Notes under the pieces: generated by a model | The model's database searches: none | What the model was told of the DNA's origin: nothing | The model's input: only the letters and a program-made list of their open reading frames with translations | Part shown: piece by piece, positions 1-64,000 of the stretch | How positions within the stretch are numbered: the first letter of the stretch is position 1 | How the letters are laid out: each line of letters starts with the position of its first letter | DNA from: Terrisporobacter glycolicus ATCC 14880 = DSM 1288 | GTDB taxonomy: Bacteria; Bacillota; Clostridia; Peptostreptococcales; Peptostreptococcaceae | Reading direction: 5' to 3' | Assembly: GCF_036812735.1 (NCBI RefSeq) | Contig: NZ_CP117523.1 | Location: 3,162,001 to 3,226,000 of the forward strand | DNA: 64,000 nt | Translations under genes and position numbers: made by a program

Positions 1-1189
1 AATCTACACCATTCCAGTCTTTTATATAATTATCTACTATAGCTTTTGATATCGCTTGATTTAAATCCTGTAAGTCAGCTTTTTCTGTAGCTAATAGCAC
101 AGTATTATCCTCTTTATTTATAACCTTGCCATTAGTAAGAAGAACTCCACATAAAACAAATAAACAAGTTATTCCTGTTACAGCAAATATCCTTTTTCTC
201 CTTGTAAAATATTTTGAGTTTTTAATTAACTCAACTCTCTTTTTTATAGTTTTTTTATCATCTGTCATATTTAAACCTATAATTAATCTTTTGTTTCTAT
301 TAACTTTTTCTAATACAGTAAGCATAGTAAGACCGTACTTATTATGCTCTTTTTCATTTAAAACTGATAAGACCCTTTCATCACAAGCCATCTCCATATC
401 ATTTCTCACATGTTTAAATAAATACCAAACTAAAGGGTTAAACCAATGAATACACTGCAAAACAACCAATATATTATCAACATAAGTATCTTTACTTTTG
501 AAGTGGCATAATTCATGTAAAAATATATGTTGTAATTCTTCTATACTCAAATCAACTAAATTGCTTGGTATAATAATTCTAGTTTTAAATGCTCCAACTA
601 AAGACGGTGAATTTATCATATCATCAACTACAAGATTAATTTTTCTTTTTATATGTAATTTTTCCTTACATTCTTTCAAAATATTTTCTAAATAATCACA
701 TTTATAATTTTCTTTTTTTCTAATATTTTTTATAAAATGCAAATAAATTATAATGTAAGTAGTTAAAGTTAGAATTAAACCACTTATCCAAATAATTGGT
801 ATTATACTTTTAAAAATACTTTTTTCACTTTCCACATTAATAGTTGAAGAACTTGAACTATTAGTAACATTTTCATGAGCCAAATTTTCACTTGAACCAC
901 TTTCATAATTTTCACCAACAGTATAATTTATGCCTTCACTAATATTAGGCATGTTAACAGTATTTCTATCAACTTGACTGTTTATTTTTACAGGTATTTT
1001 ATTAAATAAACTTAAACTACTTTCTGGCCCAAATGGAAATGCTAGCTTAATAATTAATATCATCCATAATAAATAAGCATATTTTTTATTAATTCTATTT
1101 TTCAGTAAGTTTTTTATTAGTAATATTACTACTCCCGTTATACTACCATAAATAGTAGCGTTTAATATGTACCCCCATATATTGCACAT
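1..1189 (-). CDS. BlaR1/MecR1-like M56 membrane metalloprotease (C-terminus cut by window edge)
   Basis: Antirepressor-type sensor protease. About 396 codons are visible from an ATG at 1189 and the frame stays open to the window edge. Hydrophobic segments occur near residues 8-25 and 39-50, then a Ser/Asn-rich extracellular loop, another membrane segment near 120-140, and the zinc protease motif HELCH at residues 225-229, followed by a downstream NDMEMACDE segment that could give the third zinc ligand. Another membrane segment precedes the edge. In the family, the protease triggers inactivation of the BlaI/MecI repressor, and that repressor is encoded 14 bp upstream here. Whether a penicillin-binding sensor domain follows cannot be seen; many clostridial M56 proteins lack one, so the ligand is unknown. 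Confidence 0.88.
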   Translation of the reverse strand, partial: MCNIWGYILNATIYGSITGVVILLIKNLLKNRINKKYAYLLWMILIIKLAFPFGPESSLSLFNKIPVKINSQVDRNTVNMPNISEGINYTVGENYESGSSENLAHENVTNSSSSSTINVESEKSIFKSIIPIIWISGLILTLTTYIIIYLHFIKNIRKKENYKCDYLENILKECKEKLHIKRKINLVVDDMINSPSLVGAFKTRIIIPSNLVDLSIEELQHIFLHELCHFKSKDTYVDNILVVLQCIHWFNPLVWYLFKHVRNDMEMACDERVLSVLNEKEHNKYGLTMLTVLEKVNRNKRLIIGLNMTDDKKTIKKRVELIKNSKYFTRRKRIFAVTGITCLFVLCGVLLTNGKVINKEDNTVLLATEKADLQDLNQAISKAIVDNYIKDWNGVD

Positions 1190-1203
1190 ACTCTACCTCT
1201 TTT

Positions 1204-1569
1204 CTATTCATCCCTTAATATATCTTTTAACTCTTCAATTTCTGCTTTAGATAACTTCTTGTCTTTTACAAAACTAAGAACCATTTTATTTATTGATCCA
1301 CTATAAAGTTTTTCTAAGAAAGACTTGCTTGCATAATTTTTATACTCTTCCTCGCTTATGCTAGCACTGTAAATATAAGATTTTTTATTGCTCTTATCCA
1401 CATTTACAAAATCCTTTGATACAAGCCTTGTTATAAGAGTTTGTATAGTTTTTGGTTTCCACTCACTTTTATCTTTTAAATTTTCTATAATTTCAGCACT
1501 TGTTGCCTCTTTATATTTCCATAATACTTTCATTACTTCTAGCTCAGATTCAGAAATATTCTGTTTCAT
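1204..1569 (-). CDS. blaI: BlaI/MecI/CopY-family repressor
   Basis: Winged-helix repressor of 121 residues, the normal family length. The N-terminus (ISESELEVMKVLWKY) and the TIQTLITRLVSKDFV recognition helix region are typical. The C-terminal half should be the dimerisation arm where M56 proteases act. The ATG has an AAGGAGG ribosome site. It is the first gene of a two-gene operon with the M56 protease. The promoter upstream carries two TTACA-NN-TGTAA dyads, the kind of site BlaI proteins bind, so autoregulation is expected. The regulated targets beyond this operon are unknown; no beta-lactamase gene lies nearby. Confidence 0.93.
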   Translation of the reverse strand: MKQNISESELEVMKVLWKYKEATSAEIIENLKDKSEWKPKTIQTLITRLVSKDFVNVDKSNKKSYIYSASISEEEYKNYASKSFLEKLYSGSINKMVLSFVKDKKLSKAEIEELKDILRDE

Positions 1570-1590
1570 TGATTAACCTCCTTTTAAAAC

Positions 1591-1642
1591 TTACACTTGT
1601 AATCTTTAATTAAATCTTACAAGTGTAATCCAAGAATGTCAA
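1591..1642 (-). promoter_or_regulatory. Promoter with twin BlaI-type operators
   Basis: On the minus strand a TTGACA -35 (1637-1642) and TAAGAT -10 (1614-1619) are separated by exactly 17 bp. Two 12-bp sites, TTACACTTGTAA at 1591-1602 and TTACAAGTGTAA at 1617-1628, are reverse complements of each other and each is a TTACA-NN-TGTAA dyad. One overlaps the -10 element and the other lies just after the start point, an arrangement suited to repression by BlaI. Confidence 0.8.
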
Positions 1643-1649
1643 CCTTTTT

Positions 1650-2441
1650 TTAAAAATACAAATCGTTAAGTTTTCCTTCTATTTCATTAATGGGAATTTT
1701 AAATTTTGGAATACCTACGTAGTAAGGTGCTATTTCATACAATTGAAAATAAATTACTAATTTATCATTTTCTAAATAAAATCCTTGATTTTCATCTATA
1801 CCTTTAAATCCTTCTTTACCTGTAAAATATAAATCCTTATTTTTTTTAATTTCTTTTTTTATATAAGTATTTATAATACTTTTATAGTTTACATTATCTT
1901 TAAAAATATTTTTTAGCTTTAGCTCTTCTCCGCTTTTTAAATTATAATTAAAAGATTTTAGTACAGACATTCCATGTGCTCCACCTGTAAACTCATAAGT
2001 TAAAATTGGTATGCTAACCAGGTTATTTTTATTGTAAGTCATATCATATTGGCTATAAGCTTCGTATATAAACTTAGGTAAAGATGACTCTTTATTACTA
2101 ATTTCATATTCTTTTTTATACTCTTCAGATTGTTTTTTTATATTATCTTTAAAACTAACTATATAGTTATATATAGCGTTATTAATTTTGTTTATTGATT
2201 TTATGTTTTCTTTCTTCTTATCCTCATATTTTTCTTTTATTTGAAAATAAGGATAATCTAAATGTGCCTCAAAAAACTCACTTTCTTCTTCAATTTTTTT
2301 TAGTTGTATATTATATAAATAGTTTATTTCATCTCTATCCTTTCTAGAAATTAACGGGAAATACTCCTGCCCTGCTGAAATACTTGTACTAAAAAACATA
2401 ATAATTAAAACTAAAAATGATATTCTTTTTAAATTAGTCAT
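1650..2441 (-). CDS. Secreted DUF3298 (RsiV/PdaC C-terminal-like) protein
   Basis: Predicted secreted protein of 263 residues. I start it at the ATG at 2441, preceded by AAGGAG, rather than at the in-frame ATG 45 bases upstream; this places a clean signal peptide (TNLKR, a hydrophobic core, then STSISAG) at the N-terminus. The central part (about 30-120) is charged and probably helical. The C-terminal 130 residues contain TYEFTGGAHG and a following YNLKSGEELKLKNIF-type block, which I recognise as the DUF3298 fold found in anti-sigma factor RsiV and the deacetylase PdaC. No polysaccharide deacetylase domain and no sigma factor gene accompany it, so its role is unknown. Confidence 0.75.
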   Translation of the reverse strand: MTNLKRISFLVLIIMFFSTSISAGQEYFPLISRKDRDEINYLYNIQLKKIEEESEFFEAHLDYPYFQIKEKYEDKKKENIKSINKINNAIYNYIVSFKDNIKKQSEEYKKEYEISNKESSLPKFIYEAYSQYDMTYNKNNLVSIPILTYEFTGGAHGMSVLKSFNYNLKSGEELKLKNIFKDNVNYKSIINTYIKKEIKKNKDLYFTGKEGFKGIDENQGFYLENDKLVIYFQLYEIAPYYVGIPKFKIPINEIEGKLNDLYF

Positions 2442-2498
2442 ATTAATACATCTCCTTATATTTTTATATAAATTTATTATTTGCAAATAATAAAAAAA

Positions 2499-2533
2499 AA
2501 AATGTGAATTTAGTAAGATTTAAAATTCACATT
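2499..2533 (-). terminator. Terminator after the 171-residue membrane protein gene
   Basis: Stem AATGTGAATTT / AAATTCACATT (2501-2511 with 2523-2533), followed on the minus strand by a long T run (complement of the A run at 2492-2500). Confidence 0.75.
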
Positions 2534-2564
2534 TTTCTCATAAATAAACTTATTTTCATCTCTA

Positions 2565-3080
2565 TTAATCAGACCTTATTTTTGATTCACCAAGTAAAAA
2601 ACCTATAGATGTACACATAAAATCCCTAAATTGAGATAGTATAGCAGTATCTGTAGGAATATTATTTTTATATATAACTAGTATCACAACTGCTGATACT
2701 AATGTAGTGATAAGTGCTATAAATATTTGAACAGAGTTTCCATTTCCATAGTCATAATCTCTTATTCTTTCACAGACTTCTTTATATTCATACTTATGTT
2801 CATTATCTTCCTTTCTTGTTAAAGACTTCTTATGCATATTTTTTTTATTATTATTCTTTGTATTAGAACTTAGTATAAAACCAAAAATAGATGCCAATGA
2901 AGACCTAAATATAACTTCAATATTTTTTGATATTTGCAATGACACTACATCTATTACTGAAAAATAAATAATTATCCCAAGTTGCATAGCTCCAATAATA
3001 ACTAATGATTTAGCAGCTAAATTAAGTTCATCCCAATCATGTTTTAATTCAGATTTTAAAGCTTGTATTCTGCCACCCAA
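2565..3080 (-). CDS. Small membrane protein, paralogue A (unnamed family)
   Basis: Unrecognised 171-residue protein. It aligns along its length with the 5432-5962 product: an N-terminal IQALKSEL..DWDELNLAAK block, two membrane helices near 25-65, a shared SSLASIFGFILSSNTK segment, a variable charged linker, a conserved DYGNGNSVQIFIAL block leading into a third helix, and a QFRDFMCTSIGFLLGE(S/A)KI end. The start is TTG, chosen because GGGAGG precedes it and the N-terminus then matches the paralogue. Both paralogues sit beside a degV gene. No catalytic motif is visible. The near-invariant soluble tail suggests a conserved interaction surface. Confidence 0.7.
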   Translation of the reverse strand: MGGRIQALKSELKHDWDELNLAAKSLVIIGAMQLGIIIYFSVIDVVSLQISKNIEVIFRSSLASIFGFILSSNTKNNNKKNMHKKSLTRKEDNEHKYEYKEVCERIRDYDYGNGNSVQIFIALITTLVSAVVILVIYKNNIPTDTAILSQFRDFMCTSIGFLLGESKIRSD

Positions 3081-3143
3081 AAGTCTCCCTCCCTTATCAC
3101 CTCTTCTTAGTGAATACTATTTAATAAAATTAAATATATGCAT

Positions 3144-3181
3144 AAAAATGCACCTAAATCATTCGATTAAGGTGCATTTTT
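3144..3181 (-). terminator. Terminator after degV copy 1
   Basis: An 11-bp stem, AAAAATGCACC with GGTGCATTTTT (3144-3154 / 3171-3181), starts two bases after the degV stop codon; its 3' arm supplies the T run on the minus strand. Confidence 0.8.
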
Positions 3182-3182
3182 A

Positions 3183-4028
3183 TTATTTATTCCACATACA
3201 AAGTCCTATTGTTCCTGCTCCAGTATGAGATCCTATACTTGGACCTATTTTAGTTTCTGTCATTTTAGTAAAATTTAATTCACTATTAATTGCCTCTTTT
3301 AATTTTTCAAATTCAACTTCATTATCTCCATGAGCAATGCCTATTCTCTTTTCTTCAGTATCATTTTTAAAATGCTCTTTTGTTATACTTATCAATTTTG
3401 ATATAACTTTTTTATGACCTCTAGCTTGGTCTATATTAACTATAAATCCATCTTGCATTTGTAGTATTGGTTTTATACTCAGCATACTTCCTATTACAGC
3501 CTTTGATGCTGATAACCTTCCTCCCTTTTTTAGATAATCTAAGTTATCAACTGCAAATAATACCAATATATTATCCCTTATTTCTTCTAGCTTTTTTATT
3601 ATATCTTCTATTGATTTACCTTCTTCATTCATTTCACAAGCTGTAACAACTTGGGCCCCACAACCATAAGATAAGTTTAAGCTATCAAATATATGTATTT
3701 CTCCTTGTAAATCATTTTTTGTAATCATAGCTGATTGATATGTACCAGTAACCTTAGATGAACCACTAATATATAATATCTTTTTTCCTTGATCTAAATA
3801 TTTTTTAAATATCTCTGCAAATTGAATATAAGTAGCTTGAGATGTTTTAGGTATTTCATTACATTCTTTTATAAGCTTATAAAATTCTTCATTTGTAAGA
3901 TTTTGACCATCTTTATATTCAATATCGTTGATTATTATTGTTAAAGGAATTACTTCTATATCATATTGTTTAACTAAATTTTCTGGAATATCAGCTAAAC
4001 TATCACATATTATTTTAAAATCACTCAT
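3183..4028 (-). CDS. DegV-family fatty-acid-binding protein (copy 1)
   Basis: A 281-residue DegV protein. The family binds one long-chain fatty acid; the best characterised members (FakB) present it to the kinase FakA. Visible signatures are the N-terminal IICDSLADIPENL, the GSSKVTGTYQSA loop that holds the carboxylate, the LDYLKKGGRLSASKA block, and the C-terminal GPSIGSHTGAGTIG. The ATG has an AGGAG site. It follows the MarR gene by 22 bp and the thioesterase gene precedes that, so the three are probably one transcript. No fakA gene is in the window. Fatty-acid specificity cannot be read from the sequence. Confidence 0.92.
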   Translation of the reverse strand: MSDFKIICDSLADIPENLVKQYDIEVIPLTIIINDIEYKDGQNLTNEEFYKLIKECNEIPKTSQATYIQFAEIFKKYLDQGKKILYISGSSKVTGTYQSAMITKNDLQGEIHIFDSLNLSYGCGAQVVTACEMNEEGKSIEDIIKKLEEIRDNILVLFAVDNLDYLKKGGRLSASKAVIGSMLSIKPILQMQDGFIVNIDQARGHKKVISKLISITKEHFKNDTEEKRIGIAHGDNEVEFEKLKEAINSELNFTKMTETKIGPSIGSHTGAGTIGLCMWNK

Positions 4029-4050
4029 TGTGCCTATTCTCCTGTCTTTA

Positions 4051-4488
4051 TTATATCTTATTTCTCTCTATTGCTTTAATAGACATCTGTTTTATAGTCT
4101 TATATACTATATTTAATGTTTCAGAATCTATATCCTTTGTTATATAACTATTCCACTGTTCAAGCAAATTCATTAATCTTTCCTGTACTTGTATACCCTT
4201 TTTTGTCAATTTTATTCTGTTTGTTCTTTTGTCATTTTCATCTTTTATTCTAAAAATATATTCTTTTTCTTCTAATGATTTAATAGCTCTTGCTGTAGCT
4301 GCCTTATCAACTATTAAAGTTCTTGAAAGTTCTTCTTGACTCATATTATTATTTTCATACATTTCCATTAAAAAAATATATTCTGATGCACCTATTCCTA
4401 AGTCTTTAGCATTATTATTTATATAAGTCTGAAATTGTCTATATAAAACTGAGATACATTTTCTCATTTCTTTATTTCTTTTGTTCAT
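4051..4488 (-). CDS. MarR-family transcriptional regulator
   Basis: A 145-residue MarR regulator with the usual helical N-terminus, a winged helix at about 45-110 (NNMSQEELSRTLIVDKAATARAI and a wing with KDENDKRTNRIKLT), and C-terminal dimerisation helices. Its AAGGA site overlaps the stop codon of the thioesterase gene, indicating translational coupling. It lies between a fatty-acid-releasing thioesterase and a fatty-acid-binding DegV protein, which suggests that the ligand is a fatty acid or acyl-ACP, as for FabT. That is inference. The likely operators are the twin TTGATATGTCAA repeats upstream of the thioesterase gene. Confidence 0.9.
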   Translation of the reverse strand: MNKRNKEMRKCISVLYRQFQTYINNNAKDLGIGASEYIFLMEMYENNNMSQEELSRTLIVDKAATARAIKSLEEKEYIFRIKDENDKRTNRIKLTKKGIQVQERLMNLLEQWNSYITKDIDSETLNIVYKTIKQMSIKAIERNKI

Positions 4489-4499
4489 ATTTAATATCC

Positions 4500-5255
4500 T
4501 TAATTACTTATTTTATACCAGTGAGTTTCTAAAAGAGCTACTACTTCTTCACTATCATTGATTATTTCATGATAGGCACTAACTTTATCATCATTATGTT
4601 TTATCTCAGTCTGTACACTTACTTTGTCTCCATAAGTTAATTCTTTTTTGTATTTAATTTTAACTGAATAAATTTTATAATTAGTCATAACATCAAAAGG
4701 TATAGTTTCTAATATCCATCCTAAATATGTAACATTTCCAACATGTAAATTTAAATCTATATCAGAATACCTAACATTAAATTCTTTTTTATAATCAATA
4801 TTTTGGCATTTTGAAAGTTTCAATTTATTTCTTCCTATGATAGAGTTCTTTTCCTTAACACCATACGCCATATAATGTTCGTCTGGTATGGACAACGGTC
4901 TTCTTTTTTCGGAATCAACTAATATTACCAAGGTCTTTCCTTTAATAATTAAATTATTACTTTCATCATATATTTTAAAATGTCTAACTGCATAGAACTT
5001 ATTCATACCTTCAACATAAGTTGTTGCCATAAGCTTTTCCTTATATTTAACATATTTGTAAATTGTTATCTCATAATCTACCAGCATCCATGTATGATTT
5101 TCCTTTACCATATCTGCTATAACAAAGCCATGCTTTTCATCTTGGCTTAAACCACAATCTGCCATAAAATTCATGTAAGAAGTTAAAAAACATTCTCCCC
5201 TTGCATCTGTATCCCTATATGTAACTTCATATTCTTTAGTAAATACTTTTTCCAT
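4500..5255 (-). CDS. Acyl-ACP thioesterase (FatA/FatB-type, double hotdog)
   Basis: Hydrolyses acyl-ACP to free fatty acid. The 251 residues form two hotdog domains. The first begins EYEVTYRDTDARGECFLTSYMNFM and includes the central helix near 25-40. The second carries the active-site block RYSDIDLNLHVGNVTY with D167, N169 and H171, then E183 as probable general base. The usual HVNN is HVGN here. The ATG has a GGAAGAAGG site. It is the first gene of a probable operon with MarR and DegV, and transcription should start within the twin repeats at 5304-5355. Product chain length is not predictable by eye. Confidence 0.9.
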   Translation of the reverse strand: MEKVFTKEYEVTYRDTDARGECFLTSYMNFMADCGLSQDEKHGFVIADMVKENHTWMLVDYEITIYKYVKYKEKLMATTYVEGMNKFYAVRHFKIYDESNNLIIKGKTLVILVDSEKRRPLSIPDEHYMAYGVKEKNSIIGRNKLKLSKCQNIDYKKEFNVRYSDIDLNLHVGNVTYLGWILETIPFDVMTNYKIYSVKIKYKKELTYGDKVSVQTEIKHNDDKVSAYHEIINDSEEVVALLETHWYKISN

Positions 5256-5294
5256 ATCTTATACCTTCTTCCTGTTATATAAATAATTTTATTT

Positions 5295-5355
5295 ATCTTT
5301 TATATAATTAGTTGATATGTCAATTATTTTAATCATAATTAGTTGATATGTCAAT
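5295..5355 (-). promoter_or_regulatory. Twin 21-bp direct repeats with dyad core over promoter -35 elements
   Basis: The 21-bp sequence beginning ATAATTAG and ending TGTCAAT occurs at 5304-5324 and 5335-5355, a 31-bp period (about three helical turns). Each holds the dyad TTGATATGTCAA (5312-5323 and 5343-5354). On the minus strand each dyad contains TTGACA. The distal one has a TAAAAT -10 at 5326-5331 with a 17-bp spacer, and the proximal one has AAAGAT at 5295-5300, also 17 bp. This is the probable operator for the MarR product; the core resembles the FabT box (TTTGA..TCAAA) as I remember it. Confidence 0.65.
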
Positions 5356-5375
5356 GATTGTCAGAGTTATTTCAA

Positions 5376-5415
5376 TAAAAAGCCATAGTAAAGAACTTAA
5401 ATCTTTACTATAGCT
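5376..5415 (-). terminator. Terminator after paralogue B gene
   Basis: A 14-bp stem AGCCATAGTAAAGA / TCTTTACTATAGCT (5381-5394 / 5402-5415), followed on the minus strand by a T run (complement of 5377-5380). Confidence 0.75.
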
Positions 5416-5431
5416 TCATAATTATCTATTA

Positions 5432-5962
5432 TTAACTCTTAGATTTTATTTTTGCTTCACCAAGTAAAAAACCTATAGAAGTACACATTAAATCTCTAAA
5501 TTGTGCTATTATTACTACATCTTTAGTAATATCAAAAGCATAAATACTTAATATTACCAATGCGGCGATTAATGTTATTAATAATGCTACAACAATTTGT
5601 ACAGAATTTCCATCACCATAATAGTACTTAATTGTTTCTTTTTTCACCTTACATTCTTCAGTAATAGCCTTTTCTTTATCTATACTAATAGTCATTTTTT
5701 CCACATAACTATTTTTATTTTTATCTTCTTTTCTTTTCGTATTAGAACTTAGTATAAATCCAAATACTGAAGCAAGAGAAGTCCTAAATATAACTTCAAT
5801 TCTGTTATATAAATCTATATCCTTTGCATCACAAATAGCTATAAATATTGTAGATAGTACTAAAAAAAATCCAAGATAAACTAAGAGTTTTGCTGCTAAA
5901 TTTAATTTATCCCAATCCATTAATAACTCTTCAATTAAAGCTTGTAATCTACAAAATTTCAT
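5432..5962 (-). CDS. Small membrane protein, paralogue B (unnamed family)
   Basis: Paralogue of the 2565-3080 product, about 176 residues. Shared blocks are LQALIEELLMDWDKLNLAAK, the RTSLASVFGFILSSNTKRK segment after two membrane helices, the YYGDGNSVQIVVALLITL helix start, and the QFRDLMCTSIGFLLGEAKI tail. The middle linker (KNKNSYVEKMTISIDKEKAIT region) is unrelated. Two in-frame GTG codons lie upstream, but AGGTGG spaced eight bases before the ATG at 5962 favours that start. A terminator follows, and a second degV gene lies 125 bp upstream on the same strand. Function unknown. Confidence 0.7.
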   Translation of the reverse strand: MKFCRLQALIEELLMDWDKLNLAAKLLVYLGFFLVLSTIFIAICDAKDIDLYNRIEVIFRTSLASVFGFILSSNTKRKEDKNKNSYVEKMTISIDKEKAITEECKVKKETIKYYYGDGNSVQIVVALLITLIAALVILSIYAFDITKDVVIIAQFRDLMCTSIGFLLGEAKIKSKS

Positions 5963-6033
5963 AGATATCACCACCTCAAAGGTTTAAATCTTCCCCTATC
6001 TTCATAATATTACATGAATGGTTATTTTGTGAT

Positions 6034-6077
6034 AAAAAAAGAATTGTTATCATAATATCCATTATTTTAACAATTCT
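6034..6077 (-). terminator. Terminator after degV copy 2
   Basis: Stem AGAATTGTTA / TAACAATTCT (6040-6049 / 6068-6077) with a T run on the minus strand (complement of the A run 6034-6040). Confidence 0.65.
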
Positions 6078-6087
6078 ATAATATTAA

Positions 6088-6963
6088 TTATTCTCTTTGT
6101 TTTCCATAAAAATTAATCAACAGTGTACCTTTTCCACTATGAGCTCCTATTACAGGTCCTATCTTTGAATGTATAATTTCGCCAACTTCGCACTCTTTTT
6201 TTAACATTTGTTCTAATAAAATTGCCTCATGCTCGCAATCAGCATGAGAAATAATTATAGTATCATATTTACCATGTAAATAATTATCTTTTAATTTATT
6301 AATCATATGATGCTCACAAGTTTTAGTTCCTCTTATTTTTTCTACTAGTTGAAGCTTGCCTTCATTATCCATATTCAATAAGGGTTTTATATTTAAAGCT
6401 GTTCCAAATGTAGCAGCCACAGAACTAATCCTTCCACCTCTTTTTAGATGAAATAAGTCATCTACCTTATACCAGTGACATATATTTAATTTATTTTCTT
6501 CAACCCAATTATATAATTCTTCAATAGATTTGCCCTTTAACTTTTCTTTAGCTGCTAAATAAACTAGAAGTCCTTCTCCTGAAGATGCACATAAAGAATC
6601 AACAGACATTATCTTTCTATCAGGATAATCTTCTTTTAAGTTTGATATAGCTATTTGTGATGACCCATAAGTTCCACTTAAGCCTGATGAAAAACAAATA
6701 TAAAGAATGTCTTTTCCTTCTTTTAATGTAGGAGTAAAATATTTTATAAATCTTACTGGTGTAATTTGAGTTGTTGTTGACATTAATCCTTCTTGTGACA
6801 TCTTGTAAAATAATTTACTGTCTAACTCTCTTTCATCAGGATAATGAGAATATACTTTTCCATTCATTTCAAAATCCATGGGAATAATTTTAATTCCAAG
6901 AGAATCTATTACTTCTAACGGTAAATCACTAGTAGCATCCGTAAATATTTCATACTGTGTCAT
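6088..6963 (-). CDS. DegV-family fatty-acid-binding protein (copy 2)
   Basis: Second DegV protein, 291 residues from the ATG at 6963. That start has a GGGGG site eight bases away; the in-frame ATG 21 bases upstream has none. Family signatures: IFTDATSDLPLEV at the N-terminus, the CFSSGLSGTYGSSQ ligand loop, the VDDLFHLKRGGRISSVAATFG block, and GPVIGAHSGKGTLLINFYG at the end. It is clearly diverged from copy 1, so ligand preferences probably differ, as with FakB1 and FakB2 of staphylococci. It sits upstream of paralogue B and downstream of the DUF4397 gene, with hairpins on both sides, so it may be monocistronic. Confidence 0.92.
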   Translation of the reverse strand: MTQYEIFTDATSDLPLEVIDSLGIKIIPMDFEMNGKVYSHYPDERELDSKLFYKMSQEGLMSTTTQITPVRFIKYFTPTLKEGKDILYICFSSGLSGTYGSSQIAISNLKEDYPDRKIMSVDSLCASSGEGLLVYLAAKEKLKGKSIEELYNWVEENKLNICHWYKVDDLFHLKRGGRISSVAATFGTALNIKPLLNMDNEGKLQLVEKIRGTKTCEHHMINKLKDNYLHGKYDTIIISHADCEHEAILLEQMLKKECEVGEIIHSKIGPVIGAHSGKGTLLINFYGKQRE

Positions 6964-7060
6964 ATATTTTTCCCCCTTTTTCATAAATAAAGTATGTATG
7001 ATTTCTAATTATATTGTAATTATAGTAGTCTTTCATTCAATTTTCAATTATTATACTTAT

Positions 7061-7092
7061 AAAAAAATAGAGGCTCACACCTCTACTTTTTT
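7061..7092 (-). terminator. Terminator after DUF4397 gene
   Basis: Stem TAGAGG / CCTCTA (7068-7073 / 7080-7085), followed on the minus strand by seven T (complement of 7061-7067). Confidence 0.65.
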
Positions 7093-7109
7093 ATAAATAA
7101 TCATATTAA

Positions 7110-7724
7110 CTATTTGAATCTTACAAATGTACTTCCATCCAAGGACTGTATTCCTAATAGATTTGGTGGATTACCAACTATATAAACAGTATATACCTTT
7201 TTACTTTTTAGCTCCGTATTCAAGGTTAACACAGTATCTTTTGTATCAGCAAGATTTACCGTTAAATTATACGAACCAGAAGGTAGTTGATCATAATCTG
7301 TTGCATCCATAAATCCGATATCTTTAAATGCTAAATTCTCATCTATTAATACGTCTATATTTGGTGCATCAGGTGATAAGTGTATAATTCTTACTCTGCT
7401 TTCATTTTCAAGTAAATCATCTGCATTACCTTCTATATATGGTATTAATTGAAGATCTTCGAAATTTCCTACTGCAGCTATGGTTATTACTTCTTTTTCT
7501 GGTAGTCTGATGTTTTGCGTAAGTACAGGCGTTTCTTTTTGTCCAGCTGGAAATACTTCTATTTTGTATTCTCCCATTGGTAGTTGAACATATTCAGAGA
7601 AGTCTTTGAATTGTAAATTTTTAAAAGCAAGTCCTCCATTAATATAAACATCTACTGAAGGTCCATTTGGAGAAGCATGAAACACTCTCACATAAGATAT
7701 ATCCATATCATTTCTAATAAACAT
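7110..7724 (-). CDS. DUF4397 two-repeat protein
   Basis: A 204-residue protein made of two DUF4397 repeats, about 8-105 and 108-204. Matching blocks are VRVFHASPNGPSVDVYINGG and VRIIHLSPDAPNIDVLIDEN, each followed by a FKN/DLGF-type strand and a Y.QLP.G.Y turn. These are beta-sandwich domains often found in secreted or surface proteins, but no signal peptide or anchor is present here, so the product appears to stay in the cytoplasm or leave by another route. The ATG is preceded by AAGGGGGA. There is no operon partner, and function is unknown. Confidence 0.8.
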   Translation of the reverse strand: MFIRNDMDISYVRVFHASPNGPSVDVYINGGLAFKNLQFKDFSEYVQLPMGEYKIEVFPAGQKETPVLTQNIRLPEKEVITIAAVGNFEDLQLIPYIEGNADDLLENESRVRIIHLSPDAPNIDVLIDENLAFKDIGFMDATDYDQLPSGSYNLTVNLADTKDTVLTLNTELKSKKVYTVYIVGNPPNLLGIQSLDGSTFVRFK

Positions 7725-7819
7725 AAAATTATCATCCCCCTTATATAAAACAATAATAAATAACCTTTTATTAATAATTCTATGTTAGATATTTTTTTTT
7801 GATACAAATCAAAATCCAT

Positions 7820-7928
7820 TTGACAAAATATGTAAATTGATATATTATAATATTAACAATAAGATAATTAATAATTATATTTTGAAGATATAAATAAGTC
7901 AGAAGGCTTTAACCTTCTGGCTTTTTTT
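7820..7928 (+). ncRNA. Candidate small RNA (promoter plus terminator, no ORF)
   Basis: A plus-strand TTGACA (7820-7825) and TATTAT (7843-7848) with a 17-bp spacer are followed about 45 bases later by a strong intrinsic terminator. The implied transcript of roughly 70 nucleotides has no usable ORF. It lies in the 320-bp gap between the DUF4397 gene and the SNF2 gene, both on the other strand, so it is not the leader or tail of a visible gene. Alternatively it could be a remnant of a lost gene. Confidence 0.4.
7898..7928 (+). terminator. Intrinsic terminator of the candidate small RNA
   Basis: A 9-bp stem, GTCAGAAGG with CCTTCTGGC (one G-T pair; 7898-7906 / 7913-7921), six-base loop, then seven T (7922-7928). 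Confidence 0.75.
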
Positions 7929-8015
7929 GTCTTTAAATATTTTTAACCCTTAGATATAGTAATTAATTAACTTAAATTGTATTCTTACTTTCCCCGAGTA
8001 TGAATTATAATGTTT

Positions 8016-8040
8016 AAAGATGGTTTTCACCATCTTTTTT
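8016..8040. terminator. Hairpin at the 3' end of the SNF2 gene
   Basis: An 8-bp stem AAAGATGG / CCATCTTT (8016-8023 / 8030-8037). The T run (8035-8040) is on the plus strand, while the minus-strand side, where the SNF2 gene ends, is only TTTAAAC. It may serve either direction. Confidence 0.5.
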
Positions 8041-8045
8041 CTTGT

Positions 8046-10142
8046 TTACATATTTTCAAATAAATCAATTATTTCTTCTCTGGTTAATTTTTTCAAAGAT
8101 GAACTATTTTTTAAATTAGAATTTATTATATCTTCAATAAGGTCTTTTTTATAATCTTGCATAGCTATTACTTTTTCTTCTACTGTATTTTTAGAAATTA
8201 ATTTAATAACATCTACCACATTTTTTTGTCCAATTCTATGTGCCCTATCGCTAGCTTGGTTTTCACTTGCCGGATTAAACCAAGGATCAAAATGAACTAC
8301 TATAGATGCACTAGTTAAATTAAGTCCTGTTCCTCCTGCTTTCAATGATATTAGAAATACCCCCTTGGTATTACTATTGTTAAATTCTTCTACTAATTTT
8401 AGTCTATCTCTTGCATCTGTTTTTCCATCTAAATAAGAGTAGGAAATATTTTCTTCTTCCAATCTTTTTTCTATAATTTGAAGAACTTTTGTAAACTGAG
8501 AAAATACTAATATTTTTCTAGCACTTTCTTCCTTTATAATATTAGTTAAAATTTCTAACTTTGAATTTTTACCTTTATAGTTTTTAACAATTATTTCTGG
8601 AGCAATACTTAGTTGTCTTAACTTTGTCAAATAGGAAAAAACAGTCATATTATCTTCATTGTTTTCTAAAATTCTTCTTTTTATTAAATTTACAAAACTT
8701 TTATACGCTCTTTTATGTTCCTTATCCAACTCAACATAAAATTTATGTTCTATTTTATCTGGTAATTCATTAATAACTTCTTTTTTAGTTCTCCTAAGCA
8801 TAAATGGTTTTATTAAATTTTTTAGCTGACAGTGATTTTCTTCATTATTAACAAATATAGTTTCAAATTTCTTTTTACTATATAAATATCCTGGCATAAC
8901 AAAATCAAAAATTGACCAAAGTTCCATAAGGTTATTTTCTATAGGTGTTCCTGTTAAAGCAAATTTCACATTAGAATTTAATTCTTTAATTGACTTAGTA
9001 ATTATAGAATACGGATTTTTAATATTTTGCGCCTCATCAATTATACAGTAATCAAATGTTATGTTTTTATATTTTTCCATGTCATTTTTATAGGTACCAT
9101 AACTAGTTAGTATAACATCATAATCCTTATAATTCTCTAATACTTTTTCTCTTTGAGCTTTATTTCCATAAGCTATCCCTAGTTTAATATCTGGTGTAAA
9201 TTTTTCAAATTCATTTTCCCAGTTAAATATTAAAGAAGTTGGAGTTATAACTATTGATTTTTTATTTTTTTGCGAAAGTAAAAAAGCTAAAGTTTGTACA
9301 GTTTTACCAAGGCCCATTTCATCTGCCAGTATTCCACCAAAGTTATAATTTGATAAAGTATTAAAAAATTCAAATCCATCCACTTGATAATCTCTAAGGT
9401 TTGCCTTTAAATTTTCGGGTATTTTTATATTTTTATTTAATTTATTATATTTTTTTATTACATTATCTACGTATTTTCTACCACTTATTAAATTATCACT
9501 TTCATCTTCTAGCAACTTTTCTAGAAATACTACTTTATTCTCTGGTATCTTTATTTTTTGAAAATCACCACAAACACCCAATACATCTATAATTTGAAAT
9601 ATTTTTTCTAAATCATTGTTCTTTAAGTCAATATAGCTACCATCTGGCATAAGGTGGTACTTATATTTATCTTTATATGAATTGTATATATTGGCATATT
9701 CATTTTCATCTATTTTATCAATATGTAAACTAGCACCTAAATTTCCACCTCTAGATTGACTTAGGTCAAATATTACAGTAGGGTTTAATATTATGTCTCC
9801 TTCTGAAAATTCTTCTTTAGTTTTATCTCTTAATTTTTTTATTCCTTCAAGAACTGAAGCTATCATATGAGAACATACTTGAGTTTCTTTATTGTTGAAT
9901 ACATTTTGACAGTCACAACTAAGATTGGAAACTGTCCTATTTTTAGTATTTATACTTATCATAGATGTATAACTTCGTCTATGATGTTCATCAAATACTG
10001 TAGCATAAAACGTTGCTTCATTCCCTCTTGTATTTACATAGTCATTGCTTACATAATTTCTCTTATATGATGCAAATCCTCTATTATATTTTAACTTATC
10101 TGTGTATAGTCTTAATACTTCACTAAGTTTATCTACTTCCAT
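8046..10142 (-). CDS. SNF2-family helicase with N-terminal SWIM zinc finger
   Basis: DNA-stimulated ATPase of the SNF2 family, 698 residues. An N-terminal SWIM finger has C76, C78, C90 and H92. Lobe 1 shows LRDYQVDGFEF, Walker A DEMGLGKT near residue 275, and the DEAQ box (IIDEAQNIKN) near 368. Lobe 2 has LVFSQFTKVL, SLKAGGTGLNL and the QASDRAHRIGQ motif VI. It is shorter than many bacterial SNF2-SWIM proteins, which often exceed 1000 residues, but all helicase motifs are present. The ATG is preceded by AAAGGTGG. Partners in bacteria are poorly known; some associate with RNA polymerase recycling. It is transcribed alone. Confidence 0.92.
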   Translation of the reverse strand: MEVDKLSEVLRLYTDKLKYNRGFASYKRNYVSNDYVNTRGNEATFYATVFDEHHRRSYTSMISINTKNRTVSNLSCDCQNVFNNKETQVCSHMIASVLEGIKKLRDKTKEEFSEGDIILNPTVIFDLSQSRGGNLGASLHIDKIDENEYANIYNSYKDKYKYHLMPDGSYIDLKNNDLEKIFQIIDVLGVCGDFQKIKIPENKVVFLEKLLEDESDNLISGRKYVDNVIKKYNKLNKNIKIPENLKANLRDYQVDGFEFFNTLSNYNFGGILADEMGLGKTVQTLAFLLSQKNKKSIVITPTSLIFNWENEFEKFTPDIKLGIAYGNKAQREKVLENYKDYDVILTSYGTYKNDMEKYKNITFDYCIIDEAQNIKNPYSIITKSIKELNSNVKFALTGTPIENNLMELWSIFDFVMPGYLYSKKKFETIFVNNEENHCQLKNLIKPFMLRRTKKEVINELPDKIEHKFYVELDKEHKRAYKSFVNLIKRRILENNEDNMTVFSYLTKLRQLSIAPEIIVKNYKGKNSKLEILTNIIKEESARKILVFSQFTKVLQIIEKRLEEENISYSYLDGKTDARDRLKLVEEFNNSNTKGVFLISLKAGGTGLNLTSASIVVHFDPWFNPASENQASDRAHRIGQKNVVDVIKLISKNTVEEKVIAMQDYKKDLIEDIINSNLKNSSSLKKLTREEIIDLFENM

Positions 10143-10220
10143 TTTTCCACCTTTTCCTTAAAATTTATCATAGTTTTTTAATTCACTTTCATTTAAAACA
10201 GTTTCTATTTTAAAAATAAA

Positions 10221-10246
10221 ATATCATGAGATAATCCCCATGATAT
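10221..10246 (-). terminator. Terminator after the 42-residue ORF
   Basis: An 8-bp stem ATATCATG / CATGATAT (10221-10228 / 10239-10246), followed on the minus strand by TTTATTTTT. Confidence 0.55.
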
Positions 10247-10362
10247 TTCAAATTTTATTAAATTTTAATTTTAATTTTTATATTTCCATTTTCACACACT
10301 TCAACTTAAATTATACTCATATTATTATAAGTCATTCAAGTAGTTATTAAATTATTTTTTAT

Positions 10363-10491
10363 TTACTTTGGTTTTTTTATTAATGCTAATACTCCAGCAA
10401 TAATTAAAGCCCCTGTTCCTATCCATATCAACGCTTCACCACAACTAGCAAAAGAAATGTCCCTCATACAAAAATCTAATATGTTTTTCAT
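10363..10491 (-). CDS. 42-residue single-pass membrane peptide
   Basis: Short ORF starting MKNILDFCMRDISFASCGEA, then a hydrophobic helix (about 20-37: ALIWIGTGALIIAGVLAL) and ending IKKPK. An AAGGAGG site sits about eight bases before the ATG, and a terminator lies about 120 bases after the stop. The gap between the SNF2 and catalase-like genes is otherwise empty. Two cysteines precede the helix. I do not recognise a family; small membrane regulator, toxin-like peptide or processed signal peptide are all possible. The strong ribosome site and the dedicated terminator are the case for its being real. Confidence 0.55.
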   Translation of the reverse strand: MKNILDFCMRDISFASCGEALIWIGTGALIIAGVLALIKKPK

Positions 10492-10575
10492 CTTTTGACA
10501 CCTCCTTTTTAGCTTATTGCAAAAATATTTTTAATTATTCAGTTTAACTCTACTATATACTATGAATGCTAGAAT

Positions 10576-10608
10576 AAAAAAATGACACCTACATATTTTA
10601 GGTGTCAT
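10576..10608 (-). terminator. Terminator after catalase-like gene
   Basis: Stem TGACACCT / AGGTGTCA (10583-10590 / 10601-10608), followed on the minus strand by a run of seven T (complement of 10576-10582). Confidence 0.75.
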
Positions 10609-10614
10609 CAATTT

Positions 10615-11607
10615 TCATATATTATCAAAATCTTCATCATTTGCTTCATATAATTCTTCCTTATTTCTATAATGTCTATATTTTGACATCTCCTTATAAA
10701 TTTTTATTCTTCCTTCATTGATATCTCCTATAGGTTTATGAGAAGGAAGACTATGACCTGGTGAAAAAGACATTTTTTCTGCCAAATCAAATCTTTTCTT
10801 AGTTGTAAACCTTTGCCTTGGAATCCTTATTTCTCCCAATTTAATAAAAGGAGTTTTATCCTCTTCCCACTCTATTGAGGCATCATTTATTGGTGTATGT
10901 ATATCATTTATATAAAATTGTACCATAAAATCAAACACGGCTTCTTCCTTATATAGATGTCTTTGCATATTTTCTGTAAGATAGTTTTTCCCAAGTTTCT
11001 TAGGAAGTTTGCTCTTGTACATTGATCTTGGGACTATACTATATTTTACTATTTTATTACCAAACATATATGGGGTAGTACTGTAATATCTAATATCTAA
11101 AGGACTCGTATCATGTTTCATATTTTTTATAATATTTGTAATTACTTTGATATTTTTATCTTTTATTAATTTTCCCATAAAAATTATTGGTGTAGATTTT
11201 GTAGTATAATATATAGCATCATAAAATAATTTTAGCGTTCCTATGGGCATCGTTTTCATACTAACTAATAGAAAATCTTGAGTAAATTTTTCATCCTTTA
11301 CACATTTATCTCCATAAACATTTAATAATTTTATTGAAAATCCTCTAATATCTCTATATTTATCACTTCTTATTTTAGGACTTGAACTAGATAATCTTAT
11401 AAAAGCTTTATAATAATCTCTGTTAAAGATACCTTCTCTGTACTGCAAAGGTAAATTTTTATCTACAATAAAATATCCTTTTAGAAGTCCTAAACATTTT
11501 GGATGAGCATCCCTTCTTGTTAAGCCCTTGGCGTAATCTTTATCTAATTTTTCTTTTAATAAATATATTATTTTTGAGCTTATTTCATCATTACTATATT
11601 TTCTCAA
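10615..11607 (-). CDS. Catalase-like heme protein
   Basis: A 330-residue member of the catalase superfamily, shorter than true monofunctional catalases (about 480 or more). H35 in the RRDAHPKCLGLLKG block matches the distal catalytic His, followed by FIRLSSSSPKIRSDKYRDIRGFSIKL, which matches the catalase RFS...D.RGF..K region. The C-terminal LPSHKPIGDINEGRIKIY..MSKYRH resembles the HxPxG-IN-R-Y-S-xxRH block that carries the proximal Tyr. The start is TTG with AAAGGAG eight bases upstream. It probably binds heme; whether it breaks down peroxide or acts on lipid peroxides like other minimal catalase relatives is open. Confidence 0.8.
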   Translation of the reverse strand: MRKYSNDEISSKIIYLLKEKLDKDYAKGLTRRDAHPKCLGLLKGYFIVDKNLPLQYREGIFNRDYYKAFIRLSSSSPKIRSDKYRDIRGFSIKLLNVYGDKCVKDEKFTQDFLLVSMKTMPIGTLKLFYDAIYYTTKSTPIIFMGKLIKDKNIKVITNIIKNMKHDTSPLDIRYYSTTPYMFGNKIVKYSIVPRSMYKSKLPKKLGKNYLTENMQRHLYKEEAVFDFMVQFYINDIHTPINDASIEWEEDKTPFIKLGEIRIPRQRFTTKKRFDLAEKMSFSPGHSLPSHKPIGDINEGRIKIYKEMSKYRHYRNKEELYEANDEDFDNI

Positions 11608-11675
11608 TTATTTTTCTCCTTTACTAAAATTGTAAATAATACTTATTATTCCAATAATAGAAAAGAATAATTACA

Positions 11676-11703
11676 AAAAAGAAGGTATTTTACCTTCTTT
11701 TTT
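11676..11703 (-). terminator. Terminator after MATE gene
   Basis: Hairpin AAGAAGGTA / TACCTTCTT around 11679-11699 with a T run on the minus strand. It begins at the MATE stop codon. Confidence 0.8.
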
Positions 11704-13066
11704 ATTTAGCTACTGCAATATTATTAAATTTAGCTTCATTATTCAAATCACTGCTCTTTAATTTTCTTGTGTATATTATTATTCCAAATAAAGTTATAGC
11801 TTCTGTGATAGGTACAACAAACCATAGACTAGATCCCCCAAATGCCATTGGTAAACTTAATACAAGAATGATGTTTAATAAAAACCCTCTTATAACTGAT
11901 ATAAATATAGATGGTTTTTCTTTTCCAACAGATTGGAAATAATTACAAAGCAATATATTAATATTCATAATACAGAAAGCGCTTAAATAAAATCTCACTG
12001 CTGGTACTCCCATAGAAACAATATCTACATTAGCTTTTACAAAAGCATATATTACTTCTTCTGTAAACATAAATACTACTAGATATAATAAACATCCTAT
12101 TGAAATAGTAGTAAACATAGCATATTTTAAAACTGTTTTTACACGCTTACTTTCATTAGCACCATAGTTAGTTGCTATTATAGGTTGACTAGCCTGAGCA
12201 ACACCATTAAATAATGCAGTTCCAACTATTACACAATTTGATATAATTCCATAAATTACTATTCCCATATCCCCTATATATTTTAAAATTTGAATGTTAA
12301 ATATAAATATTACAAATCCAGCAGCAACTTCCATTAAGAAACTAGATCCGCCACAACCGATTATCCTTTTTATTCTTTTTACTGACGCTTCTTTTAAAGA
12401 TAGTTTTATTCTATTTTTCTTCGAAATAAAGTGAGTCAAAAGAACTGTAACTGTTGTTAAACTTCCTATAACTGTTGCTAAAGCTGCCCCCATCATTCCC
12501 ATGTCCATAGGGAATACAAAAATATAATCTAATACTATATTTAATCCTGCTCCTACAAGCACTGACATCATAGCCAATTTTGGAGCTTTTTTATTACGAA
12601 TTATAGGTGATAAAAAATTAGTTGCTATAAATATTGGTGTAAATATTGTTATGCATCTTCCATATTGTAAAACTAAGTCAATACTGTTTTCATTTGCTCC
12701 AAGGAAGTAAGAGATCTTTTCTAAAAATATGTTTGTAAATATTGTAAATATTAGTCCTATTATTAATACTGCTACCAAGCTAGAAATAAAGTATTTATTT
12801 GATTCCTCTTTATTTCCCATCCCATCTTCCATTGATATTAATATTCCACCTCCAAGTCCAAACATAAGACCTATACCGTTGTATACGGCAAAAAAAGGTA
12901 GGAAAATATTTAGTGCAGAAATACCTTCTGCTCCGACACCTTGACCTATTATAAGAGTATCTGCCAATATGTAAATTGCTGTTACAAGTGTAGAACATAT
13001 TGATGGTATTAGATAGTGGTAAAAAACTTTTTTCTCATCATCTTTTAATAAATTTAATTTTTCCAT
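11702..13066 (-). CDS. MATE-family multidrug/cation exporter
   Basis: A 454-residue transporter with about twelve membrane helices in two similar halves, typical of Na+- or H+-coupled MATE exporters (NorM/DinF/MepA group). Recognisable parts are YHYLIPSICSTLVTAIYILADTLIIGQGVG at the start, GRCITIFTPIFIATNF, and the second-half AQASQPIIATNYGA block. GGGAGGGG sits before the ATG at 13066, five codons inside the longest frame. A promoter about 240 bases upstream, an intervening terminator and a palindromic element precede it, so expression is probably controlled in the leader. Substrate unknown. Confidence 0.9.
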   Translation of the reverse strand: MEKLNLLKDDEKKVFYHYLIPSICSTLVTAIYILADTLIIGQGVGAEGISALNIFLPFFAVYNGIGLMFGLGGGILISMEDGMGNKEESNKYFISSLVAVLIIGLIFTIFTNIFLEKISYFLGANENSIDLVLQYGRCITIFTPIFIATNFLSPIIRNKKAPKLAMMSVLVGAGLNIVLDYIFVFPMDMGMMGAALATVIGSLTTVTVLLTHFISKKNRIKLSLKEASVKRIKRIIGCGGSSFLMEVAAGFVIFIFNIQILKYIGDMGIVIYGIISNCVIVGTALFNGVAQASQPIIATNYGANESKRVKTVLKYAMFTTISIGCLLYLVVFMFTEEVIYAFVKANVDIVSMGVPAVRFYLSAFCIMNINILLCNYFQSVGKEKPSIFISVIRGFLLNIILVLSLPMAFGGSSLWFVVPITEAITLFGIIIYTRKLKSSDLNNEAKFNNIAVAK

Positions 13067-13102
13067 TACAACCCCTCCCATTTTTTTATTAACAATAAAA
13101 AA

Positions 13103-13152
13103 TTTGCTTCGCTCATGTCGCCAACGGCTTAGTCCGTTGCTTAAGTCGCAAA
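13103..13152. repeat. GC-rich palindromic intergenic element
   Basis: A roughly 50-bp element of about 50% GC within DNA that is otherwise strongly AT-rich. Outer arms TTTGC / GCAAA (13103-13107 / 13148-13152) enclose an inner hairpin CAACGG / CCGTTG (13122-13127 / 13134-13139). It lies between the leader terminator and the MATE start. The composition and fold suggest a REP-like interspersed element, but only one copy is visible in this window. Confidence 0.45.
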
Positions 13153-13160
13153 GTTGAAAA

Positions 13161-13203
13161 TTAAAAAAGCCAAATAAGCATGCTAAGTATACTTATTTGG
13201 CTT
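13161..13203 (-). terminator. Terminator in the MATE leader (candidate attenuator)
   Basis: A 12-bp perfect stem AAGCCAAATAAG / CTTATTTGGCTT (13167-13178 / 13192-13203) with a T run on the minus strand (complement of 13163-13168). It sits about 95 bases before the ribosome site of the MATE gene and about 95 to 130 bases after the predicted transcription start. Confidence 0.75.
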
Positions 13204-13302
13204 GTTGTTTATATTTTATTTTTTGAACCATTAAATTATCTTGCATTGCGATTATAAATTAAATATAATTCGCCAATTGTAATGGCTCTTTTAACAAAAA
13301 CT

Positions 13303-13331
13303 ATTCTAATATATTTAATTAATAAAGTCAA
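13303..13331 (-). promoter_or_regulatory. Promoter of the MATE leader
   Basis: Minus-strand TTGACT (13326-13331) and TAGAAT (13303-13308) with a 17-bp spacer. The start point would be near 13296, giving about 130 nucleotides of leader before the terminator at 13167-13203. A short GCCA..TGGC hairpin is present early in the leader. Confidence 0.6.
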
Positions 13332-13345
13332 CCTAAATCTTCCTT

Positions 13346-13453
13346 TTATTCATTGGTTTCTTTTTTCTTAGCCTTACTAAACCTAAAGGATATTAGCCCA
13401 CATAAACCTAGTGTTATTGCTGAACCTACCACACCAGATACTGTAGTACCCAT
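13346..13453 (-). CDS. Possible 35-residue membrane peptide or remnant of a surface-protein C-terminus
   Basis: ORF of 35 codons beginning MGTTVSGVVGSAITLGL and ending in a Lys-rich tail after a Gly-rich hydrophobic helix. GGAG lies seven bases before the ATG. A stronger AAAAGGAGG about 40 bases upstream serves no long frame. The hydrophobic segment plus basic tail resembles the end of a sortase-anchored protein, without an LPXTG-type motif in frame, so this could be the stump of a decayed gene. No terminator directly follows. Weak call. Confidence 0.3.
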   Translation of the reverse strand: MGTTVSGVVGSAITLGLCGLISFRFSKAKKKETNE

Positions 13454-13513
13454 TGTATTTCTCCATCTGGATTTGAAGATGCATACAGTGATAGCCCTCC
13501 TTTTATAAATTAG

Positions 13514-13558
13514 AAAGCCATGAAGTTATCCTTGTTAAGAAGTAACCTTCATGGCTTT
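13514..13558. terminator. Strong hairpin between DUF1648 gene and the small ORF
   Basis: Arms AAAGCCATGAAG / CTTCATGGCTTT (13514-13525 / 13547-13558), extended inward with a bulge. T content is modest on both sides. It probably ends the minus-strand DUF1648 transcript. Confidence 0.55.
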
Positions 13559-13653
13559 AATTTCAATTAATATATATTTTTATTATGTATTATATTTTTC
13601 TAATTAAATACTAGCACTAGACTTTATAAAGGCCAATAAAAATAATAACATTT

Positions 13654-14121
13654 CTAACTTCTTAAGGCTTTTATCTTTGCGGAAGTATTAAACCCTATTG
13701 CTAATGGCAAAAATGCTGACATTGGAATAAATACAAAACCTAAATCAACTTTATTTATAATACAAAAAATTATATATGCCATTATACTCACAAGAATTAA
13801 TTTTAAAAATACAAATAAATCTCCTGCTAATAGAAATGCTTGCTCTTGCTTCTTTTTATCTTTTATATTACCTATTCCCCATAAAGATGGATTTAAGTAT
13901 ATCATAGTAAACACTATATATATTCCATAAGATATAGCTAGTTTCCATAAGATACTTGTTTTTGAGCCCATACCACCTACTTTACCAGTAATTCCAAAAG
14001 ATGTTGCTACCTCTTGTGGTATTTTTCCCCACATGACTGCCACATAAATTGATATTGCTATTAATGTAAATATTGTAAGTCCTTCAATCATTCTTTGCTT
14101 TTGTGTGAAAGCCATCTTCAT
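13654..14121 (-). CDS. DUF1648-domain membrane protein (SdpI-like N-terminal unit)
   Basis: About 155 residues with four hydrophobic segments. The first helix followed by IYVAVMWGKIPQEVATSFGITGKVGGMGSK is the DUF1648 signature, found at the N-terminus of SdpI immunity-type proteins. The rest (helices near 60-80, 95-118 and 122-142) is unassigned. The ATG at 14121 has GGGGGA close by; the longest frame starts ten codons earlier with no site. It stands downstream of the SPFH gene on the same strand. Function unknown; membrane integrity or immunity roles have been described for relatives. Confidence 0.7.
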   Translation of the reverse strand: MKMAFTQKQRMIEGLTIFTLIAISIYVAVMWGKIPQEVATSFGITGKVGGMGSKTSILWKLAISYGIYIVFTMIYLNPSLWGIGNIKDKKKQEQAFLLAGDLFVFLKLILVSIMAYIIFCIINKVDLGFVFIPMSAFLPLAIGFNTSAKIKALRS

Positions 14122-14266
14122 ATTTTCATCCCCCTCAATCTTATTTAACATATAAGTATAATTTTACATTATATTATAAGTTTTAAAAAGGTGTTTTATT
14201 AAAATATTTTTATGATTTATAAAACACAAAAAGCTAAATAGTCTTATTACTATCTAGCTATACATA

Positions 14267-15244
14267 TTAATTAATATTTCCGCTATTTACAACAGGTTGA
14301 GCATCTTTGTTTCCACAAAGTACTACTAATAAATTACTTACCATTGCTGCTTTTTTCTCATCGTCTAGCTTTACAATTTCATTTTCATTTAAAGAATTAA
14401 GAGCCATTTCTACCATACCAACAGCACCTTCGACAATTTTTTTACGTGCAGCAATAATTGCCTCAGCTTGTTGACGTTGAAGCATTGCAGCTGCTATTTC
14501 CGGAGCATAAGCTAAATGAGTTATTCTAACTTCACAAACTTCAAGACCTGCCACATGAACTCTCGACTGTAATTCTTCTTTTAATTTATCTGCAACTTCT
14601 TGAGAAGATCCTCTAAGTGTTTTTTCCTCTGATGCATCATTAACATCATAAGGATAAAGTCTTGCCACATTTCTAAGTGCTGTATCACATTGAATTGATA
14701 AGTATGTTTTGTAGTTATCAACATTAAATACTGCTTTTGTAGGATTTATAACTTTCCAGATTACTACGACTCCTATCATTATTGGATTTCCCATTTCATC
14801 ATTTACTTTTTGTATCCCATTATTTAATGTTAGGGTTTTAAGAGATACTTTTTTCGTTGCAGATGTTATTAGAGTTTCAGACTTATTTTCATCTTCTTTT
14901 CCCTTAGTCATTCTAAGTGCTGGTGATTCATATGTTGGATTGATAGCACTACAAAATGGGTTTACAAAATAAAAACCTTCTTTTGAAATTGTTCCATAAT
15001 AATTACCAAATAACACTAGCACTATTGCCTCATTAGGATTTAATATCTTTAATCCACAAAGCATAAAAATACCCACTATAAAACATATAATTCCTAGTAT
15101 TGTTGGAAATACTATATCTTTAATCATAGCAAAATAAATTGCCACTGGAAAAATCAATATTAAAATTAAGCCAATAAGTAAACCTAACCAACCACTCATA
15201 GGTTTAAGTTCTTTTTCATTAAATTTGATTCTTTCTTCTATCAT
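14267..15244 (-). CDS. SPFH/Band-7 (stomatin-type) membrane protein
   Basis: A 325-residue SPFH protein. Two N-terminal helices (about 18-40 and 45-65) are followed by [30 protein letters not shown], the start of the Band-7 domain, which runs to about 250 ([53 protein letters not shown]). A coiled coil and a short tail ending in VVNSGNIN follow. The family scaffolds membrane protein complexes. AAGGAGG precedes the ATG. It is preceded by a 62-residue membrane protein gene, with which it is probably co-transcribed, as often seen in clostridia. Confidence 0.88.
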
Positions 15245-15270
15245 AATTTACCCCTCCTTAAAATAACACC

Positions 15271-15535
15271 ATATCCTGCAATATTTTTTATTTTCATTAT
15301 TCTTTTACAAAAAACAAATATGCTATTGTAAAAGCAATTTGCCAAAAGGTTAATACTATACCTGTGGCATACTGTTTTGATATAAATAATTCATATATCC
15401 ATACAACTACAAATAAAATTGTAAATATAACATATAGAAATAAAATAAAATTATTGCTAGAAGATTTCTTTTTCCTTAATCTCAATCATATTGCCCCCTA
15501 AATAAAAAGTGACTCAAAAATATATTGCAGGATAT
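15271..15535. repeat. 14-bp inverted repeat flanking the 62-residue gene
   Basis: ATATCCTGCAATAT at 15271-15284 and its exact reverse complement at 15522-15535. One copy is upstream of the 62-residue gene, the other in the gap before the SPFH gene. Either a pair of protein-binding sites or a long-range RNA pairing that brings the two leaders together. Confidence 0.45.
15297..15485 (-). CDS. 62-residue two-helix membrane protein
   Basis: Starts with a basic stretch (RLRKKKSSSNN) followed by two hydrophobic segments (about 14-32 and 43-59). The start is TTG, eight bases after AGGGGG; an overlapping ATG in another frame gives only ten codons. It lies 52 bp upstream of the SPFH gene on the same strand and is bracketed by a 14-bp inverted repeat. 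No family recognised; as a partner of an SPFH protein it may be a small subunit of the same membrane assembly. Confidence 0.6.
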   Translation of the reverse strand: MRLRKKKSSSNNFILFLYVIFTILFVVVWIYELFISKQYATGIVLTFWQIAFTIAYLFFVKE

Positions 15536-15562
15536 CATTAATTATATATTATACTATATTAC

Positions 15563-16033
15563 TTACCATCGCAAATCTGCTTTAATATGATTTGGAACTA
15601 AAAATAAATTTAATGCTTCTTCTATACTCCTTGTTACTATATCACTATTTATAATTAGCTTACTGCATGTACCTTCTCCTTCAATAACCGCAACAGAAAG
15701 TTTAGCTTCTTTGAACATATCTATATCATTAAAACCATTTCCAATTGCTCCAGTAACATCTCTGCCTAACTTTTTTACTAAATCACCTTTATGCTTTCCT
15801 ACACATCCTGTTGGCACTGTTATTACTTTTAAATTTACTTTTTCACATTCTTCTTTTGCTACTCCATATGTGTCTGCTGTAATAACATATATATTTATTA
15901 TTTTTAACAATTCACTTAGTTGATTTTTAATATTTTCTAAAATTCTTCCATCTACAGCTATGGTTCCATTAAAATCAAAAACTAGATTTTCCAATTCTAA
16001 GCTTTCTCTTCCTGGTATATCAATTTTAATCAT
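15563..16033 (-). CDS. Soluble HAD protein of the COG4087 'soluble P-type ATPase' kind
   Basis: A 156-residue HAD-fold protein. Motif I is DFNGTIA with D20 as nucleophile; the second Asp of ordinary HAD phosphatases is replaced by N22, as in P-type-ATPase-like members that use Thr. Motif II is the TADT stretch and motif III/IV includes GNGFNDIDMFKEA. There is no membrane domain. The ATG at 16033 has GGGGGA. It lies 24 bp after pstB on the same strand, in the position where phoU usually sits. Its substrate is not known; a role in phosphate homeostasis is only suggested by location. Confidence 0.78.
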   Translation of the reverse strand: MIKIDIPGRESLELENLVFDFNGTIAVDGRILENIKNQLSELLKIINIYVITADTYGVAKEECEKVNLKVITVPTGCVGKHKGDLVKKLGRDVTGAIGNGFNDIDMFKEAKLSVAVIEGEGTCSKLIINSDIVTRSIEEALNLFLVPNHIKADLRW

Positions 16034-16057
16034 CACATTCCCCCACAATTTTATATT

Positions 16058-16807
16058 TTACGTTCCCATATATTGAATATATTCCTTACTCAAAGTTTCT
16101 TTTGGAGAATTAAAAAACTCTTTTGACTTGCCTATTTCAATAATTTCTCCATTATCCATAAAAATAATATTATCACCTATTCTTTTGGCTTGAGCTAGAT
16201 TATGTGTAACTATTACTATCGTATATTTATCCTTTAATTCCTTTAACACTTCTTCAATAAACATGGTATTTTTCACATCTAAAGCAGAACATGGCTCATC
16301 TAATAATAATATTTTAGGCTTCACACTTAAACATCTTGCAATTGATAAACGCTGTTTTTGACCACCTGATAATTTTCCCGCAAACATATGAAGGTTATCT
16401 TTTACTTCATCATACAACTTAGTTTGTTTAAGTAATTCTATTTTTCTTTTCTCTATTTCTTTGTTATCATAATTAGTGTGATATTTTAAAGCATATGTAA
16501 GATTTTTTTCTATAGAAAAAGGAAAAATAGTAGGATTTTGAAAAACTAATCCTATTTTGGTTCTTAAACTTTGCAAAGTTATATCATTAAAATTTATTCC
16601 ATCAATAATAATATTTCCTTCTATTTTCCCTCCTTCTTCTTCAATAATTCGATTAAAAGATTTTAATAATGTGGACTTTCCACATCCTGACTGCCCAAGA
16701 ATAACTGTTATTTCTTTTTCTTTTATACTAAAATTAATATTATTTAATATTCTTTTTTTATCAAAAATAACACTTAAATTTTCAACACTTAAAACATTTT
16801 TTTCCAT
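16058..16807 (-). CDS. pstB: Phosphate ABC transporter ATP-binding protein PstB
   Basis: ATPase of the high-affinity phosphate importer, 249 residues. Walker A GQSGCGKST, Q-loop FQNPTIFPFS, signature LSGGQKQRL, Walker B KILLLDEPCSALD and H-loop THNLAQA are all present. The ATG at 16807, with AAGGTG before it, is preferred over an in-frame ATG 18 bases upstream. It overlaps the end of pstA by 19 bases. Cytoplasmic, working with PstA and PstC. Confidence 0.96.
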   Translation of the reverse strand: MEKNVLSVENLSVIFDKKRILNNINFSIKEKEITVILGQSGCGKSTLLKSFNRIIEEEGGKIEGNIIIDGINFNDITLQSLRTKIGLVFQNPTIFPFSIEKNLTYALKYHTNYDNKEIEKRKIELLKQTKLYDEVKDNLHMFAGKLSGGQKQRLSIARCLSVKPKILLLDEPCSALDVKNTMFIEEVLKELKDKYTIVIVTHNLAQAKRIGDNIIFMDNGEIIEIGKSKEFFNSPKETLSKEYIQYMGT

Positions 16808-17634
16808 GATGCACCTTCTCTCCATATTCCTATTAATCTACATAAACCATTTATTATAAGTAACAATCCCATTAATACAAAAGCTGTTCCATAAGCATTT
16901 TCCAAAGATAACCCTTCATTTACTAATATATATAAATGATATGGAAGGGCCATTACAGGTAAATTAATTTCACTTGGCAACCCAGAATATATAACTGCTC
17001 CTGTATACATTATAGGTGCTGTTGCTCCCATAGCATAAGCCATTCCTAAGGTTATACATGTTAATATATTTATCACAATATTAGGAAGAATAATTCTAAA
17101 TAAAGTATATGACTTAGATATTCCAAGGCATAATGAAGCCTTCATTATTTCTTCTCCACTATCCATTAATAGCTTTATTATTCTTATTGATATGAAAGGT
17201 ATTATCATAACAGAAAGTGTTATTGAAGCGCATAATAATCCTCTTTCCATTCCAAACCTACATATTAAAATTGTATAACCAACTAGTCCCAATACAATAG
17301 ATGGTACGCCTGACAATCCATAAAGAAATGACAATATTATATTTTTAAATTTAATAGAAGCACAGTAAAATATTAAATATATAGAAATTGAAATTCCTAA
17401 AAAACCTCCCATTGTTCCTGATAATAATCCCATAAGTAAACTTCCAACAATTGCAGGAAAAATTCCGCCCTCTGTTCCAAGAGGCGATCCTTTTGGATTA
17501 TCAAAAATAAATTCCAAAGATATTACATTAAATCCTTTATATAATATATAGATAAAAATACCCAAAGTAATACTTATAACTAGTATCCCAGATATAAATA
17601 TCCATAACTTCAATAGATAATCTCTTTTTTTCAT
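16789..17634 (-). CDS. pstA: Phosphate ABC transporter permease PstA
   Basis: Permease subunit of 281 residues with six membrane helices. The GGIFPAIVGSLLMG opening and the SLCLGISKSYTLFRIILPN coupling loop are typical of PstA, as is the terminal helix region ending near the pstB start. The ATG lies 3 bp after pstC and uses GGAG within the pstC end. It forms the channel with PstC. Confidence 0.95.
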   Translation of the reverse strand: MKKRDYLLKLWIFISGILVISITLGIFIYILYKGFNVISLEFIFDNPKGSPLGTEGGIFPAIVGSLLMGLLSGTMGGFLGISISIYLIFYCASIKFKNIILSFLYGLSGVPSIVLGLVGYTILICRFGMERGLLCASITLSVMIIPFISIRIIKLLMDSGEEIMKASLCLGISKSYTLFRIILPNIVINILTCITLGMAYAMGATAPIMYTGAVIYSGLPSEINLPVMALPYHLYILVNEGLSLENAYGTAFVLMGLLLIINGLCRLIGIWREGASWKKMF

Positions 17635-17637
17635 AAT

Positions 17638-18504
17638 TTACTCCATTCTGCTCTTAATTTTTAAATATTTTGCTAAAGCAAAAATTATTATAAGTAAAAA
17701 TATTAAAACCACATTAGCTCCATATAAGGCAGATGCATGTAAACTACCATACTGAACTGTTCCCATTTCTAATGCTATCAATGAAGGTATAGTCTCTCCT
17801 CTAGAGAATAATCTAGGCATTATTGGAGAATTCCCCATTACCATCATTACAGCCATAGTTTCTCCCATAGCTCTCCCAAATGACATCATTATAGCTGAAT
17901 AAATGCTGTTTTTTATTGATGGAAGTATAACTTTTTTTATAGTATATTCTTTAGATACTCCCAAAGATAAAGACTCTATTTCAAATTTATTTTTAGCTTC
18001 ATCTATGGATTCGCTACAATTTGATATTATATATGGTAATAACATAATAGCTAACAATATTCCTGCTGCTAATACACATTCTCCTGATGTCATATTAAAA
18101 AATATTTCAAAAGATTTTACTATTATTACTAGACCAATAAAACCAAATATGACAGATGGAATACCTGCCAATAAATCTATACATGCTAATATAGTCTTTG
18201 AAATACTTTTTTTGCTATAAAAACTCAAGAAAATAGCACATCCTAGTCCTATTGGAAGAGCTATACATACGGCTAAAAATGAAACATATAGTGTTGCTAA
18301 AATCATAGGCAACAAAGAATAGCTTGCTTCTGATTTTAAAGGATTCCATCCTCCCGAAATAATAAATCCATTAATACCTATTTCTTTAAAAAAAGGAATG
18401 CTTTCTATTATTACACATGTAAATAAAGATATTACTATTAATAAAAACAAAATCACCGTTAAAAACAAAATATATTTAATAAAACTGTCTTTTATATACT
18501 TCAA
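17638..18504 (-). CDS. pstC: Phosphate ABC transporter permease PstC
   Basis: Permease of 288 residues with six helices. The GWNPLKSEASYSLLPMILATLYVSFLAVCIALPIG stretch, the SLSLGVSKEYTIKKVILPS coupling loop, and GRAMGETMAVMMVMGNSP are diagnostic of PstC. The start is TTG with AAGGTG five bases upstream. It lies 108 bp after pstS, with a hairpin in the gap, and is followed immediately by pstA. Confidence 0.95.
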   Translation of the reverse strand: MKYIKDSFIKYILFLTVILFLLIVISLFTCVIIESIPFFKEIGINGFIISGGWNPLKSEASYSLLPMILATLYVSFLAVCIALPIGLGCAIFLSFYSKKSISKTILACIDLLAGIPSVIFGFIGLVIIVKSFEIFFNMTSGECVLAAGILLAIMLLPYIISNCSESIDEAKNKFEIESLSLGVSKEYTIKKVILPSIKNSIYSAIMMSFGRAMGETMAVMMVMGNSPIMPRLFSRGETIPSLIALEMGTVQYGSLHASALYGANVVLIFLLIIIFALAKYLKIKSRME

Positions 18505-18557
18505 TAAATCACCTTCTTAATTATTTATTGTTAATTTAATTGTAATAAATTTTAACT

Positions 18558-18594
18558 AAAAAAGAGCTTAAATACAAAATAATAAGCTCTTTTT
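18558..18594 (-). terminator. Hairpin between pstS and pstC (partial terminator)
   Basis: Stem AAAAAGAGCTTA / TAAGCTCTTTTT (18558-18570 / 18583-18594, one base looped) with a T tract on the minus strand. Its place between pstS and pstC fits partial termination, which gives more binding protein than permease. Confidence 0.65.
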
Positions 18595-18612
18595 AGAAAA
18601 TATTTATATTTT

Positions 18613-19512
18613 TTATTTATTCATTGGGATAAATCCTAATTCTTCTACAATAGCTTGTCCTTCTGTCCCTAAAACATAGTCTATAAATGCTTGTTGTTCT
18701 GCAGTTGGCTCTCCACTACCTAATATTAATAAAGGTCTTTGTATTTTGTAATCACCACTTAATATATTTTTTGCATTAGCTTCTGCACCGTCAACTTTTA
18801 ATTTAGATATTTTACCTTCGTTTTGATTTGCCACACCATATGAAGCATATCCTATAGCATATTCATTTTCTATTACTTTAGATACTAAAGCACCCATAGA
18901 AGCGGCTTGTATAGCATCAGATTTTACTTCTGTATCCCCCATTATAGCTTTTTGGAATACCTCATGAGCTCCTCCACCGATATCTCTAGTTACCACAACT
19001 ATTTCTTTATCTGGTAAAGATGAATCTACATCTTTCCAAGTTTTATACTCTCCAGAGAATATTTTTGCTATCTCTTCTGATGTTAAATTATCTTTTACTT
19101 TTAATATAGGATTTTTAGGATTAACAGCTATTGTTAATGCGTCTATACCTACTTGATATTCTTTTTCATTTTCTATTTTTTCTTTTTCTTCGTCTTTTAC
19201 TTTTCTTGCAACCATACCAAAGTTTGCTGTTTTATCAATTACAGCTTGTACACCTTGACCTGAACCACCTGCTGATACATATATTTCTATATTATCTTCT
19301 GAAAAGTCTTTATTTACCTTGTTCCAAGTTCCATAAGACTCAATAAACTCTAATGATATTTTTGACATAACTGGAGCTAAAGTTGATGAACCTATAAACA
19401 TTATTTGTGATTTATCCTTTGACTTACTTTTATCTTCTCCACCACTACTACAAGCAACTAATGATAGCATAATAGCCATAGACATAAATATAGCCCAAAA
19501 TTTCTTTTTCAT
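18613..19512 (-). CDS. pstS: Phosphate-binding lipoprotein PstS
   Basis: Extracytoplasmic phosphate receptor, 299 residues. The signal sequence ends in lipobox LVAC with C21, followed by a Ser/Gly/Lys linker. The mature protein has the GSSTLAPVMS phosphate loop, SAGGSGQGVQAVI and TRDIGGGAHEVF segments typical of PstS. First gene of pstSCAB. A 19-bp palindrome lies 85 bp upstream. Phosphate-starvation control is expected from the family, but I could not identify a convincing Pho box by eye. Confidence 0.95.
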   Translation of the reverse strand: MKKKFWAIFMSMAIMLSLVACSSGGEDKSKSKDKSQIMFIGSSTLAPVMSKISLEFIESYGTWNKVNKDFSEDNIEIYVSAGGSGQGVQAVIDKTANFGMVARKVKDEEKEKIENEKEYQVGIDALTIAVNPKNPILKVKDNLTSEEIAKIFSGEYKTWKDVDSSLPDKEIVVVTRDIGGGAHEVFQKAIMGDTEVKSDAIQAASMGALVSKVIENEYAIGYASYGVANQNEGKISKLKVDGAEANAKNILSGDYKIQRPLLILGSGEPTAEQQAFIDYVLGTEGQAIVEELGFIPMNK

Positions 19513-19597
19513 TTCTAATCCCCCCTATTTCGTTAAGTTTCTCCAAATTCATTTTATCACAAGTTTTATGGAAATATTTGTAATAAAAATCTTTTGT

Positions 19598-19616
19598 GTA
19601 TTGAAATATTCAATAC
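19598..19616. promoter_or_regulatory. 19-bp palindrome upstream of pstS
   Basis: GTATTGAA-ATA-TTCAATAC, with 8-bp perfect arms, 85 bp before the pstS start codon. Operator-like; the binding protein is unknown. No good -35 element accompanies it, which is common in activator-dependent pst promoters. Confidence 0.4.
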
Positions 19617-19755
19617 TTTTCATATTTTTATAGTTTTTATCTATAAATACATTTTTTCTTTTCCCTAATATTTATGTGGATATTCTAAACTCAGAATACT
19701 ATATTATGACAAATATATAAAATAACATACAAGCAAGATTGAGGATATCTATATT

Positions 19756-20226
19756 ATGAATATAAGTAAAAGAATATAAAAAGCACTAAATGACAACGGG
19801 AAAGATCATGATGATCTAAAAAAATTAACTGAAACTGTTCTTAAATACGGAAATGGTAATGACTACGTGAACCCAATAACTTTAGAAATATCAAATTGCA
19901 TTCCAACAGGTAGAGTAATCGGAACTACTCCAGATGGTAGAAAAGCTGGTGCCCCCCTTAAAGAAGGTGTTTCTCCTTATGCTGGAACTGGCACAGATAC
20001 TCCTCTTGCTGCAATTAAGTCAGCTGCCAAAATGAATCCTGGTTTACACTCTGGCGATACGCTACTTAACTTAATATTAAATCATAATTTAGTTTCTACA
20101 CCTAGAGTATCAAATGAAATTTTGTATTTATTGGTTAGAGTTGCTGGATATTCTACTCAATTTGTTAACTTTTCAAGGGAAATACAAGATACAATTATAG
20201 CTAGAAATACTCACTGTGAGTTTTAA
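19756..20226 (+). pseudogene. Remnant of a glycyl-radical enzyme (PFL-like), C-terminal part
   Basis: A single frame of 157 codons with a TAA at codon 8. It carries late blocks of the family: KYGNGNDYV, ISNCIPTGRVIGTTPDGRKAGAPLKEGVSP and finally LLVRVAGYST..FVNFSREIQDTIIAR, the glycyl-radical motif. Intact enzymes are about 800 residues; the N-terminal three-quarters, including the active-site Cys, is absent. The segment expected between TLLNLILNHN and LLVRVAGYS (about 60 residues) is also missing, so there is an internal deletion as well. The original substrate (diol, choline, hydroxyproline or other) cannot be told. Not functional. Confidence 0.85.
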
Positions 20227-20237
20227 TTGGTGATAAA

Positions 20238-20807
20238 ATGACTACTATTGAAAAAGACTTGATTTTCTTTTTAAATTCAAATTATGCAATAACATTTTCT
20301 GGATGTGAACCTACTTATCAACTTGAATTTTTGAGGAAGTTAGTTTATCATTTTTATAGTAAAGGAATTATACTGCCATAGAAACTTGCAGAGTTTTAAC
20401 TTAAAAAAATACGAAGATATTTTTCAAAAGCTAGATCATATCTTTGTTGATATAAAAAATATGGATAGCAATAATCATAAAGAATACACAAGTTTTGGCA
20501 ATGAATTAATCCTTGAAAATATAATAAAAATGGCTAAAATAAACAAAAGTATGGTTATAAGAATTCCTGTTATTCCAGGATTTAATGATGATATTGAAAA
20601 TATTACTTCCACATCTCAGTTTGTAAAGAAAAATATTAAATCACTTAGAATAGAACTTCCTCCTTATCATATGTTTGCATATATAAATATAAAAACTTAG
20701 GTTTAGATGATTATATTTATAAATATGAAATTCCAAAGGATAAAACTATAAAAAAGTTAAAAGAAGTGGTTAGGAGCTATGATGTTGAAGTTATGAAATA
20801 CAAATAG
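20238..20807 (+). pseudogene. Remnant of a glycyl-radical-enzyme activase (radical SAM)
   Basis: Pieces of a PflA-type activase spread over broken frames: DLIFFLNSNYAITFSGCEPTYQ, matching the 'FFKNSGGGVTFSGGEPT' block; then after a stop and shift, KYEDIFQKLDHIFVDIKNMD, RIPVIPGFNDDIENI and LPPYHMFAY; then after another frameshift, YKNLGLDDYIYKYEIP to a stop at 20807. The N-terminal region with the CxxxCxxC iron-sulphur motif is gone, and the usual GGEP reads GCEP. It follows the broken glycyl-radical gene by 11 bp, as the intact pair would. Confidence 0.85.
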
Positions 20808-20833
20808 CCATAATAAGTTATGGAGATGAATTT

Positions 20834-21385
20834 ATGATGACACAAATCCCAAAAGTTGGACAAAATTTAAGAAAAATACGAAATGATTTAGGACTAAGCT
20901 TAGATGAAACTTCTAAATTAACTGGTGTTAGTAAACCCATGTTAGGTCAAATTGAAAGAGGTGAATCTAGTCCTACTATCTCTACTTTATGGAAGATTTC
21001 TTCTGGCCTTAAAGTTAACTTTACTTCTCTTTTAGACGATAACTCTGGCGAATTAGTTCTTGTAAAAAAAGAAGATGTTGAAGTAGTTCAAGAAGAAAAT
21101 ACTCATATGAGGCTATTTCCTATATTCCCCTTTGATTCCAAAAGTGGAATGGATGTATTTATTATAGAATTAGATGAAGACTGTAAACATATATCTGCAA
21201 CGCACAAAAATGTATTGGAAGAAATAGTCATGGTTACAGAGGGTTCCTTAGAACTTACTATTGAAGACAAAACTTTTATATTAGAAAAAGATCATTCATT
21301 AAAGTTTGATGGTAGCTTAAATCACTCTTATAAAAATTATGGTAATAAAAAAACAGTTTTTTATAATATAGAAATTTACAAATAA
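20834..21385 (+). CDS. XRE-family regulator with C-terminal cupin
   Basis: A 183-residue regulator: HTH_3 at about 10-65 (LRKIRNDLGLSLDETSKLTGVSKPMLGQIERGESSPTISTLWKI read in sections), then a cupin sensor at about 105-180 with a DEDCKHISATHKNVLEE and GSLELTIEDKTF pattern. GGAG lies eight bases before the ATG. Such proteins often sense small metabolites or polyamines. It follows the decayed activase by 26 bp and could once have regulated that pathway, but it is itself intact and has its own terminator. Confidence 0.9.
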   Translation: MMTQIPKVGQNLRKIRNDLGLSLDETSKLTGVSKPMLGQIERGESSPTISTLWKISSGLKVNFTSLLDDNSGELVLVKKEDVEVVQEENTHMRLFPIFPFDSKSGMDVFIIELDEDCKHISATHKNVLEEIVMVTEGSLELTIEDKTFILEKDHSLKFDGSLNHSYKNYGNKKTVFYNIEIYK

Positions 21386-21391
21386 TATTTT

Positions 21392-21422
21392 GGAGTAACA
21401 ATTTAAACTGTTACTCCTTTTT
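21392..21422 (+). terminator. Terminator after XRE-cupin gene
   Basis: A 9-bp stem GGAGTAACA / TGTTACTCC (21392-21400 / 21409-21417), then five T. Confidence 0.8.
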
Positions 21423-21585
21423 ATATCTTAAAAATTAAACTATTATTTTATAATTATATTTAAATTATTATCAATTATTTAATGTCAGAATTATTTATAT
21501 ATATTTTCAATTTTTCAAATGCATATCTTTGTTCATTTATGAAAATAATAAAATTGTTACATAAATAAACAAAGGAGTGTAATGA

Positions 21586-22131
21586 ATGAAAAAATTTATT
21601 TGTACTGTTTGTGGATATATACATGAAGGAGATGCTCCTCCTGAAATTTGCCCAATTTGTAAAGTTGGAGCAGACAAGTTCATAGAAGCAAAAGAAGAAA
21701 TGGTATGGGCAGACGAGCATAGAATAGGTATTGCAAAAGATATAGACCCTGAAATAATTGAGGGTTTAAGAGCTAATTTCATGGGTGAATGTACAGAGGT
21801 TGGAATGTACATTGCTATGAGTAGACAAGCTGATAGAGAAGGCTATCCTGAAGTTGCAGAAGCTTATAAAAGAATAGCTTGGGAAGAGGCTGAGCATGCT
21901 TCTAAATTTGCTGAAATTTTAGGCGAAGTTGTTTACCCTAGCACTAAACAAAATCTATCTGCTCGAGTTGAAGCTGAGTTTGGTGCTTGTTCAGGCAAGA
22001 AAGAATTAGCTACGGCTGCTAAAAAGGCTAATCTAGATGCTATTCATGACACTGTTCATGAAATGTGTAAAGACGAAGCTCGACATGGTAGAGCTTTTAA
22101 AGGTTTATTAGATAGATATTTTTCTAAATAG
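21586..22131 (+). CDS. Reverse rubrerythrin (rubredoxin domain first)
   Basis: Non-heme diiron peroxidase of anaerobes, 181 residues. The rubredoxin-like Fe(Cys)4 domain is N-terminal (C6, C9, C22, C25; CTVCGY and CPICK), and the ferritin-like diiron domain follows (about 50-181) with [17 protein letters not shown] and DEARHGRAF helices supplying Glu and His ligands. This reversed order defines the reverse rubrerythrins, which reduce hydrogen peroxide in clostridia. An AAAGGAGTG site precedes the ATG. It is followed 10 bp later by a DUF1540 gene. Control by PerR is usual for the family; no clear PerR box could be verified. Confidence 0.93.
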
Positions 22132-22141
22132 GAGGTTTGAA

Positions 22142-22459
22142 ATGGCGAAAATTAATTGCAATGTAACTAATTGTTCTCATAATAAATCTAGTGTTTGTTA
22201 TTCAAATATAGTTAATATTAAGGGTGGTAAAGCAAAAGATTCATGTAATACATGTTGTGGAAACTTCCTTGATGAAAGAGATTACTCTACTTTAACTAAT
22301 AATACAAATTCTTGTGGTGAATGTGATGCCTTAGTTTGTACAGTTCAAACTTGTGTATACAATAGAAACCTAGCTTGCACTGCTGAAGCTATTAATGTAG
22401 ATGGATCAAACGTTAATATTTATACTGAAACAAATTGTTCTACATTTAAACATGCATAA
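22142..22459 (+). CDS. DUF1540 Cys-rich protein
   Basis: A 105-residue protein of two repeats, each with four or more cysteines: INCNVTNCSHNKSSVCYSNI..SCNTCC..F and LVCTVQTCVYNRNLACTAEAI..NCSTF. The pattern C-x4-C-x8-C is that of DUF1540, a small family common in clostridia and probably metal binding. GGAGG lies just before the ATG, 10 bp after the reverse rubrerythrin, so both are co-transcribed and may share a redox or metal role. A bidirectional terminator follows. Confidence 0.85.
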   Translation: MAKINCNVTNCSHNKSSVCYSNIVNIKGGKAKDSCNTCCGNFLDERDYSTLTNNTNSCGECDALVCTVQTCVYNRNLACTAEAINVDGSNVNIYTETNCSTFKHA

Positions 22460-22483
22460 ATTATTTTGTAAAATTATATAAAT

Positions 22484-22517
22484 AAAAAGTAGATAGTATA
22501 AACACTATCTACTTTTT
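22484..22517. terminator. Bidirectional terminator between DUF1540 and MarR genes
   Basis: A 14-bp perfect stem AAAAAGTAGATAGT / ACTATCTACTTTTT (22484-22497 / 22504-22517), with A/T tails on both sides. Confidence 0.85.
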
Positions 22518-22534
22518 ATTATATTACTTAAAAT

Positions 22535-22954
22535 TTAAATATTACTACAAAGCTTATTTAGTAAATTGATTAAAGTATTTGATTCTTCTTTATTAAAATT
22601 TTTTATTACTTTTTCATACCATTTTTCTTGATATTCATTAATTAATTTAAGAATTGATATACCCTCATCTGTAAGACATAGGTCAAAAAATCTATTGTCA
22701 TTTAATCTCTTAATTTTTACCACATAATTCAAGTATTCTAGCTTTTTTATATTTCTAGTAATAATAGCATTATCCACATTCAGCGACAGTGCTATATCTT
22801 TTAAATTGCAACTTTTATTATTTTCTATTATCATCATACAGCGCCACATATTAAAAGTTAATCCATATTCACATAATTTTGATTCTGAATGTTTAATAAA
22901 ATCTCTATTTAAATCTGATAAGTATTTCCCTAGTATTCTATACGTCAAATACAT
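22535..22954 (-). CDS. MarR-family regulator (second)
   Basis: A 139-residue MarR protein with the winged helix at about 45-110 (CNLKDIALSLNVDNAIITRNIKKLEYLN; wing with RLNDNRFFDLCLT). The ATG at 22954 touches its AGAGGA site, whereas the TTG two codons later (22948) has ideal spacing, so the real start may be that TTG. It lies 15 bp downstream of the 22970-23530 gene and is probably co-transcribed. The operon promoter carries two TTGA-N5-TCAA dyads, the likely autoregulatory sites. Confidence 0.88.
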   Translation of the reverse strand: MYLTYRILGKYLSDLNRDFIKHSESKLCEYGLTFNMWRCMMIIENNKSCNLKDIALSLNVDNAIITRNIKKLEYLNYVVKIKRLNDNRFFDLCLTDEGISILKLINEYQEKWYEKVIKNFNKEESNTLINLLNKLCSNI

Positions 22955-22969
22955 TCCTCTTTTCTTATT

Positions 22970-23530
22970 TTAATTTATTTTTTCATAAATTATAGGATCA
23001 ATGAAACCAAAAGTTATGTTCCCATTTTTTCTAAATACTTCACTCACATACATTTTATTATTTTCAATTTTTTCTTGTAAAGTAAATTCCATTTCTTCAG
23101 TAAAATTACTTATGCTTTTACCTTCATAAGATCCATTATTTTCTGTATATATCATAGGATTAAATTTCAATGAAATTTTAAGTTCTTTATAATCCATAAT
23201 TAAATTTTTATTATCATTTCTAAAATCTGCTTTAGTAATACCATTTGGAATATCATATGAAGTTAAAACTATGTTATTATTTTCATTTAATGTAAATAAA
23301 AATAAATGAGGGAGAATATTCTTATGGTTACCTTGCTCATAATAGCTTTCTTCTATAACAAAATAGCCCTTAAAATCATTTGGTAAATTGATTATTTTGT
23401 TATTACAAATTCCATTAATATGTTTTGCCTTAGGATGTTTTTGTTGCCCTAATTTAATTTCTTCATTTATTTGATTTTCATTACTAAATACTCCACATAA
23501 TTCTTTTATAAATACATCTAGTTTATTCAT
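22970..23530 (-). CDS. Uncharacterised protein co-transcribed with MarR
   Basis: A 186-residue protein starting MNKLDVFIKELCGVFSNENQ, taken from the ATG at 23530, which has AAAGGGAG upstream; the longer frame has none. No signal peptide or membrane helix. The content is mostly beta-strand, with notable GYFVIEESYYEQ and FRKNGNITFGFIDP stretches. The 'L.G.FSN..Q' opening and strand-rich body loosely recall the CpcT/CpeT fold, but I cannot support that. As first gene of a MarR-controlled operon it is the probable effector of that regulator, perhaps a ligand-binding or detoxifying protein. Confidence 0.7.
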   Translation of the reverse strand: MNKLDVFIKELCGVFSNENQINEEIKLGQQKHPKAKHINGICNNKIINLPNDFKGYFVIEESYYEQGNHKNILPHLFLFTLNENNNIVLTSYDIPNGITKADFRNDNKNLIMDYKELKISLKFNPMIYTENNGSYEGKSISNFTEEMEFTLQEKIENNKMYVSEVFRKNGNITFGFIDPIIYEKIN

Positions 23531-23550
23531 AAAATCACTCCCTTTAATAT

Positions 23551-23591
23551 TTGATACTATCAAGTATATCTATATTATTTGACATAGTCAA
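23551..23591 (-). promoter_or_regulatory. Promoter with two MarR-type dyads
   Basis: Minus-strand TTGACT (23586-23591) and TATACT (23563-23568) with a 17-bp spacer. Dyad TTGACATAGTCAA (23579-23591) covers the -35 and dyad TTGATACTATCAA (23551-23563) covers the start region. Both are TTGA-N5-TCAA, close kin of the sites at 5312-5354. Confidence 0.7.
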
Positions 23592-23617
23592 GTATTAAAC
23601 GTTTAAATTATTAATTT

Positions 23618-24025
23618 CTATTTTATATCTGTATCTCTTATTTCTATTTCTGTTCCCTCTGGAGCTTTTATTTTAAATAAGCTTTCACCTTCTACTTTAT
23701 ACACTACTTTTCCATTTTTAACTTTAAAATCTGCATATCCTAAATTTTTTATTCTATCATATTCTTCTTCAACATTTTCTACTATAAATCCCATATGCAC
23801 TGGTCCTGCATTTAAATTACTCCATTTGTTGAAACTATCATTACTTTTAGGTGTTTGTAATTCTATCATAAAATTTTGTAATTTTAGCCATGTGTTATAA
23901 TCTCTTCCATGAAAATTCTTTGTTTCATTTATTACTTTAAAACCTAAAATATTTTTATAAAAGTTTAATGACTCTTTGTAGTTTTCTGTTTGAATACAAA
24001 TATGATGTATCATCTTTATGCTCAT
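23618..24025 (-). CDS. VOC/glyoxalase-family protein
   Basis: A 135-residue single-domain vicinal-oxygen-chelate protein starting MSIKMIHHICIQTENYKESL, with GAGGAG before the ATG. The family pattern is present: H at position 7-8 of the first strand, FYKNILGFKV, IELQTPK, HMGFIVENVEEEYDRI and the final GTEIEIRD with a metal-ligand Glu. Possible roles are lactoylglutathione lyase-like, epimerase or antibiotic-binding. Neighbours give no hint. It stands alone on the minus strand. Confidence 0.82.
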   Translation of the reverse strand: MSIKMIHHICIQTENYKESLNFYKNILGFKVINETKNFHGRDYNTWLKLQNFMIELQTPKSNDSFNKWSNLNAGPVHMGFIVENVEEEYDRIKNLGYADFKVKNGKVVYKVEGESLFKIKAPEGTEIEIRDTDIK

Positions 24026-24167
24026 AATCTTCTCCTCTTTCATTTAATATATTTTGAAATATTATATATTTATTTTACACGATTATAAAAAATATAGTAA
24101 CCAATATCATCCCTTGCCATAAAATGTAATACAAATATTTAATAATCATGTATTGGAGGTTAACGCA

Positions 24168-24503
24168 TTGGATTATGTTGATATTTTATATAATGTTAAT
24201 GAAATTATTGTTGATTTAGGACTTGAAAAACCTTATAAAGAATTTTCTTGTAATCTAAATAATTACTTATTAACTAAATATGATGAATACTATCTAGGAT
24301 TGCAACTATATGAAAACAATGATAAACAAAATCATTTCTACGTTGTTGCCAGTTATGATAATGATTTTGGCTTGGATTGGATAATAAGAGATATTCAAAA
24401 AGACATTTCTAATGCTTATGATTATAAATGGGGTAGCACTGTAAAACGAATTTCTTTATTTTCATTTATTACAAACACTAGATTCATTCCTCCCCTTTAT
24501 TAA
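24168..24503 (+). CDS. Hypothetical protein, 111 residues
   Basis: No recognised family. I start it at the TTG at 24168, because GGAGG lies eight bases before it and falls inside any longer frame. The protein opens DYVDILYNVNEIIVDLGLE and contains alternating strands (YYLGLQLYENN, HFYVVASYDN) and a C-terminal SLFSFITNTRFIPPLY. It is acidic, with no signal peptide or membrane helix. It is convergent with copA, with a shared terminator between them. Confidence 0.6.
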   Translation: MDYVDILYNVNEIIVDLGLEKPYKEFSCNLNNYLLTKYDEYYLGLQLYENNDKQNHFYVVASYDNDFGLDWIIRDIQKDISNAYDYKWGSTVKRISLFSFITNTRFIPPLY

Positions 24504-24508
24504 AGCAT

Positions 24509-24541
24509 AAAAGGCTAACCTATTTTTTAGATTAGCCTTTA
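24509..24541. terminator. Bidirectional terminator between hypothetical gene and copA
   Basis: A 9-bp stem AAAGGCTAA / TTAGCCTTT (24510-24518 / 24532-24540), flanked by A and T runs. Confidence 0.7.
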
Positions 24542-24545
24542 TCAT

Positions 24546-27029
24546 TTATTTTTCTACTTTAAATCTTTTTAATCTTAACGCATTTAATAAAACTGATGTT
24601 GAACTAAATGCCATTGCAAGAGCTGCTATTACTGGGCTTAAAAGTGGACCTCCAAATAAATATAAAACTCCTGCTGCCACCGGTATGCCTATTACATTAT
24701 ATCCAAATGCCCAGAATAAGTTCTCTTTTATATTAGTCATTGTACTTTTACTAAGTCTTATGGCAGTTGGTACATCTAACAAATCACTTCTCATTAAAAC
24801 AATATCTGCCGATTCCATAGCCACGTCTGTACCACTTCCTATGGCTATTCCAATATCTGCCTGGGCTAAAGCTGGTGCATCATTTATTCCATCACCAACC
24901 ATGGCAACAAATTTACCTTCTTCTTGAAGTTTTTTAACTTCACTAGATTTATCCTGTGGTAAAACTTCTGCCAAAACTCTATCTATTCCAACTTGAGAGG
25001 CAATTGCCTGAGCTGTTTTTTTATTATCTCCAGTAATCATAGCCACTTCTATTCCCATATCATGAAGTTTTTTAATAGCTTTTGCGCTGTTTTCTTTAAC
25101 TACGTCGGCAACAGCTATTATCCCACCTATTTTATTATTAATTGCAATGTACATAGGTGTTTTTCCTTCACTTGCAAGTTTGTCAGACTTTTCTTCTAAA
25201 TCTTCAAGGTCTATATTTTTATTTATCATTAACTTTTTATTTCCAAGTAAAATGTCTCTTCCGTTTATAACAACTTCTATTCCATGACCTGGTATTGCCA
25301 TAAATTTATCCAGTTTGTAAAATTGAAGATTTTTTTCTTCACAATCTCTAACTATAGCTTCTCCTAAAGGGTGTTCTGAAGATTTTTCTGCACTTGCAGC
25401 TACTTTTAATAATTCTTCTTCTGTAATATTTCCATGAGTTATTATATTTGTAACTACTGGTTTACCTTCTGTAACTGTACCTGTTTTATCAAATACTATA
25501 GTATTAATTTTGTGAGTAGTTTCTAAAGCTTGCCCACCTTTAATTAAAATACCATTTTCTGCTCCTTTACCTGTTCCAACCATTATAGCTGTAGGTGTTG
25601 CAAGACCTAGGGCGCATGGACAAGCTATAACTAAAACTGCTATAAATACTGTTAATGAGAATATTGCTCCTTTACCTGCTATAAACCAAGCAAGTCCTGC
25701 AATTATAGCTATAACTACAACTACTGGGACAAAATAACCTGCAATTATATCAGCTAATTTTGCTATGGGTGCTTTTGAACCTTGAGCATCTTCTACTAAT
25801 TTAATTATTTGAGATATTGCTGTATCACTACCTACTTTTTCAGCTTTAAATCTTATAGTTCCGTTTTTATTTATACTAGCGCCTACTACTGAACTACCAA
25901 TATTTTTTTCTACTGGTATACTTTCACCTGTTAACATTGATTCATCTACAGAAGTATGTCCTTCTACAACAGTACCGTCTACAGGTATCTTAGAACCTGG
26001 TTTAACTACTATAATGTCTCCAACTTCAACCTCTTCTATTGGTATTTCTATTTCTTTATCATTTTTAATTATTGTAGCCGTTTTAGGGCTTAGCCCCATT
26101 AACTTTTTAATGGCTTCACCTGTTTTTCCTTTAGCACGAGTTTCAAAATATTTTCCAAGTAATACAAGAGTAATTATTACACCTGCACTTTCAAAATACA
26201 TATGATGTACGGCCATTTTGTCACCACTATATACTAAATATATTGAATATAAACTATATATAAGAGCTGCACTTGAACCTATAGTTATTAACGAATCCAT
26301 AGTCGGTGCTTTAGCTATCATGGATTTAACTCCTTTTGAGAAAAACTTATTTCCTGCTATAACTATTGGTATAGTTAAAAATAATTGAGTAAGTGCAAAG
26401 TTTAATGGATTTGTACTAGGGTCTATTATTTTAGGTAGTGGTAAGGGCCCAATTGGTGCTGGTATCATGTGTCCCATTGCTATATAAAATAATGGAACTG
26501 CAAATATAGCTGATATTACAAATTTATTAAACAAAGTTTTCATTTCTTTTTCTTTTCTTAATTTATCATCATCAACTGATACTTTCTTTTCCATCTCCAA
26601 AACTTTAAATCCAGCTTTTTCTATAATATCTTTTATTTCATATAATTTTACTTTACTTGGTATATAACTTATTGTTGCTTTTTCTGTTGCTAAATTAACT
26701 TGAACATTTTTTACCCCATCTATTTTTTTTACTGCTCTTTCCACAGCTTTTACACAAGATGCACATGTCATTCCACCTATTGGTACTATTACTTCTTTGT
26801 CTTTTTCTTCTTTTACTACTGTAAAACCTACTTTCTCTATAGCATTTTCTATATCTTCATTTTTTACTTTCTCTTTATCATAAGATATACTCAATTTTTC
26901 TGTTGCCATATTAACACTAGCTTCAACGCTTGAGTCTAATTTTTTAACTGCTCTTTCCACAGCCTTTGCACAAGATGCACATGTCATTCCACTTATTTTT
27001 ATATCATCAACATTTATTTTAGTATCCAT
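24546..27029 (-). CDS. copA: Copper-exporting P1B-type ATPase CopA
   Basis: An 827-residue copper pump. Two N-terminal HMA domains carry GMTCASC motifs (C17/C20 and C89/C92). Eight membrane helices follow, with the CPC motif [13 protein letters not shown] in helix 6, phosphorylation site [15 protein letters not shown] in the actuator loop, SEHPLG with the conserved HP, and [13 protein letters not shown]. The start is ATG at 27029 with AAAGGAG; twelve extra codons of the longer frame have no site. It is the last gene of a cluster with a response regulator and kinase upstream, presumably copper-responsive. No copZ or csoR is seen here. Confidence 0.96.
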
Positions 27030-27125
27030 GATTTTTCTCCTTTCATAAGTCATTTTTAGTATCATTATCTTGCTACAATAACATACTATATTAACTTTAT
27101 GAATATTTTATGAAGATAAAAATTT

Positions 27126-28247
27126 TTAAGCAGGAAGAGTAATTATAAATTCACTTCCTTCATCTACTTTACTTCTAACTTCTATTTTTCCTTTATGTAA
27201 ATCAATTATAGATTTACATATGGTAAGTCCTATTCCAGTTCCTCCAGTATTTCTACATCTAGATTTATCTACCCTATAAAATCTTTCAAATATATAATCT
27301 AAACTTTCCTCTGGTATCCCTATACCATTATCTTTTACAATTATTTTAATAAAATCATCTGCTTTATATAATTTAATAATAATTTTACCTTGTATTTTAC
27401 AATTACAATTTGTATATCTTACAGCATTGGATATTAAATTAACTATAACTTGAGTTATTTTTTCTTTATCTACTCTTGCTGTAAGTTCTTCCAAATCATA
27501 CTCTATTTTTATATTTTTCTCAAATGCAAAACTTTGATTATTATATATAATGTTTTTAATTAATTGTTTTAAATCAACTTCACTTATCTCCAATTTATTT
27601 TTTTCACTATCATATTTAGTAAGATTTTTCAATTGATTTACTAAGTGATTAAGCCTAATTACCTCTTCATTTACACTGTTTAATCTTTCTTGTGATGGTT
27701 CCCATATTCCATCAATCATTGCCTCTAAATGTGTTTGTATACTTGTTAAAGGAGTTCTAAGTTCATGAGAAATATCTGATGTTAACTTTTTTCTCATATT
27801 CTCCATTTTATATAATTCTTTTGATAACTCATTAATAGAATTTATTAAATCGTCTATTTCCACAATAGAACTTTCATATTCTAATGTTTGATCATATCCT
27901 CCCCTTTTTATAAAGTCTGTCATTTTTGACACAACAATTATAGGCTTTGAAATTTTTTGAGATAAAAAAATAGAAATTGATATTGAAACTATAATCATAA
28001 GCAAAGATATTCCTATGATTAAGTTAGTAATATCTTGTAAAAATAATTCTCTATTTTTAATTAAAGATTGTTTAGATAATTCCACCATATTTGAAGAATA
28101 ATATATAATTTTCTTTTCCACTGATAAGTTAATACTTACAGCCATTATTAGAATGATTCCTATCATTACCATAGCTAAATAAAATATTAACTTCTTATTA
28201 ATGTTTAGTTTTTTTTTGTTAAATTCCAAATTTATACCCCACTCCAT
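27126..28247 (-). CDS. Sensor histidine kinase of the copper locus
   Basis: A 373-residue HisKA/HATPase kinase. Membrane helices lie at about 21-43 and 75-97, leaving an outside loop of only about 30 residues. HAMP follows (98-150), then the phosphoacceptor H161 in SDISHELRTPL and the ATPase N, G1 and G2 boxes (NLISNAVRY, DNGIGIP, GGTGIGLTIC). The frame overlaps the response regulator by 29 bases from ATG 28247; a TTG at 28229 with GGGG seven bases before it would overlap by 11 and is plausible. The short loop has no Met or His cluster, so the signal could be sensed in the membrane. Probably copper or envelope stress, by location. Confidence 0.92.
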   Translation of the reverse strand: MEWGINLEFNKKKLNINKKLIFYLAMVMIGIILIMAVSINLSVEKKIIYYSSNMVELSKQSLIKNRELFLQDITNLIIGISLLMIIVSISISIFLSQKISKPIIVVSKMTDFIKRGGYDQTLEYESSIVEIDDLINSINELSKELYKMENMRKKLTSDISHELRTPLTSIQTHLEAMIDGIWEPSQERLNSVNEEVIRLNHLVNQLKNLTKYDSEKNKLEISEVDLKQLIKNIIYNNQSFAFEKNIKIEYDLEELTARVDKEKITQVIVNLISNAVRYTNCNCKIQGKIIIKLYKADDFIKIIVKDNGIGIPEESLDYIFERFYRVDKSRCRNTGGTGIGLTICKSIIDLHKGKIEVRSKVDEGSEFIITLPA

Positions 28248-28887
28248 AAACTGTTTGTATTATTCTTGGTTTTTTAGTGTCTTCTTCTATTTTTTGTCTT
28301 AAGTTTTTAATATGAGCATCTATGATTCTATCAAATTTTTCATAATAATCATCTGTTACTAACTCTAATAATTCTTCTCTTGTAAAAATTTTCTTTTGAT
28401 TATTTACAAATAGCAACAATAACTTATATTCTGTATTTGTCAAACTTACATCATTATCTCTTATTTTGACTTCATGAGATAATGTATTAATTTCTATTTC
28501 ATCATTAATTTTTATAATTTCTTCTTTTTTTATTTTTCTAAGTGCTGCCTTTGCCCTTAAAACTAATTCTTTCACATTAAATGGCTTACAAACATAGTCA
28601 TCACATCCCAAGTTAAATCCATCTATTTTATCTTCATCTTCAGTTTTTGCCGTTAACATTATTATATGCACTAAGGATGTTTCTCTTATTTTCTCACAAA
28701 TTTCTTCACCACTTATATCCGGTAACATTCTATCTAAAATTACTAAATCAAATTCATTATTATTAAATAATCTCAATGCTTCATTACCATCATATGCTAC
28801 CAAAGTATTATATCCTTCTTTATCTAGATAAGCTTTTACAACTTCTGTTATTTTTTTTTCATCATCAACTAATAATATATTAAACAT
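28219..28887 (-). CDS. OmpR-family response regulator of the copper locus
   Basis: A 222-residue regulator: receiver domain (1-118) with acidic pocket DDE (8-10), phosphoacceptor D52 in LVILDRMLPD, T in MLTAK and K in CKPF; winged-helix DNA-binding domain (about 125-222) with LTNTEYKLLLLF and the IDAHIKNLRQKIEE recognition helix, ending IQTVYGVGYKF. First gene of the kinase operon, divergent from the HMA-UreH gene across a 156-bp gap. Likely targets are copA and that divergent gene; inferred from arrangement. Confidence 0.93.
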   Translation of the reverse strand: MFNILLVDDEKKITEVVKAYLDKEGYNTLVAYDGNEALRLFNNNEFDLVILDRMLPDISGEEICEKIRETSLVHIIMLTAKTEDEDKIDGFNLGCDDYVCKPFNVKELVLRAKAALRKIKKEEIIKINDEIEINTLSHEVKIRDNDVSLTNTEYKLLLLFVNNQKKIFTREELLELVTDDYYEKFDRIIDAHIKNLRQKIEEDTKKPRIIQTVYGVGYKFGI

Positions 28888-29043
28888 AACTCCTCCTAAA
28901 ATTTCCTTATAATTTTACAATATCATAGAATTGTATATTTTTTATGAATTTTTAGCTTAAGTATTACTATTCTTCATTATTTTTTCATAATTTTAGAATA
29001 TAATATACATAATATAAACTTATTTTAAAATTGAGGTAAAATT

Positions 29044-29994
29044 ATGAGTAAAATTACTAAATTCCTTCATGTATATGGAATGAAATGTCACTCTTGTGAA
29101 GTGGCAGTTGAGGAAGAAATTAATAAACTACAAGGTATTGTAAATGTAGAGGCTGATCATAATAATTCTATGGTCATAGTCACTTATGAAAATGAATTGT
29201 GCAATGATGATAAAATCAAATTAGCTATTAAAAATTCTGGCTTTTCCTCAAGTAATAATATGTTAATAAAAGTTTTAACTTTAAGTATTGTTATAATATC
29301 TATGTTTTTCCTGGGAAATAATCCTTTAACAGGATCAAATACTTCTTTCACAAGAGTTGAAACTTCTTTTATCATGTTATTTGTACTTGGTTTTTTTACA
29401 TCATTTCATTGTGTTGGAATGTGTGGAGGTATTTTACTTACACAAACCATAAATAAAGACGAAAATATTAAGGATAAAAAATCATCTTTTAAAGTTGCTT
29501 TACTTTATAATAGTGGACGTGTAATCTCTTATACTATTGTTGGGGGGGTTGTTGGTGCTCTTGGTTCAATTTTTTCTACCACTATTCAAATTCAAAACTT
29601 TATAAAGATAATCGCCGGTGTTTTTATGATAATTTCTGGACTTCATATGATTGGAATTAAAGTATTAAATAACATTAAAATCCCCATATTTTTCAAAAAA
29701 AACACTTGTGTAAATAATCATAAGAATCCATTTATAGTTGGCTATTTAAGTGGATTTTTGCCTTGTGGTCCCCTACAGACTATGCAATTATATGCTCTAT
29801 CTAGCGGTAGCTTTGTAATGGGTGCTTCGTCTATGTTTGTCTTTTCATTAGGAACACTTCCTATTATGTTATCATTTGCTTATGTTTCATCTAGAATGTG
29901 TACATCCTTCAATGAAAAAATATACAAATATGCAGGTGTTTTAATTATTATACTGGGTATTCTTATGATGAACCCTAGGCTACATTTCATATAA
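29044..29994 (+). CDS. HMA domain fused to UreH-like/TauE-type membrane domain
   Basis: A 316-residue fusion. An N-terminal heavy-metal domain (about 1-75) has GMKCHSC with C15 and C18. A six-to-seven-helix membrane domain follows, of the 'urease accessory protein UreH-like' or sulfite-exporter TauE/SafE type, with the paired motifs FFTSFHCVGMCGGI and GFLPCGPLQTMQLYALS. Cysteines in both motifs could pass metal or electrons across the membrane. Longer relatives carry an extra C-terminal cupredoxin; it is absent here. Divergent from the response regulator. Probable copper trafficking, inferred from HMA and location. Confidence 0.87.
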   Translation: MSKITKFLHVYGMKCHSCEVAVEEEINKLQGIVNVEADHNNSMVIVTYENELCNDDKIKLAIKNSGFSSSNNMLIKVLTLSIVIISMFFLGNNPLTGSNTSFTRVETSFIMLFVLGFFTSFHCVGMCGGILLTQTINKDENIKDKKSSFKVALLYNSGRVISYTIVGGVVGALGSIFSTTIQIQNFIKIIAGVFMIISGLHMIGIKVLNNIKIPIFFKKNTCVNNHKNPFIVGYLSGFLPCGPLQTMQLYALSSGSFVMGASSMFVFSLGTLPIMLSFAYVSSRMCTSFNEKIYKYAGVLIIILGILMMNPRLHFI

Positions 29995-29999
29995 AAAAT

Positions 30000-30033
30000 A
30001 AACCGATAAAATTTAATAAAATTTTATCGGTTT
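30000..30033. terminator. Bidirectional terminator after HMA-UreH gene
   Basis: A 15-bp perfect stem AAACCGATAAAATTT / AAATTTTATCGGTTT (30000-30014 / 30019-30033), four-base loop. It ends the plus-strand gene and the facing minus-strand gene. Confidence 0.85.
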
Positions 30034-30043
30034 ATTTGCTTAT

Positions 30044-30679
30044 CTAAATTATTTTTTCAATAATTAAAATCAAATCTGAAATTATTATTTGATTCAAAAC
30101 TGTTAAGTCAAATCCAAACTCCTTTAAAGAAATATTAATTTTATAAGGTAAGTTTTCTTCCACAATCTGTAGTTTAGTACCTTGAATTGTATTTATTATT
30201 TCTTCACTCTCTTCATCATCAATCTTTGGCACAATTATTGTATTGTCTATTGAAAACAATTCTTCATTATTTCCTTCTATCTTAAAATCTACTCTAAATA
30301 TATTTCCTTCTTTTGCATTTTCATTAAACTTAAAACTATATTTTAAAGAAACATATATAGAATAAATACCTAATTCATTTATTGTTAAAGTATCATTAGG
30401 TCTTTGAATAACACTTGATTCAATTTTATAAGATGATGTATTTATTTCAAGAGGTGAAGCTGTAAGATATAAATTTTGATTATCAGTTATTATTTGTAAT
30501 AGTTTTGGGTCATTAACTTGTACTATACATATATCCTTTGGTTGCAAATAACAACAATTATTATTGTTATAAGATAGTTTATTACATATGCATATTTTTT
30601 CACAGCCATAAGGACAAGTTTTTTCACATTTTTTACACTCCTCACAGCTATTATTTTTTGAGTTATCTTTCATCGTCAT
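30044..30679 (-). CDS. Cys-rich N-terminal / beta-sandwich C-terminal protein
   Basis: A 211-residue protein not matched to a named family. Residues about 8-45 hold ten cysteines (CEECKKCEKTCPYGCEKICIC then NCCYL), dense enough to bind metal or crosslink. The rest is strand-rich (LQIITDNQNLYLTASPLE, DTLTINELGIYSIYVSLKYS) and reads like a jelly-roll domain of the kind on spore or exosporium surface proteins. No signal peptide. The ATG at 30679 has GGGAGGAG eight bases before it. A spore-coat or exosporium protein is my best guess, weakly supported. Confidence 0.55.
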   Translation of the reverse strand: MTMKDNSKNNSCEECKKCEKTCPYGCEKICICNKLSYNNNNCCYLQPKDICIVQVNDPKLLQIITDNQNLYLTASPLEINTSSYKIESSVIQRPNDTLTINELGIYSIYVSLKYSFKFNENAKEGNIFRVDFKIEGNNEELFSIDNTIIVPKIDDEESEEIINTIQGTKLQIVEENLPYKINISLKEFGFDLTVLNQIIISDLILIIEKII

Positions 30680-30790
30680 TTTATTATCTCCTCCCATATT
30701 TTAATTACTATCTTATTTAATATACTTCTACAATATTTTATTCTTTATATGTACCTTTAGTGACATTATTAGATATATTTTTATTTATAA

Positions 30791-30837
30791 AAAAAGATAT
30801 AGATAGGTTTTGTAATTAGACCTATCTATATCTTTTT
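30791..30837 (-). terminator. Terminator of the galactitol operon
   Basis: An 18-bp perfect stem (30791-30808 with 30820-30837), AAAAAGATATAG.. / ..CTATATCTTTTT, overlapping the stop codon of the PfkB gene, with T residues on the minus strand. Confidence 0.85.
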
Positions 30838-31768
30838 AATAAATTTTTTTAATTATTATATTTTCTAATATATTATCTGCATCTTTGAAATTAAAATTTC
30901 CTGTTGAAAAAGTCATTGCATTAGCAGCAGAAATTGATACAGCATATTTTAAGCTATCTATGTTTGAATATCCTCTTTCCATTGCAACAGCAAATGCAGC
31001 AACCATAGAATCTCCACAACCTACAGTGTTGACAACATTTATTTTAGGAGGTTTTCCATGATAAACACCATCTCGACAAACTAATAATGCTCCATCCTTT
31101 CCAAGAGAAACAACAACTATCTCTATTCCGCTTTCATAAAGTTTTACAGCACTATTAATTACCTCTTCTCTATTATTTATACTAATCCCTAATAAGTTTT
31201 CCATTTCTTCGCTATTAGGTTTTATCATGGTTGGCAAAGCTTTTATGCCCTCTTTTAACAAATTGCCTGATGCATCTAAAATGACTTTTTTATTTTTATC
31301 TTTTATCATTTTTATTAAAGTCGCATAAATATCAGTAGGTACACCTTGAGGCACACTTCCAGAGATCGTAACAATATTACTACTATCTATTATTTCATCA
31401 AAGTCACATATAAATTTATTTATTTCATCTTCACTAATAAAACATCCTTTTTCTAAAAACTCTGTAGATATGTTATTCTCATCTAATATGTTTATACAAT
31501 TTCTAGTTTCACTTTTCACATGTGTAAAATGATTTTTTATATTATCTTTTTTCAATAATTCTTCAATTAATGCTCCACAATGTCCACCTACAAATCCAGT
31601 AGCTAATACTTCTTCTTTACAAAGAGAAATCACTCTGGATACATTTAATCCTTTTCCCCCAGCAGTATTGTTGCATTCTAATACTCTAATAACCTTGCCC
31701 GATTCCACACATCCTTTTATTTTGTATGCTTTATCAACAGATACATTTAAAGTTACAGTTATAATCAT
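30836..31768 (-). CDS. PfkB-family sugar-phosphate kinase (tagatose-6-phosphate kinase / 1-phosphofructokinase type)
   Basis: A 310-residue kinase of the FruK/LacC branch. MIITVTLNVSVDKAY opens it, NNTAGGKGLNVSRV is the first PfkB signature, and NTVGCGDSMVAAFAVAM the second, with the catalytic Asp. As last gene of the galactitol operon it most likely phosphorylates tagatose 6-phosphate to the 1,6-bisphosphate used by the adjoining aldolase. Activity on fructose 1-phosphate cannot be excluded from sequence. It starts 13 bp after gatD. Confidence 0.9.
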   Translation of the reverse strand: MIITVTLNVSVDKAYKIKGCVESGKVIRVLECNNTAGGKGLNVSRVISLCKEEVLATGFVGGHCGALIEELLKKDNIKNHFTHVKSETRNCINILDENNISTEFLEKGCFISEDEINKFICDFDEIIDSSNIVTISGSVPQGVPTDIYATLIKMIKDKNKKVILDASGNLLKEGIKALPTMIKPNSEEMENLLGISINNREEVINSAVKLYESGIEIVVVSLGKDGALLVCRDGVYHGKPPKINVVNTVGCGDSMVAAFAVAMERGYSNIDSLKYAVSISAANAMTFSTGNFNFKDADNILENIIIKKIY

Positions 31769-31781
31769 TTAATTCTCTCCC

Positions 31782-32834
31782 TTATACTTCTTCACTATCT
31801 ATTAATATTTTTCCTTTTACCTTATTATCTTTGTACATTTTAAAGGCGCTTGGTATTTCTCTTAAAGGAATCTTTTTATAAATTAACGATTCATCAAATT
31901 TTAATTCTCCAGTTTTAAAATAATGAGCAGTTAATTCCCACTCTTTTCCTGGAAATGGAGCACTATAAGACATCCAAGACCCTGTTAAATTAAATTCTTT
32001 TCTATTCATTTGCTCCCATTCTTTCACTGAAAAAGTAATTTCTTTAGTAGGAGTTCCTATAAAACATACATTAGCTTTATTAGCTGCTAATTGAAAAGCC
32101 ATTTTCATTGTTATTGTATTTCCTGCTGTTTCATAAACATAATCAAACCCTCTATTATTTGTCAATTGTAATGCATTTTTCATAAAATTTTCTTCTAAAG
32201 TATTTATTCCCTCATCTGCACCCAAAACTTTAGCAAGTTCTAATCTTTCATTATTTATATCAAATACTACAACTTTCTTAGCTCCAAATATTTTAGCCCA
32301 TTGCATTGTAAATAAACCTATAGTACCTCCACCTAAAATTGCAACCGTTTTTCCACCTTCATAAGGTACTCTTTCTAACCCATGTAGTGCAACTGTAGCT
32401 GGCTCAAAAAATGCTCCTTGCTCAAATGTAACTTCATCCTCAAATTTTACTGCATTTATCTCTGGAACAACTACATATTCTGCAAAACTTCCAAATTCCC
32501 TAGAACCTATAAAACTATAGTGTTTACAAAGAGCATGATTTCCACTTTGACAATCTTCACACTTCATACAAGGAACTAAAGGAACCCCTGCTACCCTATC
32601 TCCAATTTTTAGAGAAGTAACTTCTTCACCAATTTCTTCTATTATACCAGAGAATTCGTGTCCCAACACATTAGGGTAAAAGTGGCACGCATCTGAATTC
32701 ACCCTCGGTACATCTGATCCACAAATTCCTGTATATTTTACTTTTATTAAAACCTGATTTTTCTTTGGAATAGGTTTATCTATATCTTCAAATCTTATAT
32801 CTTCTCTACCATGAACTACTCCCGCTTTCATCAT
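31782..32834 (-). CDS. gatD: Galactitol-1-phosphate 5-dehydrogenase GatD
   Basis: Zinc-dependent medium-chain dehydrogenase, about 350 residues, oxidising galactitol 1-phosphate to tagatose 6-phosphate with NAD. Catalytic zinc ligands lie in GICGSDVPR and LGHEFSGIIEEIGEEV. The structural zinc loop CMKCEDCQSGNHALC is complete. The Rossmann motif is ILGGGTIGLFTMQWAKIFGA. The late block LTGSWMSYSAPFPGKEWEL resembles E. coli GatD. AGAAGG spacing favours the third or fourth codon of the longest frame as start; I take the third. Lies between gatY and the kinase gene. Confidence 0.92.
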   Translation of the reverse strand: MMKAGVVHGREDIRFEDIDKPIPKKNQVLIKVKYTGICGSDVPRVNSDACHFYPNVLGHEFSGIIEEIGEEVTSLKIGDRVAGVPLVPCMKCEDCQSGNHALCKHYSFIGSREFGSFAEYVVVPEINAVKFEDEVTFEQGAFFEPATVALHGLERVPYEGGKTVAILGGGTIGLFTMQWAKIFGAKKVVVFDINNERLELAKVLGADEGINTLEENFMKNALQLTNNRGFDYVYETAGNTITMKMAFQLAANKANVCFIGTPTKEITFSVKEWEQMNRKEFNLTGSWMSYSAPFPGKEWELTAHYFKTGELKFDESLIYKKIPLREIPSAFKMYKDNKVKGKILIDSEEV

Positions 32835-32852
32835 AGCCATATACCTTCTTTC

Positions 32853-33701
32853 TTATGCTTTATCTATTGAACCACACATGTTAATTCTATTTTTTACTAA
32901 ATCTTTAACATTTTCCATTGCAACTTTTCCATATTTCTTTGGATCTATTGTTTCTGGATTTTCTTTCAATGTCTTTTTTACCCCATCTGTATAAGCAATT
33001 CTTAATTCTGTGGCAAAATTTACTTTGCATATGCCTCTATTTATACTTTCTTTTATAGCTTCTTGTGATAATCCAGAAGCTCCATGTAAAACCAAAGGAA
33101 CATCTACAAGTTCTCTTATTTCGCTTAATCTATCTAAATCTAACTTTGGTATTCCATCATAAACTCCATGAGCTGTTCCTATAGCTACTGCAAGAGAATC
33201 TACATTTGTTCTTTGTACAAATTCTTTTGCTTCTTTAGGATCTGTGTATCCTCCACATCCACCATCTAAATCATCTTCTTTTCCGCCTACTTTTCCCAGT
33301 TCAGCTTCTACAGGAATAGATGAGGGCTTACATGCATCCACAACTCTCTTTGTTATTTTTATATTTTCTTCAAAAATATTATGAGATCCATCAATCATTA
33401 TGGATGTATATCCGCCTCTAAGCGCCTGCATCGCTAAATCAAAACTACTTCCATGGTCTAAATGCAGTGCTACTGGAACCCTAGACTTTTTTGCTGCCGA
33501 ATTTACATTAGATAAGTAATAATCGATACCTGCATATTTAACAGTTGATGGTGTAGTTTGCATAATTACAGGAGAGTTTAATTCTTCTGCAGCTTCTATT
33601 ACAGCCATAACCATTTCCATGTTTTCCACATTAAATGCACCTACAGCATATTTCCCTTCTTGTGCTTTTTTTAATATTTCTTTTGTTGTAACTAATGGCA
33701 T
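32853..33701 (-). CDS. gatY: Class II tagatose-bisphosphate aldolase GatY
   Basis: Zinc aldolase of 282 residues that splits tagatose 1,6-bisphosphate into glyceraldehyde 3-phosphate and dihydroxyacetone phosphate. VALHLDHGSS gives catalytic D82 and zinc ligand H83. VEAELGKVGGKED, AIGTAHGVY and LVLHGASGLS supply the other ligands and the phosphate loop; INRGICKVNFATELR is typical of the GatY/KbaY/FbaA class. Context (gatABC, gatD) decides for tagatose rather than fructose bisphosphate. A gatZ partner, needed in enterobacteria, is absent, as is usual in Firmicutes. Confidence 0.9.
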   Translation of the reverse strand: MPLVTTKEILKKAQEGKYAVGAFNVENMEMVMAVIEAAEELNSPVIMQTTPSTVKYAGIDYYLSNVNSAAKKSRVPVALHLDHGSSFDLAMQALRGGYTSIMIDGSHNIFEENIKITKRVVDACKPSSIPVEAELGKVGGKEDDLDGGCGGYTDPKEAKEFVQRTNVDSLAVAIGTAHGVYDGIPKLDLDRLSEIRELVDVPLVLHGASGLSQEAIKESINRGICKVNFATELRIAYTDGVKKTLKENPETIDPKKYGKVAMENVKDLVKNRINMCGSIDKA

Positions 33702-33760
33702 TATACTTCCTCCTATTTATTGTAATTAAACTTAAAAGGTATAAAAAAAAATATATGTTA

Positions 33761-33798
33761 TACTAAGCAATAACTAAAATATTAGTTATCACTTAGTA
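33761..33798. other. Hairpin in the gatC-gatY gap
   Basis: A two-tier stem: TACTAAG / CTTAGTA outside (33761-33767 / 33792-33798) and ATAACTAA / TTAGTTAT inside (33770-33777 / 33782-33789), separated by a 2x2 internal loop. No T run. It sits in the 115-bp gap inside the operon; probably an mRNA processing or stability element, or possibly an operator. Confidence 0.5.
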
Positions 33799-33816
33799 AT
33801 TATATATTTCATAAGC

Positions 33817-35178
33817 TTAAGCTATATTTTCTTCTTTTAATGCTCTTGCACGTTCTTTAGATGTTCTAACCGCAAATACTAAACATAATGCGTATATACC
33901 ACCTATTATTAACATTCCTGGTATATTATCTCTAGTAAATATTTCTGTAAACACATAAGTTATTGGTGCTCCACCTTGGTCTAGTGCCGCTAATTGAGAT
34001 GCACCATTCATAGAATTTGTAGTTTCTGCTAATTTTGTTACCCAAGGTATAGTTTGGTTTGCTATCCATATTGTGAAATACATTATAAATGAACCTGAAA
34101 TTATAGTTCTAAATATATTTCCCTTATGTACTGCTACTGCAATTGCTATAAAGAATCCTATAGTTGCTAAATCACCAAAGGGTAAGATAACGTTTCCAGG
34201 AACAATAACAGCTATTAATATAGTAAGAGGTATGAATATGAGTCCTGCTGTTACAACTTGTGGATCGCCTAATAATATTGCTGGGTCTAATCCTATATAG
34301 AATTCAGAGTTATCATATTTCTTAGATAATATTTCTTTTGCCCTTTCTGATATGGGCATTAATCCTTCCATTATACATTTTACAACTTTAGGCATTAATA
34401 CCATTACTGCTGACATCTTTACACCTAATTGTAATGAAGCTGAAAAATCATAACCAGCTAAAAATCCTACTAAAGCTCCTAGTATACCACCTATTACTAT
34501 TGGTTCTCCAAGAACTCCAACCTTTTCTTGTAAAGAATCTGCTGTTATATCTATATCTCTTATTCCTGGAATTTTTTCTATTACACAATCTATTACACAA
34601 GCTACGGGTGCTAAGTATGCAGATGTACCATGTGGTACTGTAAGCCCATCTAGTTCAAAATAATCCGTCATTAATGGCGCCCAAATATCGCCCAATTTGT
34701 ATGCTATAGCTGCATGAACTATTACTCCCAATATACCTATCCAGAAGTTACCTGTTGCCACATATGCTATTGCTCCTGTAAAAGTCATATGCCATATATT
34801 CCATATATCTATATTTACAGTCTTTGTCCATTTTAAGGCTAACATTATTATATTTACTGCTATTGCTATTGGTATTGCTACTGTTGCTATGTTAGATGCC
34901 CAAGTCATAGGTGATGCTCCAGGCCATCCTATATCAACTACGCTCATTGAAAGACCAAAGTTTTCAGACATTGCTTGCGCAGCAGGTCCAAGTTGAGCAT
35001 TCATCATATCTACTATAAGTCCAAGACCAACAAATCCAACACCGATCATTAAACCTGATCTAACTGCCTTACCAACTTTAACTCCAACACATATACTTAA
35101 AACTGCAATTACAAGTGGAAGCATAACTGATGCCCCAAGACCTATGATATAGTTGATTATATCACCAAATATTCCCAT
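33817..35178 (-). CDS. gatC: PTS galactitol permease EIIC (GatC)
   Basis: Membrane channel of the galactitol phosphotransferase system, 453 residues with about ten to twelve helices. The opening IINYIIGLGASVMLPLVIAVLSICVGVKVGKAVRSGLMIGVGFVGL and the block IDITADSLQEKVGVLGEPI are characteristic of the EIIC-Gat family. Follows gatB by 35 bp. It imports galactitol with phosphorylation to galactitol 1-phosphate. Confidence 0.93.
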   Translation of the reverse strand: MGIFGDIINYIIGLGASVMLPLVIAVLSICVGVKVGKAVRSGLMIGVGFVGLGLIVDMMNAQLGPAAQAMSENFGLSMSVVDIGWPGASPMTWASNIATVAIPIAIAVNIIMLALKWTKTVNIDIWNIWHMTFTGAIAYVATGNFWIGILGVIVHAAIAYKLGDIWAPLMTDYFELDGLTVPHGTSAYLAPVACVIDCVIEKIPGIRDIDITADSLQEKVGVLGEPIVIGGILGALVGFLAGYDFSASLQLGVKMSAVMVLMPKVVKCIMEGLMPISERAKEILSKKYDNSEFYIGLDPAILLGDPQVVTAGLIFIPLTILIAVIVPGNVILPFGDLATIGFFIAIAVAVHKGNIFRTIISGSFIMYFTIWIANQTIPWVTKLAETTNSMNGASQLAALDQGGAPITYVFTEIFTRDNIPGMLIIGGIYALCLVFAVRTSKERARALKEENIA

Positions 35179-35213
35179 AGTAATTCCTCCTTAGTTTTAT
35201 ATAAATATAATTT

Positions 35214-35495
35214 TTAGCTTTGTAGTACTTCTAAAATTGCTTTCTCAGTTTTTTCTACCCCAACTCCTGATATGAAAGGCATTCCTGTTATTAAAGGTAT
35301 ACCATAATCTCTTTTTACTTTAGATGTTGTAACTATTAAACTTGCACCACTTAAGTTTGATTCTATTTCAGATATTCTAACTTGTGCTATTTCTATATCT
35401 ATTCCATTTTTCTTTCCTAATTCCACTATTTTATTTGCTGCTATTGTTGATGTTGCAACAGCTCCACCACATGCTACTATAACTTTCTTTTTCAT
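35214..35495 (-). CDS. gatB: PTS galactitol EIIB (GatB)
   Basis: A 93-residue cytoplasmic EIIB. Phosphocysteine C9 sits in VIVACGGAVATSTIAANKI, the usual P-loop-like start of the Gat/lactose-type EIIB. VRISEIESNLSGASLIVTTSKV follows. It receives phosphate from GatA and passes it to the sugar in GatC. Its start is 2 bp from the gatA stop. Confidence 0.93.
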   Translation of the reverse strand: MKKKVIVACGGAVATSTIAANKIVELGKKNGIDIEIAQVRISEIESNLSGASLIVTTSKVKRDYGIPLITGMPFISGVGVEKTEKAILEVLQS

Positions 35496-35497
35496 AA

Positions 35498-35962
35498 TTA
35501 TTCATTCTCCTTGTTTTTTATTATTTCTATTACATCTTCTTTATCTTTTGCACTTGATAATTGGAATAAAACATTTTTATCTTGTAAAATTCCTAATATA
35601 TTCTGTAATGTTGATAAATGTTTTTGAGGATCATCAACAGCTAACATTACTACAACTTTTGTATATACTTCTTCATCATCAGTTCCCATTTGTATAAATT
35701 TAACAGGTTCTTTTAATGTAGCTATACCAATTCCTGCCTCATTAACATGTGACACATCTGTGTGAGGTATTGCTATTCCAAATCCATCAACATCTATTCC
35801 TGTTGGGAATTCTAATTCACGGCTTATAAGAGCATTTATGTAACTTTCCTTACATAAACCTTCTTTTATAAATCTACTTCCCATTTCTTCCATTATTTCT
35901 GAGCTATCCTTAACCTCTAGCTTTGGAAATATTAAATTTTCTTTTAGTTGTTCCCAAACCAA
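35498..35962 (-). CDS. gatA: PTS EIIA of the fructose/mannitol-galactitol type (GatA)
   Basis: About 154 residues; EIIA with phosphohistidine H67 in FGIAIPHTDVSHV. The longest frame begins at ATG 35992 inside the regulator gene, but AGGGAGGTG lies six bases before a TTG at 35962. Starting there gives the normal N-terminus and a 13-bp gap after the regulator, so I prefer it. Takes phosphate from HPr and passes it to GatB. Confidence 0.88.
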   Translation of the reverse strand: MVWEQLKENLIFPKLEVKDSSEIMEEMGSRFIKEGLCKESYINALISRELEFPTGIDVDGFGIAIPHTDVSHVNEAGIGIATLKEPVKFIQMGTDDEEVYTKVVVMLAVDDPQKHLSTLQNILGILQDKNVLFQLSSAKDKEDVIEIIKNKENE

Positions 35963-35975
35963 CCTTCTCACCTCC

Positions 35976-38060
35976 CTAGATGCTATATTCATATCTTCTT
36001 ATAATTTCAGATAATTCATATTCAGTTTTAGCATTTTCCATTGCTTCTTTAAATTTATCTTGACCTAACATGTTTACTAAATTGAAAAAGGCTTTTAAGT
36101 GTGTATTATGGTCTATTGCGCTTAAGCAACAAACAAACTTCACTTCTTCTTCTCCTTCTTCGCCATCACCAAACATTATAGGATTTTTTAACCTAATTAA
36201 GTTCATTCCAACTTTTTTTGTTCCAGAGTCTATACCTTCATGAGGCATGGCAAATCCTTCTGATATTACTACATAAGGGCCATTTTCTTCTATATTTGCA
36301 ATCATGCTATCTATGTATCGTTCTTCTATATAACCATCATCTAGCAATTTTTTTGCTGAAATTTTAATTGCATCTCTCCAATTATCACACTCCACATCTA
36401 ATTTAATATTAGAACTTGGCAATAGATGATGAAGGTATGGTTTTGTATAATCCAATTCTTCATGGCTTCCATCATCAAAATAATCTAATATTGCATCTGT
36501 AACTTTTTCAGTTAATTCTACGGGTATTTTATCTTCAAATTCCATAAAAACTGATTTTAATTTATTCAAAAGCCCCTTTGCAGTTACTTCTTTTTTCTCA
36601 ATTCTTGGTGGAATGTTTCTAGCATTTCTAATTTCATCAATTTTACTTCCTAATCTTATGTAATCTTCATCTGTAAAAAGTGGAGATACTATCACATAAT
36701 CACTTTTTATATTTTCTAATGGCACAGTTGATATTACTAAGTCAGCATTTCTATTATTTATGTTTTTTTCATCATGAGATGATACTATGTCAACTATTTG
36801 GAAGTTATAATGCGTCTTTAACTTAGCTAAAAGCAACTGTGAGGTTCCTATACCTCCGTTACATACTAAAATAATGTGGAAAGCTATTTCTTGATTTTTC
36901 TTTCTTTCTATAGCTGCACAAATATGAATCGTTATATAAGCAAGCTCTATATCGCATATTTTTCTTTGTGCATATTTTTCAATAATATCTATATGTTTTC
37001 TAGCTGCCATAATGACATTAGGATTTTTTATTACCACCGCATCTATAAATTCATTAGGTTGTAAATTATTATTTTTTGCTCTAAATATGGATTCTAAATG
37101 ATTAGATAAATTTTGATAAAAATCATAATCATCATTTAAGTTCATTTTTAACTCATGTGATACGCCTTCTATAAATTGTCTTGTTAAAAGCTGAATTTTC
37201 ACCATACTTTCATTTTCATTGTCCTTTTTTAAATATCTAAGTCCATTTAATACTCTACTTAAAAACATTTCCTCATCTACTGTTGTCATAATATTGCAAT
37301 ATTGAGAAATATATTTGAATATATCTTGGGACATCAGAAGCTTTGTTTTGCAAGTAATATTTTGCTTTTCTATTAATTCACCTTTTTTAAGCCTTAATAT
37401 GGCTATAGTCAAATAAGACTTTAATTTTAAGTAAGATGAGTCAGTAAGATATTTTTCATGTGCATGTTCCTGCTCATTAATAATCCTATGTATTTTATCC
37501 ATATCACTTTTTAACAATAGGTTTTCACTATTTATAGATGAGATTAAGTTTTTATTATCTTGATCTGATAAAATAATATTTAATAAAAAGCTTCTTTTAT
37601 CACTTTCCAATCCATCAAGTCTTAAACCTTTATTGGCATGAGATATGACAGTTAGATTACCAGACTTTAAATATTCCTTAACCCTTCCTAAGTCATTTAT
37701 TATGGTTGCTCTACTTACATAAAGGGTATCTGCAATTTTCGAAAGTGTAATATATTCTGAAGACTCTATAAGTATAATAGCAATCATTATTTTTCTTTCT
37801 TCCTTTGATAACTTATATGTATAAAAATCTCTATCAGAAATTAATTCATATGCATCTTTAATGTCATCTTTTTTTTCAATCTTACCATTACTACATAAAG
37901 ATAAAAGTGAAATATTATTTTCTTTAAGAAAATCATTAATATCATTTAAATCATTTCTTATCGTCCTTTGGGATACACTAAAGTTTTCTGCCAAAGATGA
38001 TATTGTTATGTCATTTCTATCTATAATTTCCAATAGTATTTCTTTTGTTCTCTTCTTCAT
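35976..38060 (-). CDS. BglG/MtlR-type PTS regulator with PRD, EIIB and EIIA domains
   Basis: A 694-residue activator. Two N-terminal helix-turn-helix domains (about 5-60, TISSLAENFSVSQRTIRNDLND; and 80-140, TLSKIADTLYVSRATIINDLG), two PRD domains (about 180-400) with conserved His, a GatB-like domain with CNGGIGTSQLL (about 400-480), and a C-terminal EIIA domain (about 545-690) with AMPHEG as phospho-site. Phosphorylation by HPr and the PTS would report galactitol supply. First gene of the operon; a long hairpin lies in the upstream gap, which it shares with the divergent HAD gene. Confidence 0.9.
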   Translation of the reverse strand: MKKRTKEILLEIIDRNDITISSLAENFSVSQRTIRNDLNDINDFLKENNISLLSLCSNGKIEKKDDIKDAYELISDRDFYTYKLSKEERKIMIAIILIESSEYITLSKIADTLYVSRATIINDLGRVKEYLKSGNLTVISHANKGLRLDGLESDKRSFLLNIILSDQDNKNLISSINSENLLLKSDMDKIHRIINEQEHAHEKYLTDSSYLKLKSYLTIAILRLKKGELIEKQNITCKTKLLMSQDIFKYISQYCNIMTTVDEEMFLSRVLNGLRYLKKDNENESMVKIQLLTRQFIEGVSHELKMNLNDDYDFYQNLSNHLESIFRAKNNNLQPNEFIDAVVIKNPNVIMAARKHIDIIEKYAQRKICDIELAYITIHICAAIERKKNQEIAFHIILVCNGGIGTSQLLLAKLKTHYNFQIVDIVSSHDEKNINNRNADLVISTVPLENIKSDYVIVSPLFTDEDYIRLGSKIDEIRNARNIPPRIEKKEVTAKGLLNKLKSVFMEFEDKIPVELTEKVTDAILDYFDDGSHEELDYTKPYLHHLLPSSNIKLDVECDNWRDAIKISAKKLLDDGYIEERYIDSMIANIEENGPYVVISEGFAMPHEGIDSGTKKVGMNLIRLKNPIMFGDGEEGEEEVKFVCCLSAIDHNTHLKAFFNLVNMLGQDKFKEAMENAKTEYELSEIIRRYEYSI

Positions 38061-38155
38061 TTTTCTCCCCCCAATTGCTATGATTAAATTCTATCAGCAT
38101 TATTAAATATAAAACAGTCAAATGTCTTTCACTGTTTATTGCAAAAAAATATAAC

Positions 38156-38195
38156 AGTATAAATCCCTTCAAAAAAGCTTGAAAAGATTTATACT
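38156..38195. promoter_or_regulatory. Long hairpin upstream of the galactitol regulator
   Basis: Outer arms AGTATAAATC / GATTTATACT (38156-38165 / 38186-38195) and inner TTCAA / TTGAA with a 2x2 mismatch. It lies in the 212-bp divergent gap between the regulator and the HAD gene. The T run needed for a terminator is absent; an operator for the MtlR/GatR-type activator is one reading. Confidence 0.45.
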
Positions 38196-38272
38196 ATACA
38201 TTCTATTGTAAAGTAATGTATAATTTTTATTAAGATTAAAATTGCCAAAATACTGTTTAAAAGGAGTAATCT

Positions 38273-38911
38273 ATGTATAAATTAATAATTTTTGATATTG
38301 ATGGCACATTATTAGATACGGAATCTGCTGTATTAAAAGGACTACAAAAATGTTTAAAAGAACATCATGATATTAAAGTAAACTTAGAAGAGTTAGAATT
38401 TGCTATTGGTATGCCTGGAGATGAAGTCTTTTCAAATTTCGGTATTAGAGATAATGGATTTAGTTATAGTAAGTGGGTTAAGTACATTGATGATTACAAA
38501 GAAGATATAAAATTGTTCGATGAAATTAAAGATACTTTAGAATACTTAAGAAAAAATAATGTTATTCTTGCCATTGCCACTTCTAAAACTAGATTTGAAT
38601 ATGATACAACAGTTAAGCATTTCAATATTAACCATTATTTTGATTATGTAGTTTGTATAGATGAAGTTGAACATCCAAAACCAAGTGCAGATCCACTTTT
38701 AAAAATTATTCAACAATCAAAAATTTCAGCTAAAGACGCATTATTTATAGGTGACACTTATTATGATATAGAGTGTGCTAGAAATGCACAAATGGATTTT
38801 GGTTTAGCATTATGGGGAGCTCATGAAAAATGTAAATCTATGTGTGGTATTCATTTTTCAACGCCAAAAGAATTATGCAAAACTAATATATTAGACTCTA
38901 TAAATGTTTAA
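38273..38911 (+). CDS. HAD-superfamily phosphatase (PGP/PgmB-like)
   Basis: A 212-residue HAD hydrolase: motif I IIFDIDGTLL with D8 and D10, a helical cap (about 15-85), motif II ATSKT, motif III KPSADPLL, and motif IV FIGDTYYDIECA. Closest in style to phosphoglycolate phosphatases and pyrophosphatase PpaX. AAAGGAG precedes the ATG. Divergent from the galactitol regulator, so a role in sugar-phosphate clean-up is possible. The substrate is not predictable. Confidence 0.87.
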   Translation: MYKLIIFDIDGTLLDTESAVLKGLQKCLKEHHDIKVNLEELEFAIGMPGDEVFSNFGIRDNGFSYSKWVKYIDDYKEDIKLFDEIKDTLEYLRKNNVILAIATSKTRFEYDTTVKHFNINHYFDYVVCIDEVEHPKPSADPLLKIIQQSKISAKDALFIGDTYYDIECARNAQMDFGLALWGAHEKCKSMCGIHFSTPKELCKTNILDSINV

Positions 38912-38931
38912 ATTATAAATTATCAGTAGCT

Positions 38932-38968
38932 AAAAAGCTGGACATATTTGTTATATGTCCAGCTTTTT
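38932..38968. terminator. Bidirectional terminator between HAD gene and kinase-like gene
   Basis: A 16-bp perfect stem AAAAAGCTGGACATAT / ATATGTCCAGCTTTTT (38932-38947 / 38953-38968), five-base loop. Confidence 0.9.
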
Positions 38969-38994
38969 TAATTAATTCTTTGTATATTAATTTA

Positions 38995-39591
38995 TTATTT
39001 ATATCTTTTTTCTACAAAGTTTATTATCATTCTTGTTGCCTCATCTATACCTATAAAACTAGTATCTAAACATAAATGATAGTTCTTTGCATCTCCCCAG
39101 TAAGAGTCTGTATAGTATTTATAATAAGATGCTCTTTCTTTATCTATTTTTTTAACAACAGAAGCACTTATTTCTTCCTTTACATTATGTTCAATTATAG
39201 CTCTTCTTCTTCTAAATTCAAATTCTCCATGAATAAATATATTAAATACATTATCAAAATCTTTTAATGCATAATTTGATGCTCTTCCTACAAATATGCA
39301 AGATTTTTCACTAGCAAGTTTTTGTATCAAATTAAATTGTTTTAAAAATAATTGGTGGTTAATAGGTAAATTATTTGAACCATAGTCATATCCAAAGTAA
39401 CTCAACACTTTTAATGGTTTTTCATCGTACTTCTCAAAATATTCCTTACAGTATCCACTTTCTTTTGCAACAATAGTTAGTAATTCTTTATCATAGCATG
39501 GTATATTAAAATACGCTGCTAATCTTCTTCCTATTTCTCCACCACCACTACCATATTCTCTACCAATAGTAATTACAAATTTATCTTTCAT
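38995..39591 (-). CDS. Cytidylate-kinase-like family protein
   Basis: A 198-residue P-loop kinase of the 'cytidylate kinase-like' group. Walker A is ITIGREYGSGGGEIGRRLA, followed by FNIPCYDKELL, CIFVGRASNYALKD and a Lid-like RRRRAIIEHNV. It is not the housekeeping cmk, which has a longer NMP-binding insertion. The family is widespread in Firmicutes with unknown substrate. The start lies 46 bp after the neighbouring HAD gene; both are probably on one transcript. Confidence 0.85.
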   Translation of the reverse strand: MKDKFVITIGREYGSGGGEIGRRLAAYFNIPCYDKELLTIVAKESGYCKEYFEKYDEKPLKVLSYFGYDYGSNNLPINHQLFLKQFNLIQKLASEKSCIFVGRASNYALKDFDNVFNIFIHGEFEFRRRRAIIEHNVKEEISASVVKKIDKERASYYKYYTDSYWGDAKNYHLCLDTSFIGIDEATRMIINFVEKRYK

Positions 39592-39637
39592 AAGTCTCCC
39601 CCATTTAAATAAATGTTAAAGTAATAAATAATATCTT

Positions 39638-40282
39638 CTATATAACATCTAGTATAGATGATAAATTATTTACTATCTTAATATTATTATATTCTTTAAA
39701 GTCGTTTTGTGATGTAGTTCCAGTAGTAACTCCAACAAAATCTATTTGTCCATTTTCTGCTGCCTTAGCATCTATATAACTATCTCCAACATATAATACA
39801 TCTTCTTTTTTACAGTTAAAGTATTCTAATGCTTTCATTAATCCTTCTGGATTTGGTTTATGAGTTGTCACATTTTCATAACCTATTATATAATCAACGT
39901 ATTTTCTACAATCTAAGTGTTCTAATATTTTATCTATTCTAGCTCCCATTCTACTAGATACTATCCCCACCTTTATTCCATTTTTCTTAAGGGTTTGTAG
40001 TGTTTCAACAGTATCCTCAAATAAAACAGTATTTTGAATTGTAATCTCATCTGATTTAACTCTATAAATTGATACAAGTTCTTGAACCTTTTCTTCATCC
40101 TTTATTCCTGTTAGTTCTGGAAAGGCATTATCCAATGTCATACCTATAGTTTTAATAGCTTTTTCTCTATCAAAGCCATCTATATTCATTGTTTCAAAAG
40201 TATGCCTAAAACATTCTACTATGGGCTTTGTTGTATCTGCTAAAGTGTAATCAAAATCAAATAAGCATAATTTATATTTCAT
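39638..40282 (-). CDS. HAD-superfamily phosphatase (second)
   Basis: A 214-residue HAD hydrolase from ATG 40282, which has GGGGGG seven bases before it. Motif I is LCLFDFDYTLAD (D9, D11; Tyr replaces the usual Gly after the second Asp), then a cap with PELTGI, motif II VSSRMG, motif III HKPNPEGL and motif IV YVGDSYIDAKAA. Similar in plan to the 38273-38911 protein but clearly diverged. Substrate unknown. Confidence 0.85.
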   Translation of the reverse strand: MKYKLCLFDFDYTLADTTKPIVECFRHTFETMNIDGFDREKAIKTIGMTLDNAFPELTGIKDEEKVQELVSIYRVKSDEITIQNTVLFEDTVETLQTLKKNGIKVGIVSSRMGARIDKILEHLDCRKYVDYIIGYENVTTHKPNPEGLMKALEYFNCKKEDVLYVGDSYIDAKAAENGQIDFVGVTTGTTSQNDFKEYNNIKIVNNLSSILDVI

Positions 40283-40373
40283 ATTTGTCCCCCCTAAATT
40301 TGTCATTTATTATTAATAATATCATAAATACAAAGTTATTTCTTCACATAATTAAAGAGGGCTCACACCCCCC

Positions 40374-41012
40374 TTAATCATTTTCATGCTCTTTCCAATA
40401 GTTATCCCTCTTAGCACAATAATATTTATACATTTTTTCATCTCCTAATTCTTCATAGCAACATGCAATATCAAAAAAGAAAAATGGATTATCTCCATAT
40501 AATTTTGTGATTTTCTTTAAAGTCTTAATTGCATCTTCATACTTTTTAGCTTCTATCTGACTTTGTGATTTAAGATATTGTATATATTGATCTTCTTTAA
40601 TCTCCGCTTCCATATCTTCAGCAATTTCAAAATATTTGATTGCTTCCTCATGTTCATTTATTTCTGCTAGTATATCCGCTTTCAATAAGTAACTATCTGG
40701 AAATATTGGTATAAAATCAATAAGCTCATTTGATATTAATAAAGCTTTTTTGTAATTTTTTTTCTTTTTATATTCTTCGCACATAGTATATAAAACATCA
40801 TACTTATCTTCTAAATAATCAAAATCCTTTATGGATGAAATCATTTCAAAGGCTTCGTCTACTCTATCTATTCTTTTTTGTGCAAGGAACAAAACTGAAT
40901 CATCTATACTTAATTCATCATAATATTTTTTCATCAAATTGAAATAAGATTCCTTGACTTCCTCTTCAGAAAAATCTTCTTTTACATTAAGCTCTCTAAA
41001 AATATTTTTCAT
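40374..41012 (-). CDS. J-domain-like N-terminus plus TPR repeats
   Basis: A 212-residue protein. Residues 1-60 follow a DnaJ-domain pattern (NIFRELNVKEDFSEEEVKESYFNLMKKYYDE, then VDEAFEMISS) but the HPD triad that stimulates DnaK is replaced, so DnaK activation is unlikely. Residues 75-205 hold about three TPR units (YKKALLISNELIDFIPIFPDS, HEEAIKYFEIAEDME, YEDAIKTLKKITKLYGDNP). Acidic and cytoplasmic. Probably a scaffold or adaptor; partner unknown. Confidence 0.7.
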   Translation of the reverse strand: MKNIFRELNVKEDFSEEEVKESYFNLMKKYYDELSIDDSVLFLAQKRIDRVDEAFEMISSIKDFDYLEDKYDVLYTMCEEYKKKKNYKKALLISNELIDFIPIFPDSYLLKADILAEINEHEEAIKYFEIAEDMEAEIKEDQYIQYLKSQSQIEAKKYEDAIKTLKKITKLYGDNPFFFFDIACCYEELGDEKMYKYYCAKRDNYWKEHEND

Positions 41013-41098
41013 CTTGACCTCCCCTGCATAGCAACTAATTTTCTTATTTTAATTATAGTACTTAATTACTAATTACAATCCATAAATTACAAATATTT

Positions 41099-41767
41099 TT
41101 ATCTATTAAATATATTTATAAAACTATGAACCAATATACAAGAGTATGAGTTTTTTATTCTATATCTAAAAAATCCTATAAAGAATCCATAACTTAACAT
41201 TAGTGAACATTTAATTAGAATCATTAATGTCATATGATTAAATCCACTTGTCATAATAATTGTATCTATATAACCAATATGATAGATAGAAAATAGAACT
41301 GTAGTTAAAAAATAGACTCTTACTTCATCCTCATTTTCTTGTTTCAAAACATTCCATATGTAAGATCTAAATAGAAGTTCTTCATATATAGGTGTCATTA
41401 TGGTAGTATAAAGTAATGGTAAAATACTTTCTATTGATGTTTTTGTCAAAAAAGAAGGAGATGTAAAAATTAAACCTAATACAGCTCCAGTTACAATAAA
41501 GTAATAAATTTTTGATTCTTTATTTTTCATATAAGAAAAAATATCTAGAGAAATTTTTTCTTTTTTTGATTTATATATTACAAATAACGTAAGTAAAAAC
41601 ATTACAATCATAGATATTAATACATCATTAAATTTGCTATAAGATAAAAATAAAAATGCACTTTGCTTTAGTGCTATTCTACTTATCTGTAATCCAATTA
41701 GTAAAGCTACAATTTTTATCATTGTGTAAGAATTTTCATTATTGTTTAATTCACTACTATTATTCAT
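41099..41767 (-). CDS. CPBP-family intramembrane metalloprotease
   Basis: About 222 residues and six or more membrane helices. The CPBP (Abi/CAAX protease-like) motifs are present: YEELLFRSYIW (EExxxR), LFSIYHIGYIDT with a catalytic His, and CILVHSFINIF with the last His. AAAGGAG lies six bases before the ATG at 41767; the longer frame is without a site. Bacterial members process small membrane or bacteriocin-related peptides. Stands alone beside the divergent sortase gene. Confidence 0.85.
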   Translation of the reverse strand: MNNSSELNNNENSYTMIKIVALLIGLQISRIALKQSAFLFLSYSKFNDVLISMIVMFLLTLFVIYKSKKEKISLDIFSYMKNKESKIYYFIVTGAVLGLIFTSPSFLTKTSIESILPLLYTTIMTPIYEELLFRSYIWNVLKQENEDEVRVYFLTTVLFSIYHIGYIDTIIMTSGFNHMTLMILIKCSLMLSYGFFIGFFRYRIKNSYSCILVHSFINIFNR

Positions 41768-41920
41768 TTTATACTCCTTTGTATTAATATAAATAATCAC
41801 TCACTTTAAGTTTATTATTGTTTTAAATAATAATTACATATATTCTTCTGTTTTAATTAAATTGTGTTTATTTTTAGTAAAATAATGTATAAAATTATAT
41901 ATTAAAGGGGGATAGATTTA

Positions 41921-42616
41921 ATGAAAAAATTATTTCTTAATGTATTAACATTCATATGTATAGTAGTAATTTGTATATCTGGTTATAAGATTTATACTAC
42001 CTTAAAAGATTATAAAAAAGCTGATGACGTTTATTCTCAACTTAGAAATACAAAAGAAAATTCGAAAGATATGAATGAAGCTGCAAAGAATTTATCATCC
42101 ATAAATTCAGATTATGAACTTTGGATTAGTGTGGAGGGTACAAATATTGATTATCCTGTTGTTCAAGGAAGTGACAATGATTTTTATCTAAACCATGATT
42201 TTAATAAAAATTACTTACCTGCAGGATCTATATTTCTAGACTATAGAAATAATCTTGAAACAGATTCTAACTCTGTTATTTATGGCCACCATATGAGAAA
42301 TTCTACTATGTTTGGTCAGATGGAAAAATTTAAAGATGAAGATTTTTTTAAAAATAATAAAATTATAACTCTTAAAACACCACATACTACATATACCTAT
42401 GAAATATTTGCCATAGGCGTTTATGATGCTAATTTTGGATATAATAATGTGAAATTTAATAATAAACAAGATTTTAATAACTTTATAAATAAAATCTTAG
42501 GTAAATCTATGTATAACAGGAATATTGCTACTTCAAAAGATCAAATATTAACTTTGTCAACATGTAGTTATGAGTACGACAATGCTAGAATAGCTATTTT
42601 TGCTGTAAAAAGATAA
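41921..42616 (+). CDS. srtB: Class B sortase
   Basis: Membrane-anchored transpeptidase that attaches surface proteins to peptidoglycan, 231 residues. An N-terminal signal anchor (about 5-25) is followed by the SrtB fold with H123 (IYGHHM), catalytic C215 in TLSTCSYEYDNARIAIFA and R223. Good GGGGG site. This resembles the single SrtB of C. difficile, which uses an S/PPXTG-type signal. No clear substrate gene is in the window, except perhaps the stump near 13346. Confidence 0.92.
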   Translation: MKKLFLNVLTFICIVVICISGYKIYTTLKDYKKADDVYSQLRNTKENSKDMNEAAKNLSSINSDYELWISVEGTNIDYPVVQGSDNDFYLNHDFNKNYLPAGSIFLDYRNNLETDSNSVIYGHHMRNSTMFGQMEKFKDEDFFKNNKIITLKTPHTTYTYEIFAIGVYDANFGYNNVKFNNKQDFNNFINKILGKSMYNRNIATSKDQILTLSTCSYEYDNARIAIFAVKR

Positions 42617-42626
42617 ATATATAATT

Positions 42627-42656
42627 AAAGAGTTATAGAAAATGCTATAACTCTTT
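42627..42656. terminator. Bidirectional terminator between srtB and siroheme gene
   Basis: A 12-bp perfect stem AAAGAGTTATAG / CTATAACTCTTT (42627-42638 / 42645-42656). Confidence 0.8.
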
Positions 42657-42668
42657 AGTATAATAGTA

Positions 42669-43346
42669 TTATAATTTAAGTTCTAAATTAACTATATTAA
42701 GAACTTCTTCTCTAAAAGTATCTAAACTTATCCTATCTATAAAATCTCCTAGTTTTTCACCTGGTTTTGCTGTGTCTTTATAATAAAAAAGTATAGTTTT
42801 TACTAAATTAAAAGCATCCTTTTCTGACAACCCTTTAATAAGTATGTCTGCGCTTCTTGGATAATACCCTGCACTACCACCAACAGTAATATAAAAAGTA
42901 CTATCTAAGTCAACAATTACTCCTATATCTTTAGAGTATACACTTGTACATGCATTTTTACATCCTGCCACACCTATTTTAGTTCTGCATGGAAGTTCCA
43001 TGCCATGAAATTTCCTGCTAATTTTCATGCCTATCCCAATAGTCGGATATTTGGAACGCTTACAATAGTTTGATGGACACATTTCCACATTTTTAAGTGA
43101 ATTTTGTACTTTTACAGCTGGTTCCATTCCTAGTTCTTCCCATATTGCCGGTAAGTCCTCTTGTTTTAAATTTGTAATTAAAATTCTTTGACCAGAAGTT
43201 ATTTTTAAAACGCCCTTATATTTTTTAGCTACTTCTCCTATTTTTATTAAATTATCTGGAAGAATAAATCCACCTGGAATATGTGGTGTTATGGCATAAG
43301 TTCGTTTTCCATTTTTTATCTTTTGTAAATTTCCATATACACTCAT
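42669..43346 (-). CDS. Minimal nitrite/sulfite-reductase-like siroheme Fe-S protein
   Basis: A 225-residue protein with one ferredoxin-like half (1-75; GGFILPDNLIKIGEVAKKYKGVLKITSGQRI) and one siroheme/4Fe-4S half. C90, C95, C129 and C133 are the probable cluster ligands (CPSNYC and CKNAC). The first pair is spaced by four residues instead of the usual five. Full-length enzymes are about twice as long because of an internal repeat. Relatives are often called NirA- or AsrC-like; electron donor and substrate are unknown. Monocistronic. Confidence 0.83.
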   Translation of the reverse strand: MSVYGNLQKIKNGKRTYAITPHIPGGFILPDNLIKIGEVAKKYKGVLKITSGQRILITNLKQEDLPAIWEELGMEPAVKVQNSLKNVEMCPSNYCKRSKYPTIGIGMKISRKFHGMELPCRTKIGVAGCKNACTSVYSKDIGVIVDLDSTFYITVGGSAGYYPRSADILIKGLSEKDAFNLVKTILFYYKDTAKPGEKLGDFIDRISLDTFREEVLNIVNLELKL

Positions 43347-43419
43347 TTACATGTATCTCCTTTGTCTAAGTTATTTAATATTTTTAGTATACAACAATAC
43401 CATTTATTTTATCTACTTT

Positions 43420-44286
43420 TTACTTAACTTCAATATAATAACTTACTTCAAAGCTCTCACCAGCATTTAATTTATTAATATATTTTTTATTTTTATATAT
43501 TTCGTTACAATCAACACTATCTGCCAATCCATACCAAGGTTCTATTGAAATAAATGGTGCTGTACTATTGCTATCTTTATAATATGGCGTCCATATTCCT
43601 ACTAATGGAAAGTCTTTAAAGTTTACATTAATATAGCATTCTTCTTTTGTAGACTTTAGTGAAATCTCATCTATATTAGTATAAATGATTGCATCATTTT
43701 TAAATACGCCAGGGTTTAGTTTCAGTGTAGATGGAGAGTTCACTTCATCTATTTCACTATAATAAGGGCCTTCTAAATTAATTTTTTGCACATTTTTTCT
43801 ACACTTAAATTCAATATAGTACTCCCATAAGTTTTCTGGTGATGAAATACTAAATGCTGGATGAGCTCCTATGGAAAAGTATATATCTTGTAAATCAATA
43901 TTTTGTACATTCCAAGTAATCTTAACTTTTTCTTCTACTATTGTATATGAGATGAAGAGATTAAAATTATATGGGTATATTTTTATTGTTTTTTCATTAG
44001 ATGTTAACTTGTAGGTTATAGTATTTTCATCCTTATTTATTAAATCAAAATCCATATCTCTAGCAAATCCATGTTGATTTATATTATATATTTCACCTTC
44101 TATTAAAGTTTTATCTTCTTTTAATTTTCCCACAATAGGAAATAATACAGGAGACTGTCTCCTCCAATATTTTTTATCTCCATTCCATAAAATTTCTTTC
44201 TTATATTTCTTAGAATATATTCTTGTTAATTCTGCTCCACTACTTTTAGTCTCTATTATTAAATTATTATTTTCTAAAATCTGCAT
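43420..44286 (-). CDS. Aldose 1-epimerase-family protein (LacX-like)
   Basis: A 288-residue galactose-mutarotase-fold protein from ATG 44286, with GGAGG before it. Diagnostic stretches are SSGAELTRIYSKKYKKEILWNGDKKYW (split by the fold), QSPVLFPIVGKL, NQHGFARDMDFDLI with the catalytic-region His, GAHPAFSI and ISIEPWYGLAD. Resembles lactococcal LacX. It should interconvert sugar anomers or bind sugar 6-phosphates; a link to galactose/tagatose use in this region is plausible. Confidence 0.87.
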   Translation of the reverse strand: MQILENNNLIIETKSSGAELTRIYSKKYKKEILWNGDKKYWRRQSPVLFPIVGKLKEDKTLIEGEIYNINQHGFARDMDFDLINKDENTITYKLTSNEKTIKIYPYNFNLFISYTIVEEKVKITWNVQNIDLQDIYFSIGAHPAFSISSPENLWEYYIEFKCRKNVQKINLEGPYYSEIDEVNSPSTLKLNPGVFKNDAIIYTNIDEISLKSTKEECYINVNFKDFPLVGIWTPYYKDSNSTAPFISIEPWYGLADSVDCNEIYKNKKYINKLNAGESFEVSYYIEVK

Positions 44287-44318
44287 ATATCCTCCAAATT
44301 TATAATTTTTTAATATGT

Positions 44319-44348
44319 AAAAAGCTATCTTATACAAGATAGCTTTTT
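44319..44348 (-). terminator. Terminator after ptsI
   Basis: A 13-bp stem AAAAAGCTATCTT / AAGATAGCTTTTT (44319-44331 / 44336-44348), T tract on the minus strand. Confidence 0.85.
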
Positions 44349-44365
44349 TCTATTATTTAAGTTAA

Positions 44366-46075
44366 TTATTTACTAAAAGTTTTTTCTACATAAGCTTTTA
44401 TTTCTTCTGAAGTTCCAAGAGATAATACTTCCTCTGAGAATTTTTTCATATCTTCAAAGCTTACTGAATTTATTAATTTTCTAGCAGGCAATATTGATAT
44501 TGGACTCATTGAAAATTCATCTAATCCAAATCCAAGTAATATTGGTATCATTAATTGGTCTCCTGCAGACTCTCCACACATTCCAGCCCATTTACCTTCT
44601 TTGTGTGCATTATCTATAACCATTTTTATAAGTCTAAGTACAGCCGGATTAAATTGGTTGTATAAGTAACTTATTTTTTGGTTCATTCTATCAACTGCAC
44701 AAGTATATTGTATTAAGTCATTAGTTCCTATTGAGAAGAAATCAACATGCTTAGCAAGTACATCTGATATTACTGCGGCAGATGGAACTTCTATCATCAT
44801 ACCAACTTCTACTTCTTCAGAATAAGCTATTTGCTCAGCTTTTAACTGTGATTTAACTGCTTCACAAACTTCTTTAGCTTGTAATAATTCTTCTAATGAT
44901 GATATCATTGGGAACATTATTCTTAATTTTCCATGTACACTTGCTCTATATAAAGCTCTAAGTTGAGTTACAAATATTTCTTTTCTATCTAGGCAAAGTC
45001 TAATGGCTCTATATCCTAAGAATGGATTCATTTCTTCGTCCATTGGAAGGTAGTCTAATTTCTTATCTCCACCTATATCTAATGTTCTTATAACTATTGG
45101 CTTTCCGTCCATTCCTTCAAGCACTGCTTTGTACGCATTGTATTGCTCTTCTTCACTTGGGAAATCACTTCTGTCCATATATAAGAATTCTGTTCTATAA
45201 AGTCCTACACCTTCAGCATCATTTTTTATAAGACCTTCTACGTCACCTGGAGTACCTATGTTACCTGCAAGTTCCACATGTCTTCCATCAGTAGTTATTG
45301 AAGCCTTACCTTTTAATAATTCTAATGCTTTTTTGTATTCTTCAAAATCAGCTTTTAATTTTGTATATTCAGCTATAGTTTCTTCATCTGGATTTATTAT
45401 TACTTCACCAGTATCTCCATTAAATGCTACAAAATCACCATCTTTTATTTCTTTAGTAGCATCGCTTAAACCAACTATAGCAGCTATTTCTAAAGTTCTA
45501 GACATTATAGCAGTATGAGAAGTTCTTCCACCTATATCTGTTAAGAATCCTAAAACTTTTTTCTTATCCATTGTTGCTGTATCAGATGGTGTTAAATCAT
45601 GAGCAACTAATACTACTTCTTCAGCTAAGTCCGCTAAGTCTACAACTTTTACACCTAATATGTGTCTAAGAACTCTATTTGTTACGTCTTTTATATCAGC
45701 TGCTCTTTCTCTCATATATTCATTGTCCATAGATTCAAACATACCTACGAACATTTCTTTTATTTCATTTAATGCAAAGTCTGCATTAACTTTTTCATCA
45801 TTTATTTTACTAACAGCAGATTCAACTAATTCTGGATCTTCTAACACTAATAAATGTGCTTCAAATATTTCAGCTTCGTGCTCACCAAGTTCTGCTAAAG
45901 CCTTTTCCTTTACTTTTGTTAATTCCTCTTTTGAAACTTCAACAGCAGTTCTTAATTTCGCTACTTCTGATTCACAATCAGTTATTGATTTTCTTTCTAT
46001 TACTAACTGCGTATCTTCAACTACTAACGCTTTCCCCAAAACAATACCTGGAGATGCTCCTATACCCTTTAACAT
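44366..46075 (-). CDS. ptsI: PTS enzyme I (PtsI)
   Basis: General PTS phosphotransferase, 569 residues. Phosphohistidine lies near residue 189 in GGRTSHTAIMSR. The PEP-binding barrel has GVGLYRTEFLYMDR, LGYRAIRLCLDR, FFSIGTNDLIQYT and the catalytic CGESAGD block. AGGAGG precedes the ATG. Transfers phosphate from PEP to HPr, which then feeds the galactitol system here. Follows ptsH by 68 bp with a hairpin between them. Confidence 0.97.
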   Translation of the reverse strand: MLKGIGASPGIVLGKALVVEDTQLVIERKSITDCESEVAKLRTAVEVSKEELTKVKEKALAELGEHEAEIFEAHLLVLEDPELVESAVSKINDEKVNADFALNEIKEMFVGMFESMDNEYMRERAADIKDVTNRVLRHILGVKVVDLADLAEEVVLVAHDLTPSDTATMDKKKVLGFLTDIGGRTSHTAIMSRTLEIAAIVGLSDATKEIKDGDFVAFNGDTGEVIINPDEETIAEYTKLKADFEEYKKALELLKGKASITTDGRHVELAGNIGTPGDVEGLIKNDAEGVGLYRTEFLYMDRSDFPSEEEQYNAYKAVLEGMDGKPIVIRTLDIGGDKKLDYLPMDEEMNPFLGYRAIRLCLDRKEIFVTQLRALYRASVHGKLRIMFPMISSLEELLQAKEVCEAVKSQLKAEQIAYSEEVEVGMMIEVPSAAVISDVLAKHVDFFSIGTNDLIQYTCAVDRMNQKISYLYNQFNPAVLRLIKMVIDNAHKEGKWAGMCGESAGDQLMIPILLGFGLDEFSMSPISILPARKLINSVSFEDMKKFSEEVLSLGTSEEIKAYVEKTFSK

Positions 46076-46104
46076 GTTGCTTTTCCTCCTAAAGATATTA
46101 TTAC

Positions 46105-46139
46105 ATTAAAACCTGGGTAGTTTATACCCAGGTTTTAAT
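46105..46139 (-). terminator. Intercistronic hairpin between ptsH and ptsI
   Basis: A 15-bp perfect stem ATTAAAACCTGGGTA / TACCCAGGTTTTAAT (46105-46119 / 46125-46139), five-base loop, TTTTAAT end on the minus strand. Probably partial termination or processing that yields more HPr than EI. Confidence 0.7.
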
Positions 46140-46143
46140 TGGA

Positions 46144-46404
46144 TTATTCACCAAATCCAGACTCTACTAATTCAACTAATGCATTAACTGCTGCTTCTTC
46201 ATCTGCACCAGCTGCACATATAGTTACTTCTTCACCTTTTCCAAGGCCTAAACTCATTATTCCCATTATTGATTTAGCGTTTACTACTTTACCTTTGCAT
46301 TTTACTTCAACTGTTGAAGTAAATTCTGATGCTTTTTTTACAAACATACCAGCTGGTCTTGCATGTAAACCTGTTTCATTTTTGATTACTACTACCTTTT
46401 CCAT
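46144..46404 (-). CDS. ptsH: Phosphocarrier protein HPr (PtsH)
   Basis: An 86-residue HPr: H14 in GLHARPAGMF is the EI-phosphorylated residue (equivalent to His15), and S45 in NAKSIMGIMSL is the HPrK regulatory site (equivalent to Ser46). GGAGG lies seven bases before the ATG at 46404; the longer frame is discounted. Precedes ptsI. Confidence 0.97.
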   Translation of the reverse strand: MEKVVVIKNETGLHARPAGMFVKKASEFTSTVEVKCKGKVVNAKSIMGIMSLGLGKGEEVTICAAGADEEAAVNALVELVESGFGE

Positions 46405-46449
46405 TTTACAACCTCCAGGCAAATTAAAAAATTTAATTAAATAATTAGC

Positions 46450-47637
46450 TTATTTTTGTTTATTAAAATCATAAATAATCAAATTAGTGATTATTTTCGC
46501 TAATTTACTAGTTGAGTGATTGACAAGTAGCTTGTCGCCATTCATTTGTTTATTACAAATTTGGATGACTTTATTAAAATCATAAAGTTCAACCCTATTT
46601 ATATTATTTTCCTCAAGCTTTCTTTCATATATACTGTAAAAAATATCTTTGTAAGAAGAGTTTTTGTCAATATTTAAAACTTCTATAATTTTAGGTATAA
46701 CATTTTCCATTAGTGTTCTACGATTTATATCTTTTTTTATATTTAATAAATAGCATAAATCATTTATAGTGTCTTTACTCAAATTACATATTTTATTAAA
46801 ACAATAATCCTCATTATATTTACAGTCAAGATTGAAGAAATAATTAACACCATCATATCTTTTATAAGCTTTCATAGTATCTAGATATCCAAGCTTTATA
46901 TTCGACTCAATATGATCCTTATCTTTATTAAGAGAACCTCCCAAACATTGAGACGGCACTATAACTTTTAAATTCAAATCTTGATATCGGTTTATTATCA
47001 TTTTACCAAGAAAGTCATCCACTAATCTAATTACTACTATATCATCATATCCTTTTTGTGCCAACATATTAATTGGTATATTGTCTGAAAACATTCCATC
47101 TAGATAAAGTTTGTCATCTAGCTTGTCCAATTGAAATATTGGTAATGATGAGCTAGCTATTAAATAATCTATCAACCTTCCTTCTGGTATATCCTCTGTA
47201 TATAGAAGTTTTGGAAATATCTTTCCATCCCAATATGCTGTAGTTATACCAAAATCAATTTTAGATTTTCTAATTTTCTCTTCATCAATTTTTTCTTCTA
47301 GTAATTTTCTAAGTGGGCTTATATCTATTCCTTGATTTTTTCTAGCTTTATTCATTAGTTCAACCACATCGTGTAAGCTCTTTACCCTCATTTCAAGGTT
47401 TTTATATCTTTCATATGTGTCTTCATCTATATTCATAAAACTTTTATAATCATAATTTACCCAAATATCTTCCATGGCATCGAAATCTCCCTGAACAATA
47501 AGCGCTCCGTTTAATGCTCCTATGGAAGTTCCTGCTATACCAGTAAATTGCATTCCTAAATCTGTTAAGGCTCTATATGCACCTATTTGATAAGCGCCTT
47601 TTGTTCCCCCACCTTCTAATACAAGACCTTTTTTCAT
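46450..47637 (-). CDS. Patatin-like phospholipase
   Basis: A 395-residue patatin-family hydrolase. The oxyanion motif GGGTKGAYQ, nucleophile motif GTSIG and catalytic Asp in LDGMFSDNIP are visible, all in the N-terminal 210 residues; the C-terminal 180 residues are charged and not assigned. The ATG at 47637 follows TTAGGTG; the 21 extra codons of the longest frame are not needed. A 9-bp inverted repeat lies just upstream. Acts on lipids or acyl chains in the cytoplasm. Confidence 0.88.
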   Translation of the reverse strand: MKKGLVLEGGGTKGAYQIGAYRALTDLGMQFTGIAGTSIGALNGALIVQGDFDAMEDIWVNYDYKSFMNIDEDTYERYKNLEMRVKSLHDVVELMNKARKNQGIDISPLRKLLEEKIDEEKIRKSKIDFGITTAYWDGKIFPKLLYTEDIPEGRLIDYLIASSSLPIFQLDKLDDKLYLDGMFSDNIPINMLAQKGYDDIVVIRLVDDFLGKMIINRYQDLNLKVIVPSQCLGGSLNKDKDHIESNIKLGYLDTMKAYKRYDGVNYFFNLDCKYNEDYCFNKICNLSKDTINDLCYLLNIKKDINRRTLMENVIPKIIEVLNIDKNSSYKDIFYSIYERKLEENNINRVELYDFNKVIQICNKQMNGDKLLVNHSTSKLAKIITNLIIYDFNKQK

Positions 47638-47655
47638 TTTATCACCTAACTTTTC

Positions 47656-47689
47656 ATGGAGAATATATATAATATAATACATTCTCCAT
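47656..47689. promoter_or_regulatory. Inverted repeat upstream of the patatin gene
   Basis: ATGGAGAAT / ATTCTCCAT (47656-47664 / 47681-47689) with a 16-bp AT spacer, between the 114-residue gene and the patatin ribosome site. It could be a weak terminator, an operator or a translation-control hairpin. Confidence 0.35.
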
Positions 47690-47701
47690 ATTTTTTCCAT
47701 G

Positions 47702-48046
47702 TTATTTTATAGCCCCTTTAGTGTTTACAACTTTTACTGACTTTAAAAATAATTTCTTTTCAATCGGTTTTAGTGATAAGTTGTTCATTATATAATTTTC
47801 TTCATCAACAAGATAAATTTTTTTATATCCCGTTTTTAAAAAAGCCATACATACTGTTCTTATATCATCCTCATTTTCGCATTCGAAAAAAGATGGAGAA
47901 ACTACTAGTTTATACGATGATGATTTTTTATTTTTCATAGTTTGCTTATAAGTATTTAAAAAATTATTTGCTTCTCTTTTACTTATAAAGCCACTTACAT
48001 CAATATAAACTTTCTTTTCTTCTTCATTTATATTTATATCTATCAC
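47702..48046 (-). CDS. Hypothetical 114-residue protein
   Basis: Small acidic protein with a strand-helix-strand layout (VYIDVSGFISKREANNFLNTYKQ; YKLVVSPSFFE; GYKKIYLVDEENYIMNN) faintly like a STAS domain. No membrane part. GAGGTGAG lies before the ATG. It sits between the methyltransferase and patatin genes on the same strand, with 58 bp to the former. Function unknown; conservation with the methyltransferase would be the thing to test. Confidence 0.65.
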   Translation of the reverse strand: MIDININEEEKKVYIDVSGFISKREANNFLNTYKQTMKNKKSSSYKLVVSPSFFECENEDDIRTVCMAFLKTGYKKIYLVDEENYIMNNLSLKPIEKKLFLKSVKVVNTKGAIK

Positions 48047-48104
48047 TTATCTCACCTCCAAATAATTCATTATTTTATTATATGAATTGTTTAGAGTAAA
48101 CTTG

Positions 48105-49859
48105 CTATAAGTTAAGTGATTTATTAATTAATTCGTTAACTTTATTTTGCAGGAAATGGCTTTCATTTTCAAGGTAATTAATTTCCTTATTAATGGCATT
48201 TTTTTTATCTTGCAACTTTTTATTATTTTTAATCGATTCAACTTCTTTTTTTATTGAAATTATTTTTTTACTAAGAGCCTCTATTTCACTATAATTTTCA
48301 TCTTTAAATATTTTTAATTTCATTACTTTATTTGGATAATAATCATATATTTTATTTCCCATACCTTTTCCTATCATTTTAAAATATCTATCATATGCCT
48401 CACTGTTTAATATTCCCACTATATACTCATAGGAAAATATGTTTTCATATTCTTCTTTAATATAAAATGAGTATACGTCTGCACTACTAAAATTATCATT
48501 ATCATCTATGGCAAACTTGTTATTAGAACTTTTGTATGGATACATAATTTTTTTTCTTTCAAACAAACTTTTTTCTCTTCCCCATTGAAGCTCATACCAT
48601 TTTCTAACTTTCTTAATACATTCCCTTCTGCCTTCCAATTTTTCCTTATAAGGTTTAAAACAATTTTCTTCTACATAAGAATAGCTTTGAATTTCATCAA
48701 TATCATTTGAATAAATTAATTTTTGATTACTTTGTTCTATTATATATTGATTTACATTTCTATTTTTTATCCATGACTTTAAAAGCTTTTTGTCAATATG
48801 TTCTATTCTTTCATCTTCAATATTTAATATAAAGGCTTTATCACAACCAGTAATTATACCTTGAAAACTTATACAAATATCTTCTAAATTATATTTGCTT
48901 TTTTGAACTATTTTATCATAAAGTATTTTATCTTCATAATTAAGTATTATCCAATTATTCCTTAAATCCACTTGATTAATACTTATTTTTTCACATTTTT
49001 CACTATTTAATAATATTTTTAAGTCTTTTATATTTTCAACATTTGTATTATCTCTTATTTTGTATGTAGCTAATATATTATAATTGGTTTTTTTCTCCAA
49101 AATTGCTATAAGAGGTGCTATTCCTAAGTTTTTAAATATATTAACATTTTTTAAATCTATAATCTTTTTTATGTCACAATTACTCATAAGATAGTCTCTA
49201 AGAAGTTTACCAGATGGGCTTTCTAAAAAGTATCTCGGTGTAATAAGCCCTATTTTACCTTCATCACTTATTAGATCTAAAGCCTTTTTATAAAAACAAA
49301 AATATATATCAGCTTTATCTTTATAAACATCTTTATATTCACTTAATAAAAATTTTTTATATTCCTTATCTAGCATCTTATGTCCAATATATGGTGGATT
49401 TCCTATAATGTAATCAAATTTCATATTATAATTCTTTTTTAGAGCATCTCCACAATTTATGTTGTTTATTGTTGATTGATTTTCTTCATTGTAATTATAT
49501 GATTTCTTTTTATTTAATGTTTCTTTTAAAATATTTATGGCATCTTTATCTATATCTACTCCATAAATACATTTATTTATAATATGGTCGCTTACATTAT
49601 TGATATAGTTTCCACCGTACGCTTCATTTATTTCATCTATGTTATTTTTTATTAATTTATATATCATATTATATGCTTCTATTAAAAAGTTCCCACATCC
49701 ACAAGATAAATCTAAAATCTTAGGCTCTGGATTTTTAATTATATTATGGTTTTTAAATACTTCTTGTAATATATAGTTAACAATTATTTTGGGTGTATAA
49801 TAAATACCCTTAACTTTTTTGTCATATAAAGACAAACTTTCTTCATATGACTTTGCCAT
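48105..49859 (-). CDS. camA: CamA-like orphan adenine-N6 DNA methyltransferase (type IIG form)
   Basis: A 584-residue Eco57I/TaqI-type methyltransferase. Motif X region GIYYTPKIIVNYI, motif I ILDLSCGCGNF (48-58), catalytic motif IV NPPYIG (153-158), then DKADIYFCFYKKALDL and ITPRYFLESPSG; from about 290 on a TaqI-like target-recognition part with SFQGIITGCDKAFIL, KWYELQWGREKSLFERKKIMYPYKS and FSSADVYSFYIKEEY. No endonuclease domain or restriction partner is visible. Length, motif order and C-terminal blocks match what I remember of C. difficile CamA (CAAAAA methylation, needed for normal sporulation). The adjoining patatin and ptsHI genes also match that locus in memory. Recognition site here is untested. 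Confidence 0.78.
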   Translation of the reverse strand: MAKSYEESLSLYDKKVKGIYYTPKIIVNYILQEVFKNHNIIKNPEPKILDLSCGCGNFLIEAYNMIYKLIKNNIDEINEAYGGNYINNVSDHIINKCIYGVDIDKDAINILKETLNKKKSYNYNEENQSTINNINCGDALKKNYNMKFDYIIGNPPYIGHKMLDKEYKKFLLSEYKDVYKDKADIYFCFYKKALDLISDEGKIGLITPRYFLESPSGKLLRDYLMSNCDIKKIIDLKNVNIFKNLGIAPLIAILEKKTNYNILATYKIRDNTNVENIKDLKILLNSEKCEKISINQVDLRNNWIILNYEDKILYDKIVQKSKYNLEDICISFQGIITGCDKAFILNIEDERIEHIDKKLLKSWIKNRNVNQYIIEQSNQKLIYSNDIDEIQSYSYVEENCFKPYKEKLEGRRECIKKVRKWYELQWGREKSLFERKKIMYPYKSSNNKFAIDDNDNFSSADVYSFYIKEEYENIFSYEYIVGILNSEAYDRYFKMIGKGMGNKIYDYYPNKVMKLKIFKDENYSEIEALSKKIISIKKEVESIKNNKKLQDKKNAINKEINYLENESHFLQNKVNELINKSLNL

Positions 49860-49971
49860 TTCATAGTTATCTATTTGTCTTCCCCCCTTACAATCTTTAT
49901 CCCCTATGTTGAAATTATAGCATATTTGTTTTTTGTATAAATATGCAAATTATAAAGCCTTAATAATTTTT

Positions 49972-49998
49972 AAAACCGCCTCTTTAAAGAGGCGGCTT
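49972..49998 (-). terminator. Terminator after the leaderless NlpC/P60 gene
   Basis: CCGCCTCTTT / AAAGAGGCGG (49976-49985 / 49986-49995), a GC-rich palindrome whose centre must open as the loop, flanked by TTTT on the minus strand. Confidence 0.8.
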
Positions 49999-50001
49999 TA
50001 A

Positions 50002-50823
50002 TTATCTCAATACTCTTCTTCCATTAACGAAAACTTTTGAATAATAATCGCTATCTAATTGCGAAATTACTACTTTCCCCTGACTAGAAGATGCATGTAT
50101 AAATTGATTATTTCCCAAATAAATTCCTGCATGAGAAATAACATTATCCATAGCTCCTACAGTATCAAAAAATACTAAGTCCCCAGGTTGTAAATCTTTT
50201 TTGTTAATATATGTTCCATATACTCCCTGCTCTTTTGATGAACGCGGTAAAGATATTTTTGCTACGTTTTTGTATACATACCAAGTGAATCCAGAACAAT
50301 CAAAAGTATTATGACCTTCATCTGCCCAAACATACTTTTTACCAAGTAAAGTTTTAGCATATTCAACTATCTTCTCTGAATTTACTGAAATTATTATTTC
50401 ATTAATATCTGATATTTTATTACTTAAATAACTACTTGCCACATATCCTTCTTTTGCATTATATTTTATTTTTGACCATCCTTCTGATGTTGATATTACT
50501 TCTACTTCACTTCCCTTGAATATTGTTCCTATAATAGAAGATTTTGTTGAAGACCCACTTCTAAAATTTAATACACTTACATTTACATACTTTTTAACCT
50601 TTTCTACTACTTGTACTGTTTTGTCACTTAAATACTTGCTCGATACAAATCCAAGAACACCTTTACATCTAACTAAAGTCCATCCATCTGACTGTGGCAC
50701 TACTTCCACCTGAGTATTTTTATGAAGGGATTGTATTATTTCATAATTAGTTGAAGGACCTTTTCTAAAATTCAAATTCTCCACATTAACTATTTTCATT
50801 TTATTATTTATACTTAGACTCAT
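50002..50823 (-). CDS. NlpC/P60 endopeptidase with two SH3b domains, no signal peptide
   Basis: A 273-residue peptidoglycan hydrolase: SH3b domains at about 9-66 and 78-135, then NlpC/P60 (150-273) with C176 (FDCSGF), H231 (SHAGIYLG) and H243. It is very similar to the 50992-52269 product but starts directly with SH3b sequence. No signal peptide or upstream hydrophobic frame exists, and the ATG at 50823 lacks a good ribosome site. Either the 5' end was lost in duplication, or the protein is used inside a mother cell or released by lysis. Active-site residues are intact. Confidence 0.82.
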   Translation of the reverse strand: MSLSINNKMKIVNVENLNFRKGPSTNYEIIQSLHKNTQVEVVPQSDGWTLVRCKGVLGFVSSKYLSDKTVQVVEKVKKYVNVSVLNFRSGSSTKSSIIGTIFKGSEVEVISTSEGWSKIKYNAKEGYVASSYLSNKISDINEIIISVNSEKIVEYAKTLLGKKYVWADEGHNTFDCSGFTWYVYKNVAKISLPRSSKEQGVYGTYINKKDLQPGDLVFFDTVGAMDNVISHAGIYLGNNQFIHASSSQGKVVISQLDSDYYSKVFVNGRRVLR

Positions 50824-50956
50824 GTTTTATCTTATAATTTAATATTATAAGATTATCAACTCCTATTAATAATTTTAATAGAAAAAACTCTATTATTGTA
50901 AATATATGCATACTTATAATAATTTGTGTTTGTTTAAATATAATAAAAAATTAATT

Positions 50957-50988
50957 AAAAAACACCTCTAAAAATAGAGGTGTTTTTT
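50957..50988 (-). terminator. Terminator after the secreted NlpC/P60 gene
   Basis: A 13-bp perfect stem AAAAAACACCTCT / AGAGGTGTTTTTT (50957-50969 / 50976-50988). Confidence 0.88.
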
Positions 50989-50991
50989 AAT

Positions 50992-52269
50992 TTATAATAC
51001 TCTCCTAGCATTTACAAATGCTCCGTTATAATAAGAACTCATTTGAGAAATTACAACTTTTCCTTTACTTGATGACGCATGTATAAATTCATTATTTCCT
51101 AAATATATTCCAACATGGCTAACATTACCATTATTTGATCCACTTGTATCAAAAAATATTAAGTCTCCAGCTTTTAAATTACTTTTACTTACATAAGTTC
51201 CATATTTGCTTTGATCCTTTGAAACTCTTGGTAAACTTATATTTGATGCATTTTTAAATACATAGTAAGTAAACCCTGAACAGTCAAAGCTACTAGGTCC
51301 TTGAGCTCCCCATACATAAGGCTTTCCAAGTAAAGTTTTAGCTACTGATATAACTTTACTTGCTGATGAAGATGTTGAATTAGAATCATTAGGAGCATTG
51401 CTACTTAAATATTCACTTGATACATATCCTGTTTTATTATTATATTTTATTTTTGACCATCCATTTGATGCTGATATTACTCCTATCTTAGTTCCACTTG
51501 ATAATGTTCCTATTACTGAATAACTTGTTGATGGTCCACTTCTAACATTTAATGTTGAAGTATTTACATATTTTGTTGTTGTATTACTTGATTCAGGAGC
51601 ACTACTACTCAAATACTGACTTGATACATATCCTGTTTTACCATCATATTTTATTTTTGACCATCCATTTGATGTTGATATTACTCCTATCTTAGTTCCA
51701 CTTGATAATGTTCCTATTACTGAGTAACTTTTTGATGGTCCACTTCTAACATTTAATGTCGAGGTATTTACATATTTTGTTGTTGTATTGCTTGATTCAG
51801 GAGTACTACTACTTAAGTATTTACTTGATACATATCCTGTCTTACCATCATATTTTATTTTTGACCATCCATTTGATGTTGATATTACTTCTACCTTAGT
51901 ACCACTTGATAATTTTCCTATTACTGAGTAACTTGTTGATGGTCCACTTCTAAAGTTCAGTGATGTAGTATTTACGTATTTTGTTGTACTCGACGAATAT
52001 TCTCCAACGTATTCCCCATAAACATATCCTATTTTATTAGAATACTTAACTTTTATCCAGGAACCGCTTTCACCTAAATATTCTACTTTATCACCTTTAT
52101 TAAACTTTCCAATTGATGAATAACTTGTTGATGGCCCACTTCTAAAGTTTACTGCATCTGCTGTTATAACTCTATTCTCAGTATCTGCAAATGCTGTAGT
52201 CATTCCTGTATGTAACATAATTGATGATGCTACTAATCCTGTTAAAACGTATTTTTTTTCAATACTCAT
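50992..52269 (-). CDS. Secreted NlpC/P60 endopeptidase with four SH3b domains
   Basis: A 425-residue cell-wall hydrolase. A signal peptide (1-28, ending TTAFA) is followed by four SH3b domains (about 32-88, 95-153, 163-221 and 231-289), a short Ser/Asn linker, then NlpC/P60 (302-425) with C330, H385 and H397. SH3b units 2-4 are nearly identical and are encoded by 204-bp DNA repeats, so the number may vary between strains. It should cleave D-gamma-glutamyl-diaminopimelate bonds in the wall. Its terminator and neighbour make it a tandem paralogue of the 50002-50823 gene. Confidence 0.92.
   Translation of the reverse strand: MSIEKKYVLTGLVASSIMLHTGMTTAFADTENRVITADAVNFRSGPSTSYSSIGKFNKGDKVEYLGESGSWIKVKYSNKIGYVYGEYVGEYSSSTTKYVNTTSLNFRSGPSTSYSVIGKLSSGTKVEVISTSNGWSKIKYDGKTGYVSSKYLSSSTPESSNTTTKYVNTSTLNVRSGPSKSYSVIGTLSSGTKIGVISTSNGWSKIKYDGKTGYVSSQYLSSSAPESSNTTTKYVNTSTLNVRSGPSTSYSVIGTLSSGTKIGVISASNGWSKIKYNNKTGYVSSEYLSSNAPNDSNSTSSSASKVISVAKTLLGKPYVWGAQGPSSFDCSGFTYYVFKNASNISLPRVSKDQSKYGTYVSKSNLKAGDLIFFDTSGSNNGNVSHVGIYLGNNEFIHASSSKGKVVISQMSSYYNGAFVNARRVL
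51379..51987. repeat. Three tandem 204-bp repeats coding SH3b domains
   Basis: Identical words such as GACCATCCATTTGATG recur at 51455, 51659 and 51863, a strict 204-bp (68-codon) period. Each unit encodes KYVNT..LN(V/F)RSGPS..YSVIG then SNGWSKIKY..KTGYVSS. High similarity implies recent amplification or gene conversion. Confidence 0.85.
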
Positions 52270-52472
52270 AAATATATTATAACCTTTATCTAGTTATAAT
52301 TTACTCAACTCCTCTCACAGTGCTATTTCTATATTGTCAATTTTTAAAGATAACTTTCTTAATAATTTTAAATATTATAATTAGTATTATTACAAAAACG
52401 TAAGGTTTTGTCCATAAGTTTAAATGTTTTTACATTATTTACATGAGTAATTAACTAATTTTTGGATATAAT

Positions 52473-52503
52473 AATAGGCTAACTATAATTTAGTTAACCT
52501 ATT
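52473..52503 (-). terminator. Terminator after dut
   Basis: A 13-bp stem with one G-T pair (52473-52485 / 52491-52503), AATAGGCTAACTA against TAGTTAACCTATT. Confidence 0.6.
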
Positions 52504-52517
52504 ATTATATAAATATA

Positions 52518-52952
52518 TTATTGCTTACCCGTACTTCCAATTCCGCCTCTATCTTCTGCCTGAAGCTTTTCAACTTCATCAAAAACTATCTTTGGTTGAT
52601 TTTCTTGTATTCTAAATTGGCATATTCTATCGTTTATTTCTATTACTGTATCTCTAAGAGCAAATGCTGGCATAAACCACCAATCATTAGAGCCACAATA
52701 TGTGTTATCTACGATTCCACAATGATTAGTTTGAATTATTCCAAAGTTTTTAAAAGTACTACTTCTTGGCACTATATGAGCTTCATAACCTTTAGGCAAC
52801 TCCATAGCTACTCCTAAATGAATTAATTTAAACTCTCCTGCTTTTAATTCGACTTTTTCAGCAGCTCTTAAATCTATCCAGTCAGACTTTCCATCTATGT
52901 ATTCTAATCTTTTTATTTCATCATTAAGATATTGAATTTTTATATTTTTCAT
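52518..52952 (-). CDS. dut: dUTPase (trimeric type)
   Basis: Hydrolyses dUTP to dUMP and pyrophosphate, 144 residues. Motifs of the trimeric family: [14 protein letters not shown] (1), [11 protein letters not shown] (2), [14 protein letters not shown] (3), DRICQFRI (4) and RGGIGSTGK (5). The WW-containing insertion after motif 3 is a mild variant. AAAGGAG precedes the ATG. Divergent from topB. Confidence 0.92.
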
Positions 52953-53116
52953 GCTGTTATCTCCTTTTAAACTTGTTATTTTTCATCTTATTTAAAACAC
53001 TTTTATATTTTACTACAATATACAATATTATGTAAGAGTATAAGAATTTAATTTCCAAATACTTGAGTAGTTCCAATATATATGGTAATATTGTAATGTT
53101 CAAAAGGAGGTATGAA

Positions 53117-55306
53117 ATGAAACTTATTTTAGCAGAAAAACCATCTGTTGCTAAGACTATTGCATCCTTTTTAGGTGCAAAAACTAGGCACAATGGATAT
53201 TTTGAAGGAAATGAATATATTGTCACTTATGCAGTTGGACATTTAGTATCTCTATATGATATGAAAGATTATGATAAAGATAAGTATTCTGGATCATGGA
53301 AGATGGATAATTTTCCATTTATCCCTCAAGATAGATTTAAATTTAAAGTTGAAGCTTCTAAAAAAGATCAATTTAATGTAATTAAAACCTTGTTAAATAG
53401 AAATGATGTTGAATATATAATAAATGCAACAGATAATGATAGAGAAGGTGAGCTAATATCTTTTTTAATTTTTCTTATGGCAAAAAATAAGAAGCCTGTA
53501 AAAAGAATATTAGTTAATGAGTGGACTCCTCAAGATATCACAAAAGGTCTTCAAAATCTTAAGGACGATGAAGAAATGAGAAATCTACAAGCTGCTGGTT
53601 ATACAAGACTAATCACAGACTGGCTAATAGGTATAAACTTTACTTCCATAGCCACTCTTAAATATGGAAATGGTAAATTACTAAATATAGGACGTGTTAT
53701 ACTTCCTACGGTAAAACTAGTTTACGATAGAGACATGGAAATTAGAAACTTTATTCCAAAAACTTATTATGAAATAGAAGGAAGTTTTAGATGTGAAAAT
53801 GGTGAATATAAAGGTAAGTTAGTTAAAAATAAAAATAGTAAATTTGATACACCTGAAGAAGCTAAGGCAATAATAGATAGTATTATTTCTAAAGAAGGTA
53901 TTATAACAGATAAAAAAGTTACCACTTCTAAAGAATATGCTCCTAAATTATTTTCTCTGACTTCACTTCAAGGTTTTATAACTTCTAAGTATAGTCACTT
54001 TACATCAGATAAAGTTCTTAGCGTTTGTCAGTCTTTATATGAAGGTAAAGGAAAAGGTGGATATATTACTTATCCAAGAACAGATTCTATTTATCTTGAA
54101 GAGAGTTTAGTGGATAAGACTGCTCAGACTTTAGAAAAATTAAAAAAAGGTCTACCTTATGAAGCTAAAATTAAATTTACAAAAACAAAAAGAGTCTTTG
54201 ACTCTTCAAAAGTTGATAGCCATAGTGCCATCACACCGACTTACATAATTCCTACAAATCTAACACCTGATGAAGCTATTGTTTACAATGCTATCAAACA
54301 TAGATTTATTGCTAACTTTATGCCACCTGCAGAATATGAAAATACAGAAATTAAAACTGATGTGGATAAAAATATCTTCCTTACTAAAGGAAAGGTGTTA
54401 AAAGTTAAAGGTTATTTAGAAGTATACAATAAGGAAGAGAAAGACGACTTACTTCCTATGATGAATAAAAATGAAGTTGTAGATGTTATTGAAGTAAAAC
54501 CTATAAGCAAACAAACTACTCCTCCTAAACCATATACTGAGGATACTTTGCTTAAGGCCATGAAAAACTGTGGTAAAAATGTATCTGAAGAAGACACTGC
54601 TGTGTTATCTGGTTATTCCATAGGAACTTCTGCTACTCGTGCTGATGTGCTAAAAAAAATTGGTCAAGTTGGATACGTAAGTAAAAAAGGAAAATCTTAT
54701 TTTATAACTGACTTAGGTCAAAATCTAGTAGAAATATTCCCTGTTAAAGAATTATTTGACGTAGATTATACTGGTAAACTAGAAAAAAGCTTAAGTGATA
54801 TTCAAAAGGGTCAGTTTACTAGAAAAGAATATTTAAACAATATAATGAGCTTTATTTGGAATAGCGTTAATCTTATTAAATACGATAGACCAAAAAAGAT
54901 TTCTACAGAAAGTTTCACTTATAATTCAAAAACTAAAAAGTTTGTTAGTAATAAAAAAACTTCATCATCTAAGAAATCAACAAAGGCTGCTAATAAGACA
55001 TCTAAGTCCAGTGAAAATACTTCTCTAGGGAAGTGTCCAGTTTGTGATGGAGATGTTATGGAAAGCGAAAAAGGATTCTTTTGTACAAATTATAATAATT
55101 GTAAATACGGTATATTCAAAGATGATAAATACCTACAATTATTTAAAAAGAAGCCAACAAAAACTATGGTTAAAAGCTTACTTAAAAAAGGTGAGACCAA
55201 GGTGAAATCTATGACTGGTAAGGATGGGAATAAATTTGATGCCATACTAAAATATGAAAAAAATCATAATGGATATTATGGTTGGTTAATAAAAAAAGAT
55301 TCATAA
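53117..55306 (+). CDS. topB: DNA topoisomerase III (TopB)
   Basis: Type IA topoisomerase, 729 residues from the ATG at 53117, which AAAGGAGG precedes; the 18 upstream codons of the longer frame are rejected. TOPRIM domain: LILAEKPSVAKTIA and NATDNDREGELI. Catalytic Y319 is in GYITYPRTDS. A lysine/serine-rich linker near 620-650 leads to a zinc-finger-like CPVCDGDVMESEKGFFCTNYNNC. Relaxes and decatenates DNA. Convergent with pepT. Confidence 0.96.
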   Translation: MKLILAEKPSVAKTIASFLGAKTRHNGYFEGNEYIVTYAVGHLVSLYDMKDYDKDKYSGSWKMDNFPFIPQDRFKFKVEASKKDQFNVIKTLLNRNDVEYIINATDNDREGELISFLIFLMAKNKKPVKRILVNEWTPQDITKGLQNLKDDEEMRNLQAAGYTRLITDWLIGINFTSIATLKYGNGKLLNIGRVILPTVKLVYDRDMEIRNFIPKTYYEIEGSFRCENGEYKGKLVKNKNSKFDTPEEAKAIIDSIISKEGIITDKKVTTSKEYAPKLFSLTSLQGFITSKYSHFTSDKVLSVCQSLYEGKGKGGYITYPRTDSIYLEESLVDKTAQTLEKLKKGLPYEAKIKFTKTKRVFDSSKVDSHSAITPTYIIPTNLTPDEAIVYNAIKHRFIANFMPPAEYENTEIKTDVDKNIFLTKGKVLKVKGYLEVYNKEEKDDLLPMMNKNEVVDVIEVKPISKQTTPPKPYTEDTLLKAMKNCGKNVSEEDTAVLSGYSIGTSATRADVLKKIGQVGYVSKKGKSYFITDLGQNLVEIFPVKELFDVDYTGKLEKSLSDIQKGQFTRKEYLNNIMSFIWNSVNLIKYDRPKKISTESFTYNSKTKKFVSNKKTSSSKKSTKAANKTSKSSENTSLGKCPVCDGDVMESEKGFFCTNYNNCKYGIFKDDKYLQLFKKKPTKTMVKSLLKKGETKVKSMTGKDGNKFDAILKYEKNHNGYYGWLIKKDS

Positions 55307-55307
55307 T

Positions 55308-55348
55308 AAAAAAGGAGAAATAAATTTTAATATTTATTCCTCCTTTTC
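55308..55348. terminator. Bidirectional terminator between topB and pepT
   Basis: Arms AAAAGGAGAAATAAA and TTTATTCCTCCTTTT (about 55310-55324 / 55333-55347), one bulged base, A and T tails on both sides. Confidence 0.65.
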
Positions 55349-55370
55349 TTAATTAAATATGTAAAAATAA

Positions 55371-56588
55371 TTACATTTCAGCATATATTTTAACTAATTC
55401 AATAGCTATATCAACAACTTTATCCATACCTTCAACACTTATATGTTCGCAAGCTCCATGATAAGCCGCTCCACCAGTTCCTATGTTTGGACAAGGTAAC
55501 CCTTTGAAGCTTAATTGAGCTCCGTCAGTTCCTCCACGTATAGCATCTACCATTGGCTCTAAACCTACTGCTTTTATAGCTTTTTTAGCATTATCTATTA
55601 AATGCATACATGGTTCTATTTTTTCTTTCATATTTCTGTATTGTTGTTTTATAGTAAGAGTTACCACACCTTCACCATATTTTTCATTCATAGTTTTTTC
55701 TATGTTTTGTAAAAATTCATTCCTTGCAGCAAATTTATCTGCATCATGATCTCTAACTATGTAAACTAATTTAGAATATTCAACTGAACCTGTAGTTTCC
55801 ATTAAGTGATAAAATCCTTCATATCCTTCAGTCGTTGCTGGAGTTTCATTTGGCAACATTGAGTTTATTTCCATCGCTAATAATTGCGAATTTACCATTA
55901 TATCTTTTGCACTACCTGGATGAACATTTGTACCTTTTATTTCAAATGTAGCTGAAGATGCATTGAAGTTTTCATATTCTATTTGCCCTTCTAACCATCC
56001 ATCTAAAGTATATGCAAAATCAGCTCCAAATTTCTCAACGTCAAAATTATGAGCTCCTGTACCTATTTCTTCATCTGGATTAAATCCTATACTTATCTTT
56101 CCATGAGGTATATTTTCTTTTTGTATTATTTCTATTGCAGTCATTATCTCTGCTATACCTGCTTTATCATCTGCACCAAGTAAAGTAGTTCCATCTGTAG
56201 TTATTAAAGTTCTTCCTTTAAAGTTTTTTAAATGTGGGAAATCAGAAACTTTTATAACTCTTCCACTATCTCCTAGAACTATATCTTCTCCATCATAATT
56301 ATCTACGATTTGTGGATTTATATTTTGTCCACTTATATCTTCTGAAGTATCTAAGTGGGCTATAAATCCTAATTTAGATTTGTCTTCATATCCTTTTGTA
56401 GCAGGTAAAGTTCCATAAACATAACATTTATCATCTACATGAGCATCTTCTATTCCTAGTTCTTTCATTTCTTCTACTAATAATTTAGCTAAATCAAATT
56501 GACGCGAAGTAGAAGGTACCGTTTCGCTACTACTATCACTAGTAGTCCATACTTTTACGTAATTCAACATTCTTTCATAAGCTCTCAT
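55371..56588 (-). CDS. pepT: Peptidase T (tripeptidase)
   Basis: Zinc aminotripeptidase of the M20 family, 405 residues. Metal-site blocks: FIAHLDTSED, TDGTTLLGADDKAGIAE, NPDEEIGTGAHNFD, and the late GGTDGAQLSFKGLPCPNIGTGG..HGACEHI with the final His. Trims tripeptides brought in by the POT transporter gene upstream on the same strand. AGGAG site present. Confidence 0.96.
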   Translation of the reverse strand: MRAYERMLNYVKVWTTSDSSSETVPSTSRQFDLAKLLVEEMKELGIEDAHVDDKCYVYGTLPATKGYEDKSKLGFIAHLDTSEDISGQNINPQIVDNYDGEDIVLGDSGRVIKVSDFPHLKNFKGRTLITTDGTTLLGADDKAGIAEIMTAIEIIQKENIPHGKISIGFNPDEEIGTGAHNFDVEKFGADFAYTLDGWLEGQIEYENFNASSATFEIKGTNVHPGSAKDIMVNSQLLAMEINSMLPNETPATTEGYEGFYHLMETTGSVEYSKLVYIVRDHDADKFAARNEFLQNIEKTMNEKYGEGVVTLTIKQQYRNMKEKIEPCMHLIDNAKKAIKAVGLEPMVDAIRGGTDGAQLSFKGLPCPNIGTGGAAYHGACEHISVEGMDKVVDIAIELVKIYAEM

Positions 56589-56629
56589 AGTTTCAATCTC
56601 CTTCTATTTAAAAATTTATTTTAATTTAA

Positions 56630-56664
56630 TAAAAAACTGGGTTCTGTAACAGCTCAGAACCCAG
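56630..56664 (-). terminator. Terminator after the POT gene
   Basis: An 11-bp stem ACTGGGTTCTG / CAGAACCCAGT (56636-56646 / 56654-56664), followed on the minus strand by six T. Confidence 0.88.
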
Positions 56665-56697
56665 TTGTAATATTTTTATTTTGATACTGTATGATAA

Positions 56698-58077
56698 TTA
56701 AGCTACTATATTTTCGCCATTTTCACTATCATCAGCAACTAATTTGCTTAAGTTTTTATCTAGTGCAAATAATGCTACTGCACAAACAAATAATATTACT
56801 GGTATTGCAGTATAAACTGTTATCATATCAAATTGCTTTGTAAAGTTATATATTGCTCCGTGAGTTTTACCAGCTATAAATGTAGCAAAAGTCCAAACTC
56901 CCATTAATACTGCTAAGTATTTTTTTGGAGCATATTTACTTACAAATGAGTTTCCAAGTGGAGAGAAGCACATCTCCCCTAAACTTAAGAAGAATCCAAA
57001 TGCTATTATCCATATTATAGAAGCTTTTGCTGTATCTGGAGCTCCTATTCCTCTTGTAAATTCAGCTCCAACTAACATTAAGAATGCAACTCCTAAGAAA
57101 GCTAATCCTATACCTGTTTTCTTAAATAAAGATAAGTCTCCTTGTGGTCTTTGAGATAGTTTGTACCATAAAGAACCTAAAACTGGCCCAAGAGCAATAC
57201 ATAAGAATGCATTTTCTGAGTCAAACCATAATAATGGAACCTCAAAGTTACCAATTGACATATCAACAAATGCTCCACCATAATCATAAACTGCTAGGTA
57301 AGTAAGATACCAGAATAACCAGAATATTACTGAAAAAGTAGAAACTAAAACTATAGCCATTACTCTTTTCTTTTCTATTACAGTCAATGGTGCTTTACTA
57401 TCATCTTTATTACTATTATCTTTTTCTTGACCAGCTAAGAATGGCTTTTTACCATGTTCTCCCAATAGCTTCCACCCTAAAACAAATATTATTGCTCCAA
57501 CTACCATTATGGCTGCCGAGAATTTAAAGCATGCTGTAAATCCTAAGACATCACCTTTATTAAATAAATACATATAAGCAAATCCAAAGAAAGTTGTTCC
57601 AAAGAAACTACCTATATTTATGAAACTATATTGTGTTGAGAAAGCTGAGTCAAGTTGATCTTGATCTTCAAATAAAGTACCTGTTAATGCAGATAAATTA
57701 CCTTTAAATAAGCCTGTACCTAAAGCAACTAAAGCTATCATTATATTAATTCCTGATATATCTGTAGCATTAGCCCCTATAAAATAACCTGCACCCATTA
57801 TTAACATTCCTACCGGTATTGCATATCTAGCTCCTACCCATCTATCACAAACCATACCACCAAATATTGGTGCCAGATAAGTAAATGCAACTAAGTTAGC
57901 TACTGCTAAAGCTGCCTGATCTGATGTAAGTCCTAGTCCGCCTGTTGCAACACTTGCTGCAATAAATAATAACAATATTCCTTTACTTCCATAGTATGCT
58001 GATCTTTCAAATGAAAAAGCACCTGAGCATAAATAGAAAGCTAAAGGTCTTTTTTTTGATTTAACTGTGTTTTCCAT
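56698..58077 (-). CDS. POT-family proton-coupled oligopeptide transporter
   Basis: Di-/tripeptide importer of the MFS, 459 residues and about fourteen helices. SFERSAYYGSKGILLLF contains the ExxERxxYY-type signature (here FSFERSAYYG), FTYLAPIFGGMVCDRWVGARY is the second POT motif, and SLGEMCFSPLGNSFVSKYAPKKY is the late one. The ATG at 58077 has GGGGG five bases before it; the longer frame's first sixteen codons are dropped. Part of a peptide-use cluster with pepT and two M24 peptidases. Confidence 0.93.
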   Translation of the reverse strand: MENTVKSKKRPLAFYLCSGAFSFERSAYYGSKGILLLFIAASVATGGLGLTSDQAALAVANLVAFTYLAPIFGGMVCDRWVGARYAIPVGMLIMGAGYFIGANATDISGINIMIALVALGTGLFKGNLSALTGTLFEDQDQLDSAFSTQYSFINIGSFFGTTFFGFAYMYLFNKGDVLGFTACFKFSAAIMVVGAIIFVLGWKLLGEHGKKPFLAGQEKDNSNKDDSKAPLTVIEKKRVMAIVLVSTFSVIFWLFWYLTYLAVYDYGGAFVDMSIGNFEVPLLWFDSENAFLCIALGPVLGSLWYKLSQRPQGDLSLFKKTGIGLAFLGVAFLMLVGAEFTRGIGAPDTAKASIIWIIAFGFFLSLGEMCFSPLGNSFVSKYAPKKYLAVLMGVWTFATFIAGKTHGAIYNFTKQFDMITVYTAIPVILFVCAVALFALDKNLSKLVADDSENGENIVA

Positions 58078-58178
58078 GTTGTCCCCCATATAATGTATTT
58101 TTTGTGTATTTTTCATATCAGTCATTTCCTAAGCTGTTAATAAATATGTCTGATTGTCTGTACACAGTTTTATGATAA

Positions 58179-58212
58179 CTATCAAAGATATCTTAATAGA
58201 TATCTTTGATAG
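58179..58212. other. Perfect 15-bp palindrome upstream of the POT gene
   Basis: CTATCAAAGATATCT / AGATATCTTTGATAG (58179-58193 / 58198-58212), four-base loop. No T run on either side. It lies in the gap after the aminopeptidase P gene and about 100 bp before the POT start, so it may be an operator or a processing site. Confidence 0.5.
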
Positions 58213-58271
58213 ACTCAAACTCATTAAGCTTATTTCAAACTTTTTTAATATTATGTTTTTAATTTTCAATA

Positions 58272-60065
58272 TTAGATTGCTCTTGTATATTTTTTTAACC
58301 AGTTTCTTTCTTCTTCAGTTAAATAAGGACTGATTTTTTCATATACATTTTTATGATAATCATTTAAATATGATTTTTCTCTTTCAGTCATTAAGCTTGG
58401 ATTAATTCCATCCAAATCTATTGGACACATAGTTATTGCATCAAATGCCATAAATTGTCCATTTATATTTTTCTCTAGCTTTTTAACAACTAGTTGATTT
58501 TCTATACGAATTCCATGAGAACCTTCCATGTAAATTCCTGGCTCATTTGTTATAACCATTCCTTCTTCAAAAGGAGTTGTTTCATGTTTTGCAGGTACAA
58601 TATACCATCTAAATCCAGCTGGTCCTTCATGTACGCTTAGCATATATCCTACACCATGTCCTGTTCCGCATTTATAGTCAATTCCCATATCCCACATTGG
58701 GCCTCTTGCAAGTATATCCAAGTTATATCCTCTGCATCCGTGTAAGAACTTAGCCTGAGATAAGTTTATCATACCCCTTGCTACTGCAGTATAATGTGTT
58801 TTCAATTCCTCAGATATTTCTCCCAATATGTATGTTCTTGTTACATCTGTAGTTCCTTCTAAATAATGACCTCCAGAATCTACTAAGAACATATGCTCTG
58901 CTTTTATTTTGTAATCGCTTTCTTCAGTTGCTGCATAATGCATCATAGCAGCATGTTCTTTATAACCTGCTATAGTTTCAAAACTTAAGTCAACAAATCC
59001 ATCTTGTTCTTTTCTAAGTTGTAATAATTTTTCTGATGCACTAAGTTCACTAATTTCAATTTTACCTACATTAGTTTTTAACCAGTACATAAATTTAGTA
59101 CATGCTATACCATCTTTTATATATGCATTTTCTATATTTTTCAATTCAGTTTCATTTTTCATTGCCTTCATTAAAACTGCAGGATTTTCTATTTCTACTT
59201 TTTTAATATTTTCTGAAATATTATTATATAAAGAATAGTTTACTCTTTCTGGATCTAGCATTATAACTTCTTTTTCTTCTAATCCTTTTATGAAATCATA
59301 AACATCATTATATGGTCTTATTTCTATATTAGATTCATTAAACTCTGACTTAACAGTATCCTCAAGCTTATTTTCATTAATAAATAAATAAGCTTTATCA
59401 AGAGTTATAACTGCATAAGCAAGTACTACTGGCGTATAACTTACATCATTTCCTCTTATATTAAATATCCATGCTACCTCATCTAGAGTTGTTACTACAT
59501 GAGTTGTTGCACCATTTTCTTTCATTACATTTCTTATTCTATCTATTTTTGATTGGAAGCTTTCTCCCGCATATTTCACATCTAACGCAAAAGCCTTTTC
59601 CTCTGATAAAGCAGGTCTATCTTCCCAAATAGAATCAATTAGATCTTCATCATATTTAATGATAACGTTTTTCTTTTCTAATTCCACTTTAAGCTCTAAC
59701 CCATCTCCAGCTGCTATTAGTCTTCCATCAAAACCTAATTTTCCACCTGTCTCTATATTCTCTATAACAAACTCATTAACAGTTGGTACTCCTTCTTCTC
59801 CCATTTTGAATAAATCTATACCACTTCCTGCTAACTCTTTTTCCGCTTGAATAAAATATCTTCCATCAGTCCATAATCCAGCCTTATCTTTAGTTACTAC
59901 TACAGTTCCCGCTGAACCTTTAAAACCTGAAATAAATTTTCTAGATTTAAAATGTTCCCCAACATATTCACTTTGATGATTGTCTGCAGAAGGAATAATG
60001 TAAGCATCAATATTTCTATCTTCCATTATTTTTCTAAGTGCAGATACTCTACTTACTATATCCAT
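58272..60065 (-). CDS. Aminopeptidase P family (long form) Xaa-Pro peptidase
   Basis: M24 metallopeptidase of 597 residues with two N-terminal creatinase-like domains (about 1-300; DAYIIPSADNHQSEYV opens the first) and the pita-bread catalytic domain. Metal ligands: D's in FLVDSGGHYLEGTTDVTRT, H in CGTGHGVGYMLSVHEGP, E in ITNEPGIYMEGSHGIRIEN. The long three-domain form cleaves N-terminal residues before proline. It is the upstream partner of the POT gene on the same strand. Confidence 0.93.
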   Translation of the reverse strand: MDIVSRVSALRKIMEDRNIDAYIIPSADNHQSEYVGEHFKSRKFISGFKGSAGTVVVTKDKAGLWTDGRYFIQAEKELAGSGIDLFKMGEEGVPTVNEFVIENIETGGKLGFDGRLIAAGDGLELKVELEKKNVIIKYDEDLIDSIWEDRPALSEEKAFALDVKYAGESFQSKIDRIRNVMKENGATTHVVTTLDEVAWIFNIRGNDVSYTPVVLAYAVITLDKAYLFINENKLEDTVKSEFNESNIEIRPYNDVYDFIKGLEEKEVIMLDPERVNYSLYNNISENIKKVEIENPAVLMKAMKNETELKNIENAYIKDGIACTKFMYWLKTNVGKIEISELSASEKLLQLRKEQDGFVDLSFETIAGYKEHAAMMHYAATEESDYKIKAEHMFLVDSGGHYLEGTTDVTRTYILGEISEELKTHYTAVARGMINLSQAKFLHGCRGYNLDILARGPMWDMGIDYKCGTGHGVGYMLSVHEGPAGFRWYIVPAKHETTPFEEGMVITNEPGIYMEGSHGIRIENQLVVKKLEKNINGQFMAFDAITMCPIDLDGINPSLMTEREKSYLNDYHKNVYEKISPYLTEEERNWLKKYTRAI

Positions 60066-60473
60066 AACTATCCACCCCTAAATATAATATTTTGTAAAAC
60101 ATTTGCTATTAAGATGTCTACAAGTCATATACATTTGAATATAATTATTTCATTTGAAACATATATTTGCATTTAACATGTCTTGTCATCTGTAATTATA
60201 ATATAATCTTAGAATAATTACACTACATATTATTATTTTTTTATATAAATTTATATTTATCCATCACAACACTTCCAATAACTACATCCTACAATAATAT
60301 TGTTAATTTTTTAATAATTAAATTAACTTAATTTGCTTTACTTTTTTATTTTTTTAAGTTTTGAATGACTAATATTGACTTTATTAGACATGAATACTAC
60401 AATAAACTTAGTTAATTTAAATAATGAATTTTTAGATTAATTAATTTGTACTTTACAATAGGGGGATTTATTA
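60066..60473. other. 408-bp divergent intergenic gap
   Basis: AT-rich gap between the aminopeptidase P and pepQ-like genes. Apart from the plus-strand promoter at 60375-60403 I see only scattered TATAAT-like words and no ORF, hairpin or repeat worth naming. Confidence 0.6.
60375..60403 (+). promoter_or_regulatory. Promoter of the pepQ-like gene
   Basis: TTGACT (60375-60380) and TACAAT (60398-60403) with a 17-bp spacer, about 70 bp before the start codon at 60474. Confidence 0.6.
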
Positions 60474-61553
60474 ATGGATCAAATGAAATTACAAAGAATT
60501 ATTACATCAATGAAGGAAAACGATGTTCCTCAATTAATAGTAGCTGATCCAGCTTCTATATGTTATTTAACAGGCCGTATGTTAAATTGTGGCGAAAGAA
60601 TGCTTGCTCTTTATCTTGATGTTGAAGGCAATCATAAATTTTTCATAGGTAAATTATTCCCACAGTCTACTCCAATTGAAGGAGCTGAAATAGTTTACTT
60701 TGATGATATTGATGATTATGTAGGAATGTTAGCAAACTGCATGAGAGAAAACACTATAGTTGGTATAGATAAAGTTTGGCCAGCTAAGTTCTTATTACCT
60801 TTAATGAGCAAATTAAATGCTACTAAATTTATTGATGGATCATTCATAATAGATGACATTCGTCAAATTAAAGATGAAAAAGAACAAGAATTAATGAGAG
60901 AAGCTTCAAAATTAAATGACAGCGTTATGGAAAGATTAATGCCTCTTGTTAAAGAAGGTTACACTGAATTAGAAATGGCAGACAAAATTTTAGAAATGTA
61001 TCTTGAAGGTGGAGCTTCAGGTCACTCTTTTGATCCAATTATAGGATATGGTGCTAATGCTGCTGATCCTCACCATGAATCAGACAACTCTAAAGGTAAA
61101 TTAGGAGATTCAGTTGTCCTTGACTTAGGTTGTGTAAAAGATGGATACTGCTCTGACATGACTAGAACAGTATTTTTAGGTGAAGTTTCTGAAAAAGGAA
61201 AAGAAGTATATGAAGTAGTAAAAGAAGCTAACTTAAGAGGTATAGCTGCTTGTAAACCAGGAAATAGATTCTGTGATGTAGATAACGCTTGTCGTGACTA
61301 CATAACTGAAAAAGGTTACGGAGAATACTTTACTCATAGAACTGGACATTCTATAGGAATGGAGTGCCATGAGTTCGGTGATGTATCTTCTGTAAATGAA
61401 GCTATATTAAAACCAGGTATGATATTCTCAGTTGAGCCAGGTGTTTACTTACCAGGAGAAGTTGGAGTTAGAATAGAAGACTTAGTATTAATAACTGAAG
61501 ATGGTTGCGAAGTGTTAAACAACGTAACTAAGGATTTAATTGTTATAAAATAA
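60474..61553 (+). CDS. pepQ: Xaa-Pro dipeptidase / short aminopeptidase P (PepQ-like)
   Basis: M24B peptidase of 359 residues: N-terminal creatinase domain (1-125) and catalytic domain with VVLDLGCVKDGYCSDMTRTV, HRTGHSIGMECHEFGD and FSVEPGVYLPGEVGVRIEDL carrying the five metal ligands. The short two-domain form usually cleaves Xaa-Pro dipeptides. GGGGG site before ATG. Divergent from the long-form enzyme, completing proline-peptide breakdown. Confidence 0.93.
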   Translation: MDQMKLQRIITSMKENDVPQLIVADPASICYLTGRMLNCGERMLALYLDVEGNHKFFIGKLFPQSTPIEGAEIVYFDDIDDYVGMLANCMRENTIVGIDKVWPAKFLLPLMSKLNATKFIDGSFIIDDIRQIKDEKEQELMREASKLNDSVMERLMPLVKEGYTELEMADKILEMYLEGGASGHSFDPIIGYGANAADPHHESDNSKGKLGDSVVLDLGCVKDGYCSDMTRTVFLGEVSEKGKEVYEVVKEANLRGIAACKPGNRFCDVDNACRDYITEKGYGEYFTHRTGHSIGMECHEFGDVSSVNEAILKPGMIFSVEPGVYLPGEVGVRIEDLVLITEDGCEVLNNVTKDLIVIK

Positions 61554-61573
61554 ATATTACTTTAATTATTCAT

Positions 61574-61608
61574 AAAAAAATCGGAGTTCTTATGGCTCCG
61601 GTTTTTTT
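61574..61608 (+). terminator. Terminator after pepQ
   Basis: Stem AAATCGGAG / CTCCGGTTT (with one G-T pair; 61578-61586 / 61596-61604), followed by T's to 61608. Confidence 0.82.
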
Positions 61609-61668
61609 ATGCAAATTTTTAATCAATTACAATATTATACTTTTCAAAAATATTTCATCTCTTATAAA

Positions 61669-61735
61669 TCTTAATACTATTTTAATACTCCTACTGTAAG
61701 TCTTAATACCTTTTTAAAACCTCAATTTTTATAAT
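61669..61735 (+). promoter_or_regulatory. kdp promoter with three phased repeats
   Basis: TCTTAATAC (61669-61677), TTTTAATAC (61680-61688) and TCTTAATAC (61701-61709) are spaced 11 and 21 bp, close to one and two helical turns. TATAAT lies at 61730-61735 with no good -35, as expected of an activator-dependent promoter. Probable KdpE-type sites. Confidence 0.6.
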
Positions 61736-61764
61736 TGAATTATAAAAAAAAGGAGGTATAAGAA

Positions 61765-61854
61765 ATGCAAATACTAATTTGGACAATTGGTCTAGTTGCA
61801 ATAATTTTATTAATTTACTATTTTGTAATTCTTATGGGAGGAGATAAACAATGA
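61765..61854 (+). CDS. kdpF: KdpF small subunit
   Basis: A 29-residue one-helix peptide (MQILIWTIGLVAIILLIYYF then VILMGGDKQ). AAGGAGG precedes the ATG. Its TGA overlaps the kdpA ATG (ATGA), the typical kdpF-kdpA coupling. It stabilises the KdpABC complex in the membrane. Small size means the call rests on position and hydrophobicity. Confidence 0.82.
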   Translation: MQILIWTIGLVAIILLIYYFVILMGGDKQ

Positions 61855-63668
61855 CATACACAATTTTGCAGTATTTAATTTATTTAGTAATCCTTATAGT
61901 GCTTGCCATACCATTTGGTTCATATATAGGTAAAGTAATGAATGGAGAAAAAGTATTTTTATCTAAGCTTTTATATCCATGTGAAAAATTTATTTATAAA
62001 GTAATGAAAGTTAAAAGTGATGAAGAAATGAATTGGAAAAAATATATTTGTTCTGTTTTAGTGTTTAATGGAATAGGTTTAATATTTTTATTTCTTCTTC
62101 AGTTATTTCAAGGTCATTTAATTGGTAATCCCCAAAAGCTACCTGGTGTACCATGGGATTTATCTTTAAATACAGCTATAAGTTTCATAACAAATACGAA
62201 CTGGCAAGCATATAGCGGTGAATCTACTTTAAGTTATTTAACCCAAGCCCTTGGCCTTACAGTTCAAAACTTTGTTTCAGCTGCAACAGGCATAGCTGTA
62301 TTATTTGCTTTAATTCGTGGGTTTATAAAGGTTAATTCAAAAGGACTTGGTAGCTATTGGGGTGATATGACTAGAATAATACTTTATATTTTAATACCTT
62401 TAAATATAGTTATTTCTGTTGGCCTTTTATCTCAAGGCGTTGTTCAAAATTTTAAGTCTGCTGAAACTGTTCAACTAGTTGAACCTATTGCTATTGACAA
62501 TGATGGAAATATTATTGAAAATGCAAAAATTGACTCAAAAACTAACACAGTCTCTGTTAATGGAAAAGTAATTAATAATGCAGAAATTGTAGATACGGAA
62601 ATTATTCCTCTTGGCCCTGCTGCTAGCCAAATAGCAATAAAACAAACTGGTACTAATGGTGGTGGTTTCTATGGAGTTAACTCAGCTCACCCTTTAGAAA
62701 ATCCAACAATCATTTCTAATTTACTAGAAATGATTTCAATTTTACTAATACCTGCAGCCTTATGCTTTACATTTGGTAGAAATGTAAAAAATAAAAAACA
62801 AGGTATTGCAATTTTTATGGCCATGTTTATAGTACTTGTAATAGCTCTTGGAGTAATAGCTGTATGCGAACAAAATGCTACTCCTCAACTTTCACAAAAT
62901 GGTGTTGTTGATATGACTGCTATAGAACAATCTGGGGGGAACATGGAAGGTAAAGAATCCCGTTTTGGTATAGCTGCTTCATCTACATGGGCTACATTTA
63001 CTACAGCAGCTTCAAATGGTTCTGTAAACTCTATGCACGATAGTTACACTCCTATTGGTGGAATGGTAACCATGCTATTAATGCAACTTGGTGAAGTAAT
63101 CTTCGGTGGTGTTGGATGTGGATTGTATGGAATGTTAGCTTTCGCCATACTAACTGTATTTATTGCAGGACTTATGGTTGGTAGAACACCTGAATTTTTA
63201 GGTAAAAAAATTGAACCTTATGAAATGAAATGGTCAGTTCTTGTTTGCCTGGCTACTCCTCTTGCTATATTAATTGGTAGTGGTATTGCAACAGTTTGGC
63301 CTGGTATTACAGATAGTCTAAACAATGCTGGTACTCATGGTTTTTCTGAGATACTTTATGCCTATTCATCAGCGGGTGGAAATAATGGATCTGCTTTTGC
63401 TGGTTTTGGTGCAAATACAGTATTTTTAAATCTTACTTTAGGATTGTGCATGTTGTTTGCTAGGTTTATTCCAATGATAGGCATTATGGCGATTGCTGGT
63501 AGCTTAGTTCAAAAGAAAAAAATTGCTACTACAGCGGGCACATTATCTACTACAAATGCCATGTTTGTATTTTTATTAATTATGATTGTTTTATTAATTG
63601 GTGCACTTAGCTTTTTCCCAGCATTATCACTAGGACCAATTGCTGAGTATTTCAGTTCAATCTTATAG
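61851..63668 (+). CDS. kdpA: Potassium-transporting ATPase subunit KdpA
   Basis: K+-binding channel-like subunit, 605 residues and about ten helices. Selectivity-loop segments are visible: ITNTNWQAYSGES, IKQTGTNGGGFYGVNSAHP and ASNGSVNSMHDSYTPIGG, and later AGGNNGSAFAGF. Usual length is about 560; the extra residues include an Asn/Ile-rich insert at about 205-245 (DNDGNIIENAKID..) in an outside loop. GGAGG upstream within kdpF. Confidence 0.96.
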   Translation: MTYTILQYLIYLVILIVLAIPFGSYIGKVMNGEKVFLSKLLYPCEKFIYKVMKVKSDEEMNWKKYICSVLVFNGIGLIFLFLLQLFQGHLIGNPQKLPGVPWDLSLNTAISFITNTNWQAYSGESTLSYLTQALGLTVQNFVSAATGIAVLFALIRGFIKVNSKGLGSYWGDMTRIILYILIPLNIVISVGLLSQGVVQNFKSAETVQLVEPIAIDNDGNIIENAKIDSKTNTVSVNGKVINNAEIVDTEIIPLGPAASQIAIKQTGTNGGGFYGVNSAHPLENPTIISNLLEMISILLIPAALCFTFGRNVKNKKQGIAIFMAMFIVLVIALGVIAVCEQNATPQLSQNGVVDMTAIEQSGGNMEGKESRFGIAASSTWATFTTAASNGSVNSMHDSYTPIGGMVTMLLMQLGEVIFGGVGCGLYGMLAFAILTVFIAGLMVGRTPEFLGKKIEPYEMKWSVLVCLATPLAILIGSGIATVWPGITDSLNNAGTHGFSEILYAYSSAGGNNGSAFAGFGANTVFLNLTLGLCMLFARFIPMIGIMAIAGSLVQKKKIATTAGTLSTTNAMFVFLLIMIVLLIGALSFFPALSLGPIAEYFSSIL

Positions 63669-63681
63669 GAGGTGATCTTAA

Positions 63682-64000
63682 TTGAATAATAATACAAGAA
63701 CTGCTCTTTCAGATAAAAATATGATTAAAAGAGCTATAAAAGATTCATTTATAAAGTTAAATCCAAAAACACAGAAGGAAAATCCTGTAATGTCATTGGT
63801 TTATATATCTGCTATATTAACGAGTTTGCTTTGGATAGCGTCATTGTTTAGTATTAAAGATGCTTCACCTGGGTACACATTGTCTATAGCAATAATTCTT
63901 TGGTTTACAGTAATATTTGCAAATTTTGCAGAATCCATAGCTGAAGGTAGAGGTAAAGCTCAAGCAGATACTTTAAGGGCTAGTAAACATAATGTAAATG
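63682..64000 (+). CDS. kdpB: KdpB, N-terminal part (cut by window edge)
   Basis: The catalytic P-type ATPase subunit begins at a TTG (63682), with AGGAGGTGAT upstream, 13 bp after kdpA. About 106 codons are visible: an N-terminal basic segment, NPVMSLVYISAILTSLLWIASLF as first helix and FANFAESIAEGRGKAQADTLRASKHN, the KdpB hallmark. The phosphorylation domain lies beyond the edge. Confidence 0.95.
   Translation, partial: MNNNTRTALSDKNMIKRAIKDSFIKLNPKTQKENPVMSLVYISAILTSLLWIASLFSIKDASPGYTLSIAIILWFTVIFANFAESIAEGRGKAQADTLRASKHNVN

Follow-up and report, generated by a model that had tools for sequence, protein, structure and literature searches.

The closest described relative of the methyltransferase reported here is CamA of Clostridioides difficile, whose base-contacting residues were defined in a study of the CamA-DNA structure (PMC8187626; PDB 7lni and 8cxz). 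In their abstracts, PMC13395437 and PMC8187626 describe CamA as specific to C. difficile or as seldom found outside it. Of the three CAAAAA sites that precede spoIIE, PMC13395437 shows Me3, the promoter-proximal one close to the −35 element, to mediate the effect of CamA on sporulation; section 7 of that paper reports that mutation of Me3 phenocopies deletion of camA with Spo0A binding unchanged, and mutation of Me1 is described there as having no effect on sporulation. Methyltransferases of Clostridium and acetogenic species, such as Awo_c14460 of A. woodii (PMC6700114), are alike in having nearly the same published motif, with the difference that a purine occupies position 7; Awo_c14460 is likened here by that motif and not by alignment. 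CAAAAAR methylation has been published for C. pasteurianum, C. ljungdahlii, C. autoethanogenum, E. limosum and A. woodii, and the similarity of this motif to that of CamA was already remarked in PMC10745947, as was that of CRAAAAR in the C. cadaveris genome announcement (PMC8928765).

The window, which is the whole 64-kb stretch of Terrisporobacter glycolicus DNA that was analysed, carries three minus-strand ORFs between positions 46450 and 49859, encoding a 584-residue methyltransferase, a 114-residue protein and a patatin-like protein. With their neighbours they form the following locus:

48105..49859, minus strand: camA ortholog, a predicted orphan gamma-class N6-adenine DNA methyltransferase of 584 aa (ORF list, Pfam, phmmer, alignment)
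47702..48046, minus strand: small ORF of 114 aa between camA and the patatin gene, with no Pfam or NCBIfam match
46450..47700, minus strand: patatin-like phospholipase (Pfam patatin domain, 109.1 bits)
46144..46422, minus strand: ptsH, HPr (ORF list, neighbour scan)
44366..46075, minus strand: ptsI, PTS enzyme I (ORF list, neighbour scan)
50002..52269, minus strand: tandem pair of SH3/NlpC-P60 genes on the upstream side of camA, without a nuclease domain

The patatin-like ORF probably starts at an internal methionine (MKKGLVLEGGG...). The order in the window is camA, small ORF, patatin, ptsH and ptsI, and camA, patatin, ptsH and ptsI follow one another both here and in 8 of 8 genomes of the Clostridioides group (g4), so that the likeness to the C. 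difficile locus that the preliminary description had pointed out was borne out by the synteny comparison. The 114-residue ORF in front of the patatin gene is an addition relative to C. difficile: relatives of it are absent from all eight Clostridioides loci (0/8) and lie downstream on the same strand in 31 of the 59 loci with a family ortholog of camA, where the corresponding counts for patatin and ptsH are 44/59 and 49/59. At least one of these three neighbours is found in this position in 55 of the 59, and the small ORF, patatin and ptsH are all missing beside camA in G001, G002, G026 and G028, the last two of which lie on short contigs. At least one SH3/NlpC-P60 relative occurs upstream of camA in four loci of the Terrisporobacter group and four of the Intestinibacter group, in all of which the two SH3/NlpC-P60 queries had the same ORF as best match. 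No nuclease was found by Pfam or PADLOC among the neighbouring ORFs scanned around camA (topB, pepT, sortase and HAD ORFs left out), in keeping with the orphan status proposed earlier and with the C. difficile gene, which likewise has no nuclease neighbour that was found.

The 584-residue protein matches the Pfam Eco57I (113.6 bits) and TaqI_C (41.9 bits) domains, and its best match in the PDB is C. difficile CamA (7lni, 8cxz; phmmer 637.8 bits, E = 1.6e-190, residues 2–551). The next-best solved enzyme, with 105.3 bits, is M.BseCI, whose site is ATCGAT. M.BseCI (PDB 7qw5) is related to the Terrisporobacter protein over about 460 residues, and it departs from CamA at many base-contact positions in a phmmer alignment read by eye. 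The description of the enzyme as CamA-like holds in a direct protein search, in which the top match is CamA and not a type IIG enzyme. A search of the whole 4.06-Mb genome returned a single match. The two proteins are homologous over their full length with the same gamma-class motif order, and 292 of 508 aligned residues (57.5%) are identical to CamA of C. difficile (G006), from which the protein also differs by a longer C-terminal tail. The catalytic NPPY motif occupies residues 154–157, and the aromatic cage that holds the adenine is kept (CamA Tyr30, Asn165, Pro166, Tyr168 and Phe253 correspond to Y20, N154, P155, Y157 and F242). Judged from these features, the gene is an ortholog of C. difficile camA. 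Its product is 92% identical to that of T. mayombei and 91% to that of T. petrolearius (genus group g1; species names inferred), and within Terrisporobacter it evolves faster, at the protein level, than PtsI and the patatin-like protein.

Fourteen of the 15 published base-contact residues of CamA are identical in the Terrisporobacter protein, a degree of identity with P = 0.003 for a random set of 15 positions (hypergeometric). The residues that read C1 to A4 and the orphan T5 are kept without exception (13/13: H171, K172, Q346, I349, R425, Q438, W439, R441, Y455, K456, S472, A473 and Y521). The sole change falls among the contacts to the rearranged A5:T6 pair, where Ile517 is kept and Ser514 is replaced by glycine (Gly501); position 514 is Ser, Gly or Asn among the family orthologs. 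Many of these positions carry other residues in M.BseCI, so their identity is not a matter of the fold alone. The preliminary description had suggested that the target-recognition half was diverged and that the site might differ. The recognition domain (TRD) is instead better conserved than the full protein, with 139 of 220 residues identical to CamA (63% versus 57%) and 12 of its 13 base contacts kept, and an altered target through a diverged TRD was rejected on these grounds. Since the TRD is not especially diverged and 14 of 15 contacts are kept, CAAAAA, or CAAAAAR, is the expected target site, and the Ser514 to Gly change could alter the preference for flanking bases. A poly-A-type site had also been anticipated to be very frequent in this DNA; CAAAAA does occur 118 times in the 64-kb window, which is slightly under the 138 sites expected by chance.

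With regard to its distribution, CamA is not rare: it is present across most of the Peptostreptococcaceae, mostly with the same neighbours and the same reading residues. Matches at E ≤ 1e-30 were found in 60 of 71 family genomes, and 59 of these, from 19 of 23 genera, are counted as orthologs, 51 of them outside the Clostridioides group. These counts leave out one match (G036; 29% identity, 7/15 contacts, no synteny), treat as CamA-negative a genome with a 34% homolog that has 9/15 contacts (G083), and include the broken gene of G012 and three genes that run into contig ends, and so are partial, in the loci examined (G026, G028, G068). The earlier view of CamA as rare outside C. difficile is contradicted by these numbers, and a literature search returned, among the matches listed and the discovery paper aside, no paper reporting CamA across the family and none on DNA methylation in Terrisporobacter. 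Among the 55 orthologs that cover all 15 contact positions, 15 residues are as in C. difficile in 20, 14 in 16, 13 in 14, 12 in four and 11 in one; the 47 of them outside the Clostridioides group span the range from 11 to 15. At positions 172, 346, 349, 425, 439, 441, 456, 472, 473 and 521, all orthologs with coverage carry the same residue. Across a sample of genomes from the whole order, matches at E ≤ 1e-40 occurred in 23 of 118, of which 14 belong to the family and nine do not, and a scan of species genomes gave 93 related stretches, of which the best 79 loci were taken further. Many of the latter, in Clostridium and Tissierellia species, encode proteins about 40% identical with mostly 11–14 of the 15 contacts (the split homolog L113 shows four), which agrees with the published CAAAAAR methylomes, and the locus is not kept; unlike the window, the Clostridium loci fetched contain no relative of patatin, ptsH or ptsI.

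Within the family, 54 genomes carry spoIIE (53 above the cut-off and G051, in which the end of a contig cuts the gene) and 52 of them carry camA, the two without it being G018 and G019, both 88% complete. Of the 17 genomes without spoIIE, seven have camA, and three g11 genomes with no Spo0A match above the cut-off have an open camA frame with 14–15 of the 15 contacts, which implies that CamA has been kept in some lineages without these sporulation genes.

In C. difficile (G006), CAAAAA occurs 106, 86 and 60 nt before the spoIIE start codon, and from the description in PMC13395437 we infer that the site at 60 nt is Me3. Family spoIIE promoters were anchored on GACA, a spacing of 20–22 nt and a −10 element. 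This succeeded for 50 of 53; G024, G025 and G028 were dropped for want of a usable anchor or start, and the promoter of G068, at a contig edge, was left out. The Me3 hexamer is CAAAAA in 37 of the 50 promoters, from 15 of 18 genera. It is CAAAAT in all five readable Terrisporobacter promoters, including that of the present genome, where GACAAAAT begins at G000:C1:184081, outside the window and 66 nt before the spoIIE start codon. The four genomes of the Intestinibacter group (g6) have CAAATT (three) or CAAAAT (one), and all four g15 genomes have CAAAAT. All 13 genomes whose promoters lack CAAAAA at Me3 carry camA. In G025 (g9, 84% complete), GACAAAAT, again CAAAAT, lies further upstream than the range scanned; with it included, CAAAAA stands at 37 of 51 and the losses would probably number three. 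No such promoter element was found in the stretch upstream of spoIIE in G024.

Two state changes on the SpoIIE tree account for the 13 exceptions, with Terrisporobacter and Intestinibacter as sisters (SH-aLRT 94 in the SpoIIE tree and 81 in the CamA tree, both quick trees in which many deeper forks are open and which differ in places, for example for g15). The SpoIIE tree has 52 rows, the short sequence of G022 having been left out, and the CamA tree 66, without the partial or broken sequences of G012, G025, G026, G028 and G068. Because the locus is shared and the pairing of Terrisporobacter with Intestinibacter recurs in both trees, horizontal acquisition is not favoured. Pairwise dN/dS of camA within Terrisporobacter is 0.17–0.19 (four comparisons), which rules out a decaying gene in this genus; a broken camA does occur in Faecalimicrobium dakarense (G012), with 20 stops in the match and split ORFs. 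As judged from these ratios, Terrisporobacter camA is under purifying selection without the known sporulation site Me3.

Several controls bear on the Me3 contrast. Outside the family but within the same order, the corresponding hexamer is CAAATC, CAAATA or CAAATG in 30 of 34 spoIIE promoters and CAAAAA in four, so the CAAA core is general and AA at positions 5–6 is what marks the family. The outside set was anchored more loosely than the family set, with all chosen anchors GACA and all hexamers beginning CAAA; from its 39 loci, the five of G104, G141, G168, G099 and G094 were excluded, and G162 was left out since its match starts inside the gene. Fisher tests of CAAAAA at Me3 (35/48 versus 4/34) and of camA with spoIIE take no account of phylogeny and their values are not read as probabilities, and the contrast between the family and its outside is essentially one phylogenetic event. 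In the 200 nt upstream of spoIIE there are 42 CAAAAA sites (19 of 20 genomes), compared with eight (5 of 20) upstream of spoIIAA of the sigF operon and a background, mostly coding, of 0.31 per 200 nt; the stretch ends at the match start for spoIIAA and 60 nt before it for spoIIE, and the 20 genomes, one or two per genus, are drawn from 55 with spoIIAA. Transcription of the spoIIAA operon in C. difficile is described in PMC13395437 as alike with and without camA.

Type IIG enzymes typically carry Eco57I and TaqI_C domains, and IIG models also appear in the PADLOC output, albeit more weakly (129 bits), such that the protein could be regarded as the modifying half of a restriction system, whether type IIG or a type II pair, kept for defence. 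This is very unlikely: the first residue of the adenine cage is already Tyr20 and so leaves no space for an N-terminal nuclease, PADLOC ranks highest a type II methyltransferase model of 577 positions (654.9 bits), the neighbours scanned (topB, pepT, sortase and HAD ORFs aside) are without a nuclease, and the locus is syntenic across genera, unlike those of mobile restriction-modification systems. A type IIG enzyme proper was ruled out by the length of 584 residues, the cage residue at position 20, the lack of a nuclease domain in Pfam and the best match to CamA. The Terrisporobacter enzyme might, if only doubtfully, have shifted slightly in specificity and require that a purine follow the hexamer (CAAAAAR), the motif seen in several Clostridium and acetogen methylomes. 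Ser514 to Gly is the sole altered base-contact residue, and Gly514 is common to all 11 outgroup homologs aligned, one of them from C. ragsdalei and several from genera with reported CAAAAAR methylation, so that a requirement for a purine at position 7 is possible. Residue 514 nevertheless varies within the family without known effect (33 Ser, 22 Gly, one Asn and three gaps among 59 orthologs), its link to the seventh base is a correlation only, and of the species with reported CAAAAAR only C. ljungdahlii was aligned, from a different strain (L113) in which the homolog is split before position 514.

It is likewise possible, at about the same modest level of credence, that CAAAAA at the spoIIE −35 reflects a preference of the promoter or the Spo0A box and not CamA, in which case its loss in Terrisporobacter would be uninformative on CamA. 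The CAAA core overlaps the −35 and a putative Spo0A box, per PMC13395437, and starts the hexamer in 84 of 84 anchored promoters, although CA belongs to the anchor. Positions 5–6 also seem constrained outside the family (CAAAT[CAG] in 30/34), and G018 and G019 have CAAAAA at Me3 despite the absence of camA; as these two and four outside promoters carry the hexamer, promoter or Spo0A constraint alone could hold it. Against this stand the phenotype of the C. difficile Me3 mutant, which is that of a camA deletion with unaltered Spo0A binding (PMC13395437), and the CAAAAA sites, which in that set of 20 genomes are about five times as dense upstream of spoIIE as upstream of spoIIAA.

The reading we prefer, to which we assign a probability of about 0.8, is that camA in this genome is a vertically inherited ortholog encoding a predicted orphan methyltransferase for the last A of CAAAAA (possibly CAAAAAR), and that Me3 of spoIIE is gone in the genus. 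Most likely the enzyme would methylate the final adenine of CAAAAA (6mA) throughout the genome, and CamA would tune promoters whose regulators overlap such sites. Most of the family may descend from an ancestor that had the spoIIE switch, which would then have been lost in the lineage of Terrisporobacter and Intestinibacter, and again in genus g15. It is about an even chance that the Peptostreptococcaceae inherited both CamA and its methylation switch at the spoIIE −35 from their ancestor and that these are not a speciality of C. difficile, the site having been dismantled at least twice and the methyltransferase having stayed. The host spoIIE differs from that of C. difficile in lacking Me3: the base at the methylated position is T in Terrisporobacter, so the spoIIE −35 is not methylatable at the Me3 base there, and a role in sporulation by the C. 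difficile route, as the preliminary description had implied, is unlikely because the functional site reads CAAAAT. One further CAAAAA lies upstream of spoIIE in the present genome, at the Me1 position, and targets other than Me3 could affect sporulation. CamA would presumably be active in Terrisporobacter and kept for other target promoters, in which case its effect on sporulation, if any, would not pass through Me3.

Orthologs with kept contacts occur across the family, including the gut genus Intestinibacter, and a CamA inhibitor may therefore not be species-specific. The case made for CamA as a drug target has been based in part on its described specificity to C. difficile (PMC13395437, PMC8187626), and the abstract of PMC13395437 describes its effect in infection as largely independent of sporulation. 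Lineages that retain CamA but naturally lack Me3 would allow the other functions of CamA to be studied directly, apart from sporulation.

CamA orthologs of the Tepidibacter groups (genus groups g22, g23 and g2) lie within open reading frames of 773-968 amino acids, with up to ~150 residues ahead of the methyltransferase part and, frequently, a C-terminal extension. Scans of two of these frames, L057 and L058, recognised no nuclease domain.

Tepidibacter-group CamA loci: L056-L058, L172, L188-L191

A second methyltransferase family (loci L246-L250 and L257-L259) shares 25-30% identity with CamA. Its members have in common a string of residues at the 15 published base-contact positions, E-K-Q-V-R-[QHT]-W-R-[QH]-R-S-A-G-L-Y, that is unlike that of CamA and is resembled by the string of genome G036; a related A-rich site may be the target of this family.

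Second methyltransferase family, eight genomes: G083, G121, G130, G117, G080, G154, G171, G120

The CamA-like homolog of Clostridium ljungdahlii ERI-2 (L113) is split within the recognition domain into two reading frames, and either a genuine frameshift or an error in sequencing could account for this; the frame of its near relative in C. ragsdalei (L073) is open.

The 114-amino-acid protein encoded beside camA (window positions 47702-48046), for which Pfam and NCBIfam gave no match, shows linkage to the methyltransferase gene in roughly half of the Peptostreptococcaceae camA orthologs. In Faecalimicrobium dakarense (G012; loci L170 / L083), camA is interrupted by many stops, while the adjoining patatin-ptsHI genes and the spoIIE Me3 site are there; in its congener G013 the camA frame is open.

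Genomes of genus g11, one of which (G033) matches Peptacetobacter hominis, carry an open camA frame (loci L184, L055 and L173) although neither SpoIIE nor Spo0A gave a match above its cut-off, pointing to roles for CamA besides sporulation.
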